Below are positions 1-59,578 of a stretch of DNA of 59,578 nucleotides, piece by piece. How positions within the stretch are numbered: the first letter of the stretch is position 1; the number at the start of each line of letters is the position of its first letter. Under the pieces are notes generated by a model, which saw only the letters and a list, made by a program, of their open reading frames with translations, did no database searches and was not told where the DNA came from. Source of the DNA: Campylobacterales bacterium (GTDB taxonomy: Bacteria > Campylobacterota > Campylobacteria > Campylobacterales > QNZT01). Both the position numbers and the translations under genes were made by a program. The stretch lies in NCBI GenBank assembly GCA_024278835.1, contig JAJRSK010000040.1, forward strand, positions 1-59,578, read 5' to 3'.

Positions 1-33
1 GATTATATAGAAGTGGCTTTGGCGATAAGATAC
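1..33 (+). pseudogene. Fragment resembling the 3' end of the DUF4143-type ATPase gene
   Basis: The first 33 bases align with 1278-1310, near the 3' end of the ATPase gene that follows, with two mismatches and one deleted base; similarity then stops abruptly. The deletion shifts the frame, so the fragment no longer encodes the same C-terminus. It looks like the decayed tail of a second, upstream copy of the same ATPase, most of which would lie outside the window. Confidence 0.5.
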
Positions 34-101
34 TATATATGTATTGCATCACATAAAATATTATGATATAATTGTAGTCCAATACATACAAGGAAGCAAA
101 T

Positions 102-1340
102 ATGCTAACTGAACTTTTTAGAAATAGCCATCAATTTGTCAAAAATAACAATTTCAAATATAAAAGATATTTTATAAAGCATGAAAATTTAGAGCATAGA
201 CTCTCTATTATCCTTGGTGCAAGAGGTATAGGAAAAAGTGTAACCATAGCCCAATATATGAGCAAATACACAGGCACAAACAAGGCACTTTATATCTCTT
301 TGGATGATATTTTTAACTTAAATCTATCTATCTATGAAATAGCCGAAGAGTTTGAGCTTCAAGGTGGTAAGCTTCTTTGTTTGGATGAGATACACAAATA
401 CGACAGATGGAGTATGGAGCTAAAAAAAATTTATGATAATCTACCAACACTACAAGTAGTAGCAAGTGGTTCATCTGCTTTAGAGATACACAAAGGGAGT
501 CATGATTTAAGCAGAAGAGCTATTGTTTACAAGATGGTTGGTATGAGTTTTAGAGAGTTTTTGGGGCTTTATCATAAGTTTGATTTTGAGAAACTATTCT
601 TCAATGATATGTTAAAAAATCACTTAAATATTGCTGATAGTATAGTAGATAAATTAAAACTAAATGAACAAAAAATTTTGCCACTTTTTAAAGATTATCT
701 AAAATTTGGCTACTATCCATACTTTAAAAGTATGCCAAACGAGGCACTCTATTTTAAAACACTAAAACAAAATATCAACACTACTATCGAGAGTGATTTG
801 TTAAATATCTTTCCATCTCTCAACGGAAAAAGCATCAAAAAGATAAAACTACTACTCTCTATCATCTCCGAAAGTGTCCCCTTTACCCCTACACTCAAAA
901 AACTAAAAGAAGCTATAGATATACAAGATGACAGAACACTCAAAGAGTATCTCTATAGATTGGATGATGCAGGATTGATAAAACTTTTGATGAAATCTTC
1001 ACTCTCTTTTAAAAATCTTGATAAACCCGAAAAGATTTACTTGGAGAATACAAATCTAATGTTTACTAAAGAGCCAAATATAGGTGCAATAAGAGAGACA
1101 TTTTTTCTAAATCAGTTAAGCAACTACTATGATATAAAAGATAGCTTTGATACCAAAGGAGTATATGCTTCAAAACAAGGCGACTTTTTAGTAGATGATA
1201 AATATCTCTTTGAAATAGGAGGCAAAAATAAAAGCTTTAAACAGGTAAAAGACATGCCAAACTCATATGTGGTAGCAGATGATATAGAAGTAGGCTTTGG
1301 CAATAAGATACCTCTTTGGCTATTTGGCTTTTTGTATTGA
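102..1340 (+). CDS. AAA+ ATPase, DUF4143 type
   Basis: A 412-residue P-loop ATPase. Walker A is GARGIGKS (about residues 39-46), Walker B is LLCLDEIH (about 91-98), and a sensor-like VASGSS follows at about 119-124. The C-terminal half carries the winged-helix and nuclease-fold-like region typical of ATPases with DUF4143, including a basic KQGDFLVDD segment and FEIGGKNKS near the end, where the usual motif is an E-x-K-type core. The start follows AAGGA with good spacing. Members of this family are scattered through bacteria and archaea, often in multiple copies; their cellular role is not settled. A truncated relative seems to lie just upstream. It is a single-gene unit facing the efflux operon and reads as an accessory gene. 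Confidence 0.8.
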   Translation: MLTELFRNSHQFVKNNNFKYKRYFIKHENLEHRLSIILGARGIGKSVTIAQYMSKYTGTNKALYISLDDIFNLNLSIYEIAEEFELQGGKLLCLDEIHKYDRWSMELKKIYDNLPTLQVVASGSSALEIHKGSHDLSRRAIVYKMVGMSFREFLGLYHKFDFEKLFFNDMLKNHLNIADSIVDKLKLNEQKILPLFKDYLKFGYYPYFKSMPNEALYFKTLKQNINTTIESDLLNIFPSLNGKSIKKIKLLLSIISESVPFTPTLKKLKEAIDIQDDRTLKEYLYRLDDAGLIKLLMKSSLSFKNLDKPEKIYLENTNLMFTKEPNIGAIRETFFLNQLSNYYDIKDSFDTKGVYASKQGDFLVDDKYLFEIGGKNKSFKQVKDMPNSYVVADDIEVGFGNKIPLWLFGFLY

Positions 1341-1373
1341 GGTGAAATAGACTTTTCAACTTCATTTTAGGGC

Positions 1374-1393
1374 AAGCCTATCATGATAGGCTT
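1374..1393. terminator. Perfect 20-bp palindrome between convergent genes
   Basis: AAGCCTATCATGATAGGCTT is a perfect palindrome lying between the convergent ATPase gene (ends 1340) and the RND pump gene (ends 1427). It can fold as a 7-bp stem with a six-base loop and is followed by TTGTT on the plus side, so a weak bidirectional terminator is plausible. Its centre is one of the 34 TATCATGATA copies. Confidence 0.5.
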
Positions 1394-1426
1394 TGTTAAA
1401 ATATCGTCTAAAGTCCATCTTCACCG

Positions 1427-4400
1427 CTATTTAAATATATCAGCATCCTCTTGTTTGTTCTTGATATCGCTACTCTTAACAAATAGCATATAGAGGATAG
1501 GCAAGATAATCAGCGTCAAAATCGTAGAACTTATCAGACCATTTATCACCACAATCGCCAAAGGTTTTTGTATCTCAGAACCCGGTCCAGTAGCAAAGAG
1601 TAGTGGCAAAAGCCCAAATGCAGCGATGAGTGCGGTCATCAAGACTGGGCGAAGTCGCTTGATAGCACCCTCTTTAACGGCACTAATCACACTATGACCC
1701 TCACGCACCAATTCATTAAAATAGTTTAGCAACACGACACCATTGAGTACCGCGATACCAAGCAAGGCGATAAATCCAACCGAAGCAGGCACAGAGAGAT
1801 ACTCTCCAGAAAAATACAATCCAGCAAATCCACCGATCAATGCCAGAGGAACATTGACTAGAACGATGATGGCTTGTTTGATAGATTGAAAGGAGACAAA
1901 CAGCAAAACAAAGACTAAAAATAGTGCGATAGGCACAATGATAGCCAATCTCGCTGTCGCACGCTGTTGGTTTTCAAACTCACCACCATAGCTGAGGTAG
2001 TAGCCTGTTGGGAGTGTTACACTTTTGGCGATAGCCGCTTTGGCATCATCGACAAAACTGACCAAGTCTCTCCCCTCAACATTGGTCTGTACTACTGTTT
2101 TTCGGTAGCCATTTTCATGCTCTATCTGTACAGGTCCTTGTGTGGAGATGAAGCTGACAAGTGATGTGATAGGGATACTCTTGCCATCTTCCAAGATATA
2201 GTAGAGAGATTCAAGTTTGTTAAGGGAGTTTTGTATCTGTTCTTCTCCCTTTATCATGATAGGGATGCGACGCATACCCTCTTGGACGATACCACTTTGC
2301 TCGCCCGTAATCATCACTTTCAGATACTGACCGACCTCCTCTTGTGTCACACCATAAAAGCCCATCGCTTCTTTGTTGAAGCTTAGTTCAAAGTAAGCAA
2401 CGCCTTCGTTGGCTTTTTTATAGACATCGCTACTACCTTTTATCTTTTCCAAGACCGCTTTTATCTGCGTGGCTATCTCTTCGAGTTTGTCGTTGTCACT
2501 TCCAAATATATCTATCGCCACATCACCACGAACCCCCGTGAGCATCTCAGAGACACGCATCTCGATAGGTTGGGTAAACCCATACTCTATCCCTGCAAAT
2601 CCATCCAAGCTGTGGCGGATTTTGTCGATGAGTTCCTCTTTGGTTTTTACCGACCATTCGGCTTTTGGTTTGAGGACTAGAAAAGTATCGGTATCATTGA
2701 GGCTCATGGGGTCTAGTCCTAGTTCATCACTCCCACTTCTGGCGATGATGTTTGTTATCTCAGGCACCTCTTTAAGTAGGGTTTTTTGTACTTTGAGGTT
2801 AAGTTCACGACTCTCATCGAGTGAGATAGAAGGCAACATCTCGATGCCCACGATGATAGATCCCTCATCCATCGTAGGCATAAAAGTCTTACCCGTTTTA
2901 CTTGCCAAAAATAGGGAAGCTATTAAGAGTGCTAAGACAAGTCCCAACAAGACTTTTGCATGTTTGAGTGAAAACGCTAGTATCGGTTCGTACCATTTTA
3001 GCAGATGTCGCATCACAAATGATTCATGGTCGGGTCGTTTTTTGAGGATAAAAGAACTAAGCACAGGAATGAGTGTAAGTGCTAAAATCAATGAAGAAAA
3101 AAGAGCAAAGATGATAGCAAGTGCCACCGGTGCAAACAACTTTCCTTCTAGCCCCTCAAGCGTAAGGAGTGGTAAAAACACGATGATAATAATCAACACA
3201 CCTGTGACGATAGATGGTGCCATATCGGTTGCCGCGTGGTAGATGATGGAGAGTTTGCTTTTTTGCTTGTTTTTGGCTTCACCTAGTTCTGCTGTGATAT
3301 GTTCAACCATCACCACCGCCGAATCGACCAAGATACCCACGGCTATCGCCAATCCTCCCAAACTCATGAGATTGGCACTGAGCCCAAAATACTCCATCGC
3401 CATAAAACTCATCAATAAAGCAAACGGCAAGATAAGTGCCACAGAAAACGCAGACGCAGGATTACCAAGCATCACAAGCAAGATGACGATGATGAGAATC
3501 ACCGCTTCAATAAGGGCTTTTTTGACCGTATCAGTAGCAAGATTGACAAGGTGAGAACGATCATAAAAGATATCGATACTTGTTCCTTTGGGAAGTTGTG
3601 CTTCTATCGTTTTGAGTTCGCTTTTGACCTTATCTAGCACGATGCCTGTATTGATTCCTTTGAGCCCGAGTACGAGTCCTTGTACGGCTTCGCCTTTGCC
3701 ATTTTTGGTGACAAATCCCGCGCGGGTTAGATGCCCTATGTGGATAGTCGCTAAATCTTTTATCATGATGACTTTGCCATTGACATTTTGGACAGGCACA
3801 TTGCCTATGTCGTGGATATCTGCCAACTTCCCTACACTCCTCACAAGGATACTCTCCACACCTTGTGTGATACGCCCTGCTCCATCGTTTTGGTTGTTTT
3901 GTGAAAGGGCTGTGAAGAGTTGATTGAGGGATATGTTAAAGGTGCGCATCTTTTCTAAATCAGGCACGATTTCATAGGTTTTGACTTTACCGCCTAGCGC
4001 GTTGACCTCAGCGACACCTGAGATAGAGCGGATTTTAGGGGAGATGACCCAGTCAAGTAGGCTTCGCTTCTCTTCTAAAGAGAGAGTTTCTGACTCGATA
4101 GTAAACATCAAGATATCACTCAAAGGGGTGGATATAGGGGCTAGTCCACCTACTAAATTGGCAGGTAAATCCCCCTTGATATCACTAAATCTCTCACTTA
4201 CTTGCTGTCGTGCCCAGTAGATATCGGTGCCATCTTCAAAATCAATAGTGATATCACAAAGCCCATACTTGGAGAGAGAACGCATGATAGTTTGCTTGGG
4301 AATGCCCACCATCTGCATCTCGATAGGGATGGCGATACGCGACTCTATCTCAGAGGGTGTCATACCATCTGATTTGAGTATCATCTTGACTTGAACAGGC

Positions 4401-4525
4401 GATATCTCAGGAAAGGCATCGACAGGTAGTTCTTTGTAAGACTTGATACCAAGACCTAAAACAACCAGTGCCAAGAGGGAGAGAAAAAGCCTCTGAGAGA
4501 GGGCAAATGCGATGATTTTATTCAT
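1427..4525 (-). CDS. Heavy-metal efflux RND pump, CzcA/CusA family
   Basis: A 1,032-residue inner-membrane proton/cation antiporter that drives metal ions out across both membranes with its adaptor and outer-membrane channel. The N-terminal helix, the HME-class sequence DFEDGTDIYWARQQVSERF (about 95-113), the charged transmembrane segment GILVDSAVVMVEHI (about 395-408) and the second membrane block near the C-terminus are all in place. The periplasmic stretch GLDPMSLNDTDTF resembles divalent-cation (Co/Zn/Cd) pumps more than the Cu/Ag pump CusA, but the substrate cannot be fixed from sequence. It is last in an operon with the adaptor (8-bp overlap) and the OMF gene. Four TATCATGATA-like sites lie inside or beside it. 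Confidence 0.93.
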   Translation of the reverse strand: MNKIIAFALSQRLFLSLLALVVLGLGIKSYKELPVDAFPEISPVQVKMILKSDGMTPSEIESRIAIPIEMQMVGIPKQTIMRSLSKYGLCDITIDFEDGTDIYWARQQVSERFSDIKGDLPANLVGGLAPISTPLSDILMFTIESETLSLEEKRSLLDWVISPKIRSISGVAEVNALGGKVKTYEIVPDLEKMRTFNISLNQLFTALSQNNQNDGAGRITQGVESILVRSVGKLADIHDIGNVPVQNVNGKVIMIKDLATIHIGHLTRAGFVTKNGKGEAVQGLVLGLKGINTGIVLDKVKSELKTIEAQLPKGTSIDIFYDRSHLVNLATDTVKKALIEAVILIIVILLVMLGNPASAFSVALILPFALLMSFMAMEYFGLSANLMSLGGLAIAVGILVDSAVVMVEHITAELGEAKNKQKSKLSIIYHAATDMAPSIVTGVLIIIIVFLPLLTLEGLEGKLFAPVALAIIFALFSSLILALTLIPVLSSFILKKRPDHESFVMRHLLKWYEPILAFSLKHAKVLLGLVLALLIASLFLASKTGKTFMPTMDEGSIIVGIEMLPSISLDESRELNLKVQKTLLKEVPEITNIIARSGSDELGLDPMSLNDTDTFLVLKPKAEWSVKTKEELIDKIRHSLDGFAGIEYGFTQPIEMRVSEMLTGVRGDVAIDIFGSDNDKLEEIATQIKAVLEKIKGSSDVYKKANEGVAYFELSFNKEAMGFYGVTQEEVGQYLKVMITGEQSGIVQEGMRRIPIMIKGEEQIQNSLNKLESLYYILEDGKSIPITSLVSFISTQGPVQIEHENGYRKTVVQTNVEGRDLVSFVDDAKAAIAKSVTLPTGYYLSYGGEFENQQRATARLAIIVPIALFLVFVLLFVSFQSIKQAIIVLVNVPLALIGGFAGLYFSGEYLSVPASVGFIALLGIAVLNGVVLLNYFNELVREGHSVISAVKEGAIKRLRPVLMTALIAAFGLLPLLFATGPGSEIQKPLAIVVINGLISSTILTLIILPILYMLFVKSSDIKNKQEDADIFK

Positions 4526-5597
4526 CTTCTTCTCCCAACATACTTTTTAGTATCGCCACCGAAGTGCTGACTATTGGGAAGTGTAAGTTTTCATCATCTT
4601 TGAGATAGTAGTACTTCTCATCCTCTGAGAGGATTGTGACGGCTATATCTTCATAGGCTCTTTTATTTTTGACAAATACGATAGTTTTATCGGCATCTTT
4701 GATAACAGACTTTTTAGGCACACGCAAGCTTTTTTCTATCATGATGACTTTGGCCGAAGTGCGCATACCTGCTAAGAGTGCGCTACCTTCAGGAAGTGAA
4801 AAACGCACATGCCTACTTTGATTTTGCATATCAACGGTGGGAGAGAGTTGTAAGACTTTACTATTGTAGAGTGTGCCGTTGATACGAAGCTTCACCTTTT
4901 GTCCCTCTATGAGTCTTAGCGATTTGGAGAGTGGCATATCACTCTCCAGCCACAAAGCTCCTTTCTTTTGTATGACAAAGAGTGCAGTCGCAGCGTCTGT
5001 GCTTTTACCAGGCTGGGCATTGAGGGTAGTGACGATACCATCTATAGGTGCTGTGACAGGAATGGTTGTTTTTATCGTTAAACTCTTCAGTAGGGTCTGT
5101 ACCATCTGAGGGGAAGCACCAAAGCTTTGGAGGTGCGCTTTGGAGGCGGCGAGTTTTATCTGGTCTGTTTTTAATTCAGCATTGGCTGCGACACACTCTT
5201 TTTTTGGGATGATATCTTCACGACAAAGTCTGTTTTTTCGCTCTGCCAAGTGTTTGTGATGGCGAAGTTCTATCGCATCAGAAATCGCCTTTTGTTGGAC
5301 TTCTATCCACTCTGTACCTGTGACATTGGCAAGTAAATCGCCTTTTATCACGCGTTGATAATTCGCCACATTTAAGGAAAGTACTTGTGCAGTAAAAGGC
5401 AATGAGATACTGCGTAAAAGGCTTGGAGGTGTTGTCACTTCTACCACAAAAGAACCCAAGGGGAGTGTTTTACTAATCTTTGGTGTGGTAGTTTTGAGGT
5501 TCCAGTTGCTCTGTTCTTTGTCTGTCAGTGTAATCTCTTTTGCCATCAATGATAATGATAGTGGCAATAGTGCTAGTAGCAGGTTTAATGTTTTCAT
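4518..5597 (-). CDS. RND efflux periplasmic adaptor (CzcB/CusB-like)
   Basis: A 359-residue membrane-fusion protein that links the inner-membrane pump to the outer-membrane channel. It starts with a signal peptide (MKTLNLLLALLPLSLSLMAKE). A lipoyl/barrel-sandwich half follows (LLANVTGTEWIEVQQK), then a helical hairpin rich in Lys/Glu (about 95-165), the second barrel half (VTAPIDGIVTTLNAQPG, about 178-194) and beta-barrel and membrane-proximal parts. It abuts the OMF gene with no gap and overlaps the pump gene by 8 bp, so the three are translated together. There is no His-rich or Met-rich metal-binding extension, which leaves the metal undefined. Confidence 0.9.
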   Translation of the reverse strand: MKTLNLLLALLPLSLSLMAKEITLTDKEQSNWNLKTTTPKISKTLPLGSFVVEVTTPPSLLRSISLPFTAQVLSLNVANYQRVIKGDLLANVTGTEWIEVQQKAISDAIELRHHKHLAERKNRLCREDIIPKKECVAANAELKTDQIKLAASKAHLQSFGASPQMVQTLLKSLTIKTTIPVTAPIDGIVTTLNAQPGKSTDAATALFVIQKKGALWLESDMPLSKSLRLIEGQKVKLRINGTLYNSKVLQLSPTVDMQNQSRHVRFSLPEGSALLAGMRTSAKVIMIEKSLRVPKKSVIKDADKTIVFVKNKRAYEDIAVTILSEDEKYYYLKDDENLHFPIVSTSVAILKSMLGEEDE

Positions 5598-6782
5598 TTA
5601 TTTCTCCATTTCAAGTAGTGTATATAGTTTAAATAGGCTGTTATAATAAGCTTTTTTTGTCGCAATCAACTCTTGAGAGAGCTCTAAAAGCTTTTGTCTC
5701 CCAAAGATATATTCCAAGGAAGAACTCTCGCCATACTTGAAGCTTTTTTCGATGAGGGGCATCAAGCTATCATGATAGAGTGCTAGGTTTTCTTCTATCA
5801 TGATGATGGTGTTATAGTTGGTTTTGAGTTCGCCTTCTAGCGCTTTTTTGTTGCCTACTTGCTCTTGTAGCCAATTTATCTGTTCTAATTTTTTGAGCTC
5901 TTTTTGATGTATTGTAGCAAGATGCATCTGTTCATTTTTTTGGGAAGTAAAGTTTAATGGCAACGCAAATCCCACACCGACTCTCTTCGTATCTATCTCA
6001 TCATCATAAGAGGCAGCGATATCTATGCTGTCGATACTCTTATTGTAGCGTTTTTCTAGTGTATCAAGTGCCATTAACTCTTTGTGAAAGGCTTCTTGGC
6101 TGTATGCAAAAAGAAGACCATCAAATGAGACTTCTGCTGTGAGCGTCGTTAAGTCATCACAAGAGAGTTCTTGATGCTTGCCTATGAGACTCAAGTCATA
6201 CAATCTCTCTTGGGATATCTTTTCACGCGAGAGAGAACTTTGTGCTTTTTGCTTCAAACTTCGCATCTGCATCTCTAGTTGCAAAAGCTCTTTTTTAGAG
6301 ATTTCTTGATACTTGTAAGCTTTCTGTTTTTTCCTATATAGTGCTTGATAACTCTCCAAAGAACGCTCTATCAATCGCCGATTTTCTCTGTCTAAACAAC
6401 TTTGATGATAGAGATTTCGGATACGGTTGCTTAGTGCGATAAGGGCTCTCTCTTTTTGTAGTAGTGTTGCCTCATTTTTAAGTCTTTGAGCAGAGAGTCC
6501 TAAGGATTTTGTGTTGCCAAAGGGGAGTGTTTTGGAAGCACCTATACTATACTCAAAGGCATCATCACCTGCATCGGGTGTGGCTTGTGCACCACTGAGA
6601 GAGAGGGCAAAAGGTTCCGTTGCGAAATTGGCTCTACTTTGTGCTTCTAAGGAGAGACGTGTCTGCTCTTTGGCTTTAAAAAGTGGGTGTGTGGCTTTGG
6701 TTTGTGCTAGTATCTCTTTGAGTGTGATAGGTGCGCCTATCATGATAGAGGTAGAAAAGAGAAATAGTAAAAATAGTTTCAT
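5598..6782 (-). CDS. TolC-family outer-membrane channel of the metal efflux system
   Basis: A 394-residue outer-membrane factor. It has a signal peptide (MKLFLLFLFSTSIMIGAPI) whose last codons include a TATCATGATA copy read as Ile-Met-Ile, followed by two long alpha-helical repeats with heptads (LEAQSRANF..., LLQLEMQMRSLKQKAQ) and Gly-Glu-Ser-Ser-Ser-Leu-Glu-Tyr near residue 355, as is usual in the family. It starts the CBA-type operon (OMF, adaptor, pump), and the next gene begins right after its stop codon. It forms the trimeric exit duct. The length is at the short end for this family. Confidence 0.88.
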   Translation of the reverse strand: MKLFLLFLFSTSIMIGAPITLKEILAQTKATHPLFKAKEQTRLSLEAQSRANFATEPFALSLSGAQATPDAGDDAFEYSIGASKTLPFGNTKSLGLSAQRLKNEATLLQKERALIALSNRIRNLYHQSCLDRENRRLIERSLESYQALYRKKQKAYKYQEISKKELLQLEMQMRSLKQKAQSSLSREKISQERLYDLSLIGKHQELSCDDLTTLTAEVSFDGLLFAYSQEAFHKELMALDTLEKRYNKSIDSIDIAASYDDEIDTKRVGVGFALPLNFTSQKNEQMHLATIHQKELKKLEQINWLQEQVGNKKALEGELKTNYNTIIMIEENLALYHDSLMPLIEKSFKYGESSSLEYIFGRQKLLELSQELIATKKAYYNSLFKLYTLLEMEK

Positions 6783-6786
6783 TGTG

Positions 6787-7125
6787 TTAATCCTTGTCTA
6801 TTAAATCTAATGTATCTGCATGGAAAAAATAGTCTCTATCTTTGCTGTTGCCTTGATAGATAGCCTTACAATTTCTGATGATAAGTCTGTTGCTTGTGAT
6901 AGCTAAGTCGGGATACTTCTCTTGTATCATGATAAGTGCTTTTTCATCACTAAAAGGCAAAGTTTTACGGACTTTATCGAGAAGTTTTTTAGCTAAAATA
7001 GTTTTAGAGTGCATGGTTCCACCCAATGTATGTCCGTATTTTGCGTGTAAACATTCTTGTAATGGTATCTTTTGCTCGGCAAACAGCGTGCTGATAAATA
7101 GCATAAATGCTAGGAAAAATTTCAT
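6787..7125 (-). CDS. Small exported protein upstream of the metal efflux operon
   Basis: A 112-residue protein that I do not recognise. It has a clear signal peptide (MKFFLAFMLFISTLFAEQ) and a mature part with two cysteines (QECLHAKYG and IIRNCKAIY), so a periplasmic protein with a possible disulfide. It sits 4 bp upstream of the OMF gene in the same orientation and is probably the first or second gene of the efflux operon. Its position is like that of small metal-responsive periplasmic proteins in other metal operons, but no metal-binding motif is obvious. Confidence 0.65.
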   Translation of the reverse strand: MKFFLAFMLFISTLFAEQKIPLQECLHAKYGHTLGGTMHSKTILAKKLLDKVRKTLPFSDEKALIMIQEKYPDLAITSNRLIIRNCKAIYQGNSKDRDYFFHADTLDLIDKD

Positions 7126-7171
7126 AGGTAACCCTTTTTGTTAATGATTTTGAATAAATGGAAAAAAAGAG

Positions 7172-7474
7172 TTAGGCTATAGGAGGATAAAAGATACTTT
7201 GTGGGGAAGGTGTAGGGAAAAAGTCAGTTTTCTCAGCGATGATACCATGCTCATACTCTTGCACCATCAAAGGCGTAAAAACAATATTTACCGCCATAAG
7301 CGCATCATGCAAAGCTTCATGTGTTTGGGTCACATCGCAAACTACTACTATCTGCCCAGACTCATAAAGATACAACTCACTCTGCGTATCTTGGTCAATG
7401 GCAACAATGATATAGTCATGCACACTTACAAAGACAAAGACACTAAGTAGTAGCGTTAAGAGAAACTTTTTCAT
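7172..7474 (-). CDS. Small exported protein, unknown function
   Basis: A 100-residue protein with an N-terminal hydrophobic segment (KKFLLTLLLSVFVFVSV) that may be a signal peptide or anchor. The mature region holds three histidines (DVTQTHEALHDALM, YEHGIIAE) and ends in a proline-rich tail (FFPTPSPQSIFYPP). The His placement and its place just upstream of the RND operon hint at a metal-related periplasmic protein, similar in position to CzcI-like proteins, but I cannot assign a family. It probably shares the efflux transcript. Confidence 0.55.
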   Translation of the reverse strand: MKKFLLTLLLSVFVFVSVHDYIIVAIDQDTQSELYLYESGQIVVVCDVTQTHEALHDALMAVNIVFTPLMVQEYEHGIIAEKTDFFPTPSPQSIFYPPIA

Positions 7475-7594
7475 GAAATTATTATAGAATAGAAAAGATT
7501 AAATCTCACTTAATACTTTTTTTCCATAAAAAACATTAAATTATTTATTTTTATTTACTTTCTTTTTAAATAGTTATAAAAATTTAAATTACTA

Positions 7595-7621
7595 TAAAAA
7601 TATTTACCGATATGTCGATTT
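7595..7621 (+). promoter_or_regulatory. Possible FliA (sigma-28)-like promoter
   Basis: TAAAAATA, 11 bases, then GTCGATTT, 30 bp upstream of the beta-helix lipoprotein start. Spacing fits TAAAGTTT-N11-GCCGATAA, but the -35 half is a weak match. The same GTCGATAT core recurs upstream of three other genes in the window. Confidence 0.3.
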
Positions 7622-7651
7622 CTCACACAGAAAGAAGATAAAGGTAAAAAA

Positions 7652-8845
7652 ATGAAAAAATATTTAAATTATTTGATAATGCTAGGCATGATGAGTTTCT
7701 TGCTAGGATGTAGTTCAAGTAAAGCAACCAATCAAGGAGTAGGTTCTTTGACAAATACGAAAATAACTTCACAGGCATACTACCCCACATCAGAAGAGTT
7801 AGAGTATGAAAATATCCTAACCGCCGATAAAGACAACTGGTGTCAAGTGGTACAAAATGCACCTGCACAAACCACTATCCTACTCGAAGATGGTGAGTAT
7901 GTCGATGCCTGTGCTATTCGAAATAAGAGCTATATCACGATAAAAGCAAAAAATAAATATGGCGTAAGGTACACAGGGGATGATTTTTTTCTCACCCTTG
8001 AAGATAAAAATCACCATATCAACCTACTTGGCATCGAGGCGACAACCACGACGGACAATTTCAACTCTGGTCTTTTTAAGGCGCACGGATATGGAAACTT
8101 TGATAATCACCATATCTATATCAAAGATTGCTGGATACACCATTCTGGTTCAGGGATACTCACAGGTCCTAGAAATCATGACATCACCGTAGATAAATGC
8201 CTCATTCATGATATCAAGATGGGCTATGCATGGTATGCTTTGGGATGGCATATGACACTTTCAAGATCTGTTATTTATCATCTGGAAAATAATGGGATGG
8301 TACTTAGAGGACATTTTCCTCTCAATAGGTTTTGGAGTTTTGAAGAGTCTCAGGCGGTGGATATCACGCAGGAGAGAGATATTGAAAACATCCCAGAAGA
8401 GGAGTGGACACATCGTATTACTGGTAACTTTTTTGGAGAGGGCTATGGCAGGACTGCCGCTAGGAATTGGGACAGAGGCACGGCAATAGCATTTTATATA
8501 GGTAGAGGGAACCATGATGGAGATGATGCCTATTTACCACCGCAAAATGTTTTGATAGAAGATAATGTATTTTATAATATAACGCCTAGTGTAGCACCAA
8601 ATGGTGAAGTATTTGCAGGGGCTATTACCGTAGATGCCGAAGCGGGATTTTCTAGTGATAGAGAAGATAAAGTAGCAGGGCTTATCGAAGGAACGGTGAT
8701 ACGCAACAATACTTCCAATGTACCTATTATCAAGAGTTTTTGGGAGAAACCTGATTTTAGTTTGATAACACAATCAAACAATAAATCATGGGATACAGGA
8801 TTATTGGAAAAAGAGTTTTATGAGAGGATAGAAGCATTAAAATAG
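7652..8845 (+). CDS. Lipoprotein with right-handed parallel beta-helix
   Basis: A 397-residue exported lipoprotein: the signal peptide ends in the lipobox LLGC (Cys20), followed by a Ser/Thr-rich linker. Residues about 70-330 contain repeated short strands with Asn/His turns (SYITIKAKN, HHINLLGIEA, HHIYIKDCWIH, HDITVDKCLIHD, NVLIEDNVFYN, GTVIRNNTSN), the mark of pectate-lyase-like or NosD-like beta-helices. Such folds bind or cleave polysaccharides, and chondroitinase-B/alginate-lyase families are possible, but I cannot point to catalytic residues. The start has AAAGG upstream. Its last 9 bp overlap the convergent histidine kinase gene. It is probably a surface or periplasmic carbohydrate-interacting protein. 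Confidence 0.75.
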   Translation: MKKYLNYLIMLGMMSFLLGCSSSKATNQGVGSLTNTKITSQAYYPTSEELEYENILTADKDNWCQVVQNAPAQTTILLEDGEYVDACAIRNKSYITIKAKNKYGVRYTGDDFFLTLEDKNHHINLLGIEATTTTDNFNSGLFKAHGYGNFDNHHIYIKDCWIHHSGSGILTGPRNHDITVDKCLIHDIKMGYAWYALGWHMTLSRSVIYHLENNGMVLRGHFPLNRFWSFEESQAVDITQERDIENIPEEEWTHRITGNFFGEGYGRTAARNWDRGTAIAFYIGRGNHDGDDAYLPPQNVLIEDNVFYNITPSVAPNGEVFAGAITVDAEAGFSSDREDKVAGLIEGTVIRNNTSNVPIIKSFWEKPDFSLITQSNNKSWDTGLLEKEFYERIEALK

Positions 8846-10236
8846 GAGGGTAAATATCGCCCCGTCTTTAGCATTTTTTACACTTAGTTTACCACCCATC
8901 TCTTTTTCGATGATGGTCTTGGCGATATAGAGTCCGATACCGTCACTCTTTGCTTTGGTGGAGAAATAGGGGTCAAATATCTTTGCTAAGTTTTTACTCT
9001 CTATGCCTCCTGCGTTGTCTTCTATCATGATAGTATTTTTCTCTATCATGATAGAGATATGAGGGGAGGATATCTCTCTTTGTAGTAGGGCATCTCTTGC
9101 ATTGTTGATGAGGTTTAAAATCACTTGTTCAAATTCGTTTTTATTTGCATACATAGTAAAATCATGCTGGCACTTTATCTCGTAAGATACTTTGCTAAGT
9201 TGGGCTATCATGATGGCTTCCTCACACGCTTCTTTGGCAAAAAAATTCTCTTTCTCTTTGCTTGGATTATAAAAATTTGAAAAGAGCTCAATCGTCTGAG
9301 ACATATAGGTGATTTGTCTTTTTCCCTCTTCTAGTTTGGATGTGATAAATGCTGGGTTGTCGGACTTTTTTTTCATATTCATAAAGAGATAGGAGAGGTG
9401 GGTAAGGGGTTGACGCCACTGGTGGGCGATGGTAGATATCATCTCTCCCATAGATGCCAAGCGAGATTGTTGGAGTAGCAAGCTTTGCTGGATGACGCGT
9501 TCATCTTCTAGTACCTTCATCTTGTACGCGATGGCAAGGGAGAGTATCATCGACTACAAGGCAAAAGTGGTGTGTAAAAATGGAAAATCCATGTTGAAGT
9601 ATGATGTGAGATTTGAATAGACAAATACCCCCATCATGATAACCATCATCCAACCATAATAGAAAAAGTAAAAGGCCTTATCTTTTCGGGGGAGTAGCCG
9701 CTTTGCTTCGGTGATAACAAGCCAAACAGGGAGAAAAACAGGAATGATGCGGGTTAAAACACTATGCGAGAAGTAGAGTGTCAATAGCATATCTATGATA
9801 GCCATCACCTTGATGACTTCTATGAGGTAAAATAGTTTTTTATCTGCTTTTGTGATATTTAAAAAATGTTTGATAAAAAGGATAGAAAAGAGAAGGATGG
9901 CTATCTGTGAAATGTCATAGAGGATATAATTTCTAAATGTAAAGATTTCATTGAGTGGCACGATATGCAGGCTATCTAAGGATGCTAAAAAGACGATAAC
10001 AGATATTTGCCCTAAAGAGTAGTAGAGATAACGCTTATCAAAGCTATAGATATAGAGGGCTAGATAGCAGCAGAGAGGATGACACCAAAACAGAGTGTCG
10101 CAACAAAGACTTTAATCGGCGTATAGTGTGAATAAATCTTGACATCATCTAAAAAAAGTCCTTCATACGAAAAGAGCATATAGAGTATAAATGCTCCTAT
10201 GGCTATGAGTTTGAGAGTGAGGGTTTTATCTATCAT
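8837..10236 (-). pseudogene. 7TM-DISM histidine kinase, broken by a frameshift and an amber codon
   Basis: Read as one gene this encodes about 466 residues: several membrane helices with the 7TM-DISM signature (YIYSFDKRYLYYSLG), then a HisKA domain with the phospho-acceptor in STIAHQWRQPL and an HATPase with N, G1 and G2 boxes (ILNLINNARDAL, IEDNAGGI, DGIGLYIAKTII). Two lesions break it. The first frame ends at TAG 10060-10062 and the reading continues in another frame; an in-frame TAG lies at 9554-9556, one codon before an ATG that would express only the soluble kinase half. The start ATG (10236) lies in a TATCATGATA copy and overlaps the stop of the response regulator (ATGA). Cytoplasmic kinase core 8837-9550 is intact and could be made separately. 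Confidence 0.8.
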
Positions 10237-10907
10237 GATAGGGCTATTTTGTAGCCTAGTTTGGAGTAGTTTTCTATGAGGGATTTTTCTGTCTTTTTGC
10301 GTAGGTTTTTGACAAGGGTTTTTAAGGCATCCTCACTCATCACCCCATCAAATACGAAATTTTCTATCTCCCTATAAGAGCATATATGTTCTGGGTTTTT
10401 CACTAAGAGTTTTAAAAATAATCTCTCTTGGTGGCTGAGTTTTATCACCTCATCATGATAGAAAAGCACTTGGTTAAAACAGTCATAGGTATGCTCTTTT
10501 GTCAGAGGGATGATATTTGAGTTGTCTTCTTTTAATTTCTCAAAATAGAGTTCTAACGCCTCAGTAAGTTCCTCTTCATCGATAGGCTTAACGAGATATT
10601 TGACAAGTTGTAACTCTACGGCTTTTAAAAGATACTCTGTTTTGGTATGGGCGGTGGTGATGATGATAGGGGTTTTAGCGTCTGTTTTTCGTACTCTTTC
10701 ACAGAGTTCTAACCCACTCATCTTTGGCATAGATATATCAGTGATGATGATATCTGGTCTCTTATCATGATAGAGTTCTAGGGCCTTAAACGCATTGTCT
10801 GCCTGGTAGATGGTCTCAAAGGTATCTTCCAAGAAGAGCACAGCATTTTCACGTATAAAGTCTTCATCTTCGACATACAGTAGCGAAAGTGCTTGTGATG
10901 TCGACAT
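10233..10907 (-). CDS. OmpR-type response regulator
   Basis: A 224-residue two-component regulator. Receiver domain at 1-120 with acidic pair VEDED (about 12-16), phospho-acceptor Asp in IIITDISMP (about 57), Thr in IIITTAHT and Lys in YLVKPID. The C-terminal winged helix (about 140-224) has ERLFLKLLVKNPEHICSY and ALKTLVKNLRKK as recognition elements. Its stop codon TGA is part of a TATCATGATA palindrome and overlaps the start of the histidine kinase gene, its natural partner, which is disrupted. The regulator itself is intact and may now act without that sensor or with another kinase. Confidence 0.9.
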   Translation of the reverse strand: MSTSQALSLLYVEDEDFIRENAVLFLEDTFETIYQADNAFKALELYHDKRPDIIITDISMPKMSGLELCERVRKTDAKTPIIITTAHTKTEYLLKAVELQLVKYLVKPIDEEELTEALELYFEKLKEDNSNIIPLTKEHTYDCFNQVLFYHDEVIKLSHQERLFLKLLVKNPEHICSYREIENFVFDGVMSEDALKTLVKNLRKKTEKSLIENYSKLGYKIALS

Positions 10908-10918
10908 GAAGACTCCTT

Positions 10919-12016
10919 TTATTTCATAGGTAGAATCTTTCCAAGTAGAAACTGTGAAACTGCAGGCTGTCCTACAGCTTCATTGAAATGAATACCATCA
11001 AGATACCATGCATTAAATTCTGTAGTACCTCGTGCAGGCATGATATCATCAACAAAGTTAACAAAAGGAAAATTTAATTCTGATGCTATTTCTTTATAGA
11101 CAGCTAAATAGGTATTTGACGCTATCTTCCAATCTTTAAAAGGGTTGGTTGAGGTAAGCAAAAACTTTGTTTTCGGTTTGGACTGCTTAATTGTATTAAT
11201 CATGCGTAATATCTGTGATTTAATTTCTACATGAATTTGGTCAGGAGTATACCCCAAGTGATAAAGTGCAGAATAATCATTGGACCCCATTGAAAAATCA
11301 ACAAAACTTGTTGCCCCATCATTTGGTATCTTGTTTATAGCATCTTGGACACTAATCCATGATCTTCCTTGTTCTGCCTCCGTATAATGTAAGTCTCCAT
11401 TAAAGGTTTTAAACATCAGTCCACCTTGTGCTACAAGATAAGAAGTAACATTATAGTTTTGTAAAGAAGCCTCAATATCTTCAAAGATATGTCTTGACGT
11501 ATTATTAAGATTGTCAGGTGTGACGGTATTAACTCTTGTACTATCGCCTATACAGATATAAGTGACATCTTGTAGTGTTCCCTCACCAGAACGTTTAATC
11601 ATATCTTGAATAACAGCTAATGGCGAAAGATCTGGTGCAGGGTTTGATTTAACTGAGATGGAAATTGCATCTTTACTTTCATTTTCTTGATTAAAATTAA
11701 GTATAAGGGTGATGGAGTAGTTTCCTTCTTGTGAAGGAGCTGTCCATGTAAGGATTGATTCAGTTCCCAAGCGTTGACCTTCGCTATTTGTCCATGTGTA
11801 AGTAACTGAATTATCACCAATATCACTATTTTCTGCACTTAGTAATACTTCTGCACCTGGGCTAACTTCATGAGATGTAGCTTCCGCTTTTGCCACGATT
11901 TTATTATTAATATTTTCTACTTTGTCGGTATCTGCAGTTTTTACTGAATCTCCACAACCCGCAAAAAAGAGGGCAGTAGCCGTTAAAATTTGTATCAATA
12001 GTAGCTTTATTTTCAT
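10919..12016 (-). CDS. SGNH/GDSL-hydrolase lipoprotein with Ig-like domain
   Basis: A 365-residue lipoprotein (lipobox FFAGC, Cys at about 21). Residues about 40-120 form a PKD/Ig-like beta domain (SPGAEVLLSAENSD, YTWTNSEG, GNYSITLIL). The hydrolase domain follows: block I CIGDST, a Gly near VAQGG, block III GSND and block V DGIHF with catalytic Asp/His. SGNH enzymes remove acyl groups from lipids or polysaccharides; here a secreted carbohydrate esterase is the likeliest role. It has a paralogue at 45842-46642 without the Ig domain. The start follows AAAGGGG. Upstream lies AATGTCGATATACT, shared with the promoter at 16266. Confidence 0.82.
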   Translation of the reverse strand: MKIKLLLIQILTATALFFAGCGDSVKTADTDKVENINNKIVAKAEATSHEVSPGAEVLLSAENSDIGDNSVTYTWTNSEGQRLGTESILTWTAPSQEGNYSITLILNFNQENESKDAISISVKSNPAPDLSPLAVIQDMIKRSGEGTLQDVTYICIGDSTRVNTVTPDNLNNTSRHIFEDIEASLQNYNVTSYLVAQGGLMFKTFNGDLHYTEAEQGRSWISVQDAINKIPNDGATSFVDFSMGSNDYSALYHLGYTPDQIHVEIKSQILRMINTIKQSKPKTKFLLTSTNPFKDWKIASNTYLAVYKEIASELNFPFVNFVDDIMPARGTTEFNAWYLDGIHFNEAVGQPAVSQFLLGKILPMK

Positions 12017-12148
12017 AATTAGATGTACCCCTTTATAATTATATATAGAAAGTATATCGACATTTATTTATGACAAGTTAATAAAAATTTAATTTAACCA
12101 CTTTTTAGCCACAATTTTAAGATAAACTAGATTTTACAAGGAGTTTTA

Positions 12149-12721
12149 GTACGTAACAAGATTTTATTGATGCTGTTTTTAGCCATTTTTCTACAAGCAG
12201 ATTCTCTTCCTCTGCAGGGTAAAAGATATGGTGTGGAGTTTAATATCCCTAGGCTTTTAACCTATAGTGAATCATGGAAAAGTGCTAGTGGGACATTTTC
12301 TTATTTTAATCAAGAAGAGCATGTTGAGTTAGCCTTACCTTGGCACGTAGCATTTTATACGGATAGAGAGGGAAATATTGATGAAGAACATTATGATGTG
12401 TACAATCTAGATATCCACTATCGTAAGTTTCTGGGTGAGGAGATGAATGGTTTTTATCTGAGTGGATTTGCGAGGCTCTCTTATCTCAACGGTCTTTTAG
12501 AGTATGAAGATGTGTATAAAAAAACAACAAAACTTGGTCTAGGTGTGGGGTTGGGATATAGAGTATTTCCTAAAAAGCAACCTTACTACTGGGGTATTGG
12601 ATTGATTGTGGGTAGGTATATCACTGGTGAAAATGAGATTTATAGAGAGGTGGGATTTGGTATCGAAGATGCACCGTTTATCATCGATGTTGAATTTTTA
12701 AAATTTGGTTATGCATTTTAA
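12149..12721 (+). CDS. Predicted outer-membrane or exported beta-strand protein; odd start codon
   Basis: About 190 residues; not recognised. The N-terminus is a signal peptide (RNKILLMLFLAIFLQADS) and the rest is built of alternating aromatic/hydrophobic strands (GFYLSGFARLSYLNG, LGLGVGLGYRV, YWGIGLIVGRY) ending in Phe, as in small outer-membrane barrels. AAGGAG (12138-12143) lies 5 bp before an in-frame GTA at 12149, which I take as the translation start, possibly a mutated GTG. The first standard in-frame starts, TTG 12167 and ATG 12170, are too far from the ribosome site and would trim the signal peptide. The next gene begins 20 bp after the stop codon. Confidence 0.6.
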   Translation, partial: VRNKILLMLFLAIFLQADSLPLQGKRYGVEFNIPRLLTYSESWKSASGTFSYFNQEEHVELALPWHVAFYTDREGNIDEEHYDVYNLDIHYRKFLGEEMNGFYLSGFARLSYLNGLLEYEDVYKKTTKLGLGVGLGYRVFPKKQPYYWGIGLIVGRYITGENEIYREVGFGIEDAPFIIDVEFLKFGYAF

Positions 12722-12740
12722 TTTTAATAAAGGAGAATAT

Positions 12741-13238
12741 GTGAAAACAATGTTTATGGCTATTATGATATCTATCATGATAAGTGGTTGTGATTATAAG
12801 TATAAGAGTCCATGCAAAAAAGCAAAGTATCTATCAGCAGAGGATTTACGGGTAAATTATCCCAAGGTAAGTGCGCCTAAGCAGATAGAAAAAGCAGCAA
12901 AAATTTATAATTATATGGATGGTGAGATACTACTCATCAATGAACGCAATAAAGGTATCCATGTGGTCAATAACCGTGTGAGAGAAACACCACAAAATAC
13001 TGCCTTTATCGAAACCCCTGGCAACATCGACATGGCGGTAAAAGATGGCTATATGTACGTGGATAGTTTCACGGACTTGATAGTGCTTGACATACGTAAT
13101 ATCAATGACATCAAGACAGTCTATAGAAAAGAGAAAGTATTTCCTTATGATCTGATGCAGGCAGCTGATAAAACGAGCGGTGAGTGTTATGACTATGACC
13201 ACAATAAAAAAGATGCTTTTGTCATCGGGTTTAAGTAG
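12741..13238 (+). CDS. Lipoprotein, N-terminal half of an LVIVD-type beta-propeller
   Basis: A 165-residue lipoprotein. GTG 12741 is chosen because AAGGAG lies at the right distance and it gives a full signal peptide with lipobox MISGC. Residues about 45-150 hold propeller strands: EILLINERNKGIHVVNN, PGNIDMAVKDGYMYVDSF, DLIVLDIRNIND, VFPYDL. From memory of the family, one longer protein in other phyla carries this block followed by a second block starting GGSMARF. Here the first gene stops after DAFVIGFK, and the second block is in the next gene. The pair therefore looks like a split propeller; function unknown, exported and membrane-anchored. Confidence 0.65.
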   Translation: MKTMFMAIMISIMISGCDYKYKSPCKKAKYLSAEDLRVNYPKVSAPKQIEKAAKIYNYMDGEILLINERNKGIHVVNNRVRETPQNTAFIETPGNIDMAVKDGYMYVDSFTDLIVLDIRNINDIKTVYRKEKVFPYDLMQAADKTSGECYDYDHNKKDAFVIGFK

Positions 13239-13247
13239 GAGATGGAT

Positions 13248-14018
13248 ATGAAATATTTTATACTAACAATGACATTTTTAGCAGCTATCATGATAGGCTG
13301 TGGTTCAGGATTAACTTCTGGTACTAGCGACAGTGCAAGTGCTGGAACAGGGAAAGGTGGCTCTATGGCACGTTTTACGATAAGTGGGGATAAACTCTAC
13401 ACACTTAATGATAGATATATCAATGCCTTTGACATCTCTGTGCCAGATAGGCCTTCTCCAGATATTTCTCAACCAGTACCTTTTGATGTAGAGACACTCT
13501 ATGCTTATGATAAGTATCTCTATGTGGGTGCTGAAAGCGGTGTATATATCTACAATCAAGAACTAGATAAAGTAGGAGAATTTACCCACACAAAAAGTTG
13601 TGATCCTGTGGTGATACAAAATGGTATAGCTTTTGTGACGTTAAGTAGCGGTAGTCGTTGTCGCCTCACTAGTGGAGAAAACACCATACAGTTCTTAGAT
13701 GTACGTGACCCACTTCAGCCAAAATTTATCGGAAAGAAAAATATGGTACATCCTACGGGACTTGGTATCGATGGTAAGAATCTTTTTGTCTGTGATGGTG
13801 TAGGTGGATTGAAGTTATTTGATGTGAATGTCACGCAAAGCAATGAGACAAACACAACATCCGTAGTACTCACGTACAATAGAGCTAGTTCACAACCTGA
13901 TATCGACTGTTATGATGTGATAGCCCATAAAGATTTGTTGGTAGTGAGTAATGGTGAAGATGTGAAGCAATTTGACTACAGTCATTTACCGATGGCTCCT
14001 CTTGGAGATATAAAGTAA
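13248..14018 (+). CDS. Lipoprotein, C-terminal half of an LVIVD-type beta-propeller
   Basis: A 256-residue lipoprotein starting at ATG 13248 (6 bp after AGGAG), with lipobox IMIGC whose Ile-Met-Ile codons are a TATCATGATA copy. A Ser/Gly-rich linker leads to GGSMARFTISGDKLYTL, then repeated blades: INAFDISVPDRP, YLYVGAESGVYIYN, SCDPVVIQNGIAFVTL, IQFLDVRDPLQPKFIG, GLGIDGKNLFVCDGVGGLKLFD, YDVIAHKDLLVV. This matches the second part of single-chain LVIVD propellers, the first part being the gene 9 bp upstream. The two lipoproteins probably assemble together. No enzymatic motif seen. Confidence 0.7.
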   Translation: MKYFILTMTFLAAIMIGCGSGLTSGTSDSASAGTGKGGSMARFTISGDKLYTLNDRYINAFDISVPDRPSPDISQPVPFDVETLYAYDKYLYVGAESGVYIYNQELDKVGEFTHTKSCDPVVIQNGIAFVTLSSGSRCRLTSGENTIQFLDVRDPLQPKFIGKKNMVHPTGLGIDGKNLFVCDGVGGLKLFDVNVTQSNETNTTSVVLTYNRASSQPDIDCYDVIAHKDLLVVSNGEDVKQFDYSHLPMAPLGDIK

Positions 14019-14042
14019 TAAATAAAATTTAAGGAATTGATT

Positions 14043-14867
14043 ATGATAAAAAGTTTTTCGTTAGTGGCTATGGCTGCGTTGGTGATGGTAGGGTGTGGAA
14101 GTAGTGGAAAGTCAGGTGAGCCAGCTGCTCAATTTGTGACAAAAAATACCAATGCAGTTACCATCAGCGGATTGCAAAGTTTGGGTGAAACAGTCAGTAA
14201 AGATTCGCTCATATCTGTTAAATCATCAGCAAGTAACACTTATAGTAAAGATAGTGATACTGGATATGTGGACAATGGTCAACCTTGCGATACTGGGTCT
14301 ATGACCTTTAGCGGCGGAGAAGGTTCTTCATCATTCTCTTTAGATGCACAAAATTGTGTTAAAGATGGTTCAACTATGAATGGTGCACTAAGTGCCACTA
14401 TCTCTGAAGCTTCAAAAACAGCGTCTGGTACAGTATTGAGAGATTTTACTGTTGTAGAAGAAGGTGTTAATCTCTTTTTAGCAAAGGGAAGTAAAGTATC
14501 TATCAACAACCAAATCATTCGGGCAGACTTTCAAGCTGAAGTCAATGATGAAGTTATTTCAGCTGATAATCTTTCTGTGAATTTTGCAGAACGCAGCAAC
14601 GGTGCTTCTTTCTCATTTACTTCAGGTAAGGTAAATATCGCAGGATACTACTTTGAGTTTGTTTCACAACCCTCTCCTTTTGTGATTGGAGAAAGTGGTA
14701 TCGAGTCAGGCATTTTAAGACTCAAAGATGGTGCAGGACACAAAGTAGAATTGGTAGTAGAATCTGTCAATCATCTCTATTTAGGTGTGGATGAAAATGG
14801 CGATGGTCAAATCACAGAAAGTGAAAAACTAAGAGATAACTTTTTAGCAGAAGACTTTACACTCTAA
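14043..14867 (+). CDS. Lipoprotein with EF-hand-like calcium loop
   Basis: A 274-residue lipoprotein with a lipobox VMVGC, a Gly/Ser-rich middle predicted as beta strands, and near the C-terminus the loop DENGDGQITESE, which satisfies the EF-hand/dockerin calcium-ligand pattern (positions 1, 3, 5, 7, 9, 12). ATG 14043 is preferred over TTG 14037 because of AAGGA spacing. It follows the split propeller genes and belongs to the same run of exported lipoproteins. The family is not one I can name; a calcium-stabilised surface protein is a reasonable guess. Confidence 0.65.
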   Translation: MIKSFSLVAMAALVMVGCGSSGKSGEPAAQFVTKNTNAVTISGLQSLGETVSKDSLISVKSSASNTYSKDSDTGYVDNGQPCDTGSMTFSGGEGSSSFSLDAQNCVKDGSTMNGALSATISEASKTASGTVLRDFTVVEEGVNLFLAKGSKVSINNQIIRADFQAEVNDEVISADNLSVNFAERSNGASFSFTSGKVNIAGYYFEFVSQPSPFVIGESGIESGILRLKDGAGHKVELVVESVNHLYLGVDENGDGQITESEKLRDNFLAEDFTL

Positions 14868-14933
14868 AAGTCCTTGCTAAGTGCCTCTTTAGACTATATA
14901 CGTTAAAATCTCCAAAAATTTAAAGGGGTTGTT

Positions 14934-15173
14934 ATGTGTGCTGAAAGAATGCAAAGGATTTTGACCGCACTGATGTTAGGAATCATCCTATACTTTTTTG
15001 CGACAGGTTCTGCCGAACTTCAAGCAGGTGCTGTGTCTAGTTTTAATTTTCAAGTAGCTGTGGTATTGCAATTTTTTGTGATTATCATGATGCTTGTCTG
15101 GGCGTTTACCAACTTTTGTCCATCTACATGGATGATGAAGAAAACATTTCCTCCTTGTGACTGGGAAAAATAA
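14934..15173 (+). CDS. Small DUF2892-like membrane protein
   Basis: A 79-residue protein with two hydrophobic helices (RILTALMLGIILYFFATG and VAVVLQFFVIIMMLVWAFTN) and the C-terminal FCPSTWMMKKTFPPCDW with two cysteines. This layout matches the YgaP-type membrane domain often fused to rhodaneses in other bacteria, here without a rhodanese. The start follows AAAGGGG. The purM start codon lies immediately after its stop, so the two are cotranscribed; a functional tie is not evident. Confidence 0.6.
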   Translation: MCAERMQRILTALMLGIILYFFATGSAELQAGAVSSFNFQVAVVLQFFVIIMMLVWAFTNFCPSTWMMKKTFPPCDWEK

Positions 15174-16169
15174 ATGAACAATAAAATATCTTATAAAGAT
15201 GCCGGTGTCGATATCGATGCGGGGAATCAATTTGTCGAAAACATCAAACCGCATGTAAAATCAACTTTTGATAAAAATGTTATCGGAGGCATTGGTTCTT
15301 TTGCTGGGGCGTATGCACTGCCTACTGGCTATAAAGAGCCTGTGATGTTAGCGGCGACAGATGGTGTAGGGACTAAACTCAAACTGGCTATCGATGCACA
15401 AAAGTTTGATACCGTAGGCATAGACCTTGTGGCGATGTGTGTCAATGATCTTATCTGTAACTTTGGTACGCCATCGTTTTTTTTAGATTATTACGCAACA
15501 AGTGAACTCAAAACGGATGAAGCAAGTGATGTTGTAAAGGGTATCGCCGCGGGGTGTGTTGAGAGTGAATGTGCCCTTATCGGTGGAGAAACAGCGGAGA
15601 TGCCAGGGATGTATGCGGCAGGTGATTTTGACTTGGCTGGTTTTGCAGTGGGCGTGGCGGAGAAATCAGAGATGGATAGACTCTCTCGTGTAAAAGAGGG
15701 TGATATTGTCATCGCGCTTCCTAGTTCGGGTGTGCACTCAAATGGTTTTTCACTTGTGCGAAAGCTTCTTTTTGAAAAACTCAATATGTCTTTTGATACA
15801 GAGTTAGAGGGCGAACACCTCATCGATATACTTTTGACACCAACGCGTATCTATGTAAAGACATTTAAAAAATTAAAAGATAAAATCAATGCACTAGCAC
15901 ATATCACGGGTGGTGGTATCGTCGAAAATTTACCACGGATGTTGCCTTCACACCTCAGTGCAAAGATAGATAAAGAGAGTATCCAAGTGCTACCAATCTT
16001 CAAGCTTATGAGCCATCATGTAGAGGAGAGCGAAATGTATCGTACTTTTAACATGGGTGTAGGAATGACACTCGTTGTGAGTTCTGAAAATGTGGATGCT
16101 GTCCTTGAAGGCAGTGATGGTTATATCATCGGTAAAATCGTTAGTGGTGACGGCTCCGTCATCATGTAG
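15174..16169 (+). CDS. purM: Phosphoribosylformylglycinamidine cyclo-ligase (AIR synthetase)
   Basis: A 331-residue enzyme of de novo purine synthesis that converts FGAM to AIR with ATP. Family motifs are clear: YKDAGVDIDAGNQFV at the N-terminus, GGIGSFAGAY, ATDGVGTKL, DLVAMCVNDL (metal/ATP site), the GGETAEMPGMY loop and HITGGGIVENLPRML near the C-terminus. Length is normal. Start ATG immediately follows the previous stop. It is separated from purB (28149-29477), so purine genes are dispersed here. Confidence 0.97.
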   Translation: MNNKISYKDAGVDIDAGNQFVENIKPHVKSTFDKNVIGGIGSFAGAYALPTGYKEPVMLAATDGVGTKLKLAIDAQKFDTVGIDLVAMCVNDLICNFGTPSFFLDYYATSELKTDEASDVVKGIAAGCVESECALIGGETAEMPGMYAAGDFDLAGFAVGVAEKSEMDRLSRVKEGDIVIALPSSGVHSNGFSLVRKLLFEKLNMSFDTELEGEHLIDILLTPTRIYVKTFKKLKDKINALAHITGGGIVENLPRMLPSHLSAKIDKESIQVLPIFKLMSHHVEESEMYRTFNMGVGMTLVVSSENVDAVLEGSDGYIIGKIVSGDGSVIM

Positions 16170-16246
16170 CAGTCCCTCTCTTTGGGGGATACTGTATTTT
16201 TATAGAGAAAAATATAAAATATTATATAAATAATTACTTTTTTCAT

Positions 16247-16273
16247 TAAAGTTAGTATTAATAATGTCGATAT
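16247..16273 (+). promoter_or_regulatory. Sigma-28 (FliA)-like promoter
   Basis: TAAAGTTA, 11 bases, then GTCGATAT. This is close to the flagellar sigma-28 consensus TAAAGTTT-N11-GCCGATAA with exactly the expected spacing. It lies about 50 bp upstream of the PAS-GGDEF-EAL gene, which would place that c-di-GMP enzyme in the motility regulon. Confidence 0.55.
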
Positions 16274-16323
16274 ACTCCTAAGAAAAAGAAGTGTTTTCAC
16301 TTATCATGATAGGAAAATTGACT

Positions 16324-18444
16324 ATGAGTACAAAAAAAGAGTTAGAACAGTTATTTAGTGAAATAACAAACGTCGCTATCTTTGCAACAGATGAAAATCG
16401 CGTGGTATGCGAGTGGAATAGTGCATGTGAAAACCTCTATGGATATAGTAAAGATGAGGCTATTGGTGAAACACTAGAATCATTGATTGTGCCTGTGCAT
16501 CTCAAAGATTTATTTGTTTGTGAATTTGAAGAAGCATACAAAAGTGACAAACCACTCTCTGCGCTTGAGGTAGAATATAGAAGAAAAGATAACGCGATGG
16601 TGCTAGTCAATGCCAACACGATATTTGTAAATGAAGGTAAAAAGAGAAAGTTTTATGCTTTTACTATCGATGTGAAAACAATGCATACAAGTTCAAGCCT
16701 AAGTGATGCCATCAACCCTCAAACTGCGGATAAAGAGAAACTTATTGTCATCTCTTTTGATAAGAGTAACCGTATCAATGCCTTTAATACCTTTGCCGAG
16801 GAGTTAACAGGATACCGTAAAAATGATGTATTGGGCAAAGATTTTGTGGCAACATTCGTACCTGAAAATTATCAAGAGAAGATACGCAATGATATCAAAG
16901 GGATTGCCAATGATAGACGCTCACGCCTCTCTTTTGACTTTCCCATCATCTGCCGAAATGGTGATAAAAAAGTAGTCAAATGGGAAAAATCACTCAAGAG
17001 CAAAAAAGCAGATGAAGAGATAGTCCTACTTATTGGCGTAGACTCTAAAGGGGATGAAAAGTTAGAGTATCTAGCAAACTATGACTCACTCACTGACTTA
17101 CCCAATAAAAATTTATTGATTGAAAAAATGCAAACATCTATGAATAAAGCAGTCAAACTAGATGAAAACATGGTGACACTCTTTTTAAATCTCGATAATT
17201 TTAAGACGATAAACCAAACCTTTGGTTATAACTTTGGTGATAAGCTTTTACAAGCGGTGAGTGAGAGAATGTGTTCAAAGCTTCGAGATTATGATACCGT
17301 TGCACGATTTTCTGGTGATGAGTTTGTTCTCGTGTTTGATAACATCGTGGATGATTTAGCGGCGGGTTCTCTGGCAAATCGCGTTTCAGCTCTCTTTGAT
17401 GATTCTTTTAAACTTGAGGGACATGAACTATTTCTATCGGTAAATATGGGACTTTCATTTTTCCCCTCTCATGGAAATGATGTCAAAACACTTATCAAAC
17501 ATGCCAACCTTGCAATGATAAAATCTAAAGAAGATAAATCTGTTAAATTTCAAATCTTTAAACAGTCCATGAACGATGATATCACCAATCGTATCGCACT
17601 TGAAACAAGTTTGAAAAAAGCGATTCATAATGGAGAATTTTTTGTTGAGTATCAGCCACAGGTTGATGCTAGAAGTCAAAAGATTGTCGGTGCTGAAGCG
17701 TTGGTGCGATGGAATCATCCAGATCTCAAGACGATTCCACCTCTTGATTTTATCCCTATCGCAGAAGATACGGGTATGATTTTGGAGATTGGAGAAATTG
17801 TTCTAAAAAAAGCGATTACGCAGGCAAAAGCATGGCATGATGCAGGATATACAGATATGAAGATGTCGGTCAATGTCTCTAGTATCCAGCTGCTTCAAAG
17901 TAATCTTTTAACAGTGATTGATGATATCTTGGAAGAGACAGGGTTTAATCCAGAATATTTAGAACTAGAGTTAACTGAGAGTGCCTTGATGCAAAATGTT
18001 GAGTTTGCTACAACTATCTTAAGAAGTTTTAAGGACAAAGGGATAAAAATAGCTATCGATGACTTTGGTACGGGATACTCATCATTTGGCTATCTTTCTA
18101 AGTTACCACTTGATTGTCTCAAGATAGATCAATCTTTTGTGCGAAAACTTAATAATTCTAAAAATGACAGAATTATCGTCTCTGCTATCAACGCTATGGC
18201 GCATAGTCTAGGTTTAGGCACTGTGGTGGAAGGCGTGGAAGAGAAATCTCAGTATGAGTATCTGAAAAACGAAGGGTGTGATGTGATTCAAGGGTATTAT
18301 TTTTCTAAACCTGTAGATGCTGCAACTTTTGAAAAACTTTTAGAAAATGGTATCAATTTAGACAATCAAGAACATGAACATTTTGATTTTGAAAAAGAAG
18401 AAGAATTAAAAAGTTATACAAAAGCACTAAAACACGCATTTTGA
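16324..18444 (+). CDS. PAS-PAS-GGDEF-EAL c-di-GMP signalling protein
   Basis: A 706-residue soluble protein with no membrane segment. Two PAS domains (about 8-115 and 135-240) precede a GGDEF domain whose signature is SGDEF (RFSGDEFVLVF) and an EAL domain with intact EALVRW, ELTESALM, DDFGTGYSSF, KIDQSFV and VVEGVEE. The EAL part should be an active phosphodiesterase; the GGDEF may be active or may bind GTP as a regulator. Start ATG 16324 has AGGA 9 bp before it; a TATCATGATA copy lies just upstream. A sigma-28-like promoter precedes it. The stop TGA falls in the first operator repeat of the next gene. Confidence 0.88.
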   Translation: MSTKKELEQLFSEITNVAIFATDENRVVCEWNSACENLYGYSKDEAIGETLESLIVPVHLKDLFVCEFEEAYKSDKPLSALEVEYRRKDNAMVLVNANTIFVNEGKKRKFYAFTIDVKTMHTSSSLSDAINPQTADKEKLIVISFDKSNRINAFNTFAEELTGYRKNDVLGKDFVATFVPENYQEKIRNDIKGIANDRRSRLSFDFPIICRNGDKKVVKWEKSLKSKKADEEIVLLIGVDSKGDEKLEYLANYDSLTDLPNKNLLIEKMQTSMNKAVKLDENMVTLFLNLDNFKTINQTFGYNFGDKLLQAVSERMCSKLRDYDTVARFSGDEFVLVFDNIVDDLAAGSLANRVSALFDDSFKLEGHELFLSVNMGLSFFPSHGNDVKTLIKHANLAMIKSKEDKSVKFQIFKQSMNDDITNRIALETSLKKAIHNGEFFVEYQPQVDARSQKIVGAEALVRWNHPDLKTIPPLDFIPIAEDTGMILEIGEIVLKKAITQAKAWHDAGYTDMKMSVNVSSIQLLQSNLLTVIDDILEETGFNPEYLELELTESALMQNVEFATTILRSFKDKGIKIAIDDFGTGYSSFGYLSKLPLDCLKIDQSFVRKLNNSKNDRIIVSAINAMAHSLGLGTVVEGVEEKSQYEYLKNEGCDVIQGYYFSKPVDAATFEKLLENGINLDNQEHEHFDFEKEEELKSYTKALKHAF

Positions 18445-18511
18445 CGATAAAAGTAGCAAATTGACGATAAATTGGTGAAAATACTATGAGATGTATTGAC
18501 TTTTATCGTCA
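18441..18511. promoter_or_regulatory. Three operator-like repeats TTGACGATAAA
   Basis: TTGACGATAAAA at 18441, TTGACGATAAAT at 18461 (exactly 20 bp later, two helical turns) and the inverted copy TTTTATCGTCA at 18501-18511. The inverted copy falls between the -35 and -10 of the promoter for the resolvase-like gene. This is the arrangement of a repressor or autoregulator binding site; the obvious candidate binder is the HTH protein encoded downstream. Confidence 0.65.
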
Positions 18512-18524
18512 TATAGGTTATAAT
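18496..18524 (+). promoter_or_regulatory. Near-consensus sigma-70 promoter
   Basis: TTGACT, 17 bases, TATAAT. It lies 26 bp upstream of the resolvase-like gene's ATG and overlaps an inverted operator copy. It should drive the resolvase-like gene and probably ccoG. Confidence 0.8.
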
Positions 18525-18550
18525 CTGGCTATGATTTAAAGGTGGAAATT

Positions 18551-19204
18551 ATGGTTATAGCATTTTTGCGAGGAAAAATAAGGGATTACTCGATCTCTTA
18601 TCAGCAAGAGTTTATTTTGGAATACGCTCAAAAACATGCCATTGCTATTGAAATGACAGAACTTGATAATTCACTTCCTACTACCTCTTTAGAAGAAAGG
18701 GAAGTATTATTAAACCTACTTAAGTCATTAAAAAAACATGATACACTTTTAGTCTATGATACGTCTGCTTTTTCTAAAAAAGTAGGAGAGTTAGCAAAGG
18801 TATTTGATTGCATACTCAAGCATGATATCAATGTTCATATTTGCAAACAAAATCTCGTTATCAACAGTGCAACATCTGCAGGTTTCTTGATGAGTATGCT
18901 CTCTAATCAAAGAGAGATTAACATCAATAAAGAAGTAGCCTCTATCGGTAGACCCAAAGGTAGTTTTTCAAAATCAAAATTTGACAAGTACAAAGGCGAT
19001 ATTGTAAAGATGTTGGAAAAAAACTTATCTGTGAGTGAGATAGCAAAGCGTTTGGGAGTGAGTCGTAGTTCCTTAAAAGATTATATCAATTCAAGATCGT
19101 TAAAAGAGATAGTAGGGCTGCAAAATAATGCAGGAAGCGTTCAGATCAATCTGAATATCACAGATGTGGAACATTCTGAGCAATGTCCATTGACAAATAG
19201 TTAA
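18551..19204 (+). CDS. Resolvase/invertase-like HTH protein lacking the catalytic serine
   Basis: A 217-residue protein with the fold of a small serine recombinase: N-terminal IAFLRG...SISYQQEFILEYA, then LLVYDTSAFSKKVGELAKVF (counterpart of the D-R-L-x-R-x region), the helix SAGFLMSMLSNQREININ and a C-terminal Hin-like helix-turn-helix preceded by GRPKGS (IAKRLGVSRSSLKDYI). Where active enzymes have the VST nucleophile, this one has GKIRD, and the conserved arginines of the active site are largely lost, so it is probably a DNA-binding regulator rather than a recombinase. ATG 18551 is preferred to GTG 18542 because of AAAGGTGG spacing. It sits directly upstream of ccoG and behind repeated operators, suggesting autoregulation. 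Confidence 0.8.
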   Translation: MVIAFLRGKIRDYSISYQQEFILEYAQKHAIAIEMTELDNSLPTTSLEEREVLLNLLKSLKKHDTLLVYDTSAFSKKVGELAKVFDCILKHDINVHICKQNLVINSATSAGFLMSMLSNQREININKEVASIGRPKGSFSKSKFDKYKGDIVKMLEKNLSVSEIAKRLGVSRSSLKDYINSRSLKEIVGLQNNAGSVQINLNITDVEHSEQCPLTNS

Positions 19205-19226
19205 AATTATATAAGGGAGAAAAATT

Positions 19227-20672
19227 ATGGCTGAAGCAGTATTGCCCAGAGATATGAAGGGTTCTAAGAAGAGAATGAGGGAGTACTTAAAGAGTTGGGT
19301 TCCTTATAGATTTCAACGCTATTATACATTCATAGCGATTACGCTATTTGGATTGATTATACCTTGGGTTAAAGTCAATGGAAACCATTTTTTTCTATTG
19401 AACTTTGATCATAAACAAATCCATCTTTTCTTTACTAAGTTTGATATGCAAGAGTTGTATATGATGCCATTTTTACTGATATTTGGTTTCTTGGGGGTCT
19501 TCTTTTTAACGACACTTGGTGGTCGTGTGTGGTGTGGTTGGGCCTGTCCTCAGACGATTTTTCGTGTTATCTATAGAGATTTAATTCAGACTAAGCTCTT
19601 AGGCATCCGTAAAAGCATCAAAAATAAACAAAAAGAACCTGAAGGTCAGATGGGTAAGAGAACAGTTGGTTTCCTTATATGGACGGTTCTGTCGTTTATA
19701 GCAGCGGCTAACTTTGTATGGTTCTTTGTACCACCTGAAGATTTTTTCAACTATATTAAAAACCCAGGTGAACATGGTGTGATGATGGGAACGCTTATCA
19801 TTTTGGCTGCATTTTTAATTTATGATATCGTGAAGCTTAAAGAAGATTTTTGTATCTATGTTTGTCCTTATGCAAGAGTACAGTCTGTTATGTATGATGA
19901 AGAGACGATTCAAACGATTTATAATACACATCGCGGGGGTCATGTTTATAGTGAAGATCAGCAGTCAAAGCTTGTCAATAGTCGCAATGAATTATTGGAT
20001 GTTGATGAGCATAATGAGTGTACGATGTGTGATAGCTGTGTGACGGTTTGTCCAACACATATTGATATCAAGAAGGGAACACAGTTAGAATGTATCAACT
20101 GTCTTGAGTGTGCGGATGCTTGTACACAAGTGATGGGTGCGCTGGGTAAGGAGTCTTTGATTACTTGGACGAGTTATTCGGCAGTAGAAGAGGAGAGAAA
20201 GCCTAAATATATCAGATTTAGAACGATTGCTTATGGTGTTGCTCTTTTAGCGGCACTCGCTGGATTGTTTATAGCAGGGGCTAGTAAAGAGTTTATGCTC
20301 TTAAATATCAATAAAACAACAGAGTTGTATCACATCAAAGACAATGGTCATAGAGTGACCAATGCCTACACTTTCTTAGTACAAAATACCGAAAGAGAAG
20401 ACCATAAGTACTACTTTGAAGTCTTAGGACAACCAGATATCATGATAGCAAGACCTAGCAAACCATTTAAAGTAAAAGCAGGACAAAAAATCAAAAAAGT
20501 GGTTGTGTTACAAACAACAAAAGATTTAGTAAAGGATAAAACAAAAGATACACCAATTCCTTTGACTATCAAGGCATATGCTGTAGATAACAAGGATAAA
20601 ATAGTTGTTGAGAGAAAAACAACATTTGTATTCCCAAGATATGATATTTTGCTGAAGAAAAGAGCAGAATAG
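19227..20672 (+). CDS. ccoG: Cytochrome c oxidase accessory protein CcoG
   Basis: A 481-residue membrane iron-sulfur protein that helps deliver or reduce copper for cbb3-type oxidase assembly. Several membrane helices carry the redox motifs GGRVWCGWACPQTIF and CIYVCPYARVQS. A two-cluster ferredoxin domain follows (CTMCDSCVTVCP and CINCLECADACTQ), then a last helix and an immunoglobulin-like periplasmic C-terminus (ITTELYHIKDN... to end). All cluster cysteines are present. It is downstream of the resolvase-like regulator, and the cco structural genes are not in the window. A strong terminator follows. Confidence 0.95.
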   Translation: MAEAVLPRDMKGSKKRMREYLKSWVPYRFQRYYTFIAITLFGLIIPWVKVNGNHFFLLNFDHKQIHLFFTKFDMQELYMMPFLLIFGFLGVFFLTTLGGRVWCGWACPQTIFRVIYRDLIQTKLLGIRKSIKNKQKEPEGQMGKRTVGFLIWTVLSFIAAANFVWFFVPPEDFFNYIKNPGEHGVMMGTLIILAAFLIYDIVKLKEDFCIYVCPYARVQSVMYDEETIQTIYNTHRGGHVYSEDQQSKLVNSRNELLDVDEHNECTMCDSCVTVCPTHIDIKKGTQLECINCLECADACTQVMGALGKESLITWTSYSAVEEERKPKYIRFRTIAYGVALLAALAGLFIAGASKEFMLLNINKTTELYHIKDNGHRVTNAYTFLVQNTEREDHKYYFEVLGQPDIMIARPSKPFKVKAGQKIKKVVVLQTTKDLVKDKTKDTPIPLTIKAYAVDNKDKIVVERKTTFVFPRYDILLKKRAE

Positions 20673-20679
20673 TTATCTA

Positions 20680-20715
20680 AATCTTTAGGAGAGCAATTCT
20701 CCTAAAGATTTTTCT
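20680..20715 (+). terminator. Rho-independent terminator after ccoG
   Basis: A 13-bp perfect stem (AATCTTTAGGAGA with TCTCCTAAAGATT) and a five-base loop, followed by TTTCT directly after the paired T residues. It ends the resolvase-like/ccoG transcript. Confidence 0.9.
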
Positions 20716-20748
20716 CTAGAATCCGATTTAAAATAAAAAGGATTCTTT

Positions 20749-23583
20749 TTGTTTATAGAGAAGCTACTAAAACCAGCCATTTCCATCATGAATCGTCTCC
20801 CTTTTAAAATTAAGATTATCACTTCCATCTCGGTACTTTTTATACTACTGGTACTTCCTTCTCGTACAACATTTATAAACTATATAAGTAAGAATGATAC
20901 ATACAATAAACAACTTGTAGGTTTATCTTACAATACCCTTATCCATGAACTTATCCAATCAGTGCAGATGCATAGAGGACTTACCAACGCTTATCTACAT
21001 GGCAGTTTAGAATATAAAGCAGACATTTTAAAAAGTGAAAAAGAGATTGCGCAGAAGATGCACGCTTTGATTGCATTTGATAATAGTCACTTTTCCACAC
21101 TAAAGCATAACAAAGATTTTGCCAATGCCTTAAGCAATCTTGAAGTCATTAAACTCAAGACTATCAATAGCACTAGAAGCAATCATGATATCTTTATCAG
21201 ACATAGTGAAGTCATTTCACAGCTGATTAAAACATTTAAAGCGATTGCAACCATAAGCTCTTTTAGCAATAGTGATGACAAGAGAGTGGACTATATCGCA
21301 CAAATGTTGCAAGAAAAATTACTGCTTTTAGAAGAAAACACAGGAAAACTAAGGGGCTTAGCCACAGGGATATTTAAGGATAAGAAGATTTCTAAAACAC
21401 AAAAAAGTGAATTACTCGGACTCTATACCCTCATAAAATCCTTAGAAACAAATCTTCTTGAAAATCAAGCACTGGTGGATATGGATACTTATCTAGATAT
21501 TCAAAAAAAGACATCCCTTGTTTCTTTAAAATTGCAAGAGATGCTCCATACTATCAATAAAAACATTATCATGATAGAGACATCCAACTATGATAGTAAG
21601 CGATTTTTTAGAGATGCTGCGGTGGCTATAGGAGAGCAAGTTAAACTATTTAACCTGCTCTCTAGCAACTATAAGAGCGTAGTAGAAGCCTTACACCTTG
21701 AGATGCTGACTAATTTTGCCCTTACTGTAGTAGGTTTCTTGGTGATACTTTTTTTATCTATCTATATTTTTGCTGCCTTTTATCACTCTATCGCTAAAAG
21801 CCTCAAAAAGCTACAAACCGCTTCTCGTATGATTTCCGAGGGTAGGACGCATATAAAGCTCAATGTAGATACCAAAGATGAGATAGGAGATGCCCTCACA
21901 GCTTTTAATGAGATGAGCGCTAAACTCACGCAAAATATCTCTTTTCTTGATGGATATAAGATGGCGATAGATGAGAGTAGTATCGTTTCAAAAGCTGATC
22001 CACATGGTATCATCACTTATGTTAATGGCAAATTTTGTGAACTTTCTGGTTATAGTGAAAAAGAACTCATAGGTCGCTCACACAATATAGTCCGTCATCC
22101 TGACATGCCAAGGGATGCATTTAAAGAGATGTGGAAAACCTTAAAATCCAAAAAGATTTGGCAAGGTGTTGTCAAAAATAAAACCAAAGAGGGAGGGTAC
22201 TATATCGTAGATGCCACTGTCATTCCTGTGCTTGATGGTATCGGTGAAGTCATCGAGTATATTGGTGTGAGGCATGATATCACAGAGCTTGAAAAAAGTA
22301 AAGAGGAGATTAAAAAACAAAAGATTGATGTTTTAACGGGCTTAGCCAACAATGGTCAGTTAGCTGAAGATTTAGAGTTTTCAAAAAAACCTATACTTTT
22401 ATATCTAAATATCGATGATTTTGCCTCTTTAAATGAATTTTACGGCTCTAAGATGGGAGATAGTGTACTCGTGCATTTAAGTGAGATTTTAAGAGAAGTG
22501 GCAAAAAGTGCAGGATGTAAACTGTATAAGCTCTATGCGGATGAGTTTATACTCCTCTTTGAGGAGGGTAAACTAAATAAGAAAAACTTTACAGAGGTAT
22601 TAAAAGAGATTATTAATCATATTGAAGTAGAGACGATAGAGTGTGACAGTAAGAACTGTGTGAGTGTTACACTAAGCGCAGGTGTTGCTTTTTATGAAGA
22701 GGGGCAAGAGCATACGGAATTACCTCTCAATGCAAGTATGGCACGCAAAATTGCAAAATCCGAAAATAAAAAGTTTTTACTTTATGATAAAACTATGCGT
22801 AAAGAAGATGATTATGCAAACAACATCAAATGGATAAATAAAATCAAAGAGGCATTAAATGAGGAACGCATCACAACATTTTTTCAACCTATCATTGATA
22901 ATAAAACAGGAGCTATTACAAAATATGAGTCGCTTGTTAGGATGATAGATACTGATGGGAAAGTCATCTCACCATTTTTCTTCTTGGATATAGCAAAAAA
23001 ATCGAAACTTTATACAAAAATTACAAAAATCGTTATAGATAGGACGATGGAAACCTTTTATAAACTTCCTCAGTATGAATTTTCTATGAATATCACTGTA
23101 GAGGATATCTACGACAAAGAGATTTCAGCATATATCTTTGAAAAATTGGTAAATTTTCCTCACCCTGAAAAAGTGATATTTGAGATTACAGAGTCTGAAG
23201 AGATAAAAGATTATGAACATGTCAATCTATTTATCACAAAAATCAAAAGTATAGGTGCCAAAATCGCGATAGATGACTTTGGTTCAGGCTATGCAAACTT
23301 TGAGCATATCATCTCCCTACACGCAGATTTTATCAAGATAGATGGCTCTATCATCAAAAATATAGATACCAATGAAGATTCACGCATCATTACAGAAGCT
23401 ATTATCGCATTTTCTAAAAAACTTGGTAGTAAAACGGTGGTAGAGTATGTGCATAATAAAGCCGTGTATGAAAAAGTCAAAGCCATGGGTGCAGACTTTT
23501 CTCAAGGCTTTCATCTAGGAGAACCAGCTGCAGAGTTAGTTAGCATCAAAGAATTTCTTGCCTTGCACGAAGAAGCGGTATAG
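20749..23583 (+). CDS. NIT-HAMP-PAS-GGDEF-EAL membrane sensor
   Basis: A 944-residue receptor. TM1 is IITSISVLFILLVL (about 27-40). The periplasmic region (about 60-320) resembles the nitrate/nitrite-sensing NIT domain (LIQSVQMHRGLTNAYLHGS...). TM2 is at about 325-345, then HAMP, an Aer-like PAS (FCELSGYSEKELIGRSHNIVRHPDMP), a degenerate GGDEF reading YADEF and an EAL domain with YESLVRM, EITESEEI and IDDFGSGYANF. The diguanylate cyclase is probably dead, and EAL may still hydrolyse c-di-GMP or only bind it. Start TTG 20749 with AAAGGA upstream; ATG 20788 is an alternative. Confidence 0.85.
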   Translation: MFIEKLLKPAISIMNRLPFKIKIITSISVLFILLVLPSRTTFINYISKNDTYNKQLVGLSYNTLIHELIQSVQMHRGLTNAYLHGSLEYKADILKSEKEIAQKMHALIAFDNSHFSTLKHNKDFANALSNLEVIKLKTINSTRSNHDIFIRHSEVISQLIKTFKAIATISSFSNSDDKRVDYIAQMLQEKLLLLEENTGKLRGLATGIFKDKKISKTQKSELLGLYTLIKSLETNLLENQALVDMDTYLDIQKKTSLVSLKLQEMLHTINKNIIMIETSNYDSKRFFRDAAVAIGEQVKLFNLLSSNYKSVVEALHLEMLTNFALTVVGFLVILFLSIYIFAAFYHSIAKSLKKLQTASRMISEGRTHIKLNVDTKDEIGDALTAFNEMSAKLTQNISFLDGYKMAIDESSIVSKADPHGIITYVNGKFCELSGYSEKELIGRSHNIVRHPDMPRDAFKEMWKTLKSKKIWQGVVKNKTKEGGYYIVDATVIPVLDGIGEVIEYIGVRHDITELEKSKEEIKKQKIDVLTGLANNGQLAEDLEFSKKPILLYLNIDDFASLNEFYGSKMGDSVLVHLSEILREVAKSAGCKLYKLYADEFILLFEEGKLNKKNFTEVLKEIINHIEVETIECDSKNCVSVTLSAGVAFYEEGQEHTELPLNASMARKIAKSENKKFLLYDKTMRKEDDYANNIKWINKIKEALNEERITTFFQPIIDNKTGAITKYESLVRMIDTDGKVISPFFFLDIAKKSKLYTKITKIVIDRTMETFYKLPQYEFSMNITVEDIYDKEISAYIFEKLVNFPHPEKVIFEITESEEIKDYEHVNLFITKIKSIGAKIAIDDFGSGYANFEHIISLHADFIKIDGSIIKNIDTNEDSRIITEAIIAFSKKLGSKTVVEYVHNKAVYEKVKAMGADFSQGFHLGEPAAELVSIKEFLALHEEAV

Positions 23584-23592
23584 CTTCTTCGT
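23567..23592. terminator. Bidirectional hairpin between convergent genes
   Basis: ACGAAGAAGC and GCTTCTTCGT form a perfect 10-bp stem with a six-base loop that includes the stop codon of the sensor gene (23581-23583) and touches the stop of the coiled-coil gene on the other strand. T-tracts are poor, so this is a likely but weak bidirectional terminator. Confidence 0.6.
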
Positions 23593-24587
23593 TAGCGATA
23601 TTTCTCTTTATACTTTTTGATGACATCATCAGCATTTTTATTGATTTCTTCATTTGTATCTGCAACGTAATGTAGTGCTTTTTTTGCAAGTTTTATCAAA
23701 TTAATATCATCTTTAGTGCCGCTGTTAAATTTCTCATAGGTTCGATTTTGCGCCGCTTGTTCAAGCTTGTCAAAAAAGCGCTTTTCTATCTCATCTGGTG
23801 TCACATTTTTTAGAGAATTTTTATATCTTTTTGTGTTATCTTCAGATTCCTTAAGACTTATTTGTGTCTGGTTGAGTGTCTCTTGGAGTAGTGTATTTTT
23901 TTGTTTTAATGCATCCATCTCTTTTACTTTGCTTTTAAGTTCTATGGCTGCAATTTTTTTCTCATTGAGTATGGATTCTAGTTCTATGAGTTTGCCTTCT
24001 TTAGCTTTTTTTTCATCAAGAAGTTTCACCTCGTTTGCCTTGTGCTTATCTATCATGATAGAGAGTTTTTCCAACTCTTTGTCTCTACTATCTTTGACTT
24101 CTTTTAGCTTTGTTAACTCGCCTTGCAAAAGTGTATGGTGCTCTTTTACGCGGTTTATCACCTCGTTTTGATTGGCTGATTCTTTGAGAACTTTTTTAAA
24201 TTCATGATGTTTCTCATCTAGTTGTGTTTGGAGAAGACTTTTTTGTTTTTGTTCCTCTTGTATGCGAGATTCTCTATCTTCGACATTGCTCTTAAGCATA
24301 GATAGTTTTGCGCTATAGTCACTAAGTCTATCCTCAAGTTCTGTCGTTTTGCGCGACGAAGTTTCTAACTCATTTTGAACATTGATAAACTGCTCTTTGA
24401 TAAGCGTTGATTCCTCTTCACTCATTTTTAGTGCGTCTTTGCTTTTTGTTAAATCTGACTCCAATGTTTCTATGATGGTGCCATATTTTTCATTTGCAAA
24501 GGCTCTTTTGAGTAGCCACCCAAATAAAAACCCTAGGGCAAGTGCTATTAGTAGACAAATTGCCATTTTTATGATTAATTCTTGCAT
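23592..24587 (-). CDS. Membrane-anchored coiled-coil protein
   Basis: A 331-residue protein. ATG 24587 (MQELIIKMAICLL) is chosen over a longer in-frame start because GAAGGGA lies just before it and it begins one base after the upstream stop. One N-terminal helix (MAICLLIALALGFLFGWLL) is followed by a nearly continuous coiled coil (about 40-270) rich in Lys, Glu and Leu, then a short C-terminal domain (DEIEKRFFDKLEQAAQNR). No enzymatic motif. It is cotranscribed with the BON-OmpA protein, suggesting a structural envelope complex that bridges inner membrane and cell wall; function not known. Confidence 0.7.
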   Translation of the reverse strand: MQELIIKMAICLLIALALGFLFGWLLKRAFANEKYGTIIETLESDLTKSKDALKMSEEESTLIKEQFINVQNELETSSRKTTELEDRLSDYSAKLSMLKSNVEDRESRIQEEQKQKSLLQTQLDEKHHEFKKVLKESANQNEVINRVKEHHTLLQGELTKLKEVKDSRDKELEKLSIMIDKHKANEVKLLDEKKAKEGKLIELESILNEKKIAAIELKSKVKEMDALKQKNTLLQETLNQTQISLKESEDNTKRYKNSLKNVTPDEIEKRFFDKLEQAAQNRTYEKFNSGTKDDINLIKLAKKALHYVADTNEEINKNADDVIKKYKEKYR

Positions 24588-24588
24588 A

Positions 24589-25629
24589 TTATTTCCCTTC
24601 TTGTACGTGTATTTCAACGCGTCTATTGATGACGTCTTCTGGTGCACCTATAGGGTTTTCTTCCCCATATCCTTTAGACTTGATGAGTGAAGCTCTAACA
24701 CCTGATTTGATGAGGTAGGTGCGTACGGCATCAGCTCTTTTTTGACTGAGTACTTTGTTATAGATAGTGCCACCTTTTGAATCTGTATAACCTGCGACTT
24801 GTATTGTAGTATTGTCAAGTCCCAGCAGGATATCTATCACTTCATTGAGCGTATCTTTACTTGGCCTAGATATATCACTACTGCGATAATCAAAGGTTAT
24901 CGTGTTTGAAGATATGATACTGTTGATATTTTCTTCAGCTTCTTCTATTGTGAGATGTTGAGGGGTTACAAATATATCCCTAGGTGCTTCTACGATTATC
25001 TCTTCTTTTATTATTTTTATTTTAGGTTCTTTTACTTTGACTGAAAACTTTTCTTTTGTGACAGGTATAAATGCTTCTACTCTGATTTCATTTTCTATGG
25101 TATATCCAGCATCAAGAAATGATTCAAGATATGAGTTTATAGTCTCTTCCTGTGCTTTATCTGTTAATTTTCCTTCGATTTTTAAGCTTTTTTTATCGAT
25201 ATAGAGTGCAAAATCTTTAATCTTCTCTTTTTTTGCATTTTCGATGAGTCCTAAAGTATCTTTACTAAAGTGAAAAGGTGCAACATATGTAACAAATTGG
25301 ATATCTTTGATACAGTTATTTTTTTCACATATTTTTTCGATGCTTGAAACTATCTCAGAGGTATTGTCTTCTTGTGATAATATACCGGCGATTTTAGTTT
25401 TTTCTCCTGTAACATAAGCAAAGGATGCCTCTTTAAGGGGGTTTTTAGCAGGTGCCGGGGTTAAAAGTTCTTCTTTTTTCTCTTTTGGTATGATGACACT
25501 AGCCACGCTACGGACTTCTTTTTTCTCTACAAGTTCTGCATAGAATGCATCTTTTTTGCTGTCAATGCACAGATAAATAAATAGTGCCGTGATAACCAGC
25601 CCAAGTAAGAGAATGGTCTTTCCCCTCAT
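24589..25629 (-). CDS. Inner-membrane-anchored BON-OmpA peptidoglycan-binding protein
   Basis: A 346-residue protein with one N-terminal helix (TILLLGLVITALFIYLCI), a middle region (about 60-210) with BON-like alpha/beta units (KKSLKIEGKLTDKAQEETIN) and a C-terminal OmpA-like domain (about 235-346). The latter has the usual NTITFDYRSSDI, VAGYTDSKGG and LSQKRADAVRTYLI with Asp/Arg that bind diaminopimelate. A BON plus OmpA plus TM design resembles Mycobacterium ArfA. ATG follows AAAGGGG. A TATCATGATA copy lies 80 bp upstream in the leader. Confidence 0.8.
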   Translation of the reverse strand: MRGKTILLLGLVITALFIYLCIDSKKDAFYAELVEKKEVRSVASVIIPKEKKEELLTPAPAKNPLKEASFAYVTGEKTKIAGILSQEDNTSEIVSSIEKICEKNNCIKDIQFVTYVAPFHFSKDTLGLIENAKKEKIKDFALYIDKKSLKIEGKLTDKAQEETINSYLESFLDAGYTIENEIRVEAFIPVTKEKFSVKVKEPKIKIIKEEIIVEAPRDIFVTPQHLTIEEAEENINSIISSNTITFDYRSSDISRPSKDTLNEVIDILLGLDNTTIQVAGYTDSKGGTIYNKVLSQKRADAVRTYLIKSGVRASLIKSKGYGEENPIGAPEDVINRRVEIHVQEGK

Positions 25630-25770
25630 TTTTACCCCTTTATATAATTATAATATTTATTTATAACATATTTTATATTAATAAAGATAGTTTGATATTT
25701 GAATTTCTCTTATCATGATAGGGGAGCAATGAAGGAAAAAGTTTCCTCCATTGTATAAATTATATGATTT

Positions 25771-28149
25771 TTATTGGCAACTTAAACATTCAAATGATCT
25801 ATCAGCGACATCACTTTTCTCTTCAGGAGATTGGCTTCTTAGATAGTAAGTTGATTTTACCCCTAGTTTCCACGCTGTCATATAAATCTCATTGAGCGCT
25901 TTACCACTGGCTTTATCTAGTGTCATGAATATGTTGAGGCTTTGTCCTTGGTCTATCCATTTTTGACGTATTGCAGCGGCTTTAACTAGTACAGTTTGCT
26001 CCAAGTCATAGGCTGGTGTATAATACTGCCACGTATCTGGTCCCATTTTAGGTGCGACAACGGGGATGAGACCTGAAAGATTCTCTTCAAACCACTTTCT
26101 TTTATAAACTGGCTCAATAGCCTGCGTGGTACCCACAAGGATAGAGATAGAACTTGTAGGTGCAATAGCCATCAAATAACCATTTCTCATACCATCACTT
26201 TGCACTTTTTCTTTTAGTTTTGCCCAGTCATATGCGTAACCAAACAATCCACCACGATCTACAAGTTTTTTTGCTTCATCATTGGCAACATCGATAGGGA
26301 ATATTCCCTTGCTCCAGTTTGACCCTTCGTAGTCAGCATAAGAGCCTTTTTCGATAGCGAGGTTTGATGAAGCTTGGATAGCATTGTAGCTGACCGCCTC
26401 CATCACTTCATCTATCTTGTGAAAGTGTTCGTGACTTCCCCATGCTATCTTATTTTCAGCAAGCATCTGTGCTTCACCCATCACACCAAGACCAATGGCT
26501 CTAGTTGTGAGATTAGTCTCTTTTACTTTCATGAGTGGGTAAAAGTTAAGGTCGATGACATTGTCAAGCATACGAATCGCTACAGGCATGATACGCTCTA
26601 TGTCTTCGTTAGTGTGAATCTTTGAGAGGTTGATACTAGCAAGGTTACAGACCGCTGTTTTCCCATCTTTTTTCTCTTTTTCTACGATGAAGATTTGTTC
26701 TCCATGAAGGGTGTCTAGGGCTGTGATTTTTTTAGCTTTTTTAGTGATGCCACTATCCAAGGTTACTTCTTCATTTTCATCATAAGTCACAACACTACCA
26801 TTTGCAAAAGTCAGTTTGATATCATAATGATTTGCTTCTGTATTTTGAAATATTTCCGTACAGAGATTTGAGCTTCTTATGATACCTGCGTGGGCATTTG
26901 GATTTGCCTTGTTGGCTGAATCTTTAAAGCAGAGGAAAGGATTTCCTGTCTCAAAGTAGCTAAGGAGTATTTTCTTCCATAAATCTTTGGCATTGATAGT
27001 CTCTTTGATGATGCTGTCATCATTTTCATACTCTAAATATTTTGCTTCAAATTCATTACCAAATATCTCTGTAAGTTCAGGCGTATCAAGTGGATCAAAA
27101 AGTGTCCAAACTGCATTTTTCTCCACTCTTTTCATGAAAAGATCGTTGAGCCAAAGTGCAGGGAAAAGATCATGTGCACGACGACGCTCTTCTCCTGAGT
27201 TTTTCTTGAGATCCAAAAAGTCTACGATGTCAATATGCCAAGGCTCTAAGTAGACGGCGATTGCCCCTTTTCTAGTGCCTAGTTGGTCTACTGCTAATGC
27301 GATATCATTGGTGATTTTCAAAAATGGTACGATACCTCCAGCTGCATTCTTATGCCCATCGATAGATGAACCCATACCACGAACCCCTGACCAATCCCAG
27401 CCGATACCTCCACCGAATTTGGATAATAGTGCCATCTCTTTATAGCCATCAAAGATACCTTCGATGTTATCAGGAGTAGACCCGATGTAACATGAAGATA
27501 GCTGATGTCTAGGTGTTCTAGCATTTGAGAGTGTTGGCGTGGCCAACATTACTTCAAACTTAGAGATAAGGTCATAAAAACGTTTTGCCCAGTCTTGGCG
27601 ATTAAACTCATTTTGCGCTAAAAACATTGCGATAGCCATAAACATATGCTGTGGCAATTCGATAGGGTTTCCTTGACCATCTTTGAGTAAATATCTATCA
27701 TAGAGTGTTCTCACGCCAAGGTAGTTAAATTGTAAATCTCTTTCAGGTTTGATATGCGCTTCTAAGTCGGCAAGATCATACTTGTCTTTTAAACCAAGTA
27801 CGATTCTCCCCTCTTTCTCCCCTCTTTCAAAATAATCAACAAATGAACCATAACCGGTAAACTTACTTACTTTGTGATACAAGTCATACAGGAATAATCT
27901 TGAAGCAACAAATGTCCAATCAGGTCTATCTACGTCTATTTTATCTACTGCTGTTTTAATAAGTGTCTGTTGAATCTCTTCTGTAGAGATACGATCACGA
28001 AACTGGATATGTGCATCTAATTCAAGTTCACTTTGACTGACATGATCCAAACCTTCTACAGATTCACAAGTGTACTTTTGTATTTTAGTGATATCGAGTG
28101 GTTCTATACGACCATTTCTTTTGGTGACTGTTAACATTTTGCTAGTCAT
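25771..28149 (-). CDS. nrdA: Ribonucleoside-diphosphate reductase, alpha subunit (class Ia)
   Basis: A 792-residue enzyme that makes deoxyribonucleotides for DNA synthesis. The ATP-cone allosteric domain is at the N-terminus (TVTKRNGRIEPLDITKIQKY). The catalytic barrel has ATPTLSNARTPRHQLSSCYIGS with an active-site Cys, NLCTEIFQNT, AVCNLASINLSKI with the second Cys and radical-site neighbours, and GTTQAIEPVYKRKWFEEN. The C-terminus ends ECLSCQ with the redox pair. Ile/Asn start MTSKM overlaps the purB stop region by a single base. The small subunit gene nrdB is not nearby. No TATCATGATA copy inside, in contrast with accessory genes. Confidence 0.97.
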   Translation of the reverse strand: MTSKMLTVTKRNGRIEPLDITKIQKYTCESVEGLDHVSQSELELDAHIQFRDRISTEEIQQTLIKTAVDKIDVDRPDWTFVASRLFLYDLYHKVSKFTGYGSFVDYFERGEKEGRIVLGLKDKYDLADLEAHIKPERDLQFNYLGVRTLYDRYLLKDGQGNPIELPQHMFMAIAMFLAQNEFNRQDWAKRFYDLISKFEVMLATPTLSNARTPRHQLSSCYIGSTPDNIEGIFDGYKEMALLSKFGGGIGWDWSGVRGMGSSIDGHKNAAGGIVPFLKITNDIALAVDQLGTRKGAIAVYLEPWHIDIVDFLDLKKNSGEERRRAHDLFPALWLNDLFMKRVEKNAVWTLFDPLDTPELTEIFGNEFEAKYLEYENDDSIIKETINAKDLWKKILLSYFETGNPFLCFKDSANKANPNAHAGIIRSSNLCTEIFQNTEANHYDIKLTFANGSVVTYDENEEVTLDSGITKKAKKITALDTLHGEQIFIVEKEKKDGKTAVCNLASINLSKIHTNEDIERIMPVAIRMLDNVIDLNFYPLMKVKETNLTTRAIGLGVMGEAQMLAENKIAWGSHEHFHKIDEVMEAVSYNAIQASSNLAIEKGSYADYEGSNWSKGIFPIDVANDEAKKLVDRGGLFGYAYDWAKLKEKVQSDGMRNGYLMAIAPTSSISILVGTTQAIEPVYKRKWFEENLSGLIPVVAPKMGPDTWQYYTPAYDLEQTVLVKAAAIRQKWIDQGQSLNIFMTLDKASGKALNEIYMTAWKLGVKSTYYLRSQSPEEKSDVADRSFECLSCQ

Positions 28150-29477
28150 TATTTAAAAACCCTTTTAAAGATATTGTCTATATTTTTTGTATAGTAAGCG
28201 TAATCAAAACAATCTCTGATTTCTTCTTCACTCAGTTTTGCTCTTAATTCCTCATCATCCAAGAGGTGTTGTAGGTATAAACTTTCACCCTCCTCGTTAA
28301 GTGCTGATTGTCCTTTTTGTAAGTCGCCCCATACTTTCATCGCATTTCGCTGCACGATAGCATATGAGTCTTCTCTTGACACCCCTTTAAGTGGTAGTTC
28401 AAGTAACACACGCTGAGAAAATACCAATCCTCCCGTGAGGTTCAAGTTTCTCATCATGTTATCTGGATAAACCACAAGTTTCTCGATAACACCATTGAGC
28501 CGTTGCAACATAAAGTCTGTGGTAATAAATCCATCGGTGAGAGTAAATCTCTCCACGCTTGAGTGTGAGATATCTCTCTCATGCCATAAAGCGACATTTT
28601 CCATTGAAGGATTTGCGTAAGAACGAATGATACGACAAAGTCCTGTGATGTTTTCCGTCAAGATAGGATTTCTCTTATGTGGCATAGCAGATGAACCCTT
28701 CTGCCCTTTTGCGAAGAATTCTTCACACTCATACACTTCTGTCCGTTGATAGTGTCTGACTGCTACAGCTATTTTTTCACAAGAGGATGCAAGAAGTGCT
28801 AAAGCATTCATCAAGTTTGCATATCTGTCTCGTTGGATGACTTGGTTTGAAACTGGAGCTGCTTTAAGATCTAACTCTTTACAAACTAACTCTTCAAGTT
28901 CCATAGGTGCGTGAGCAAAGTTGCCCATAGCACCTGATATTTGCCCTACTGCGATAAACTCCATCGCCTGCTCTAAGTTTGTAAGATTTCTTTGCATCTC
29001 ATCGTACCAGACAGCAAGCACCAAACCAAAGGTGATAGGTTCACCATGGATACCGTGACTTCTTCCTACCATCAAAGTCATCTTGTGCTCTTGGGCTCGA
29101 ACTTTGATAGAAGCCATCAGTTGCTTGACATCATCCATGATGAGATTTAATGAGTCCTTCATCTGTAGAGCAACAGCGGTATCGATACAGTCTGAACTAG
29201 TCATACCGTAGTGCACCCACCTACTCTCTTCACCAAGTGATTCAGATACGGAAGTAAGAAAAGCGATAACATCATGACGCGTTACTTTTTCTATCTCATC
29301 TATGCGCTCTACTTTGAAGGCAGCATTTTTGATAATCTTGTCACAATCTTCTTGTGGCACTAATCCCAGTTTAGCCCAAGCTTTTACTGCTGCTTTTTCT
29401 ACTTCTAGCCATGCATCATATTTTGCTTGCATTGTCCATTTGTTTGCCATTTCTGGTCTTGAATATCTATCAACCAT
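28149..29477 (-). CDS. purB: Adenylosuccinate lyase
   Basis: A 442-residue member of the fumarase/aspartase superfamily that acts twice in purine synthesis, releasing fumarate from SAICAR and adenylosuccinate. Signature SSAMPHKRNPI (about 263-273) holds the catalytic Ser loop; the other active-site blocks are HYGMTSSDCIDTA (about 86-98) and MVGRSHGIHGEP. Length is normal. It precedes nrdA with a one-base overlap, so purine supply and deoxynucleotide synthesis are cotranscribed. It is preceded by a good sigma-70 promoter. Confidence 0.97.
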   Translation of the reverse strand: MVDRYSRPEMANKWTMQAKYDAWLEVEKAAVKAWAKLGLVPQEDCDKIIKNAAFKVERIDEIEKVTRHDVIAFLTSVSESLGEESRWVHYGMTSSDCIDTAVALQMKDSLNLIMDDVKQLMASIKVRAQEHKMTLMVGRSHGIHGEPITFGLVLAVWYDEMQRNLTNLEQAMEFIAVGQISGAMGNFAHAPMELEELVCKELDLKAAPVSNQVIQRDRYANLMNALALLASSCEKIAVAVRHYQRTEVYECEEFFAKGQKGSSAMPHKRNPILTENITGLCRIIRSYANPSMENVALWHERDISHSSVERFTLTDGFITTDFMLQRLNGVIEKLVVYPDNMMRNLNLTGGLVFSQRVLLELPLKGVSREDSYAIVQRNAMKVWGDLQKGQSALNEEGESLYLQHLLDDEELRAKLSEEEIRDCFDYAYYTKNIDNIFKRVFK

Positions 29478-29505
29478 TGCTCTTGAAACCCTTGTATGTT
29501 TTTTG

Positions 29506-29534
29506 CTATTATTAAAATAATATTAAATTGTCAA
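29506..29534 (-). promoter_or_regulatory. Sigma-70-type promoter for purB-nrdA
   Basis: On the minus strand: TTGACA, 17 bases of A/T, TAATAG. It ends about 30 bp before the purB start codon. Confidence 0.65.
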
Positions 29535-29608
29535 GTAATTTTTATTACCTTACCTATAAGGGATTTTATCTAAGTGGTTTTTAAAAACGAATAAGAGAGG
29601 GTTTAAAT

Positions 29609-30490
29609 TTGTCATATAAAATAAAGAAGTTTACTGTTGAAAGAAAAGTTAAAGCTTTTAAGTTTTTGATGCAAAACTTTGACTTGTCTATGCGTGATGC
29701 ACAACGCTGGATAGACAAGAAAAGGCTTTCTTGTGATGGAGAAGTGGTCATCAAAAAACCACAAGAAATTTCAGGAAATATAGAAGTCATAGTATTTGAA
29801 GCTAGCACGCGTGGTTTGCTACCTATCTTTGAAACTAGGGACTTTGCCATCTATGACAAACCGAGTGGTGTATTAATTCATCCAGCAAATCGCTTTACAG
29901 AATATTCTCTTACCCATGAGCTAAAACACCGCTATGGCAATGGAGCAAATATCACCCATCGTATAGATAAAGAGACGAGTGGTTTAGTTATCGTAGCAAA
30001 ACATAAAGTCGCTGAAAAAGGTATAAAAAAACTATTTGAGAGTAGGGAAGTTAAAAAATCTTACCTCTCGTATGTAAGAGGAAAAATTAATAAAAAATTA
30101 TTTATTGATGCACCTATTTTAAAGAATAGAGAGTTTGATGAGATTAAATTGAAAGTGACAATCAATGAAAAAGGTAAAAGTTCTCAGACGATTATTGAAC
30201 CATTGGTTTATCATGAGAAAGAAGATATTACACTCATTAAAGCTACACCTTTAACTGGTAGACAACATCAGATAAGAGTGCATATGTTTCACGTGAAACA
30301 TCCCATCATAGGAGATCCGATTTACGGTGTGAGTGTGAAAACGGCTGATGATTATCTGAATGGTAGATTGGATGAAGCGGAGAGAGTAAAATTGACAGGG
30401 GCATCAAGGTTGATGCTTCATGCCAATACAATTGGATTTACATATAAAAATCGTTTTGAAATAATCTCGAAAATGAAGTTTACTTTTTAA
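29609..30490 (+). CDS. RluA-family rRNA pseudouridine synthase
   Basis: A 293-residue enzyme: an S4-like N-terminal RNA-binding segment (SMRDAQRWIDKKRLSCDGEVV), the catalytic motif HRIDKETSGLVIVAK with its Asp, and the C-terminal TGRQHQIRVHMFHVKHPIIGDPIYG. RluA-type synthases modify 23S rRNA or tRNA; the exact target is not readable. Start TTG 29609 has GAGAGGG before it. A perfect parS site lies in the codons for Met-Phe-His-Val-Lys-His. The 3' end overlaps a small gene on the other strand. Confidence 0.9.
   Translation: MSYKIKKFTVERKVKAFKFLMQNFDLSMRDAQRWIDKKRLSCDGEVVIKKPQEISGNIEVIVFEASTRGLLPIFETRDFAIYDKPSGVLIHPANRFTEYSLTHELKHRYGNGANITHRIDKETSGLVIVAKHKVAEKGIKKLFESREVKKSYLSYVRGKINKKLFIDAPILKNREFDEIKLKVTINEKGKSSQTIIEPLVYHEKEDITLIKATPLTGRQHQIRVHMFHVKHPIIGDPIYGVSVKTADDYLNGRLDEAERVKLTGASRLMLHANTIGFTYKNRFEIISKMKFTF
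30285..30300. promoter_or_regulatory. parS centromere site
   Basis: TGTTTCACGTGAAACA is a perfect 16-bp match to the bacterial ParB-binding consensus, embedded in the RluA-like coding region. A second identical copy is at 31896. Confidence 0.9.
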
Positions 30491-30590
30491 GTTTTTTCTC
30501 ATCAAAGATAGCTACTTTGATAACTAGTGCAATACCCGCTACAAATACTGAACCTATAAAAACAACCATACTAATATCAAGCCAAGTCAT
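30480..30590 (-). CDS. 36-residue single-span membrane protein
   Basis: A short frame, ATG at 30590, with sequence [19 protein letters not shown] followed by [17 protein letters not shown]: one transmembrane helix and a basic tail. A strong AAAGGAG lies 10 bp upstream, and the first 14 bases overlap the end of rlmN, an operon-style junction. Its end overlaps the 3' end of the convergent pseudouridine synthase gene by 11 bp. The ribosome site and clean amphipathic layout support a real gene; function unknown. Confidence 0.65.
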
Positions 30591-31647
30591 TGTCGGTTTT
30601 CTCCTTTAGTTGTCCACAGGCTGCAGAAATATCTAAGCCTTTGGACTGACGAATGGTGCATAGTACTCCATGGTCGTTAAGAAAGTCCTTAAACTTTTCC
30701 ATACCTTCACGTGTAGGTCTTTTGAATGGTGAATTAGGGTAGGGGTTGAAGTAGATAAGGTTGACTTTGGCCTTGATACCATGTAGAAGCTTTACGAGTT
30801 TCTTAGCAGAAGCGATATCATCATTTAAATCTTTCATTACAAGATACTCAAACATCACACGTTTTCTCTGATCTATTGGAAAGTCTTTGACAGCATTAAT
30901 AACTGACTCGATATTGTATGCTTTATTGATAGGCATGAGTTGCTCTCTTAACGCATCATCAACAGCATGTAAAGATATAGCTAGAAGTACACCCAAGTCC
31001 ATTTCTCCTAGTTTCTTTATCTGATGACTTAATCCACTAGTTGATATCGTCTGTCTTCTTGCACCAATAGCTAAACCATCTTCTTCATTGAAAACTTTGA
31101 TTGCTTGTACGACATTGTTGATATTGTCTAGTGGTTCACCCATCCCCATATAGACTATATTCACTCTTCTGTTAACAGCGATATTATTCTCTTTTTTGAG
31201 CGTTAGAACTTGTGCGACTATCTCACCAGCTGTCAGATTTCGTTTAAACCCTTCTTTGGCAGTAAGGCAAAATGCACAGCCGATTTTACAACCAACTTGA
31301 CTAGAAACACAGATAGTGTATTTAGTTTCTGAAGTAATCTTGCCTTCTTCATTTCGCTCTTCTTTTTTCATTGGAAGTAAAACTGCTTCCATAGTATATT
31401 CATCTTGACAACGAAACAGATACTTTTTACTACCATCAGCACTCTCTTCTATACGAGCTATTTCTAGTGGATTGAGGATATATTCTTCTTCGAGAGAAGC
31501 TATCAAATCTTTTGGTATATTTTTCATCTCAGCAAAACTATTGACATTTTGGACATATATCCAGTTATAAATCTGTTTGGCTCTAAATGAAGGTTTTACT
31601 TTAGTTTTTAGTTCTTCTAATGTGAAGTCTAAGATACTTGGTTTCAA
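30577..31647 (-). CDS. rlmN: Dual-specificity RNA methyltransferase RlmN
   Basis: A 356-residue radical-SAM enzyme that makes 2-methyladenosine at 23S rRNA A2503 and tRNA A37. The CxxxCxxC cluster reads [23 protein letters not shown] is the GEP motif, and the methyl-carrying Cys lies near the C-terminus (SAACGQL, with [11 protein letters not shown] for the other). All are present. It overlaps the nucleosidase-like gene by 4 bp (ATGA) and the small membrane gene at its end. Confidence 0.96.
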
Positions 31648-32171
31648 TTTTTATCCTTGATGTATTGTGAGAGTAGGGCTTTGGCCTCTTTGTGGTTTTT
31701 GATAAAGTCTTCATGGGCATTTTCATCACAGTAATTCGTCACGATAAAGATACCATAGGCAGGAATCTCAAAATTTTCTGCTACTTTGAGTATAGAAAAA
31801 AACTCCATATTTTCTAATTCTAATCCTAGTTTTTGATACTCTGCCGCTACTTCCATATCCGTTGTGATGTAGTTGCTAGAGTTTATCATGATAGATGTTT
31901 CACGTGAAACATTGTCATGATAAATAGTGTTATCAATAGGCGTGTAAGCACTTCCCGTGATAAGGCTAAGTTCAATATTTCCCGCAGCAGAAGATTCGAT
32001 GATATCAAATGGTTTGTATGTACCATAGCTACCAGCTGAACCAACAAATACTATAGAATCAGGTTGCTCTTCTATCATAAGTCTTGTGAGGTTGATAGCA
32101 GAGTCGATGAGTCCAACACCAATGGGTGTGGCAAAGTCAAATGTTTCATTATTTCCTGCACAAACTATCAT
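31644..32171 (-). CDS. Purine-nucleoside phosphorylase/nucleosidase-like protein
   Basis: A 175-residue protein resembling the nucleoside phosphorylase-I fold: [30 protein letters not shown] (phosphate-site-like), the [19 protein letters not shown] segment with the Met-Glu that contacts ribose, and [13 protein letters not shown] with the catalytic Asp position. It is shorter than E. coli MtnN (about 230), so activity is a guess. ATG 32171 overlaps the preceding stop (ATGA). The second parS site and a TATCATGATA copy lie in its middle, read as ETSIMINSS and NVSRET. Confidence 0.7.
31896..31911. promoter_or_regulatory. parS centromere site
   Basis: A second perfect TGTTTCACGTGAAACA, 1,611 bp from the first. 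A TATCATGATA copy ends 2 bp before it and TCATGATA follows 2 bp after it, giving a nearly symmetrical setting. Confidence 0.9.
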
Positions 32172-32833
32172 TGACACTCCAATTCAAAATGAGGATGTAC
32201 ACTAATCATTTGAATGTCTTGTTCAGGGGTAGGGGCAGCATCAGAAGCTAGTGATTTTGCCTCCATCTTGACTGGACGTGGATAGTCATACGTCGGTGAA
32301 GATAGAGATATTTTAGTCACTTTACAAGAAGTACTTAATTCGGAAGAGAGCTTCTTTGCATAGGCATTAATCCAAGAAATTGCATCGAGTCGTAAAGCGT
32401 CTTGCTTACCTTCTCTTTGTTCAGGACTCAAGACCCAGTTAACAGAAGAGATTGAAATATCTACATCAAAATCTTTTTTCTTGTCATGAAGATTTGCGAT
32501 AAACGTATTTAAATCATCTGACTTTTTAGAGCTTATTTGGTAATCCATACTCCCTCTATATCCATTTTTATAACGATGGTTGTTTTCATATCTATACTCA
32601 GGATAGACAGAATAATTCCCACCTTTTTTCTCTACATCTTTATAACCAGCTATAAAAGTAGAAAAAGAAGTAAGCTTTTGCAGTACTACTTTTTCAGAAG
32701 GCTTTTGTGCAGAGATGGTGATATGTGTTGTGATAGTATCAGGCTTGATTTGTATCTCAAATGCTTTATCAAAGTTGATAGTATAAGAGAAAAGTTGGCT
32801 AGCCAAAATAAAAGGTATTGTTAGTCTTATCAT
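32168..32833 (-). CDS. SIMPL-domain (DUF541) exported protein
   Basis: A 221-residue periplasmic protein with signal peptide MIRLTIPFILASQLFS. The mature part has the alternating strand pattern of SIMPL/DUF541 proteins: ITISAQKPSEKVVLQKL, YSVYPEYRYENNHRYKNG, YQISSKKSDDLNTFI, VDISISSVNWVLSPEQR, LSTSCKVTKISLSS. Function in bacteria is unclear (oxidative stress roles were proposed for E. coli YggE). Placed between hisF and the nucleosidase gene, with a 4-bp overlap. Confidence 0.8.
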   Translation of the reverse strand: MIRLTIPFILASQLFSYTINFDKAFEIQIKPDTITTHITISAQKPSEKVVLQKLTSFSTFIAGYKDVEKKGGNYSVYPEYRYENNHRYKNGYRGSMDYQISSKKSDDLNTFIANLHDKKKDFDVDISISSVNWVLSPEQREGKQDALRLDAISWINAYAKKLSSELSTSCKVTKISLSSPTYDYPRPVKMEAKSLASDAAPTPEQDIQMISVHPHFELECQ

Positions 32834-32837
32834 GATG

Positions 32838-33599
32838 CTAAATCCTTACAGGTATATTGTTGTCTCTAAGATAATGTTTCAAATCCATAATATCTATCTC
32901 TTTAAAGTGAAAGATAGAAGCTGCCAATGCTGCGTCCGCTCCGCCTTTTGTAAATGCCTCTTTCATATGCTCCATAGTACCTGCGCCACCACTTGCGATA
33001 ACAGGTATATTAATGAGTGAAGAGATACGGAGATTAAGCTCATTATCAAACCCAGCCTTTGTTCCATCTGCATCCATAGAGGTTAGCAAGATTTCTCCAG
33101 CACCTCTATCATACATTTCTTTTGCCCACTCTATCGCATCAATGCCTGTATCTTTTCGTCCACCATTTAAGTAGATATTCCAAGAGTTTCCTGTGCGTTT
33201 TGCATCTATAGCCACGACGATGCATTGCGAGCCAAAGCGAGAAGCTGCCTCGTTGATAAAATCTGGGTTTTTGATAGCAGCTGAGTTGATACCTACTTTA
33301 TCACAGCCTACGTTGAGAAGCTTATAAATATCATCAAGTTTACGAATCCCTCCACCAACAGTTAAGGGGATAAAAACCTCTTTTGCTACCTCTTCAACAA
33401 TATGCACGATAGTGTCTCTCTCTTCGTGGCTTGCTGTGATATCTAAAAAAGTGATTTCATCAGCCCCTTCATCATTGTAGCGCTTTGCCACTTCCACAGG
33501 ATCACCTGCATCACGAAGCCCTACAAAATTGACACCTTTTACAACACGACCGTTATCAACATCCAAACAAGGAATGATACGCTTAGCAAAGTGCTCCAT
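32838..33599 (-). CDS. hisF: Imidazole glycerol phosphate synthase, cyclase subunit
   Basis: A 253-residue TIM barrel of histidine synthesis that closes the imidazole ring using ammonia from HisH. N-terminal [22 protein letters not shown], catalytic Asp11 and Asp130 ([14 protein letters not shown]), VGGGIR and ASGGAG phosphate loops are intact. AAGGAGAGAG precedes the start. It heads a minus-strand run with the SIMPL gene, the nucleosidase-like gene and rlmN. Confidence 0.97.
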
Positions 33600-33636
33600 A
33601 GCTCTCTCCTTTTTTCTTTATGGTATCATATCCCCT

Positions 33637-34041
33637 ATGAAGATAAGTGTAAATAGTCCCTGTCCTTGTGGCAGTCAAAGAAAGTACAAACGCTGCTGTC
33701 AAAAGTATCACAAAGGTGCCCAACCAAAAGATGCGTTGACGTTAATGAAGTCACGTTATAGTGCATACGTTGTTGCTGATGCAAAATATATTATCAACAC
33801 TACTCATCCTGATAATCCAGAGTTCCAAGATGACAAAAAATCATGGCAAAAAAGTATAGAGAACTTTAGTAGAGAAAATAGTTTTTTGGGCTTAGAAATA
33901 CTCTCTTTTAAAGAAGAAGAAAACTATGCATTTGTTACATTTAAAGCTTTTTTTGCTGATGGGGAATTATACGAGAAGAGTAGATTTGTGAAAAATGGGG
34001 CTCTCTGGCTCTATTTAAATGGAGAAATTAAAGTGTCATAA
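33637..34041 (+). CDS. YchJ-family SEC-C zinc-binding protein
   Basis: A 134-residue protein starting at ATG 33637, with MKISVNSPCPCGSQRKYKRCC (SEC-C zinc motif) and the YchJ/UPF0225 layout: LMKSRYSAYVVADAKYIINTTHP, KKSWQKSIENF, FVTFKAFF and LWLYLNG. A longer in-frame open reading exists upstream but lies antisense to hisF and has no ribosome site. It is probably a single gene divergent from hisF. Function of the family is not established. Confidence 0.85.
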   Translation: MKISVNSPCPCGSQRKYKRCCQKYHKGAQPKDALTLMKSRYSAYVVADAKYIINTTHPDNPEFQDDKKSWQKSIENFSRENSFLGLEILSFKEEENYAFVTFKAFFADGELYEKSRFVKNGALWLYLNGEIKVS

Positions 34042-34179
34042 TAATTATAATATTTAATATTAATTCTAAATTATTAAATATATTAAATAATACTTATTTT
34101 AAAAATAAGCTTCTAAAAATAACAAGACATCAATTTAGCATATCATAAAATATACTATCGATATTTACTAGGGGTTCAT

Positions 34180-34404
34180 ATGACAGTTAGAAGAGTGAGA
34201 AATATATTGCATCATAAACAAGATGCTAGATATACACAAAAGCGCAGAAATGCTATCGCATCATCATATTTTTCCGCAGCGATGATTACTTTATTATTAG
34301 CCGTGGTTATTTTTCTTTTAGGGTTAGCATTGATTGATTATGAAGTTGGCTCTTATTTTGAAGAAAAACCAATGATAAATATCGTCCTTCCTCCCCAACA
34401 ATGA
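34180..34404 (+). CDS. Small single-span membrane protein
   Basis: A 74-residue protein: basic N-terminus (VRRVRNILHHKQDARYTQKRR), one long transmembrane helix (AAMITLLLAVVIFLLGLAL) and a short acidic tail ending in LPPQQ. AGGGG precedes ATG. Probably an inner-membrane protein with the N-terminus inside. Not recognised. The 138 bp upstream are very A/T-rich (with CTTATTTTAAAAATAAG as an inverted repeat) and may hold a promoter. Confidence 0.6.
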   Translation: MTVRRVRNILHHKQDARYTQKRRNAIASSYFSAAMITLLLAVVIFLLGLALIDYEVGSYFEEKPMINIVLPPQQ

Positions 34405-34407
34405 AGA

Positions 34408-35400
34408 TTAACGGACAATATTCATCGTTGAACAATGAACACTTCCCCCCTCTTCTATCAATCGCAGGGCATTGATAGGGATGATTTCCCTCTTTGGAAA
34501 TAGCGTTTTAAAAAGGGAAATCATCGGCTTATCATGATAGTCATCATAGATAGGCAAAAGCACACTTTTATTTGTAATCAAAAAATTTGTATAAGTAGCT
34601 GCTAATCTCTTTTTATCTTTGTAAATAGGAGTTGGCAAAGGCAAGGGTACCAGACGATAGGGTTTATCGTCAAAAGTTCTAAACTCTTTTAACTCCTCGT
34701 CCATCTTTTTAAGCTCATCATAGTGGCTATCCTCTTTTGTGCAAGTGACATACGCTATCGTCTCTTTATCGACAAAACGTGCTAATGTGTCGATATGCGC
34801 ATCGGTATCATCTCCCCCCAATTCTCCATGTTCAAGCCACAAAAATCTTTTTACACCCAATAATGCCTTTAGTTTATCTTCTATCTCTGCTTGCGTGAGA
34901 TGGGGATTACGATTGGGATTTAAGAGACATTTTTTTGTTGTCATGAGTGTGCCTAGTCCATCACTCTCGATAGAACCACCCTCAAGGATTAAATCCACAT
35001 CTATCAGAGGTGAAACCATAAAGTGCCACTTGTCATGTAAGGCTTTAGTTACTATATTGTCAAGTGACGCTTTATATTTGCCGCCCCAACCATTAAACTG
35101 AAAATTAATAAGTTTGCGCTTGCTATCATGATAGACAGATATAGGACCAAAATCTCGTATCCAAGTATCATTAGTGGGAAGTGAAACAAAAGAGATTCTT
35201 TTCTGATAACAGAAGAAATTTTTCGTCTCTTCTACATCATCACAAACCAAGATAAGCTTCTGTGTCGCAGCGATAGAAGAAGCCATACGCAGAAAAACTG
35301 ATTGTGCTCGCTGCATATCATCTGCCCAATCGCTGCGACGATGGGGAAAAACCATCAAGATACTATCTTGCTCTTCCCATTCGGCTGGTAGTCGTATCAT
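34408..35400 (-). CDS. aguA: Agmatine deiminase
   Basis: A 330-residue enzyme of the guanidino-modifying superfamily that converts agmatine to N-carbamoylputrescine. Motifs: RLPAEWEEQDSILMVFPH, WIRDFGPISVY with catalytic Asp, LEGGSIESDG, GDDTDAHIDTLARF with catalytic His/Asp, and the nucleophile Cys in GGSVHCSTMNIV at the end. It overlaps the sulfhydrylase gene by 4 bp (ATGA), an unusual partner. A putrescine route is implied; the amidase AguB is not here. Confidence 0.92.
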   Translation of the reverse strand: MIRLPAEWEEQDSILMVFPHRRSDWADDMQRAQSVFLRMASSIAATQKLILVCDDVEETKNFFCYQKRISFVSLPTNDTWIRDFGPISVYHDSKRKLINFQFNGWGGKYKASLDNIVTKALHDKWHFMVSPLIDVDLILEGGSIESDGLGTLMTTKKCLLNPNRNPHLTQAEIEDKLKALLGVKRFLWLEHGELGGDDTDAHIDTLARFVDKETIAYVTCTKEDSHYDELKKMDEELKEFRTFDDKPYRLVPLPLPTPIYKDKKRLAATYTNFLITNKSVLLPIYDDYHDKPMISLFKTLFPKREIIPINALRLIEEGGSVHCSTMNIVR

Positions 35401-36635
35401 TGTGCTGCTTGTATAAAATCTTCAGCGATAGTGTGGGGAGACTCTAAACCTATAGAAACACGGATCAAACCATCAGTGATACCTAAAAAATCACACTCTT
35501 TTGGTGTAAAGTCACGGTAAATTGTACTTCTCATATGTAATGCCAAAGTACGATTATCACCTATGTTGGCTGTTTGGGTTAAAAGTTTTGCATTGTTAAG
35601 TAGAGCAAAAGCTTTTTCCTTGCTACCACAATCAAGTGTCAATAGTGGACCACACCCATCAGAAAAGTTACTTTTGAATCTATCATGATGCTCATGATTT
35701 TCTAAAGAGGGGTGACGAACTTCAATATCTCTCAACCCTTCAAATAAGAGTTTTGCCACAATCTGCACGTTTGTATTGACACGTTCTGTACGAAGGGCTA
35801 AAGTCTCTAGCCCTAACATAGTGAGAAAAGAGCCAAAAGCATTGGCACTCATGCCAAAATCTCGCATCGCTCGTTTTTTACAAATAGCAAAAAAAGCTTT
35901 TTTCTTAGCTTTTTCCACGATGGGGTGAACTGCACTATATTTAGTATCTTTAAGTTTGTCATTTTTACCCACTTCACGAAATACAGCTATGCCTCCTAGG
36001 GCAGCACTATGACCTGAGATGATTTTTGTAGAGGAATAGATGACGATATCGGCTCCCATTTTTAAAGGTTGGATAATGAGTGGTGTAACCGTGTTATCCA
36101 CAATAAGCAAGGTATTGTGCGCATTGCATAAGTCGATAACTTTTTGCAAGAGTGGGAGTTTAAGATTGGGATTTCCTACACTCTCTATGATGACGACTTT
36201 TACACCGGATGAAATCTTTGCTTCTATATCTTTCATTGCATCAACATCAAAGAAAACACCTTTGACACCAAATCGCGCTAAAGTTTCATTGACAAGCGTA
36301 TAGGTACCACCAAAAAAGCCACCGACACAAACAACTTCATCACCACTCTCCAGCAAGGCAGTAAGAACCATAGCGATAGCACCCATACCTGAAGAAGTTG
36401 CGATAGCATCCGTCCCTCCTTCTATCTTCGCCATGATAGCTTCTAATTTTGCGTTGGTTGGATTTCCCATGCGTGCATAAAGTGGGTTTTGCACAGATCC
36501 ATCAAAGATACCTTCTGCCTCCTCTGCACTTTCATATCCAAAAGCAGCAGAGGGGGTAATTGTAGGGGCAATGGCTCGTGTTTTTGAACCAACGTTTTGT
36601 ACTAAAAAGGTATTAAAATCTTCAAAATTATTCAT
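35397..36635 (-). CDS. PLP-dependent O-acetylhomoserine sulfhydrylase-type enzyme
   Basis: A 412-residue Cys/Met-metabolism PLP enzyme. Cofactor Lys in YSSTKIISGHSAALGG (about residue 205), with NPTNAKLEAIMAKIEGG, ATSSGMGAIAMVL and the Asp in LIVDNTVTPL that pairs with the pyridine nitrogen. Near MetY, it would make homocysteine from sulfide and O-acetylhomoserine; a Met-gamma-lyase or cystathionine-synthase-like role cannot be excluded. It is in an operon under an Rrf2 regulator, in line with sulfur control. Confidence 0.88.
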   Translation of the reverse strand: MNNFEDFNTFLVQNVGSKTRAIAPTITPSAAFGYESAEEAEGIFDGSVQNPLYARMGNPTNAKLEAIMAKIEGGTDAIATSSGMGAIAMVLTALLESGDEVVCVGGFFGGTYTLVNETLARFGVKGVFFDVDAMKDIEAKISSGVKVVIIESVGNPNLKLPLLQKVIDLCNAHNTLLIVDNTVTPLIIQPLKMGADIVIYSSTKIISGHSAALGGIAVFREVGKNDKLKDTKYSAVHPIVEKAKKKAFFAICKKRAMRDFGMSANAFGSFLTMLGLETLALRTERVNTNVQIVAKLLFEGLRDIEVRHPSLENHEHHDRFKSNFSDGCGPLLTLDCGSKEKAFALLNNAKLLTQTANIGDNRTLALHMRSTIYRDFTPKECDFLGITDGLIRVSIGLESPHTIAEDFIQAAQ

Positions 36636-37045
36636 ATGCTAAAGTCCAATGTTTGGTTTATTTTGTTGCGATAGGTTATAAATTCAGAAAGTGGGATGTT
36701 AAAGTTTGCACGACTTTTTTCCTGTATATCTTCCCAAAAAAGTTTTAGTGCACTATTGTCAGTTTTGCAGCTAGTTTGAAAATAGCCATCTTCTAGAATT
36801 TGTACTATATCAAAAAGGGTGATATCGGAAAGGGGAAGGTTTAGTTTGTACCCACCGTGTGCTCCTTTAATACTTATAAGTATGCCAGATTTTTTCAGTG
36901 AGAGTAAAATCTGCTCTAAAAAGTTCTGGGGAATATTGGCATTGCTAGCAATTTCTTTTATCTTGGTTGCTTTGTTGCTGCCTTGTAAATCAAGTTCATA
37001 CAGTGCCGCTAGTGCATAAAGTGTTTTAGTGGAGAGTCCCAACAA
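36632..37045 (-). CDS. Rrf2-family transcription regulator
   Basis: A 137-residue regulator: N-terminal winged helix (TLYALAALYELDL, ANIPQNFLEQILLSLKKSGIL, KGAHGGYKLNL) and a helical C-terminus. Only one Cys (QTSCKTDN) is present instead of the three that hold a cluster in IscR, so it resembles the sulfur regulator CymR, which has no Fe-S cluster. It overlaps the sulfhydrylase gene by 4 bp and is therefore likely to control that operon. Start ATG has GGAG upstream within the intergenic bases. Confidence 0.85.
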   Translation of the reverse strand: MLGLSTKTLYALAALYELDLQGSNKATKIKEIASNANIPQNFLEQILLSLKKSGILISIKGAHGGYKLNLPLSDITLFDIVQILEDGYFQTSCKTDNSALKLFWEDIQEKSRANFNIPLSEFITYRNKINQTLDFSI

Positions 37046-37054
37046 TGTGGCTCC

Positions 37055-37489
37055 TTAGAGAATCTTAAATATTTTCAGATAATGATATATCTTACATCCC
37101 ACACAAAATTCAAAAAGCATTTCGAGCGAAGAGCAGAGAAATAAAATCGCGATAAAAATAGTAGCCAATTTAGCTGTGCCAAAGGCTACAAATAACACTA
37201 TCATGATAGACATACTCCAACCTAAATAGAGTGCAAAGCGTTTTGGGGCTTCATCACTCATGCGAGGCTGGATGTTTAATATCCGTAATATAACCAAACT
37301 TAGTTGAAAAAATGGGCTAAAGTTATTTTTACGAAAGAGACGCAGTGAAAAATCTATTAGTAGGAGATAAGCCAAAAATATGTTTGAAGTGAGTAAAAAT
37401 AAAACAGCAGTAATGGTAATTAACACCGAGATAGCTCTTACCACTTGAGTGTCTACTCTTCTTTGTGATATAGGACAAGATACAGACAT
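37055..37489 (-). CDS. DUF4395 membrane protein
   Basis: A 144-residue inner-membrane protein with about four helices (AISVLITITAVLFLLTSNIFLAY..., FALYLGWSMSIMIVLFVAFG, ATIFIAILFLCSSLEMLFEF) and the ending CVGCKIYHYL. DUF4395 proteins are often linked to sulfur or thioredoxin genes. It starts with SCPISQRRVD, with a Cys pair at both ends of the protein. It leads the operon Rrf2-sulfhydrylase-AguA and follows a clear promoter. Confidence 0.8.
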   Translation of the reverse strand: MSVSCPISQRRVDTQVVRAISVLITITAVLFLLTSNIFLAYLLLIDFSLRLFRKNNFSPFFQLSLVILRILNIQPRMSDEAPKRFALYLGWSMSIMIVLFVAFGTAKLATIFIAILFLCSSLEMLFEFCVGCKIYHYLKIFKIL

Positions 37490-37519
37490 TTTGTCTCCTT
37501 ATTTCTTAGTTATGAGAAA

Positions 37520-37548
37520 ATGATAACAAAATTATTTTTTAATGTCAA
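37520..37548 (-). promoter_or_regulatory. Sigma-70 promoter for the DUF4395-Rrf2-sulfhydrylase-AguA operon
   Basis: On the minus strand: TTGACA, 17 bases, TATCAT, 30 bp before the DUF4395 gene. The -35 lies only 25 bp from the MITE-like element. Confidence 0.75.
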
Positions 37549-37572
37549 GTAAATCTATAGATATTATGTATA

Positions 37573-37846
37573 TTAAGGGCACCTCGAAAAACCCTAGTCG
37601 TTCATAACATCACAGATAAGTTCTTGTGCGAGGCACTTACTTGCAGGACTAGCCTTAGCTCATTCAAAAGTAAGTAACGAAGCACAGGGGCTTATCTGTG
37701 ATGCCCACAGGGTGGGCTTTAAAAGTGCAATCTTTCACAAGATATCTGTTCAACTTAGCTACGGCTAGGTTTTCACAAATCTCTTGCAAAATCTTACACT
37801 TTTAAAGCCCATTATGAATGACTAGGGTTTTTCGAGGTGCCCTTAA
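37573..37846. mobile_element. MITE-like element with 35-bp terminal inverted repeats
   Basis: The element is 37577-37842, with TTAA at both outer ends (37573-37576 and 37843-37846) that may be the target duplication. The terminal repeats 37573-37607 and 37812-37846 are complementary over 35 bp with one mismatch and begin GGGCACCTCGAAAAACCCT. Inside are two further inverted repeats: CATCACAGATAAG (37608) with CTTATCTGTGATG (37691), and GGGCTTTAAAAGTG (37714) with CACTTTTAAAGCCC (37797). One strand folds as a three-way junction. No open reading frame of note. It resembles a non-autonomous IS derivative (IS5-like ends are possible) or a structured RNA. It separates the DUF4395 operon promoter from the broken PfkB gene. 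Confidence 0.85.
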
Positions 37847-37856
37847 GTTTTTGAAG

Positions 37857-38920
37857 CTACTTTTCTAACATAGAATCAACTAGCGCGATAACATCTTTCA
37901 TGGCATCATCTTCATACACCACTACGGCATTTTCTTTGGTTTTACTATCATGATAGCTATCTATCTGCTCTTTTGAAGGGCAGTTATTGGCACCACCATA
38001 AGAGTTACAAGCATAACTAGCCCAGCTTCTTCCCCTCTCCATCGCTTCCTTGAAACTCTCAGCAGAAAAGTTTTTATCACCCTTTAGTCTAGAAACCATA
38101 CCCGCACAATAGGCATCACCAGCCCCCGTAGAATCTACAAAGTTTTTCTCATCATTGATAGGGCGTGCCATAAAAAGTCTCTTTTTTTATCCTTCATGAT
38201 ACCAATAGCACCAAATTTATCGAGGGTGATAATCATATTTATCTCTAATTTTTGGATTTTTTTGATGAGGCAATCGAGATTGCAGGGTGTACCATTGCTT
38301 AAAAATTCCGTCAATTCATGGATATTTAACTGCAAAATATCCACCTTATCCAAATGTTTTTGCCAAAATTTAAAACCGTACTCTAACTGGGAAGTTCCAA
38401 AGTTTGCATAGACAAGGGTCTCTTTTGCATCTTTGAAGTGTTCGAGGATATAGAGAGTGCTTAAGATGTCATCTTTACTATTTATCTCTGCTCTATCATT
38501 GTGGATATGCCCAATAATAACCGAGCCAACTTCACCAATCTCATCGATACGTTTTCCTACAAAAGCTTGAAAGATATTTTTTTTATTGGAATCTTGGGAG
38601 AGTATCGTTCTATGTATCCCCTCTACGATGATGGTGGAGCGTGGTGTTTGTAGATGTGGCACAAAAAAAGTTTTTTCATCGATACCAAAAGGGGCAAGTT
38701 TATCGTATATTTGGCGTCCTGTGCTATCATCACCCACAAAAAGAAGTGGAAAAACCTTTTCTCCATAACTGAGAAGTCGCAAACTATAGTTCACTCCACT
38801 TCCTCCAAAAAGCTCTTCGATATCCACAAAGTTTTTACTCCCTTGCACGATATCGGTTTTACTCTTCAAGATATACTCAATATTTGCCCCACCGATAACG
38901 AGGATATGTTTGTTTATCAT
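37857..38920 (-). pseudogene. PfkB-family carbohydrate kinase, frameshifted at a poly-A tract
   Basis: Read through, it encodes about 354 residues: INKHILVIGGANIEY at the start, LFGGSGVNYSLRLLSYG (substrate motif), and FVDSTGAGDAYCAGM with catalytic Asp of the PfkB signature near the C-terminus. The start ATG 38920 has AGGAGGAGG ahead and sits within a TATCATGATA copy. The first frame stops at 38135 after a run of seven A on the coding strand (GATAAAAAAAGAG, near 38185-38195); adding one A joins KDKKRLFMARPINDEKNF. The change could be an indel mutation, phase variation or a sequencing error. Preceded by the GTCGATAT motif. Confidence 0.85.
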
Positions 38921-38938
38921 GATAATCCTCCTCCTGTT

Positions 38939-38966
38939 TTTACATATCGACATTTCTTGCTATCAT
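38939..38966 (+). promoter_or_regulatory. Possible promoter of a leaderless TrmH-like gene
   Basis: TTTACA, 16 bases, TATCAT. The -10 hexamer is the left half of the TATCATGATA at 38961. It ends 7 bp before ATG 38973, which has no Shine-Dalgarno sequence. Confidence 0.35.
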
Positions 38967-38972
38967 GATAAC

Positions 38973-39761
38973 ATGAAATTAACAAGTATAACTGATTTAA
39001 ATATTCCCTCTTTGCAGATTTACCGTCAACTTCGTGATAACGTGGTCACAAAAGATAACAGCTTTATCGCTGACAGCCCAAAGGTGGTTCGTATGTTACT
39101 AGAGAGCGATATCCAAGTGCGTAGTATCTTGGCAACTGAAAAATTCTTTTTTGATAATCAAGCGTTGATAGAGAAGAAAGAGATACCCCTGCTGTATGTT
39201 GCTGATAAAAGTGTCATGAAAGAGATAGTAGGACACAACATCCATCACGGTGTCATGATGCATGGGACAAGACCCGCACAGACAGCACTCAGTGAAATGG
39301 GTGATCATATCATCATGTTAGAAAATATCACAAAAAATGAAAATGTTGGAGCCATTGCCAGATCTGCTGCTGCGCTTGAGGTAGATTCATTTATCGTATC
39401 CCAAAAGAGTCCTCACCCTTTTGGTAGAAAAGCGCTACGTGTATCGATGGGCTATGCAAGCCAGTTGAAACTAGACACCTATCATGATATATTTGCTACG
39501 ATAGATACCTTGAAACAATTGGGCTACAAGATATTTGCAGCTGAGGTAACAAAAGATGCTTTGCCTTTACAAAAAGTGCACGTTCCCAAAAAATGGGTAT
39601 TGCTCATGGGAGACGAGCATATGGGCTTGAGTGATGAAATTTTAAATGCTTGTGATACCACTATCATGATAGAGATGTCCCCAGAGGTAAAAAGCTTCAA
39701 TGTGGCAGTAGCATCTTCTATCATGATGTATCATTTTAAGAACACATCTTTAAAATATTAA
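38973..39761 (+). CDS. TrmH-family RNA 2'-O-methyltransferase
   Basis: A 262-residue SPOUT methyltransferase. N-terminal substrate domain to about residue 100, then the three knot motifs: MLENITKNENVGAIARSAAALEVD, WVLLMGDEHMGLSDE and IEMSPEVKSFNVAVASSIMMY. Specific target (tRNA Gm18 or 23S rRNA) is not readable. ATG 38973 is preferred; the upstream in-frame extension overlaps the divergent kinase gene and lacks a ribosome site, so translation may be leaderless. Contains three TATCATGATA or near copies (39480, 39662, 39723). Confidence 0.88.
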   Translation: MKLTSITDLNIPSLQIYRQLRDNVVTKDNSFIADSPKVVRMLLESDIQVRSILATEKFFFDNQALIEKKEIPLLYVADKSVMKEIVGHNIHHGVMMHGTRPAQTALSEMGDHIIMLENITKNENVGAIARSAAALEVDSFIVSQKSPHPFGRKALRVSMGYASQLKLDTYHDIFATIDTLKQLGYKIFAAEVTKDALPLQKVHVPKKWVLLMGDEHMGLSDEILNACDTTIMIEMSPEVKSFNVAVASSIMMYHFKNTSLKY

Positions 39762-39900
39762 ATGTTCATTAACATAAAAAGAGTACAATTATTTAAAATA
39801 ATTTTTCTTTTCATAAATTAATTTTAAATTTTTAGTTTAACTTATAAAACTATAAGAAAAAAAGAGATATACTCTCATCCATTATAGAGAAGGCTAGATC

Positions 39901-40713
39901 TTGATTAAAGCGAAGAAAAAATTTGGTCAGAACTTTTTAAAAGATGAGTCTATTTTAGACAAGATCATCCAATCGAAGCCCAAAGATGCGCTAAGTGTCG
40001 TAGAAATTGGTCCTGGTTTAGGTGATTTGACACAAAAGCTACTGACAAATTGTGAGAAAGTAGTAGCTTTTGAGATTGACTTAGAGTTATGTGGCGTTTT
40101 GCGAAAAAAATTCTCTGATGAGTTAAGTGCAAAACAGTTAACGTTGGAGTGCACAGATGTACTTGAAGCTTGGGGTGGAAACTCATTGCTTGAAGAGGAG
40201 TATCATCTCGTTGCAAACCTGCCTTATTATGTTGCGACAAATATCATACTAAGAGCCCTTGCTGACACCAAGTGCAGATCTATCTTGGTGATGGTACAAA
40301 AAGAAGTAGCCGTGAAGTTTGCTTCTAAAGCCCAAGAGAAAGAATTTTCTGGCTTAGCTATCTTGGCAAGTAGTATCGCAAAAGCTAGAGTGCTTTTTGA
40401 TGTGGGACCAGAGTGTTTTGACCCCTCTCCAAAAGTGACTTCGGCAGTTTTAAAGTTGGTGAAAACCACAGAGTTTGTAAAAAGTGAGACAAAAGAAGGT
40501 TTGTTTGATTCCCAAGAGGAGTACAAAAAGTTTCAAGGATTTCTCAAGGTAGCATTTGCAGCGCCTAGAAAAACCCTTTATAAAAACTTGCAACAGATAG
40601 CTTCAAAAGAGTCTATTCTTTCAAACTTTGAGGAACTAGAACTACTTCAAAATATACGTCCACATCAACTCCCAATCTCCAAATATCACTTATTGTTTAA
40701 AAATTTAAAATAA
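39901..40713 (+). CDS. rsmA: 16S rRNA dimethyladenosine transferase RsmA (KsgA)
   Basis: A 270-residue enzyme that dimethylates A1518 and A1519 in the small-subunit rRNA. KKFGQNFLKDESILDKI, the SAM loop VVEIGPGLGDLTQKLL, the acidic VAFEIDLELC and the catalytic NLPYYVATNIIL are all present. Start TTG 39901 with AAGG about 9 bp upstream; the 140 bp before it are A/T-rich and contain TATACT at 39868. rnj follows 13 bp later. Confidence 0.96.
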   Translation: MIKAKKKFGQNFLKDESILDKIIQSKPKDALSVVEIGPGLGDLTQKLLTNCEKVVAFEIDLELCGVLRKKFSDELSAKQLTLECTDVLEAWGGNSLLEEEYHLVANLPYYVATNIILRALADTKCRSILVMVQKEVAVKFASKAQEKEFSGLAILASSIAKARVLFDVGPECFDPSPKVTSAVLKLVKTTEFVKSETKEGLFDSQEEYKKFQGFLKVAFAAPRKTLYKNLQQIASKESILSNFEELELLQNIRPHQLPISKYHLLFKNLK

Positions 40714-40725
40714 TAAGGACAGTAC

Positions 40726-42777
40726 ATGGCTGAAAATAACGACCAAAATAGTAATGCGCCAAAAGTAGAAGGTGCTAAAGTAACACATATGTCTGCTGAT
40801 GAAGGACAAAAAAAAGAAAATAAACCTCGAGAAAATCGTCCTCAAGGCCAAAACAAACCACAGGGAAATCGTCCCCAAGGTCAAGGAAACAAACAACAAG
40901 GACAAGGTAACCGTCCTCAAGGTCAAGGAAGCAACAACCAAAATAAAAACAATAATCGTCCAAAGGGCGGTGGCAACAATAGAAATAGAAAACCACCAAA
41001 ATTTTCTGCAAAACTAGGAAATGAGAAGTGGGAATTAGATATGAAAGAGGCGATTGCGGCAAACAAACGTGTACGTAAAGAAGATTTAGAGTGTTATAAC
41101 AAAGTGGACATGAATACCAAAGGTAAACTCAAAATCACACCGCTTGGTGGTTTGGGTGAAATCGGTGGTAACTTTATGATTATCGAAACAGAGACACAAG
41201 CAATCATCATCGATATCGGGATGAGTTTCCCTGATGAAACGATGCATGGTGTAGATATCTTGGTTCCTGATTTTTCATATATCAGTAAAATAAAAGATAA
41301 GATTCAAGCAATCATCATTACGCATGCACATGAAGATCATATCGGTGCTGTACCATACTTTTTCAAACAATTTCAATTTCCAATCTACGGAACACCACTT
41401 CCTTTAGGCATGATTGCCAACAAGTTCAATGAACATGGGCTCAAAAAAGAGAAAAGTTATTTCCGTCCTATCCAAAAGAGAAAAGTATACCAAATCGGTG
41501 AATTTGAGATTGAGTGGATGCACGTCACGCACTCTATCATCGATGCTTCATCTATGGCGATTACGACAGAGATGGGAACTATCATACACACGGGTGATTT
41601 TAAGATAGATCATACACCGATAGATGGTTACCCGACGGATTTACACCGTTATGCACACTATGGTGAGCGAGGGGTTGTGGCACTTTTAAGTGATAGTACC
41701 AACTCATATAGAGAAGGGATTACCAAGTCTGAAGCAACTGTTGGTCCAACATTTGACCGTATTTTTTCTAAGGCAAAGGGACGTGTTATCATGTCTACCT
41801 TTTCCTCAAATATCCACAGGGTGTTTCAAGCGATTGATCATGGACTAAAATACAATAGAAAAGTGTGTGTTATCGGGCGTTCAATGGAGAGAAACCTTGA
41901 AATAGCGATGGAACTGGGATATGTAGATATTGATAGGCGTGTATTTATTGATCCTCATGAGGTAAATAAATATAGCGACAATGAGGTACTTATCGTGACA
42001 ACAGGATCACAAGGTGAGTCTATGTCAGCACTTTATCGTATGTCTATCAATGAGCACAGACATATTCGTATCAAGCCAACAGACCAAATCATCATCTCTG
42101 CCAAAGCAATTCCAGGGAATGAAGCTAGTGTTTCACGCGTGATGAATCATCTGATAAAAGCAGGTGCTTCTGTAGCATACCAAGATTTTTCAGAGATTCA
42201 TGTGAGTGGACATGCTGCCATGGAAGAGCAAAAGTTGATGTTAAGATTGTTGAAGCCCAAGTTCTTTTTGCCTATTCATGGTGAGTATAATCATATTCAT
42301 AAACATAGAAAAACAGGTATTTCTTGTGGCGTAAACCCTAGAAATACTTTCCTTATGTCAGATGGTGACCAAGTAGAAATTACACCTAGACATGTGAAAA
42401 AAGTAGGTAGTGTTAAAGCTGGTAAAACATATATCGATAACCAACTTAACAAGCAAATCGACGATGATATCATCATAGATAGACAAAATCTTGCAGATTC
42501 TGGTCTGGTTATGATTGTGGCACAAATCGATAAACAAACTAAAAAGCTTATCAATACTCCAATCGTAAGAACCTATGGTATCGTGCCAGATCGTAGAGAT
42601 AAAGCATTTTCAAAAGAGATTGAAGATATTTTAGATCAGTATCTCATCAATGCGGCGGAAGAGTCACTAGGTGATAAACGTGTGATAGAAAATGCACTCA
42701 GACAAGTGGTAAGAAAACATATATTTAGAAAAAAGAAAAAATATCCTACAATAGTGCCAACAATATTTTTGATGTAA
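40726..42777 (+). CDS. rnj: Ribonuclease J with Gln/Gly/Arg/Pro-rich N-terminal extension
   Basis: A 683-residue metallo-beta-lactamase/beta-CASP RNase that processes and degrades mRNA and rRNA. Zinc motif THAHEDHIGAVPYF, HTGDFKIDHTPIDG, the beta-CASP SDSTNS and SGHAAMEEQ, and LPIHGEYNHI are intact. The first about 95 residues are low-complexity with repeats such as RPQGQGN and KPQGNRPQGQ, then NNRPKGG, rich in basic residues. Helicobacter RNase J also has a disordered N-terminal extension. It follows rsmA and precedes kdsD with short gaps. Confidence 0.95.
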   Translation: MAENNDQNSNAPKVEGAKVTHMSADEGQKKENKPRENRPQGQNKPQGNRPQGQGNKQQGQGNRPQGQGSNNQNKNNNRPKGGGNNRNRKPPKFSAKLGNEKWELDMKEAIAANKRVRKEDLECYNKVDMNTKGKLKITPLGGLGEIGGNFMIIETETQAIIIDIGMSFPDETMHGVDILVPDFSYISKIKDKIQAIIITHAHEDHIGAVPYFFKQFQFPIYGTPLPLGMIANKFNEHGLKKEKSYFRPIQKRKVYQIGEFEIEWMHVTHSIIDASSMAITTEMGTIIHTGDFKIDHTPIDGYPTDLHRYAHYGERGVVALLSDSTNSYREGITKSEATVGPTFDRIFSKAKGRVIMSTFSSNIHRVFQAIDHGLKYNRKVCVIGRSMERNLEIAMELGYVDIDRRVFIDPHEVNKYSDNEVLIVTTGSQGESMSALYRMSINEHRHIRIKPTDQIIISAKAIPGNEASVSRVMNHLIKAGASVAYQDFSEIHVSGHAAMEEQKLMLRLLKPKFFLPIHGEYNHIHKHRKTGISCGVNPRNTFLMSDGDQVEITPRHVKKVGSVKAGKTYIDNQLNKQIDDDIIIDRQNLADSGLVMIVAQIDKQTKKLINTPIVRTYGIVPDRRDKAFSKEIEDILDQYLINAAEESLGDKRVIENALRQVVRKHIFRKKKKYPTIVPTIFLM

Positions 42778-42786
42778 AGGGTAACA

Positions 42787-43749
42787 ATGGACTATATGAC
42801 GATTGCCAAAGAGGTACTCTTAACCGAGGCTAAGGAACTTGAACAAGCAAGTCTGAAACTCGGTGAAGAGATAGGCAAAGTCGTAGAACTTGTCTCCAAC
42901 ATCAAAGGAAAACTCATCATCACCGGTGTGGGTAAAAGTGGTCTTGTTGGCTCCAAGATGGCAGCCACTTTTGCAAGCACGGGCACCAGTAGCTTTTTTC
43001 TACATCCTACAGAAGCGATGCATGGTGACTTGGGTATGATAGGCAAAGAAGATGTTCTTCTTGCCATCTCTTATAGTGGTGAAAGTGAAGAACTGACTAA
43101 AATTCTCCCTCATGTAAAGCGTTTAGATATCCCGCTTATCGGTATGGCAAAAGATAAAAATTCTACGCTTGGTAGATATAGTGATGTTTTTGTCTCTATC
43201 ATGATAGATAAAGAAGCCTGTCCTCTTGGTGTTGCCCCTACCTCTTCAACAACTTTGACAATGGCACTTGGTGATGCTTTGGCTGTCTGTTTGATGAAGA
43301 AAAAAGATTTTCAAAAAGAAGATTTTGCCTCTTTTCATCCCGGTGGGAGCTTAGGAAAACAGCTCTTTATCAAGATAAAAGATATCATGCGAGATAAAGA
43401 TCTCCCAATAGTTAGTGCCGATACTGCGCTCAAAGATGCTATCGTTGTGATGAGCTAAGGGCGCTTGGGAAATGTACTTATCGCAGATAAAGAGGGTAGA
43501 TTAGAAGCGGTTTTGAGTGATGGGGATTTGCGACGTGCACTGATGAAAGAGGGCTTTTCACTGGAAAACTCTGTGTTAGCGTATGCTACGAAAACACCAC
43601 GTTTTATCACGGATGAAAATATATTAGCAAGTGATGCGATAAACATCGTAGAAGAGTATAAACTCCAACACCTCGTCGTAACGGATGAAAATAAAATTAT
43701 CAAAGGTGTATTGCATATACATGATTTGGTAGAAGCAGGTATAAAATGA
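42787..43749 (+). pseudogene. kdsD: Arabinose-5-phosphate isomerase KdsD with an in-frame stop
   Basis: The full frame would encode 320 residues, the usual KdsD length. The SIS domain (1-200) is complete: IITGVGKSGLVGSKMAATFASTG, ISYSGESEEL and SLGKQLF; KdsD makes arabinose-5-P for Kdo. TAA at 43456-43458 (reading GATAVVMS-stop-GRLGNVLIADK) interrupts the first CBS domain; beyond it the same frame continues through both CBS parts to 43749. The codon is CAA/AAA/GAA in homologues by inference. A 223-residue SIS-only product would still be made; SIS-only sugar isomerases exist. A second kdsD may exist elsewhere. Confidence 0.85.
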
Positions 43750-43800
43750 GAAAAATAACAATAAACTCTTGCCAAGGGCAAAGCTTTAGTGAGAGGAATT

Positions 43801-43823
43801 ACTTGGGAGCAAAGCTTCCAAGT
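43801..43823 (+). promoter_or_regulatory. Hairpin just ahead of the pseudouridine synthase ribosome site
   Basis: ACTTGGGAGC and GCTTCCAAGT form a 10-bp stem with one G-U pair and an AAA loop, ending at the AAGGAG of the next gene. A smaller hairpin (CTTGCC AAG GGCAAG) lies 20 bp earlier. Possibly a translation control element. Confidence 0.35.
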
Positions 43824-43836
43824 AAGGAGATATAAG

Positions 43837-44661
43837 ATGATTGAAAATGAAGATGAGGGGATAAGGCTTAATAAGTTTTTATCACATAATACAAAACACT
43901 CAAGACGAGACGCTGATAAACTTATCCAAGAAGGGCGTGTCAAGATAAAAGGTGTGGTGATAGAAGACCTCTCCAAAAAAGTCTATAAGGGAGATAAAGT
44001 TTATCTAAATGGACAGTTTGTGCACCGCAAAAATGAGTTTACTGTTTTAGTTTACAATAAACTCAAGGGTGAACTTGTCACCAAGAGAGATGACCGCGGA
44101 AGAAAGACCATCTTTGATAATTTTTCAAAACGCTATCATCACTATTTGCCAGTTGGTAGACTGGACTTTGCTAGTGAGGGGTTGTTACTACTTACGGATT
44201 CGCCAGAAGTTGCAACGATACTGATGGAGAGTGATTTAGAGAGAGTCTACTATGTGAAGATAAAAGGATACGTCACTGATACGATGCAAGAGGCGATGAA
44301 GCGAGGATTGCATGCTGATGTTGCCACCAAGGGTGCACATTCACATACAAAAATCATCTCTATGGACTTTAAGCCTTTTATCGACTATAAAATCATCAAA
44401 AATGACCCACACTATTCACGTCTACGTGTCACTATTTCTGAGGGAAAAAATAGAGAGCTAAGACGATTTTTTGGGTATTTTGATGCAGAAGTGACAGATT
44501 TGAAACGGGTTGAGTTTGGCGGTATCAGTCTAGATACACTTAATCCTGGTAAACATAGATTTCTTTCAAAAGGAGAGTATCACTCTCTTCATACATTTAT
44601 CGAAGGTATCAAACTTGTCAAGATAAAAGAAAAGCGACAAGAAAGAAAAGATAACGCCTAA
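43837..44661 (+). CDS. RsuA/RluB-type pseudouridine synthase
   Basis: A 274-residue enzyme. An S4 domain (RLNKFLSHNTKHSRRDADKLIQEGRVKIKG) leads to the catalytic core with VGRLDFASEGLLLLT (Asp) and EGKNRELRRFFGYFDAEV. ATG 43837 chosen from AAGGAG 8 bp upstream; a longer frame exists upstream. It modifies rRNA (16S U516 or 23S U2605 type). It overlaps nothing and rarA follows two bases after its stop codon. Confidence 0.9.
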   Translation: MIENEDEGIRLNKFLSHNTKHSRRDADKLIQEGRVKIKGVVIEDLSKKVYKGDKVYLNGQFVHRKNEFTVLVYNKLKGELVTKRDDRGRKTIFDNFSKRYHHYLPVGRLDFASEGLLLLTDSPEVATILMESDLERVYYVKIKGYVTDTMQEAMKRGLHADVATKGAHSHTKIISMDFKPFIDYKIIKNDPHYSRLRVTISEGKNRELRRFFGYFDAEVTDLKRVEFGGISLDTLNPGKHRFLSKGEYHSLHTFIEGIKLVKIKEKRQERKDNA

Positions 44662-44663
44662 GC

Positions 44664-45845
44664 ATGCAAAATCTGAGTCGCTATTTCCGTCCCAAAACGA
44701 TAGAAGAGGTGATAGGGCAGGAGCATTTAGTCTCTCCTGACGCAGCATTTTATAAACTACTCAAAAAAGGAGAGATGCCACACTGTCTTTTCCATGGTCC
44801 TCCGGGTACTGGTAAAACAACAATGGCAAAGATTATCGCAAGTGAATTGGATGCACCTTATTATGAACTAGATGCGACGAGTTTAAAGGTAGAACAGTTT
44901 AGAAAGATATTTTCTACGCATAAAGGTGCGCTTGTTAAACCTGTTATCTTTGTTGATGAAGTACATCGTTTGAGTAAAACCCAACAAGAGGTTTTGCTCA
45001 TCCCTATGGAGAACAATGAAGCTATCATGATAGGGGCTTCTACAGAAAATCCCTACTTTTCTCTCACTGCTGGCATACGTTCCCGATCACTACTTTTTGA
45101 GTTTAAACCGCTTACCTTTGATGCACTCTCTTCTTTAGTGGACAAAGCACAGCGTGAGATATCCTTTGTAATAGATGAAGATGCAAAAGCTTATCTCATT
45201 CACTCCTCTGCTGGGGATAGTCGCGCAGTCTTAAATTTACTAGAGTTTGCTGTAAAGGTAGATAACCATGTGACTCTTGAAATTTTAAAATCATTAAGAC
45301 CTACTATGTTAAAAGATGGCATGAGTAGTGATGATAGTCACTATAACTTAGCATCTGCCATGATAAAAAGTATACGGGGCTCTGATGTGGACGCGGCACT
45401 TTATTATCTAGGACGCTTGATAGATGGTGGGGAGAGCGTAGAATTCATCACAAGGCGTTTAGTGATACTTGCTAGTGAAGATATAGGCAATGCCAACCCT
45501 CACGCTTTAAACCTAGCTGTAAGTACACAGAGTGCCACTTCCAAGATTGGCTACCCTGAGAGTCGTATCATCCTCTCTCAATGTGTCATCTACCTCGCCT
45601 CTTCTCCTAAATCAAATGCAGCCTATAAAGCTATCAATTCCGTTCTCTCTTATATAGAAAATGAACCACGACTAGAGGTGCCTGACGCTTTAAAAAGCCC
45701 AAGTCCAAGGGGCTATCTCTATCCTCATGATTATAACGGTTGGGTAAAACAGAACTATTTGCAAAAAAAGGTGACATTTTACACATCAAGTGGTATGGGA
45801 TTTGAAAAGACACTTGATGAGTGGTTGGGGAAGATTAAAAGTTAA
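44664..45845 (+). CDS. rarA: Replication-associated recombination protein A
   Basis: A 393-residue AAA+ ATPase related to clamp loaders that acts at stalled forks. Walker A CLFHGPPGTGKTTMAK, Walker B VIFVDEVHRL, sensor GASTENPYFSL, and the C-terminal block DALYYLGRLIDGGESVEFITRR-LVILASEDIGNANP (split here at the hyphen) are typical. Length slightly short of E. coli RarA (447). Convergent with the SGNH lipoprotein gene. Confidence 0.93.
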   Translation: MQNLSRYFRPKTIEEVIGQEHLVSPDAAFYKLLKKGEMPHCLFHGPPGTGKTTMAKIIASELDAPYYELDATSLKVEQFRKIFSTHKGALVKPVIFVDEVHRLSKTQQEVLLIPMENNEAIMIGASTENPYFSLTAGIRSRSLLFEFKPLTFDALSSLVDKAQREISFVIDEDAKAYLIHSSAGDSRAVLNLLEFAVKVDNHVTLEILKSLRPTMLKDGMSSDDSHYNLASAMIKSIRGSDVDAALYYLGRLIDGGESVEFITRRLVILASEDIGNANPHALNLAVSTQSATSKIGYPESRIILSQCVIYLASSPKSNAAYKAINSVLSYIENEPRLEVPDALKSPSPRGYLYPHDYNGWVKQNYLQKKVTFYTSSGMGFEKTLDEWLGKIKS

Positions 45846-46642
45846 GGAAGCATATTTCCTAAAATAAATTGTGCTACTACTGATTGTCCTGTGCGTGACA
45901 AGTGTACATTAAATCCATCATCTCTATACCAACTATAAGGTGTTGATGATTTTGTGGGCATCAAATCATCAATAAGATTGTTAAGTGGTATTTTTAATTC
46001 TTCTGAAAGTTCTACGTAAATATCTCTAAGAAAGTTTGTCATAGCTCTATCATCATAAACACGATTTGGGACACTTAAAACAAAGTGCGTTTTTGGTTTT
46101 TCTGATTTTATGTTGTTTATAGCTTTTCTAATACTTCTCTTGATTGAGTATTTTTTATCATCCCAGCAATCATTGATACCTAAGGATATGTCCACGATAG
46201 TATTTTCACCGTCAGCAGGTATGTATGCAACAACATCTCTCCATGATGGTGTTGCATCTTCGTAAGCAAATTGCTTGGCTTGATGACCTGCACGCGCTAA
46301 AAGATGAGAGTTAACATTGTATTGTCTAAGTTCGTCTTCCAATTCATAAAAAAGATACTGTCCGTTATGTCTAGATTCTGCACGTGTACTATCACCGACA
46401 CAGATATAAGTAACATCTGAGATTAATCCTTGATTGGCATTTGCTATAAGAGTGTGAATAGGACTAAAGGTTCCGTCATCATCAGGTATTATAGGTGCTT
46501 TAACCTCTTTAATAATAGGTGAATCAGTACTAATGGCACTAGTATCTTTTTGGGTAGGTTTATTTGATTGTGTAGAGGTATTTGTATCTCCACAACCAGT
46601 AAGTAATAGCAATAAAATAAAAAAGGTAGCGATGCTTTTTAT
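45842..46642 (-). CDS. SGNH/GDSL-hydrolase lipoprotein, start codon apparently mutated to ATA
   Basis: A paralogue of the hydrolase at 10919-12016 without the Ig-like domain. It has CVGDSTR (block I), the ARAGH Gly, GINDCW (block III) and a degenerate block V (DDGFNVHLS). The lipobox LLLTGC needs a longer signal peptide than the first standard start (TTG 46612) provides. Reading upstream gives IKSIATFFILLLLLTGC from ATA 46642, preceded by AGGA. A change ATG to ATA explains this, and initiation at ATA or TTG is then uncertain. Probably a surface or periplasmic esterase; 266 residues with the longer start. Confidence 0.7.
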   Translation of the reverse strand: MKSIATFFILLLLLTGCGDTNTSTQSNKPTQKDTSAISTDSPIIKEVKAPIIPDDDGTFSPIHTLIANANQGLISDVTYICVGDSTRAESRHNGQYLFYELEDELRQYNVNSHLLARAGHQAKQFAYEDATPSWRDVVAYIPADGENTIVDISLGINDCWDDKKYSIKRSIRKAINNIKSEKPKTHFVLSVPNRVYDDRAMTNFLRDIYVELSEELKIPLNNLIDDLMPTKSSTPYSWYRDDGFNVHLSRTGQSVVAQFILGNMLP

Positions 46643-46795
46643 GAAATTATAGTTCCTGTGTGATATGATATTAAGTGATAATCAGAGTACAATAAAAATA
46701 TATCTTTGTCAATAGTTTTATAATAATACAGTAAAAAAGTAATTAAAATATTATAAAATTAAATATATTTAATTCTTTTAGAAGGAGATACTATC

Positions 46796-47701
46796 ATGAT
46801 AGGCTATCTGTATAATCCCGAGGCTTACCTGCACGACACAGGCATGCATCTAGAAGTGTATGAAAGATGTCAACAAATAGATGACATGGTACAAGAAAAA
46901 TATGATGTACAAGCACTTGTGCTAAGAAGAGGTGATAAAAGTGACCTTCTAAGAATACATGATGAAAGTTATGTGGATTGGATAGAGAAGGGCTATGAAA
47001 ATGGCGTTAGGATGATTATCTCTGCTGATACCATAGTGAGTGAAGGAAGCTATGATATAGCTCTTGCTACAGCCACAAGTACAAAATCAGCTATCGATTT
47101 TTTTAAAAATGGCGGTCGTCGGGCATTTTTAAATCTTCGTCCCCCTGGGCACCACGCAGAAATCATCACAGGTCAAGGATTTTGTCTCTTTAACAATGTT
47201 GCGATGATGGCAAAGTATGCGCAAGATGCTGGTTATAAAAAAGTGCTGATTATAGATTTTGATGTACATCATGGCAATGGAACACAAGATATCTTCTATC
47301 ATGATAGAAGTGTATTTTATTTTTCTACACATGAAAAAAACAATTATCCTTTTACTGGTGAAAAAGAGGAGATAGGAGCAGGAGAAGGACGAGGATTTAA
47401 TAAAAATATGCCTTATGAGGATTATATATCAGATGAAGATTTTTTGGCACTTTTTGATGCACTTCCAAAGGATTTTGAGCCAGATATAGTCCTTGTCTCT
47501 GCAGGATATGACTTGATGAGAGATGAGGAAATTTCCTCCGCACAAATCACTTTTAAAGGCTTAGCGCAGATGGTACAAAAGATTGTAGATGACTATCATG
47601 ATAAGCCTATAGCGTTTATATTGGAAGGTGGATATAACCTAGCATCACTTGTAAAGAGTGTGGATATAACGCTAGATATTCTTAACGAAAGTGATTTGTA
47701 A
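46796..47701 (+). CDS. Histone-deacetylase-family amidohydrolase
   Basis: A 301-residue zinc hydrolase of the arginase/deacetylase fold. RPPGHHAEIITGQGFCLFNN with the catalytic His pair, IIDFDVHHGNGTQDIFY with the zinc Asp/His, STHEKNNYPFTG, and VSAGYDLMRDE (last zinc Asp) are all in place. Bacterial relatives act on acetylpolyamines or acetoin-linked substrates; the substrate here is unknown. AAGGAG precedes the start, and the start ATG is part of a TATCATGATA copy. Its end overlaps the convergent phosphatase gene by 20 bp. Confidence 0.88.
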   Translation: MIGYLYNPEAYLHDTGMHLEVYERCQQIDDMVQEKYDVQALVLRRGDKSDLLRIHDESYVDWIEKGYENGVRMIISADTIVSEGSYDIALATATSTKSAIDFFKNGGRRAFLNLRPPGHHAEIITGQGFCLFNNVAMMAKYAQDAGYKKVLIIDFDVHHGNGTQDIFYHDRSVFYFSTHEKNNYPFTGEKEEIGAGEGRGFNKNMPYEDYISDEDFLALFDALPKDFEPDIVLVSAGYDLMRDEEISSAQITFKGLAQMVQKIVDDYHDKPIAFILEGGYNLASLVKSVDITLDILNESDL

Positions 47702-48395
47702 TAGCTTTGACTTCGTGTAAGGTATACTTTTTAATATTGACTTTTTTATCTTTGTAAGTAAAGGAGATAGCTGTTAGTGTGCCACCATAGACACAACCGG
47801 TATCTATACCGATAGCATTTTTTTCGATTTTGACCTCAGGAAAAGGATGATGTCCAAAAACTATAAATCCCTCTTTCCCATCATACTCTTCGCTCCAAAA
47901 TACCTCTCTATTTTCAAAGTCATCATAAGGGATAGGCTCATGTTTTTTGTTGTAAAAGCGTAGTTGGGTGAGGAGCTTTTTTTCTTTATCATTCATATTT
48001 TCTGAAAGTTGCATTCCATTGACAATACCACCGTGCACGATAGTAAGGGTATCAATTTTTAAATAATAGGGAAGTGATTCGAGATAAGTTATATCATCTG
48101 TTCCTAGTTCTAAAAGTGTTTTTTTGTCTGAGGAACGCAGCGTAGAGAGATATGATTCCCCCTGTTTTTGATATCTGTGATAGAGCTTGATAATTTTTGC
48201 TTCATTGTTTCCCATTACTGAGAGTATATGATGTTTGTTGAGGTATCTGAGGGTTTTAAGAGAGTAAGGACCTTTATTTAAAAAGTCTCCTACTGAAATC
48301 TCTATGTCCCCTTTTTTAGGGTTTATATCACTTCTGAGCTGTTTAAGTTCATCTAAACAACCATGGATATCCCCATATACAATTATTTTTGGCAT
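47682..48395 (-). CDS. Metallophosphoesterase (calcineurin-like)
   Basis: A 237-residue serine/threonine-phosphatase or ApaH-type enzyme. Metal motifs: VYGDIHGCLDEL, VGDFLNKGPYS, MGNNEAKI, LTIVHGGI and GHHPFPEV. Dinucleoside tetraphosphatase and protein phosphatase activities cannot be separated by sequence. ATG follows AAAGGGG. Independent unit. Confidence 0.85.
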   Translation of the reverse strand: MPKIIVYGDIHGCLDELKQLRSDINPKKGDIEISVGDFLNKGPYSLKTLRYLNKHHILSVMGNNEAKIIKLYHRYQKQGESYLSTLRSSDKKTLLELGTDDITYLESLPYYLKIDTLTIVHGGIVNGMQLSENMNDKEKKLLTQLRFYNKKHEPIPYDDFENREVFWSEEYDGKEGFIVFGHHPFPEVKIEKNAIGIDTGCVYGGTLTAISFTYKDKKVNIKKYTLHEVKAITNHFR

Positions 48396-48425
48396 GATTC
48401 CCCTTTAGGGAAATTATATCAAAAA

Positions 48426-49010
48426 CTAATTAGTAGAAGATATGAGATTTTTATCTAAGTTTTTAATCTTGTTATATTGGTTGATACAAGCTCTTTTATC
48501 TCTTTGAAGTTGCGCATCGCTTAAGTCATCAAAGCGAAATGGTAAAAGTTGTTTATGGGTGATGTAAGCACGTAAACGTTTCTCCGTATTGAGCACTTTT
48601 CCTTTAAAGGTGATTTTATCTTTTAACTCTTTTGCTAAGGAGTCATCTTCCATCTTGTAGAGGATATAGTCTCTGCAAGTATAAAGATTAAGTAGTTCAC
48701 GATCTAGTTTTTGATGTGCTTCTACGTCTTTGTTGTTTGATAAAGTGATGATTTTTTGCATCTTCTTTGCTGCTTTGATAAACATTGCTTTTTGAAATGG
48801 TTTGTCTTTGTATTTTTCATTGACATAGTACTCAACATCATCTCTAACACCATTTTTATTTTGATCGATTCCTTCTAGCGTGTTCTCTACGCTAGTACTT
48901 AGATTGACTAATGTTTCAAAATCAGATGTCCATTTTAAGTTATTGATATCGATGGCATTGGCTATAGTCAAATTACCTAGCAGTGAGATAGCGATAAATA
49001 TTTTTTTCAT
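48426..49010 (-). CDS. Periplasmic protein, unknown function
   Basis: A 194-residue exported protein. ATG 49010 gives a clean signal peptide (MKKIFIAISLLGNLTIANAID) with GGAG ahead. The mature part is helical and charged, with DQNKNGVRDDVEYYVNEKY resembling an EF-hand-like loop and two cysteines (YTCRDY, RACINQY). I do not recognise the family. The 120 bp upstream are A/T-rich with no further gene. Confidence 0.6.
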   Translation of the reverse strand: MKKIFIAISLLGNLTIANAIDINNLKWTSDFETLVNLSTSVENTLEGIDQNKNGVRDDVEYYVNEKYKDKPFQKAMFIKAAKKMQKIITLSNNKDVEAHQKLDRELLNLYTCRDYILYKMEDDSLAKELKDKITFKGKVLNTEKRLRAYITHKQLLPFRFDDLSDAQLQRDKRACINQYNKIKNLDKNLISSTN

Positions 49011-49160
49011 AAATACTCCAATAGTTGTTTCATTCATTCTAGTGATATTTAATGATAAAAGTAAATATTAATTGACAATTAGTAAAAATAAGAGGATATT
49101 TTGTTACTTAAATAAACAAAAGTATAAAAAAGTAGTATAGATATGAAGTTTTTTCTAAAG

Positions 49161-49640
49161 TTATCTGAGGTAGGTTATTTTAAATTTGGAAAGTTTTATG
49201 ATGGGAGAAGGTGAATTTTGTGAAAAACCTTTGGAAGTTTCTATCATGATATCGGCTTGTTGCATTGCATAGTGTAAAGAAAATTCTTTTTTGTTTTCAT
49301 TGGCTGAGGTAGAGTAGAGAAAATCAAATTTTTTTAAAAGTTGGTTATGGAGATTATCTTTGACAACACGAATTGCATTTTTGTTAGGATAGAGAAAAGT
49401 TGTTTTTTTGCTTCGTCTTACATACGAGCGATATTTTTTGGGGGTTCGGGAAAGTTTTTTTTGTTTTTCAAAAGTATCAACACATAATAAAAAAGGTTGA
49501 TTTATATCTCTTTTTTTCGCATAAGAGAGTTTTTTGGGATTGGTTGATAAAAACCCGACCGTGGTATCGGTCTGGGTTAATATCACCTTATCATGATAGA
49601 TAATCTTGGAGTGCTTTTGGTACTGTATCTTGGTTTTCAT
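49161..49640 (-). CDS. Sua5/YciO-type RNA-binding protein (divergent)
   Basis: A 159-residue protein with the TsaC/Sua5 core reduced: [26 protein letters not shown] (nucleotide-site region), [19 protein letters not shown], and [15 protein letters not shown] with the SAN motif. The TsaC family makes threonylcarbamoyl-AMP for tRNA t6A; this protein is short and may be a distant paralogue. ATG 49640 gives a 50-bp overlap with the end of carB; GTG 49586 would avoid it but has no ribosome site. It is probably cotranscribed with carB. Confidence 0.7.
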
Positions 49641-52600
49641 TTAATGCTTTTATCGCAGAAGCGGCCGCTTTAGCCGCAGCAATGGTCGTGAAGTAGGGTA
49701 CATTTTGTTTGATAACACTTTGACGAATCATCTTGGCATCATCTTTACTGGCACGAGAGTCACTTGTATTAAGTACTAAAGAGACTTCACCATTTCGTAT
49801 CATGTCTTCAATGTTGGGGCGTCCTTCGCTGATTTTGAGGACTTTCTCGCTCTCTATGCCAGCCTCTGCTAAAGCCTGATGTGTGCCAGATGTGGCAAGG
49901 ATTTTAAATCCTATATCATGATAGCTTTTCCCTATCTCTTGGGCAAACTTTTTATCAAGATTTGTCAGAGAGATAAATATACTTCCCTCGAGTGGAAGTG
50001 CGTTATCACTAGCTTCTTGAGACTTTGCAAATGAGTGAGGAAATGTTTCACTAATTCCCATTACTTCTCCCGTTGACTTCATCTCAGGTCCTAAGATTAA
50101 GTCAGCGCCACCAAGCTTTTTAAATGGAAAAACAGCTTCTTTCACAGAGACATGATTTTTTGTCTTAGCTTTAAGTACGCCATTGTTTTCCATAACAACA
50201 TCAAATTTATCATAAAAGGTAAGTGCTTCGCGTAAGTTTCCTTGATACATCACCCTTGTGGCTACTTTTGCAAGCGGCATACCTGTTGCTTTTGAGACAA
50301 ATGGCACCGTTCGACTTGCACGAGGATTTACTTCTATCATATATATCTCATCTTGATAAACAGCAAATTGGATATTCAAAAGTCCTTTGATATCTAAACC
50401 AAGAGCGATTTCTTTTGTTTTTCTCTCTATCTCTTCTTGAATTTCTTTGGAGAGAGAAACTGGCGGTAGTGAGCAAGCACTATCTCCACTATGGATTCCC
50501 GCTTCTTCGATATGCTGCATAATCGCACCGATATAAACATCTTTTTGATCAGATATCGCATCTACATCTACTTCAATAGCCGCATCCAAAAATTTATCAA
50601 TAAGGACAGGAGAATCATTGCTAACACTCACGGCTTCATTCATATAAAGGCTAAGTTCTTCATCATTATAAACGATACGCATTGCTCGTCCTCCAAGGAC
50701 ATAAGAAGGACGTACAAGCACTGGATAGCTGATTCGATTAGCGATTTCTAAAGCCCCATTTTTGGTAGTGGCTGTGGCATTGTCTGGTTGTTTGAGATTA
50801 ATACTTTTGATAAAAGTGGAAAATTTTTCTCTATCTTCTGCCAAATCGATGACTTCAGCGGTTGTTCCAATGATATTGGCACCGATACGCGTTAAATCTC
50901 CAGAGAGTTTCAACGGCGTCTGTCCTCCAAAGTGTACGATAACACCATCTGGTTGCTCGGTATCGATGACATTTCTTACATGTTCAAAATCAATCGGTTC
51001 AAAATAGAGAATATCACTTGTATCATAATCCGTTGAAACTGTCTCAGGATTACAGTTATACATGATAGTTTTCACGCCCAAATCTGCAAGGGCAAATGAG
51101 GCATGAACACAACAGTAGTCAAATTCGATACCTTGCCCAATTCTATTTGGTCCACCACCGATAATCATCACTTTTTTATCATCATTTTTTTCTTTTGGTT
51201 TTTGGATAGCGGTGATTGGTGTTGTGGAATAGAGATATGGTGTTAGCGCTTTAAACTCGGCTGCACATGTATCTACTTCATTGTACTCTAGTTCTACGCC
51301 TAGTTTTTTCCTAGTTTCATAAACCTCATCTTCTGTGCTATTTGTTAATTGTGCAAGCATACTATCTGAGAAACCATAAGTTTTAGCGAGACGAAGGTTT
51401 CCAGCATCTGTCATGATAGATTTATCGATACCTTTTTCAAAGCTGATAATCTCTTCAATCTGATATAAAAACCAAGGATCTACTTTACAACAATCAAATA
51501 TCTCTTCTAGAGTCATATCTCTTCTAAAAGCTTCCGCGATATAAAGTATTCTGTTTTCATTAGGACGGCGAAGCTCTTTTTTAATGAATTCTAAGTCTGC
51601 GTCAATTTTTTCAAAACCGTTAAGTCCTGTTTCTAATGAGCAGAGTGCTTTTTGTACAGACTCTTTAAAAGTTCGTCCAATTGCCATCACTTCACCCACA
51701 GATTTCATCGCAGTAGAGAGTGTAGAGTTTGCACAAGGAAATTTTTCAAAAGTAAAACGAGGAATCTTTGTCACGATATAATCAATCACTGGCTCAAATG
51801 AGGCAGGGGTTCCTGTGATATCATTTTCTATTTCATCGAGCGTATAACCCACAGCCAAAAGTGTCGCTACTTTTGCTATAGGATACCCCGTCGCTTTAGA
51901 AGCAAGTGCAGATGAACGACTCACGCGAGGATTCATCTCGATAACCGTCATCCGTCCATCTTTTGGATTGATGGAAAACTGTACATTAGACCCCCCTGTA
52001 TCAACACCAATTTCTCTCAAAATAGCAAAAGAGGCATTTCTCATATGTTGATATTCTTTATCTGTGAGTGTAAGGGCAGGGGCAACAGTGATACTATCTC
52101 CGGTGTGTACGCCCATCGGGTCAAAGTTCTCGATAGCACAAACAATGATACAGTTATCTGCACGATCACGGATAACTTCCATCTCGTACTCTTTCCAGCC
52201 AAGCAGTGACTCTTCTATGAGAATTTCTGTAATAGGACTGGCATCGAGTCCATCTTGTACAAGGTCTTTATACTCATCTATGTTATACGCTACACCAGAT
52301 CCACCACCAGCTAGGGTAAAGGATGCACGAATGATAAGAGGAAAACCAATCTCTTCAGCAGCAGCGATAGCTTCTTCCATATTGTAGGCATAACGGCTAT
52401 GTGGTAAATCCATACCGATTTTGATCATCGCTTCTTTAAAAGCTTGACGGTCTTCACCTTTGTGTATCGCATCAGGGTGTGCACCTAGAAACTTGATACC
52501 ATCAAGCATACCTCGTTCATGCATCTTCATCGCAACATTGAGTGCTGTTTGTCCACCCATTGTAGGGAGTATGGCATCAATCTTCTCTTTTTTGATGATT

Positions 52601-52827
52601 TTATCAATAACCTCTTCGGTAATAGGTTCGATGTACGTCCTATCAGCAAACTCTGGATCTGTCATGATAGTTGCAGGATTTGAATTAATTAAGATAACTT
52701 TATAGCCAAGTTCTTTAAGTGTTTTCGCTGCTTGTGTACCAGAGTAGTCAAACTCGCATGCTTGACCGATGACGATAGGGCCTGAGCCTATCAGTAAGAT
52801 GTTTTTTATATCATCTCTTTTTGGCAT
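49591..52827 (-). CDS. carB: Carbamoyl-phosphate synthase, large subunit
   Basis: A 1,078-residue synthase that makes carbamoyl phosphate for pyrimidines and arginine. Two homologous halves, each with an ATP-grasp core ([10 protein letters not shown] and [10 protein letters not shown]), [17 protein letters not shown] and [16 protein letters not shown], and an MGS allosteric domain at the end ([21 protein letters not shown]). Length normal; the C-terminal end carries an [14 protein letters not shown] tail. It starts 44 bp from the mreC end. Confidence 0.97.
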
Positions 52828-52871
52828 AGATATCCTTCATGAAAAATTTTTTTAGTATATCCAAAATCTTA

Positions 52872-53624
52872 TTATTTTACCTCTACTGCGTAGAAAAATT
52901 GTGCCTGTTTTAGACTTATGTATGGTTTGACTGTAGCGATTTTATACATATCTTTTTTTTCTACATTTATGACACGCCCAACTTTGATACCTTCATAGAA
53001 AATATTATCATTTCCACTTGTGATAACTTCATCATCTACTTGTGGATTTGCATAACTTGGAATGTATCTTATCTGTATAGTTTCACCTGCACCAAAGGCA
53101 ATACCTTGGATATTGTTTTTGCCGATAAATACTGAAAAAAGTGACTCTTTACCTGATTGCAATATAGCAAGAGGTCGTTCTGCCTCATTACGGATGATAC
53201 CAGCTGTAAATCCTTGATAAATGAGACCATAAATTTTCTCTTTTTTAAAGGAGGGAAACTCTATCCAGAGTCTATTGACATCTTGCATATGCTCATAGCC
53301 TAGTACTTGAACTGGATATAGTTGAGGATGATAAGTTTTTAGATCTGTTTCTTTTAAAAGATGATTTAATTTTGAAGCAAAAGCAACAGACAAAGAGGCT
53401 TTTGGTTCTAATTCTTTTATCTTTTGTTGTAACTCTTCTATCTGTCTTTTTTGATTAAAGTGTATTGAAAGAGCGTTTAATAAATTTTCTTTTTGAGTAA
53501 TAAAAGTTAATTTTACGTCATTTGAAAAATTGAGGACTTTTTCGGTCAGGATATGATGGTTTTTATAAAAAAGCGCGATAAGCACAAGCAAAAAAGTAGT
53601 TGCGAGTATGCTTTTTTGTCTCAT
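52872..53624 (-). CDS. mreC: Rod-shape-determining protein MreC
   Basis: A 250-residue bitopic protein that bridges MreB and cell-wall synthases. One TM helix at the N-terminus (TTFLLVLIALFYKN), a coiled coil (LLNALSIHFNQKRQIEELQQKIKELE, shown split: LLNALS / QKRQIEELQQKIKELE) and the beta-rich MreC core with VQVLGYEHMQDVNRLWI, GLIYQGFTAGII and VITSGNDNIFYEGIKVG. It abuts mreB with no gap. Confidence 0.9.
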   Translation of the reverse strand: MRQKSILATTFLLVLIALFYKNHHILTEKVLNFSNDVKLTFITQKENLLNALSIHFNQKRQIEELQQKIKELEPKASLSVAFASKLNHLLKETDLKTYHPQLYPVQVLGYEHMQDVNRLWIEFPSFKKEKIYGLIYQGFTAGIIRNEAERPLAILQSGKESLFSVFIGKNNIQGIAFGAGETIQIRYIPSYANPQVDDEVITSGNDNIFYEGIKVGRVINVEKKDMYKIATVKPYISLKQAQFFYAVEVK

Positions 53625-54653
53625 TTATTGCGCTTGTTGTAGTAGTTCTATATCCTCAAGCATTGCCCCTGTTCCTCTGGCAACTGCAAGTAAAGGCTCT
53701 TCACAAACAAATACAGGTAACTCTACAAGTTTAGAAAGATAGATATCGATACCTTTTAAAAGTGCCCCACCACCTGTAAGTGCGATACCATTTTCTACGA
53801 TGTCACCTGCCAAATCAGGAGGTGTAACTTCTAGAATTTCTTTTAAAGCCGTAGCAATCTCAGCTAATGGCTCTGTAATAGCTTCTCGTACATCAACGGA
53901 AGAAATTTCTATCTCTTTAAGCAGACCAGAGAGTTGATCACGTCCCTTGATACACATCTTTAACTCTTCTTCGAGTGGCACGGCTGTGCCAATCTCTATC
54001 TTGATTTCTTCACCTGTGCGCTCACCGATAAGAAGGTTATATTTTTTCTTCATATAGTCGATGATATTTTGATCAAAACGATCTCCACCCACTTTGATAG
54101 ACTTACTTCTCACCAAGCCTTCTAATGAGATAACACCTATCTCTGTCGTTCCCCCGCCGATATCAATGACTAAGTTACCCTTAGGCTCTTTGATAGGAAG
54201 TCCCGCACCGATAGCTGCAGCTTTAGGCTCTTCTACAAGGATAACATCTCTTGCCCCTGCAGAATAGGCAGAATCTTTAACTGCTTTTCTCTCCACTTGT
54301 GTCAACCCATAAGGTACACAGATGATAACACGAGGTCTGATAAAGCTATTACGGTTATGTGCTTTTCTAATAAAATGACGAATCATTTCTTCAGCCACAT
54401 CGAAATCCGCTATAACACCATCTTTTAAAGGACGTATAGCCTCGATATTGTCAGGTGTTTTACCCAACATCTCCTTGGCTTCTTTGCCAACAGCAAGCAT
54501 TCTTTTTTTACCAAATCTATTCTTTTTTATGGCAACAACAGAAGGCTCATTGATGATGATACCTTTGCCTTTTGCGATAACGATGGTGTTAGCTGTTCCT
54601 AAGTCAATACTTAAGTCGTTTGAAAAAAGTCCAAATAATTTATCTAATAACAC
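53625..54653 (-). CDS. mreB: Rod-shape-determining actin homologue MreB
   Basis: A 342-residue actin-like ATPase forming the membrane filaments that guide lateral wall growth. LFSNDLSIDLGTANTIV, INEPSVVAIKK, VEEPKAAAIGAGLP, VIDIGGGTTEIGVISL and NGIALTGGGALLKGID are all typical. The mreB-mreC pair implies a rod-shaped or curved cell. It follows clpX by 9 bp. Confidence 0.98.
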   Translation of the reverse strand: MLLDKLFGLFSNDLSIDLGTANTIVIAKGKGIIINEPSVVAIKKNRFGKKRMLAVGKEAKEMLGKTPDNIEAIRPLKDGVIADFDVAEEMIRHFIRKAHNRNSFIRPRVIICVPYGLTQVERKAVKDSAYSAGARDVILVEEPKAAAIGAGLPIKEPKGNLVIDIGGGTTEIGVISLEGLVRSKSIKVGGDRFDQNIIDYMKKKYNLLIGERTGEEIKIEIGTAVPLEEELKMCIKGRDQLSGLLKEIEISSVDVREAITEPLAEIATALKEILEVTPPDLAGDIVENGIALTGGGALLKGIDIYLSKLVELPVFVCEEPLLAVARGTGAMLEDIELLQQAQ

Positions 54654-54662
54654 GTTTTTTCC

Positions 54663-55889
54663 TTAGGCACTTTTTTTATCTTGTTTTGGTTTTACATAAA
54701 GCGGTTTTGCTTTGTTCTTGACCACATCTTCGGTGATAAGTATCTCATAGCCTGCTAGCTCTGGGAGTTCATACATGATATCAAGCATGATATCTTCCAT
54801 GATAGTTCTTAGTCCTCTTGCCCCTGTTTGACGTGTGATAGCCAGCGCAGCGATAGCTTTTAAAGCATTCTCTTCAAACGAGAGTGCCACTTTATCAATA
54901 GCAAATAGTTTTTTATACTGTTTGACGATAGAGTTTTTAGGCTCTGTTAGGATTTGTACCATCGCTTCTTCGCTGATAGGGCTTAGTGTTGTGATAGCAT
55001 GAAGTCGCCCGATGAGCTCAGGAATTAACCCAAAATGTACTAAATCGTCAGGTTCTACAAAACTTAATAAATCAGCTTTTTCGTCTTTGCCTCTTTTTTC
55101 TTGACCAAAACCCAACACGTTCGATCCCAATCTTTTGTTGATGATGTCATCTAGCCCTGCAAATGCACCACCGCATATGAAAAGGATATTGGTTGTATCC
55201 ATTTGTGTAAATTCTTGATTAGGATGTTTTCTGCCACCTTTTGGTGAAATATTAACTTGGCTACCTTCGATGATCTTCAAAAGGGCTTGTTGTACACCTT
55301 CTCCTGATACATCTCTCGTGATAGAGCGGTTTTCTCCTGCACGGGCGATTTTATCTAATTCATCGATAAAGATGATACCTCGCTCTGCTTTTTCAATGTC
55401 ATTATCTGCCACTTGAAGTAGTCTTGTGAGGATATTTTCCACATCTTCACCGACATAACCTGCCTCAGTCAAAGATGTCGCATCTGTGATAGCGATAGGT
55501 ACATCAAGGTACTTTGCTAGTGTTTGTGCCATCAATGTTTTACCTGACCCTGTAGGACCTACAAAAAGAACATTTGATTTTTGTATCTCTGTATCATCAT
55601 CTACAGTATTTTGTTTGAGGATTCTTTTGTAGTGGTTATAAACAGCTACAGAGAAAACTTTTTTTGCTTCATCTTGCCCGATAACGTAGTTGTCAAGTAC
55701 GGCTTTTAACTCTTTTGGTGTGAAAAGTTTGAGGTCAAGGTCTGCCTTGACTTCTTGCTCTCCTTCTTCTCCGAAAAATATCTTGTAAGCAGATACAACA
55801 CAGTTCTCACAGATATAGATATCTTCACCAGCTAAAAGTCGATTGTCAACACTCTCTACGGATTTACAAAAACTACATTCTTTTGACAT
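54663..55889 (-). CDS. clpX: ATP-dependent Clp protease ATP-binding subunit ClpX
   Basis: A 408-residue AAA+ unfoldase that feeds ClpP. Zinc-binding N-domain with CSFCKSV and CENCV, Walker [14 protein letters not shown], Walker [13 protein letters not shown], pore loop GYVGED, sensor and the ClpP-binding IGF-type loop near the middle (LGFGQEK), and the last SRH region GARGLRT. Its ATG overlaps the true lpxA stop as TAATG. Confidence 0.97.
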
Positions 55890-56671
55890 TAATTATTCCT
55901 CTCATACGGTATACCGCGTTTTGTTGTCATGATAAAGTCACATAACTGTTTTACTTTATCGTTTGTTGTCTATTTCAATAAAGCTTCAGCCCCTTCTTTT
56001 AAGGGGGTAGCTGAACGAAAAAGTTGTTTATAAGCAGAAGATATCGCTTGTACATCTTCTCTATCTAGCTTTCGTCTGATACCTACAAGATTGAGGCTTT
56101 TGACGATAGCGCGGTTACCTTCGGCAAGACAAAATGGTGGCACATCTTGTGTCAAAGCACTAGCCCCTCCTACCATCGCATAGTCACCGATATGGCAAAA
56201 CTGGTGTACCGGTGTATGCCCACCGATAACGATATTATTACCAACAACAGCGTGACCAGCTAAGGCAACATTATTGGCAAAGATATTGTTATCACCGATG
56301 ACAACATCATGCGCTACATGGGTATATGCCATAAAAAGGTTATTATCACCGATAAGGGTAATACCCTTGTCGTGTTCCGTACCAGGATTGAAAAAGGCAA
56401 ACTCACGGATAGTATTGTTCTTTCCGATGATAAGTTTTACTTTTTCACCGTGAAACTTCAAGTCTTGAGGCACTTGACCAAGCACTGCGTGAGAGTAAAC
56501 TTTACTCCCTTCATCTATCTCGGTATGACCCCAGATTTGTGCGCCTTGGTAAATTTCAACATTATCACCAATGATAGATTCTTTGGAGATAAAAGTATAA
56601 GCACCGATGATGGCACTTTCACTTATCTTTGCACCTTCTTCGATGATAGCCGTTGGATGGATGTTGCTCAT
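55889..56671 (-). CDS. lpxA: UDP-N-acetylglucosamine acyltransferase LpxA with an internal amber codon
   Basis: First enzyme of lipid A synthesis. Left-handed helix of hexapeptide repeats ([36 protein letters not shown]) with catalytic His in [12 protein letters not shown], and [11 protein letters not shown]. The frame ends at TAG 55970-55972 after ALLK (233 residues), but the same frame continues [19 protein letters not shown] and IPYERNN to TAA 55889-55891, which overlaps the clpX start (TAATG). Total 260 sense codons, the normal LpxA length (E. coli 262). The removed tail is the C-terminal helical domain. The native codon was probably CAG or GAG. Confidence 0.85.
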
Positions 56672-57120
56672 TATTTGTCTACAATCATCGCTTTTAGCTC
56701 TGCTTCTGTGACAAGTTTATCATCGACATAAGCTTCCCCTTTTAACATCCAGATATTACCTCTGTGTTTGATAACAGTAATGCGATATTCTAGCTTATCA
56801 CCCGGTGTCACAGGTGCACGAAATTTACATTTATCGATACTCATAAAGTAAACCACTTTATTGTTGATATCTTTTTGATCCTCTTCGCTAAGGCTTTTAA
56901 ACGCTAGTACACCACCAGCTTGCGCCATCCCCTCAACAATCATCACACCTGGATAAATAGGGTGATCTGGAAAATGTCCTTGAAAAACAGGCTCAGAAAT
57001 AGAAACATTTTTATAAGCGGTGATAGACTCGCTAGCTGTCATCTCTGTAACTCTGTCGATGAGCAAAAATGGAAATCTATGTGGAAGGATTTTTTGAATT
57101 TGGGTGACATTTAGTGCCAA
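56671..57120 (-). CDS. fabZ: 3-hydroxyacyl-[acyl-carrier-protein] dehydratase FabZ
   Basis: A 149-residue hot-dog-fold dehydratase of fatty-acid synthesis. [34 protein letters not shown] with catalytic His and Glu, and [17 protein letters not shown] are canonical. It overlaps lpxA by one base (TAATG), placing fatty-acid and lipid A synthesis on one transcript with clpX, mreB and mreC. Confidence 0.97.
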
Positions 57121-57149
57121 GTGAACTCCTCATGTAAAATTAGGTGATT

Positions 57150-58235
57150 TTATCCTAATGTTACTAAATGTTCCCTCGTATCTTCATAGACTTTAGCCTC
57201 ACAATAGACCTGATACGGCGCACTTTGATCAATATCTTTAAGTACAATTATCGGTGAAAGAGCATAAAAGTTTTGGATTATTTTATTTCTAGCAGACATC
57301 TCCTCATCAAAGAGAGGAGGGTTATCTATAATATCTTGAATTGTCTGATAATTTTTTTCTAATAATTGACTAAAAGTGCTAAGCGTGATAAAGCGAATAT
57401 TCTCATGACGCGTAAAATAAATATCTTCAATTTTATTTTCTATACGTGTTTTAATAAATTTTCTTTTTATGAGTGAATAGGGGAGGAAATAAGAGGGTAA
57501 AACCGTCCCTTTTTGTTTCACAAATCCACGAAGGAGTCTATAATTTAAAAATTTCTCTCTGGTAATTTTGTATTTGATACCTTCATCTTCTAGCTGGTTC
57601 CTCATTGCATAAAGGGCTATTCTATCTTCTATGGATTCTGGTTGGACTTGTTTAGAGAGTGGAGAAAAAAGTTCATCTGCCAAGCGATTTTGCTCTTCTC
57701 GTTGCATCGTTAATGCATAGATACACCCACAATAATCTTGATGATATATCTGCTCTTCTCTAGCCATAGCAAACTGCTCTTGTGTGCCACCACCCTTTCT
57801 AAAATCAGGTGCTTCAAAATGCACACCGTGTTTTTTCTCCATCATGATACCCGCTTCATTGAGTTGTTCGAGAGATTTTTTAGGGCTAGTTAAAAGCGTA
57901 GTTGTAAAAGTTTTTTCACCAATTTCTGCCGCTTTTTGTGCCGTAGTTTCTAGGCGATTGTCAAAACAAAAGTCACATCTTGCACCCTTTTCAGGTTCTT
58001 TTTCAAGTCCTCGAACTGCTTCTATCCACCCTTCATAGTCATACTCTCCCTCGATGAGATCAACACCTAGTTTTTTGCAAGAGCGTTTGACATCAAGTAG
58101 ACGAAGTTGATACTCACTATAAGGATGGATATTTGGGTCATAAAAAAAACCTGTAAGTTTTTCATCAGGATACTCTTTGGCGAGTCGTTGCAAAAAGAAG
58201 TGGCTATCGACTGCGCAACAGATGTGAACGAGCAT
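57150..58235 (-). CDS. queH: Epoxyqueuosine reductase QueH with C-terminal extension
   Basis: A 361-residue enzyme. ATG 58235 gives MLVHICCAVDSHFFLQRL; a longer upstream frame is the end of bcp. QueH motifs: HICCAVDS with the Cys pair, the redox/iron-site CDFCFDNRL, KKHGVHFEAPDFRKGGG, and HQDYCGCIYAL. It completes queuosine on tRNA. The final 140 residues (IEDRIALYAMRNQLEDEG...) are an extra helical part beyond the standard 200-residue enzyme, seen in relatives of this phylum as far as I recall. TAATG overlap with bcp. Confidence 0.9.
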   Translation of the reverse strand: MLVHICCAVDSHFFLQRLAKEYPDEKLTGFFYDPNIHPYSEYQLRLLDVKRSCKKLGVDLIEGEYDYEGWIEAVRGLEKEPEKGARCDFCFDNRLETTAQKAAEIGEKTFTTTLLTSPKKSLEQLNEAGIMMEKKHGVHFEAPDFRKGGGTQEQFAMAREEQIYHQDYCGCIYALTMQREEQNRLADELFSPLSKQVQPESIEDRIALYAMRNQLEDEGIKYKITREKFLNYRLLRGFVKQKGTVLPSYFLPYSLIKRKFIKTRIENKIEDIYFTRHENIRFITLSTFSQLLEKNYQTIQDIIDNPPLFDEEMSARNKIIQNFYALSPIIVLKDIDQSAPYQVYCEAKVYEDTREHLVTLG

Positions 58236-58702
58236 TAAGATTGAAGCTCTTGGAGTTTGGCTTTGACTGTATCTGCATGTGCTTTGACTCTGACTTTGTC
58301 CCAAGCTGCTACGATTTCACCCTCAGGAGAGATGATGTAAGTCGTTCTGACTACGCCCATATACTCTTTTCCCATAAACTTTTTGAGTTTCCATACATCA
58401 TAAAGATTACAAAGTTCTTTCTCTTCATCAGCTAAAAGCGTGATGGTTAAGTCCTTCTTTTCGATAAAATTTGTATGTTTTTTAGGACTATCAGGGCTGA
58501 CTCCCAAAATCACAGCATCTAACTCTTCAAATGCTGGCAAAGCCGCGCTAAAATCACAGGCTTCTGTTGTGCAACCAGGTGTATTATCCTTTGGATAAAA
58601 GTATAAAACTATCCATTTCCCACTCAAATCTCTCAAGCATATCTCGGTCTCATCTTGGTTTGGTAAGCAAAATGCTGGTGCTTTTGTTCCTATTTCTAAC
58701 AT
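58235..58702 (-). CDS. bcp: Thioredoxin-dependent peroxiredoxin (Bcp/PrxQ)
   Basis: A 155-residue peroxidase that reduces hydroperoxides. Peroxidatic Cys in YPKDNTPGCTTEACDFSAALP with the resolving Cys five residues on; GVSPDSPKKHTNFI and VRTTYIISPEGEIV complete the fold. Start has GGGGAG ahead. Overlaps queH by TAATG. Confidence 0.95.
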   Translation of the reverse strand: MLEIGTKAPAFCLPNQDETEICLRDLSGKWIVLYFYPKDNTPGCTTEACDFSAALPAFEELDAVILGVSPDSPKKHTNFIEKKDLTITLLADEEKELCNLYDVWKLKKFMGKEYMGVVRTTYIISPEGEIVAAWDKVRVKAHADTVKAKLQELQS

Positions 58703-58750
58703 GCTCTCCCCTTTTTTATTTTATTTTAACATATTTGTTACAATAGTGCT

Positions 58751-59578
58751 ATGAAAATACCATTTGGAAAATATAAAAATCAAGAGATAGATGTACTAGC
58801 AGAAGATTTATCTTATGCAAAGTGGATGATAGAACAAGAGTGGGCTAAAGAAAAATACCCCGATTTATATGATGCTATCATGATACTATCTAACGAAGAG
58901 TCCACTGATAAAGCGCAAAAATCCCTTAGTGCGAAAGAAAATATGCTCCTCTCCATTGCCTTAAAAGAGGAGAAGATAGAAGATTTTGATGCATACCCGC
59001 TCTCACTTCCTGTCGTAAAAAACCTAGAGCGAACCCTTTTTCATCCTCAAGTTACCTATATCGTAGGTGAAAATGGAAGTGGAAAATCCACACTTTTAGA
59101 AGCCCTTGCCATCACCCAAGGTTTTAATCCCGAAGGGGGTACGATAAATTTCAATTTTTCAACACGCCCTTCACACTCCAATCTTCACGAATATCTCAGA
59201 GTAGCAAAAACAGGGAAACGGGCACGAACGGGATTTTTCCTACGCGCTGAGAGCTTTTTCAATGTCGCAACCACCATTGAAGAGTTAGACAAAATACCAA
59301 CATCAGGTGGTAAAATTATCGACTCTTATGGTGGAAAATCCCTCCACGAACAATCCCATGGTGAAGCCTTTTTCTCTCTTATGAAACACCGTTTTGGTGC
59401 GGACGGACTCTATATCCTCGATGAACCCGAAGCCGCCCTCTCACCAAATCGTCAAATGTCAATGCTCACCCTTATCCATGACCTTGTCAAGCAGGGCTCA
59501 CAATTTATCATCTCTACCCATTCTCCGATACTGCTCTCCTATCCCAGCGCGACGATTTACGAGATAGGAGAGGGTGGA
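58751..59578 (+). CDS. AAA ATPase fused to a DUF3820-like N-terminus (partial)
   Basis: The first 276 residues are present; the gene runs off the right edge. The N-terminus IPFGKYKNQEIDVLAEDL followed by YAKWMIEQEW resembles the small DUF3820/exonuclease-X C-terminal type domain that begins with PFGKYKG. After a linker come Walker A VGENGSGKSTLLEAL (about residues 105-119), a signature-like QSHGEAFF and Walker B LYILDEPEAALSP (about 232-244), then ISTHSPILLSYPSA as H-loop, all of the ABC-like/OLD or SMC-like AAA_21 class. Function unknown; such ATPases often serve in repair or defence. A TATCATGATA copy lies in the N-terminal domain. Confidence 0.8.
   Translation, partial: MKIPFGKYKNQEIDVLAEDLSYAKWMIEQEWAKEKYPDLYDAIMILSNEESTDKAQKSLSAKENMLLSIALKEEKIEDFDAYPLSLPVVKNLERTLFHPQVTYIVGENGSGKSTLLEALAITQGFNPEGGTINFNFSTRPSHSNLHEYLRVAKTGKRARTGFFLRAESFFNVATTIEELDKIPTSGGKIIDSYGGKSLHEQSHGEAFFSLMKHRFGADGLYILDEPEAALSPNRQMSMLTLIHDLVKQGSQFIISTHSPILLSYPSATIYEIGEGG

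Follow-up and report, generated by a model that had tools for sequence, protein, structure and literature searches.

The window, by which we mean the whole analysed stretch of 59,578 nucleotides, contains a gene for a proposed regulator of 217 amino acids, a set of putative operator half-sites around its promoter, and ccoG, which begins after a gap of 22 bp on the same strand. The two genes probably form one operon. A mechanical open reading frame caller places the start of the regulator at GTG 18542; we prefer ATG 18551, because AAGGTGG at 18539–18545 serves as its Shine-Dalgarno sequence and relatives begin at the same place. The features of the locus are listed below.

18441–18451, plus strand: putative distal operator half-site TTGACGATAAA, exact; N60 from the inverted CGTCA, common to the sister genome L039
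18461–18471, plus strand: putative second operator half-site TTGACGATAAA, exact, period 20; N40 from the inverted CGTCA
18496–18501, plus strand: −35 element TTGACT, in the same register in 77 of 80 relatives
18502–18512, minus strand: inverted operator half-site ATGACGATAAA, reading TTTATCGTCAT on the plus strand; 10 of 11 positions as in TTGACGATAAA, one mismatch
18519–18524, plus strand: −10 element TATAAT, spacer 17; TATACT or TATAAT in most relatives
18551–19204, plus strand: open reading frame of the proposed regulator, a predicted catalytically dead small serine recombinase, 217 aa (Pfam Resolvase, AF2, Foldseek)
18575–18577, plus strand: Lys9 codon, at the place of the nucleophile Ser10 (alignment)
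18809–18811, plus strand: Cys87 codon, helix 78–90, invariant in 81 of 81 orthologues
18947–18985, plus strand: GRPKGSFSKSKFD linker, nearly invariant (orthologue alignment)
18989–19099, plus strand: C-terminal helix-turn-helix (HTH), the most conserved part of the protein (Pfam and alignment)
19184–19186, plus strand: Cys212 codon in the variable C-terminal tail, invariant in 81 of 81 orthologues
19227–20672, plus strand: ccoG, cbb3 oxidase accessory protein (cupric reductase); TIGR02745, E 5.7e-143

The distal half-site overlaps the stop codon (18442–18444) of an upstream PAS-GGDEF-EAL gene at 16327–18444, a gene that the window's own family, but not the order as a whole, has in this place. 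An earlier, sequence-only reading had counted three copies of TTGACGATAAA: two are exact and 20 bp apart, and the third, inverted one matches at only 10 of 11 positions. It does lie, as had been claimed, inside a TTGACT-N17-TATAAT promoter (18496–18524), with its CGTCA beginning at 18507, 11 bp past the start of the −35 element and within the promoter spacer. In the window's genome, exact TTGACGATAAA gives 12 matches against 4 for a reversed 11-mer control, above what chance would give. The ten copies outside the regulator's own promoter are all singletons, nine of them within open reading frames and one overlapping the start of one, and the idea of a broad TTGACGATAAA regulon here was rejected at the exact-match level. 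The architecture itself, which it had been suggested to look for near the same gene pair, recurs in relatives.

The regulator matches the Pfam Resolvase family (PF00239, E 2.5e-10, 41 bits, cutoff 23.3) and several HTH models. Its AlphaFold (AF2) model, with a 77-sequence alignment, has a mean pLDDT of 82.5 and a C-terminal tail of low confidence; the best PDB matches of this model found by Foldseek are Tn3 and gamma-delta resolvases (Tn3 resolvase, E 1.1e-8). These results bear out the small serine recombinase fold and HTH first read from the letters. The best NCBIfam match is the Mpi family NF009949 (1.3e-16), at 60.9 bits, which does not meet the cutoff of 272. Alignment with Hin and gamma-delta resolvase confirms that GKIRD replaces the nucleophile motif: in the window the motif is R7-G8-K9-I10-R11-D12, with a lysine where Ser10 belongs. 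The nucleophilic serine (gamma-delta Ser10) is found in 0 of 81 aligned orthologues, and the Asp67/Arg68/Arg71 set is kept in none of them. The Arg8 position holds Arg or Lys, and Arg45 is kept in 75 of the 81. A catalytic serine at a shifted position would have refuted the loss of activity, and none appeared: no alternative conserved serine exists in the 81 orthologues, a nearby one (gamma-delta position 15) being not conserved. The alignment can detect an active site where one is present: Ser10, Arg68 and Arg71 are all retained in L213 and L214, two relatives within the order that appear to be active. That the regulator is a small serine recombinase by fold and catalytically dead is largely supported by alignment and structure prediction, with the loss of cleavage and strand exchange inferred.

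Other parts of the protein are strongly conserved. Cys87 and Cys212 are invariant, the latter in an otherwise freely varying tail, as are the HTH residues R172, S174, D177, S181 and R182 (81/81). The GRPKG-S-S-KFD linker is invariant or nearly so across orthologues, and we infer that it is a Hin-like minor-groove arm. Comparison with the sister species L039 gives dN 0.13, dS 2.2 (saturated) and dN/dS of about 0.06. Judged by these substitution rates and conserved residues, the gene is under purifying selection and its product functional with a changed job. If a redox or metal (copper) signal acts on the protein, it most likely does so at the two cysteines of each subunit; this sensing is inferred, without ligand or disulfide data. 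CcoG has been described as a cupric reductase that serves in cbb3 biogenesis (PMC8267372), which makes copper or thiol redox a natural guess for the invariant cysteines, for which there are no test data. The regulator is probably thiol- or metal-sensing, the signal itself being an inference.

A second dead recombinase was seen beside rplI/hslVU in two genomes of family f8 (L211 4649–5278 and L212 4117–4752, both on the minus strand). Like the regulator, it lacks the catalytic serine, with Asn at the Ser10 place, is without Arg68 and lies in conserved surroundings on the chromosome in both genomes; it differs in its rplI/hslVU neighbours, in keeping Arg71 and in lacking Cys87. It is possibly another domestication.

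A profile search of 399 Campylobacterales genomes recovered matches in 228. About 150 places score above 200 bits and make up the orthologue group; the others are weaker matches, to true or other recombinases. Sulfurospirillum, Sulfurovum, Sulfuricurvum and Hydrogenimonas are among the named members. In a sample of the phylum, with an undetermined number of outgroup genomes, matches are listed only within Campylobacterales; within what was searched, the regulator is confined to this order. No close relative was found to be carried by phages, and plasmid relatives are at most about 31% identical. The assignment of the window's neighbouring gene to ccoG was correct, and the linkage is order-wide: of the 80 named loci, 78 have ccoG directly downstream of the regulator, and the remaining two, L080 and L111, break off at contig ends. 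By hand-matched places, the adjacency holds in 70 genomes, with exceptions in G059 and G318; four more genomes could not be judged, the regulator being near a contig end. ccoG is present in 353 of the 399 genomes, and thus many lineages (f8, f10, f13) have it without the regulator. In G181, three equal-scoring ccoG matches (C1 1108913, 1219930 and 1330947) follow one another at intervals of exactly 111,017 bp, which probably reflects an error of assembly. Many of the genomes compared are metagenome assemblies, and they are related, so that counts are not independent and P values overstate the evidence.

The promoter pattern TTGACT-N5-CGTCA occurs in 77 of 80 relatives with one mismatch allowed per element. 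The promoter elements are near consensus with a 17–18 bp spacer, and the inverted half-site begins at a distance of exactly 11 bp from the start of the −35 element, between −35 and −10, except in L109. Absence of the repeats from relatives had been named as grounds for refuting the original proposal, and this fixed placement does not refute it. A direct TGACG half-site is positioned N28–30 upstream of the inverted CGTCA in nearly all relatives (61 of 75 at N29), and both arms share the consensus TGACG-AWAAA. In L099, L109 and L116 the inverted half-site is a CATCA variant at N28–29, and L051 has none. The window and its sister L039 show spacings of N40 and N60 instead; the extra 11 and 31 bp are near one and three helical turns, so the helix face is nearly kept. 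Only 11 of 399 genomes matched an order-wide scan with this unusual spacing, and tandem half-sites 20–21 bp apart are also found in L103, L104, L107, L111 and L115. The strict form of the operator is present in 42 of 80 upstream regions, against 0.05 expected from the remainder of the same loci (682 kb, with two strict sites). Position 1 of the half-site covaries between the arms, AGACG occurring with CGTCT: 70 of 75 pairs are identical versus 62.8 after shuffling (0 of 2000 shuffles). This co-change argues that one protein reads both arms. Covariation between the arms at position 3 was not significant (P 0.10).

The 39-bp operator also occurs at cydAB (cytochrome bd) promoters in three families, in 10 of 54 regulator-positive and 0 of 49 regulator-negative genomes (one-sided P about 0.001). 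The ten exclude two own-promoter hits and one distal hit, with which the Fisher P is 1.3e-4. The sites belong to G001, G008, G011 and G016 (f1), G045, G182, G319, G259 and G385 (f6) and G037 (f17); L209 2974–3012 is one such operator. Most cover TATTAT or reach or abut the Shine-Dalgarno sequence, and the ribosome-binding site is reached in G001 and G259. Beyond f1 and part of f6, most regulator-positive genomes have no site upstream of cydAB, and in the f20 and f16 genomes tested none was convincing. In a fourth family, f18, cydAB follows the regulator and ccoG co-directionally, the order in G055 being regulator, ccoG, NifX-like, small membrane protein, Pyr_redox, DUF4492, cydA and cydB. In two genera of f16 (G036, G053) the operator lies in front of a gene for a small membrane protein that resembles the one in the f18 array. 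Neither the cydAB link nor the two invariant cysteines had been part of the sequence-only reading.

Several further observations concern these and other candidate targets. The small membrane protein (about 70 aa, EPTLQ..DYDTLKGEKKK; L368 2275–2484, minus strand; L363 upstream of 2234, minus strand; L370 3075–3293) matches no Pfam family. G037 has a diverged regulator at L217 1315–1869, with its own operator at 1262–1300 and without ccoG as a neighbour, and its cyd operon carries the canonical TTGACTTTTATCGTCA. A 39-bp operator-like site precedes a DUF6858 gene in G036 (L367 2512–2550). An operator-like site in G045 (L369 2509–2546), just after a gene that by eye looks like nosZ and before a nosD-like gene, may be due to chance. 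Bipartite sites inside open reading frames (G004 C48, G054 C11, G045 741024) were dismissed as chance, and ccoNOQP was rejected as a target, no promoter-type operator being found before ccoN in 30 regions. The window's assembly (G000, completeness given as 99.99%) has no cydA and no true ccoN, only a weak heme-copper oxidase match, though ccoG is present. The target in this genome may thus be ccoG alone, and oxidase balance is not a possible role there unless contigs are missing.

We interpret the regulator as a domesticated dead resolvase that autorepresses its own ccoG operon and has been recruited in places to cydAB, and give this reading a probability of about 0.8. Homology, active-site loss, synteny and operator conservation are observed and uphold much of the original suggestion of an exapted regulator of itself and ccoG; binding, repression, with it the sign of regulation, and the signal are inferred, the evidence throughout being sequence and prediction. 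A serine resolvase or invertase would have been domesticated in Campylobacterales, losing catalysis and keeping sequence-specific DNA binding. The HTH and the GRPKG arm would read the TGACG-AWAAA half-site, and subunits would bind the inverted pair TGACG-N28/29-CGTCA (N40 and N60 in the window). Occupancy of the half-site in the −35/−10 spacer would block RNA polymerase and so repress the regulator–ccoG operon. In several lineages the operator overlaps the cydAB −10/start region, or the genes share one array, and there the protein would probably keep cbb3 assembly in step with the alternative bd oxidase. Resolvases are already known to repress: TnpR of Tn3 does so to its own gene from res sites that include promoters (PMC7157771). 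The simplest path would be loss of catalysis while repression was retained. A simple dimer may be unable to bridge the 39-bp inverted pair (50 bp in the window), since the gamma-delta site of 1gdt measures 34 bp.

The same regulator and operators could serve activation, with upstream-bound subunits recruiting polymerase. Tandem upstream half-sites 20 bp apart resemble an activator layout, and the f16 small-protein genes have poor in-register −35-like hexamers (TAGACT, TATTCT). However, the regulator's own promoter, into whose spacer one half-site falls, is near consensus, and cyd operators lie over TATTAT or extend as far as the ribosome-binding site; both points argue for repression, which is also the resolvase precedent (PMC7157771); activation stays possible, and we consider it unlikely. 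Still less likely, in our judgement, is that the sites belong to another transcription factor and the dead recombinase merely adjoins ccoG. Binding data are lacking, and adjacency of gene and site is the sole link; yet the site is in the regulator gene's own promoter order-wide, and cyd sites occur only where the regulator, or the diverged homologue of G037, occurs. The half-site, TGACGATAA from the outside in, also resembles resolvase half-sites, TGTC-N-GATAA.

Two further explanations meet stronger objections. A recombinase still working through a shifted nucleophile, and inverting or resolving DNA at the repeats, would fit the family membership and inverted half-sites that look like crossover sites, but is highly improbable given the absence of Ser10, of Asp67, Arg68 and Arg71 and of any conserved alternative serine, and given operators that are found at promoters and not at the ends of a segment. 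Lost catalysis would suit a decaying relic carried along beside ccoG; the low dN/dS relative to L039 (dS saturated), the order-wide invariance of the HTH, linker and both cysteines, and the retained operator leave this idea almost no room.

The domesticated autorepressor that we favour shares with Tn3/gamma-delta TnpR an N-terminal fold and C-terminal HTH, and half-sites with a conserved outer block followed by an A/T-rich inner part. TnpR binds near its own promoter and autorepresses (PMC7157771); in the regulator, binding-site-like repeats overlap the own promoter in 77 of 80 cases, and specific binding and repression are inferred from this conservation and from the covariation of the arms. 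Unlike TnpR, it has lost the active residues, comes without transposon or tnpA, is fixed beside ccoG, has a tail with an invariant cysteine, and uses an operator pair of 39 bp or longer that overlaps host promoters. With the Mpi/Hin/Gin invertases it shares the best NCBIfam match (Mpi) and an arm, GRPKG, that resembles Hin GGRPR; unlike them, it falls short of the family cutoff and has neither a catalytic serine nor an invertible segment. Sin can bind repeats in direct or in inverted orientation and is inactive at one of them; its site II offers a likeness, a serine recombinase that occupies a regulatory site without being catalytically active (PMC2428073). Sin is active at site I, whereas no member of the regulator family keeps an active site.

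Annotation usually treats recombinase genes as debris of mobile elements. In the present case, a single recombinase lineage has lost catalysis, become fixed beside ccoG and kept a promoter code across the order, including uncultured lineages. We found no inactive serine recombinase acting as a regulator in the open-access literature, and a 2019 review of Campylobacterota respiratory regulation makes no mention of a recombinase, resolvase or invertase (PMC6682613). That this is an order-wide family of dead-recombinase transcription factors, sensing copper or redox through Cys87 and Cys212 and setting the cbb3/bd balance, is a tentative extension to which we give about one chance in three. With two invariant cysteines to work on, the signal can be tested directly. 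Should binding be shown, the regulator would represent a new family of transcription factors and might account for the still unknown way in which terminal oxidases are controlled outside the pathogens.
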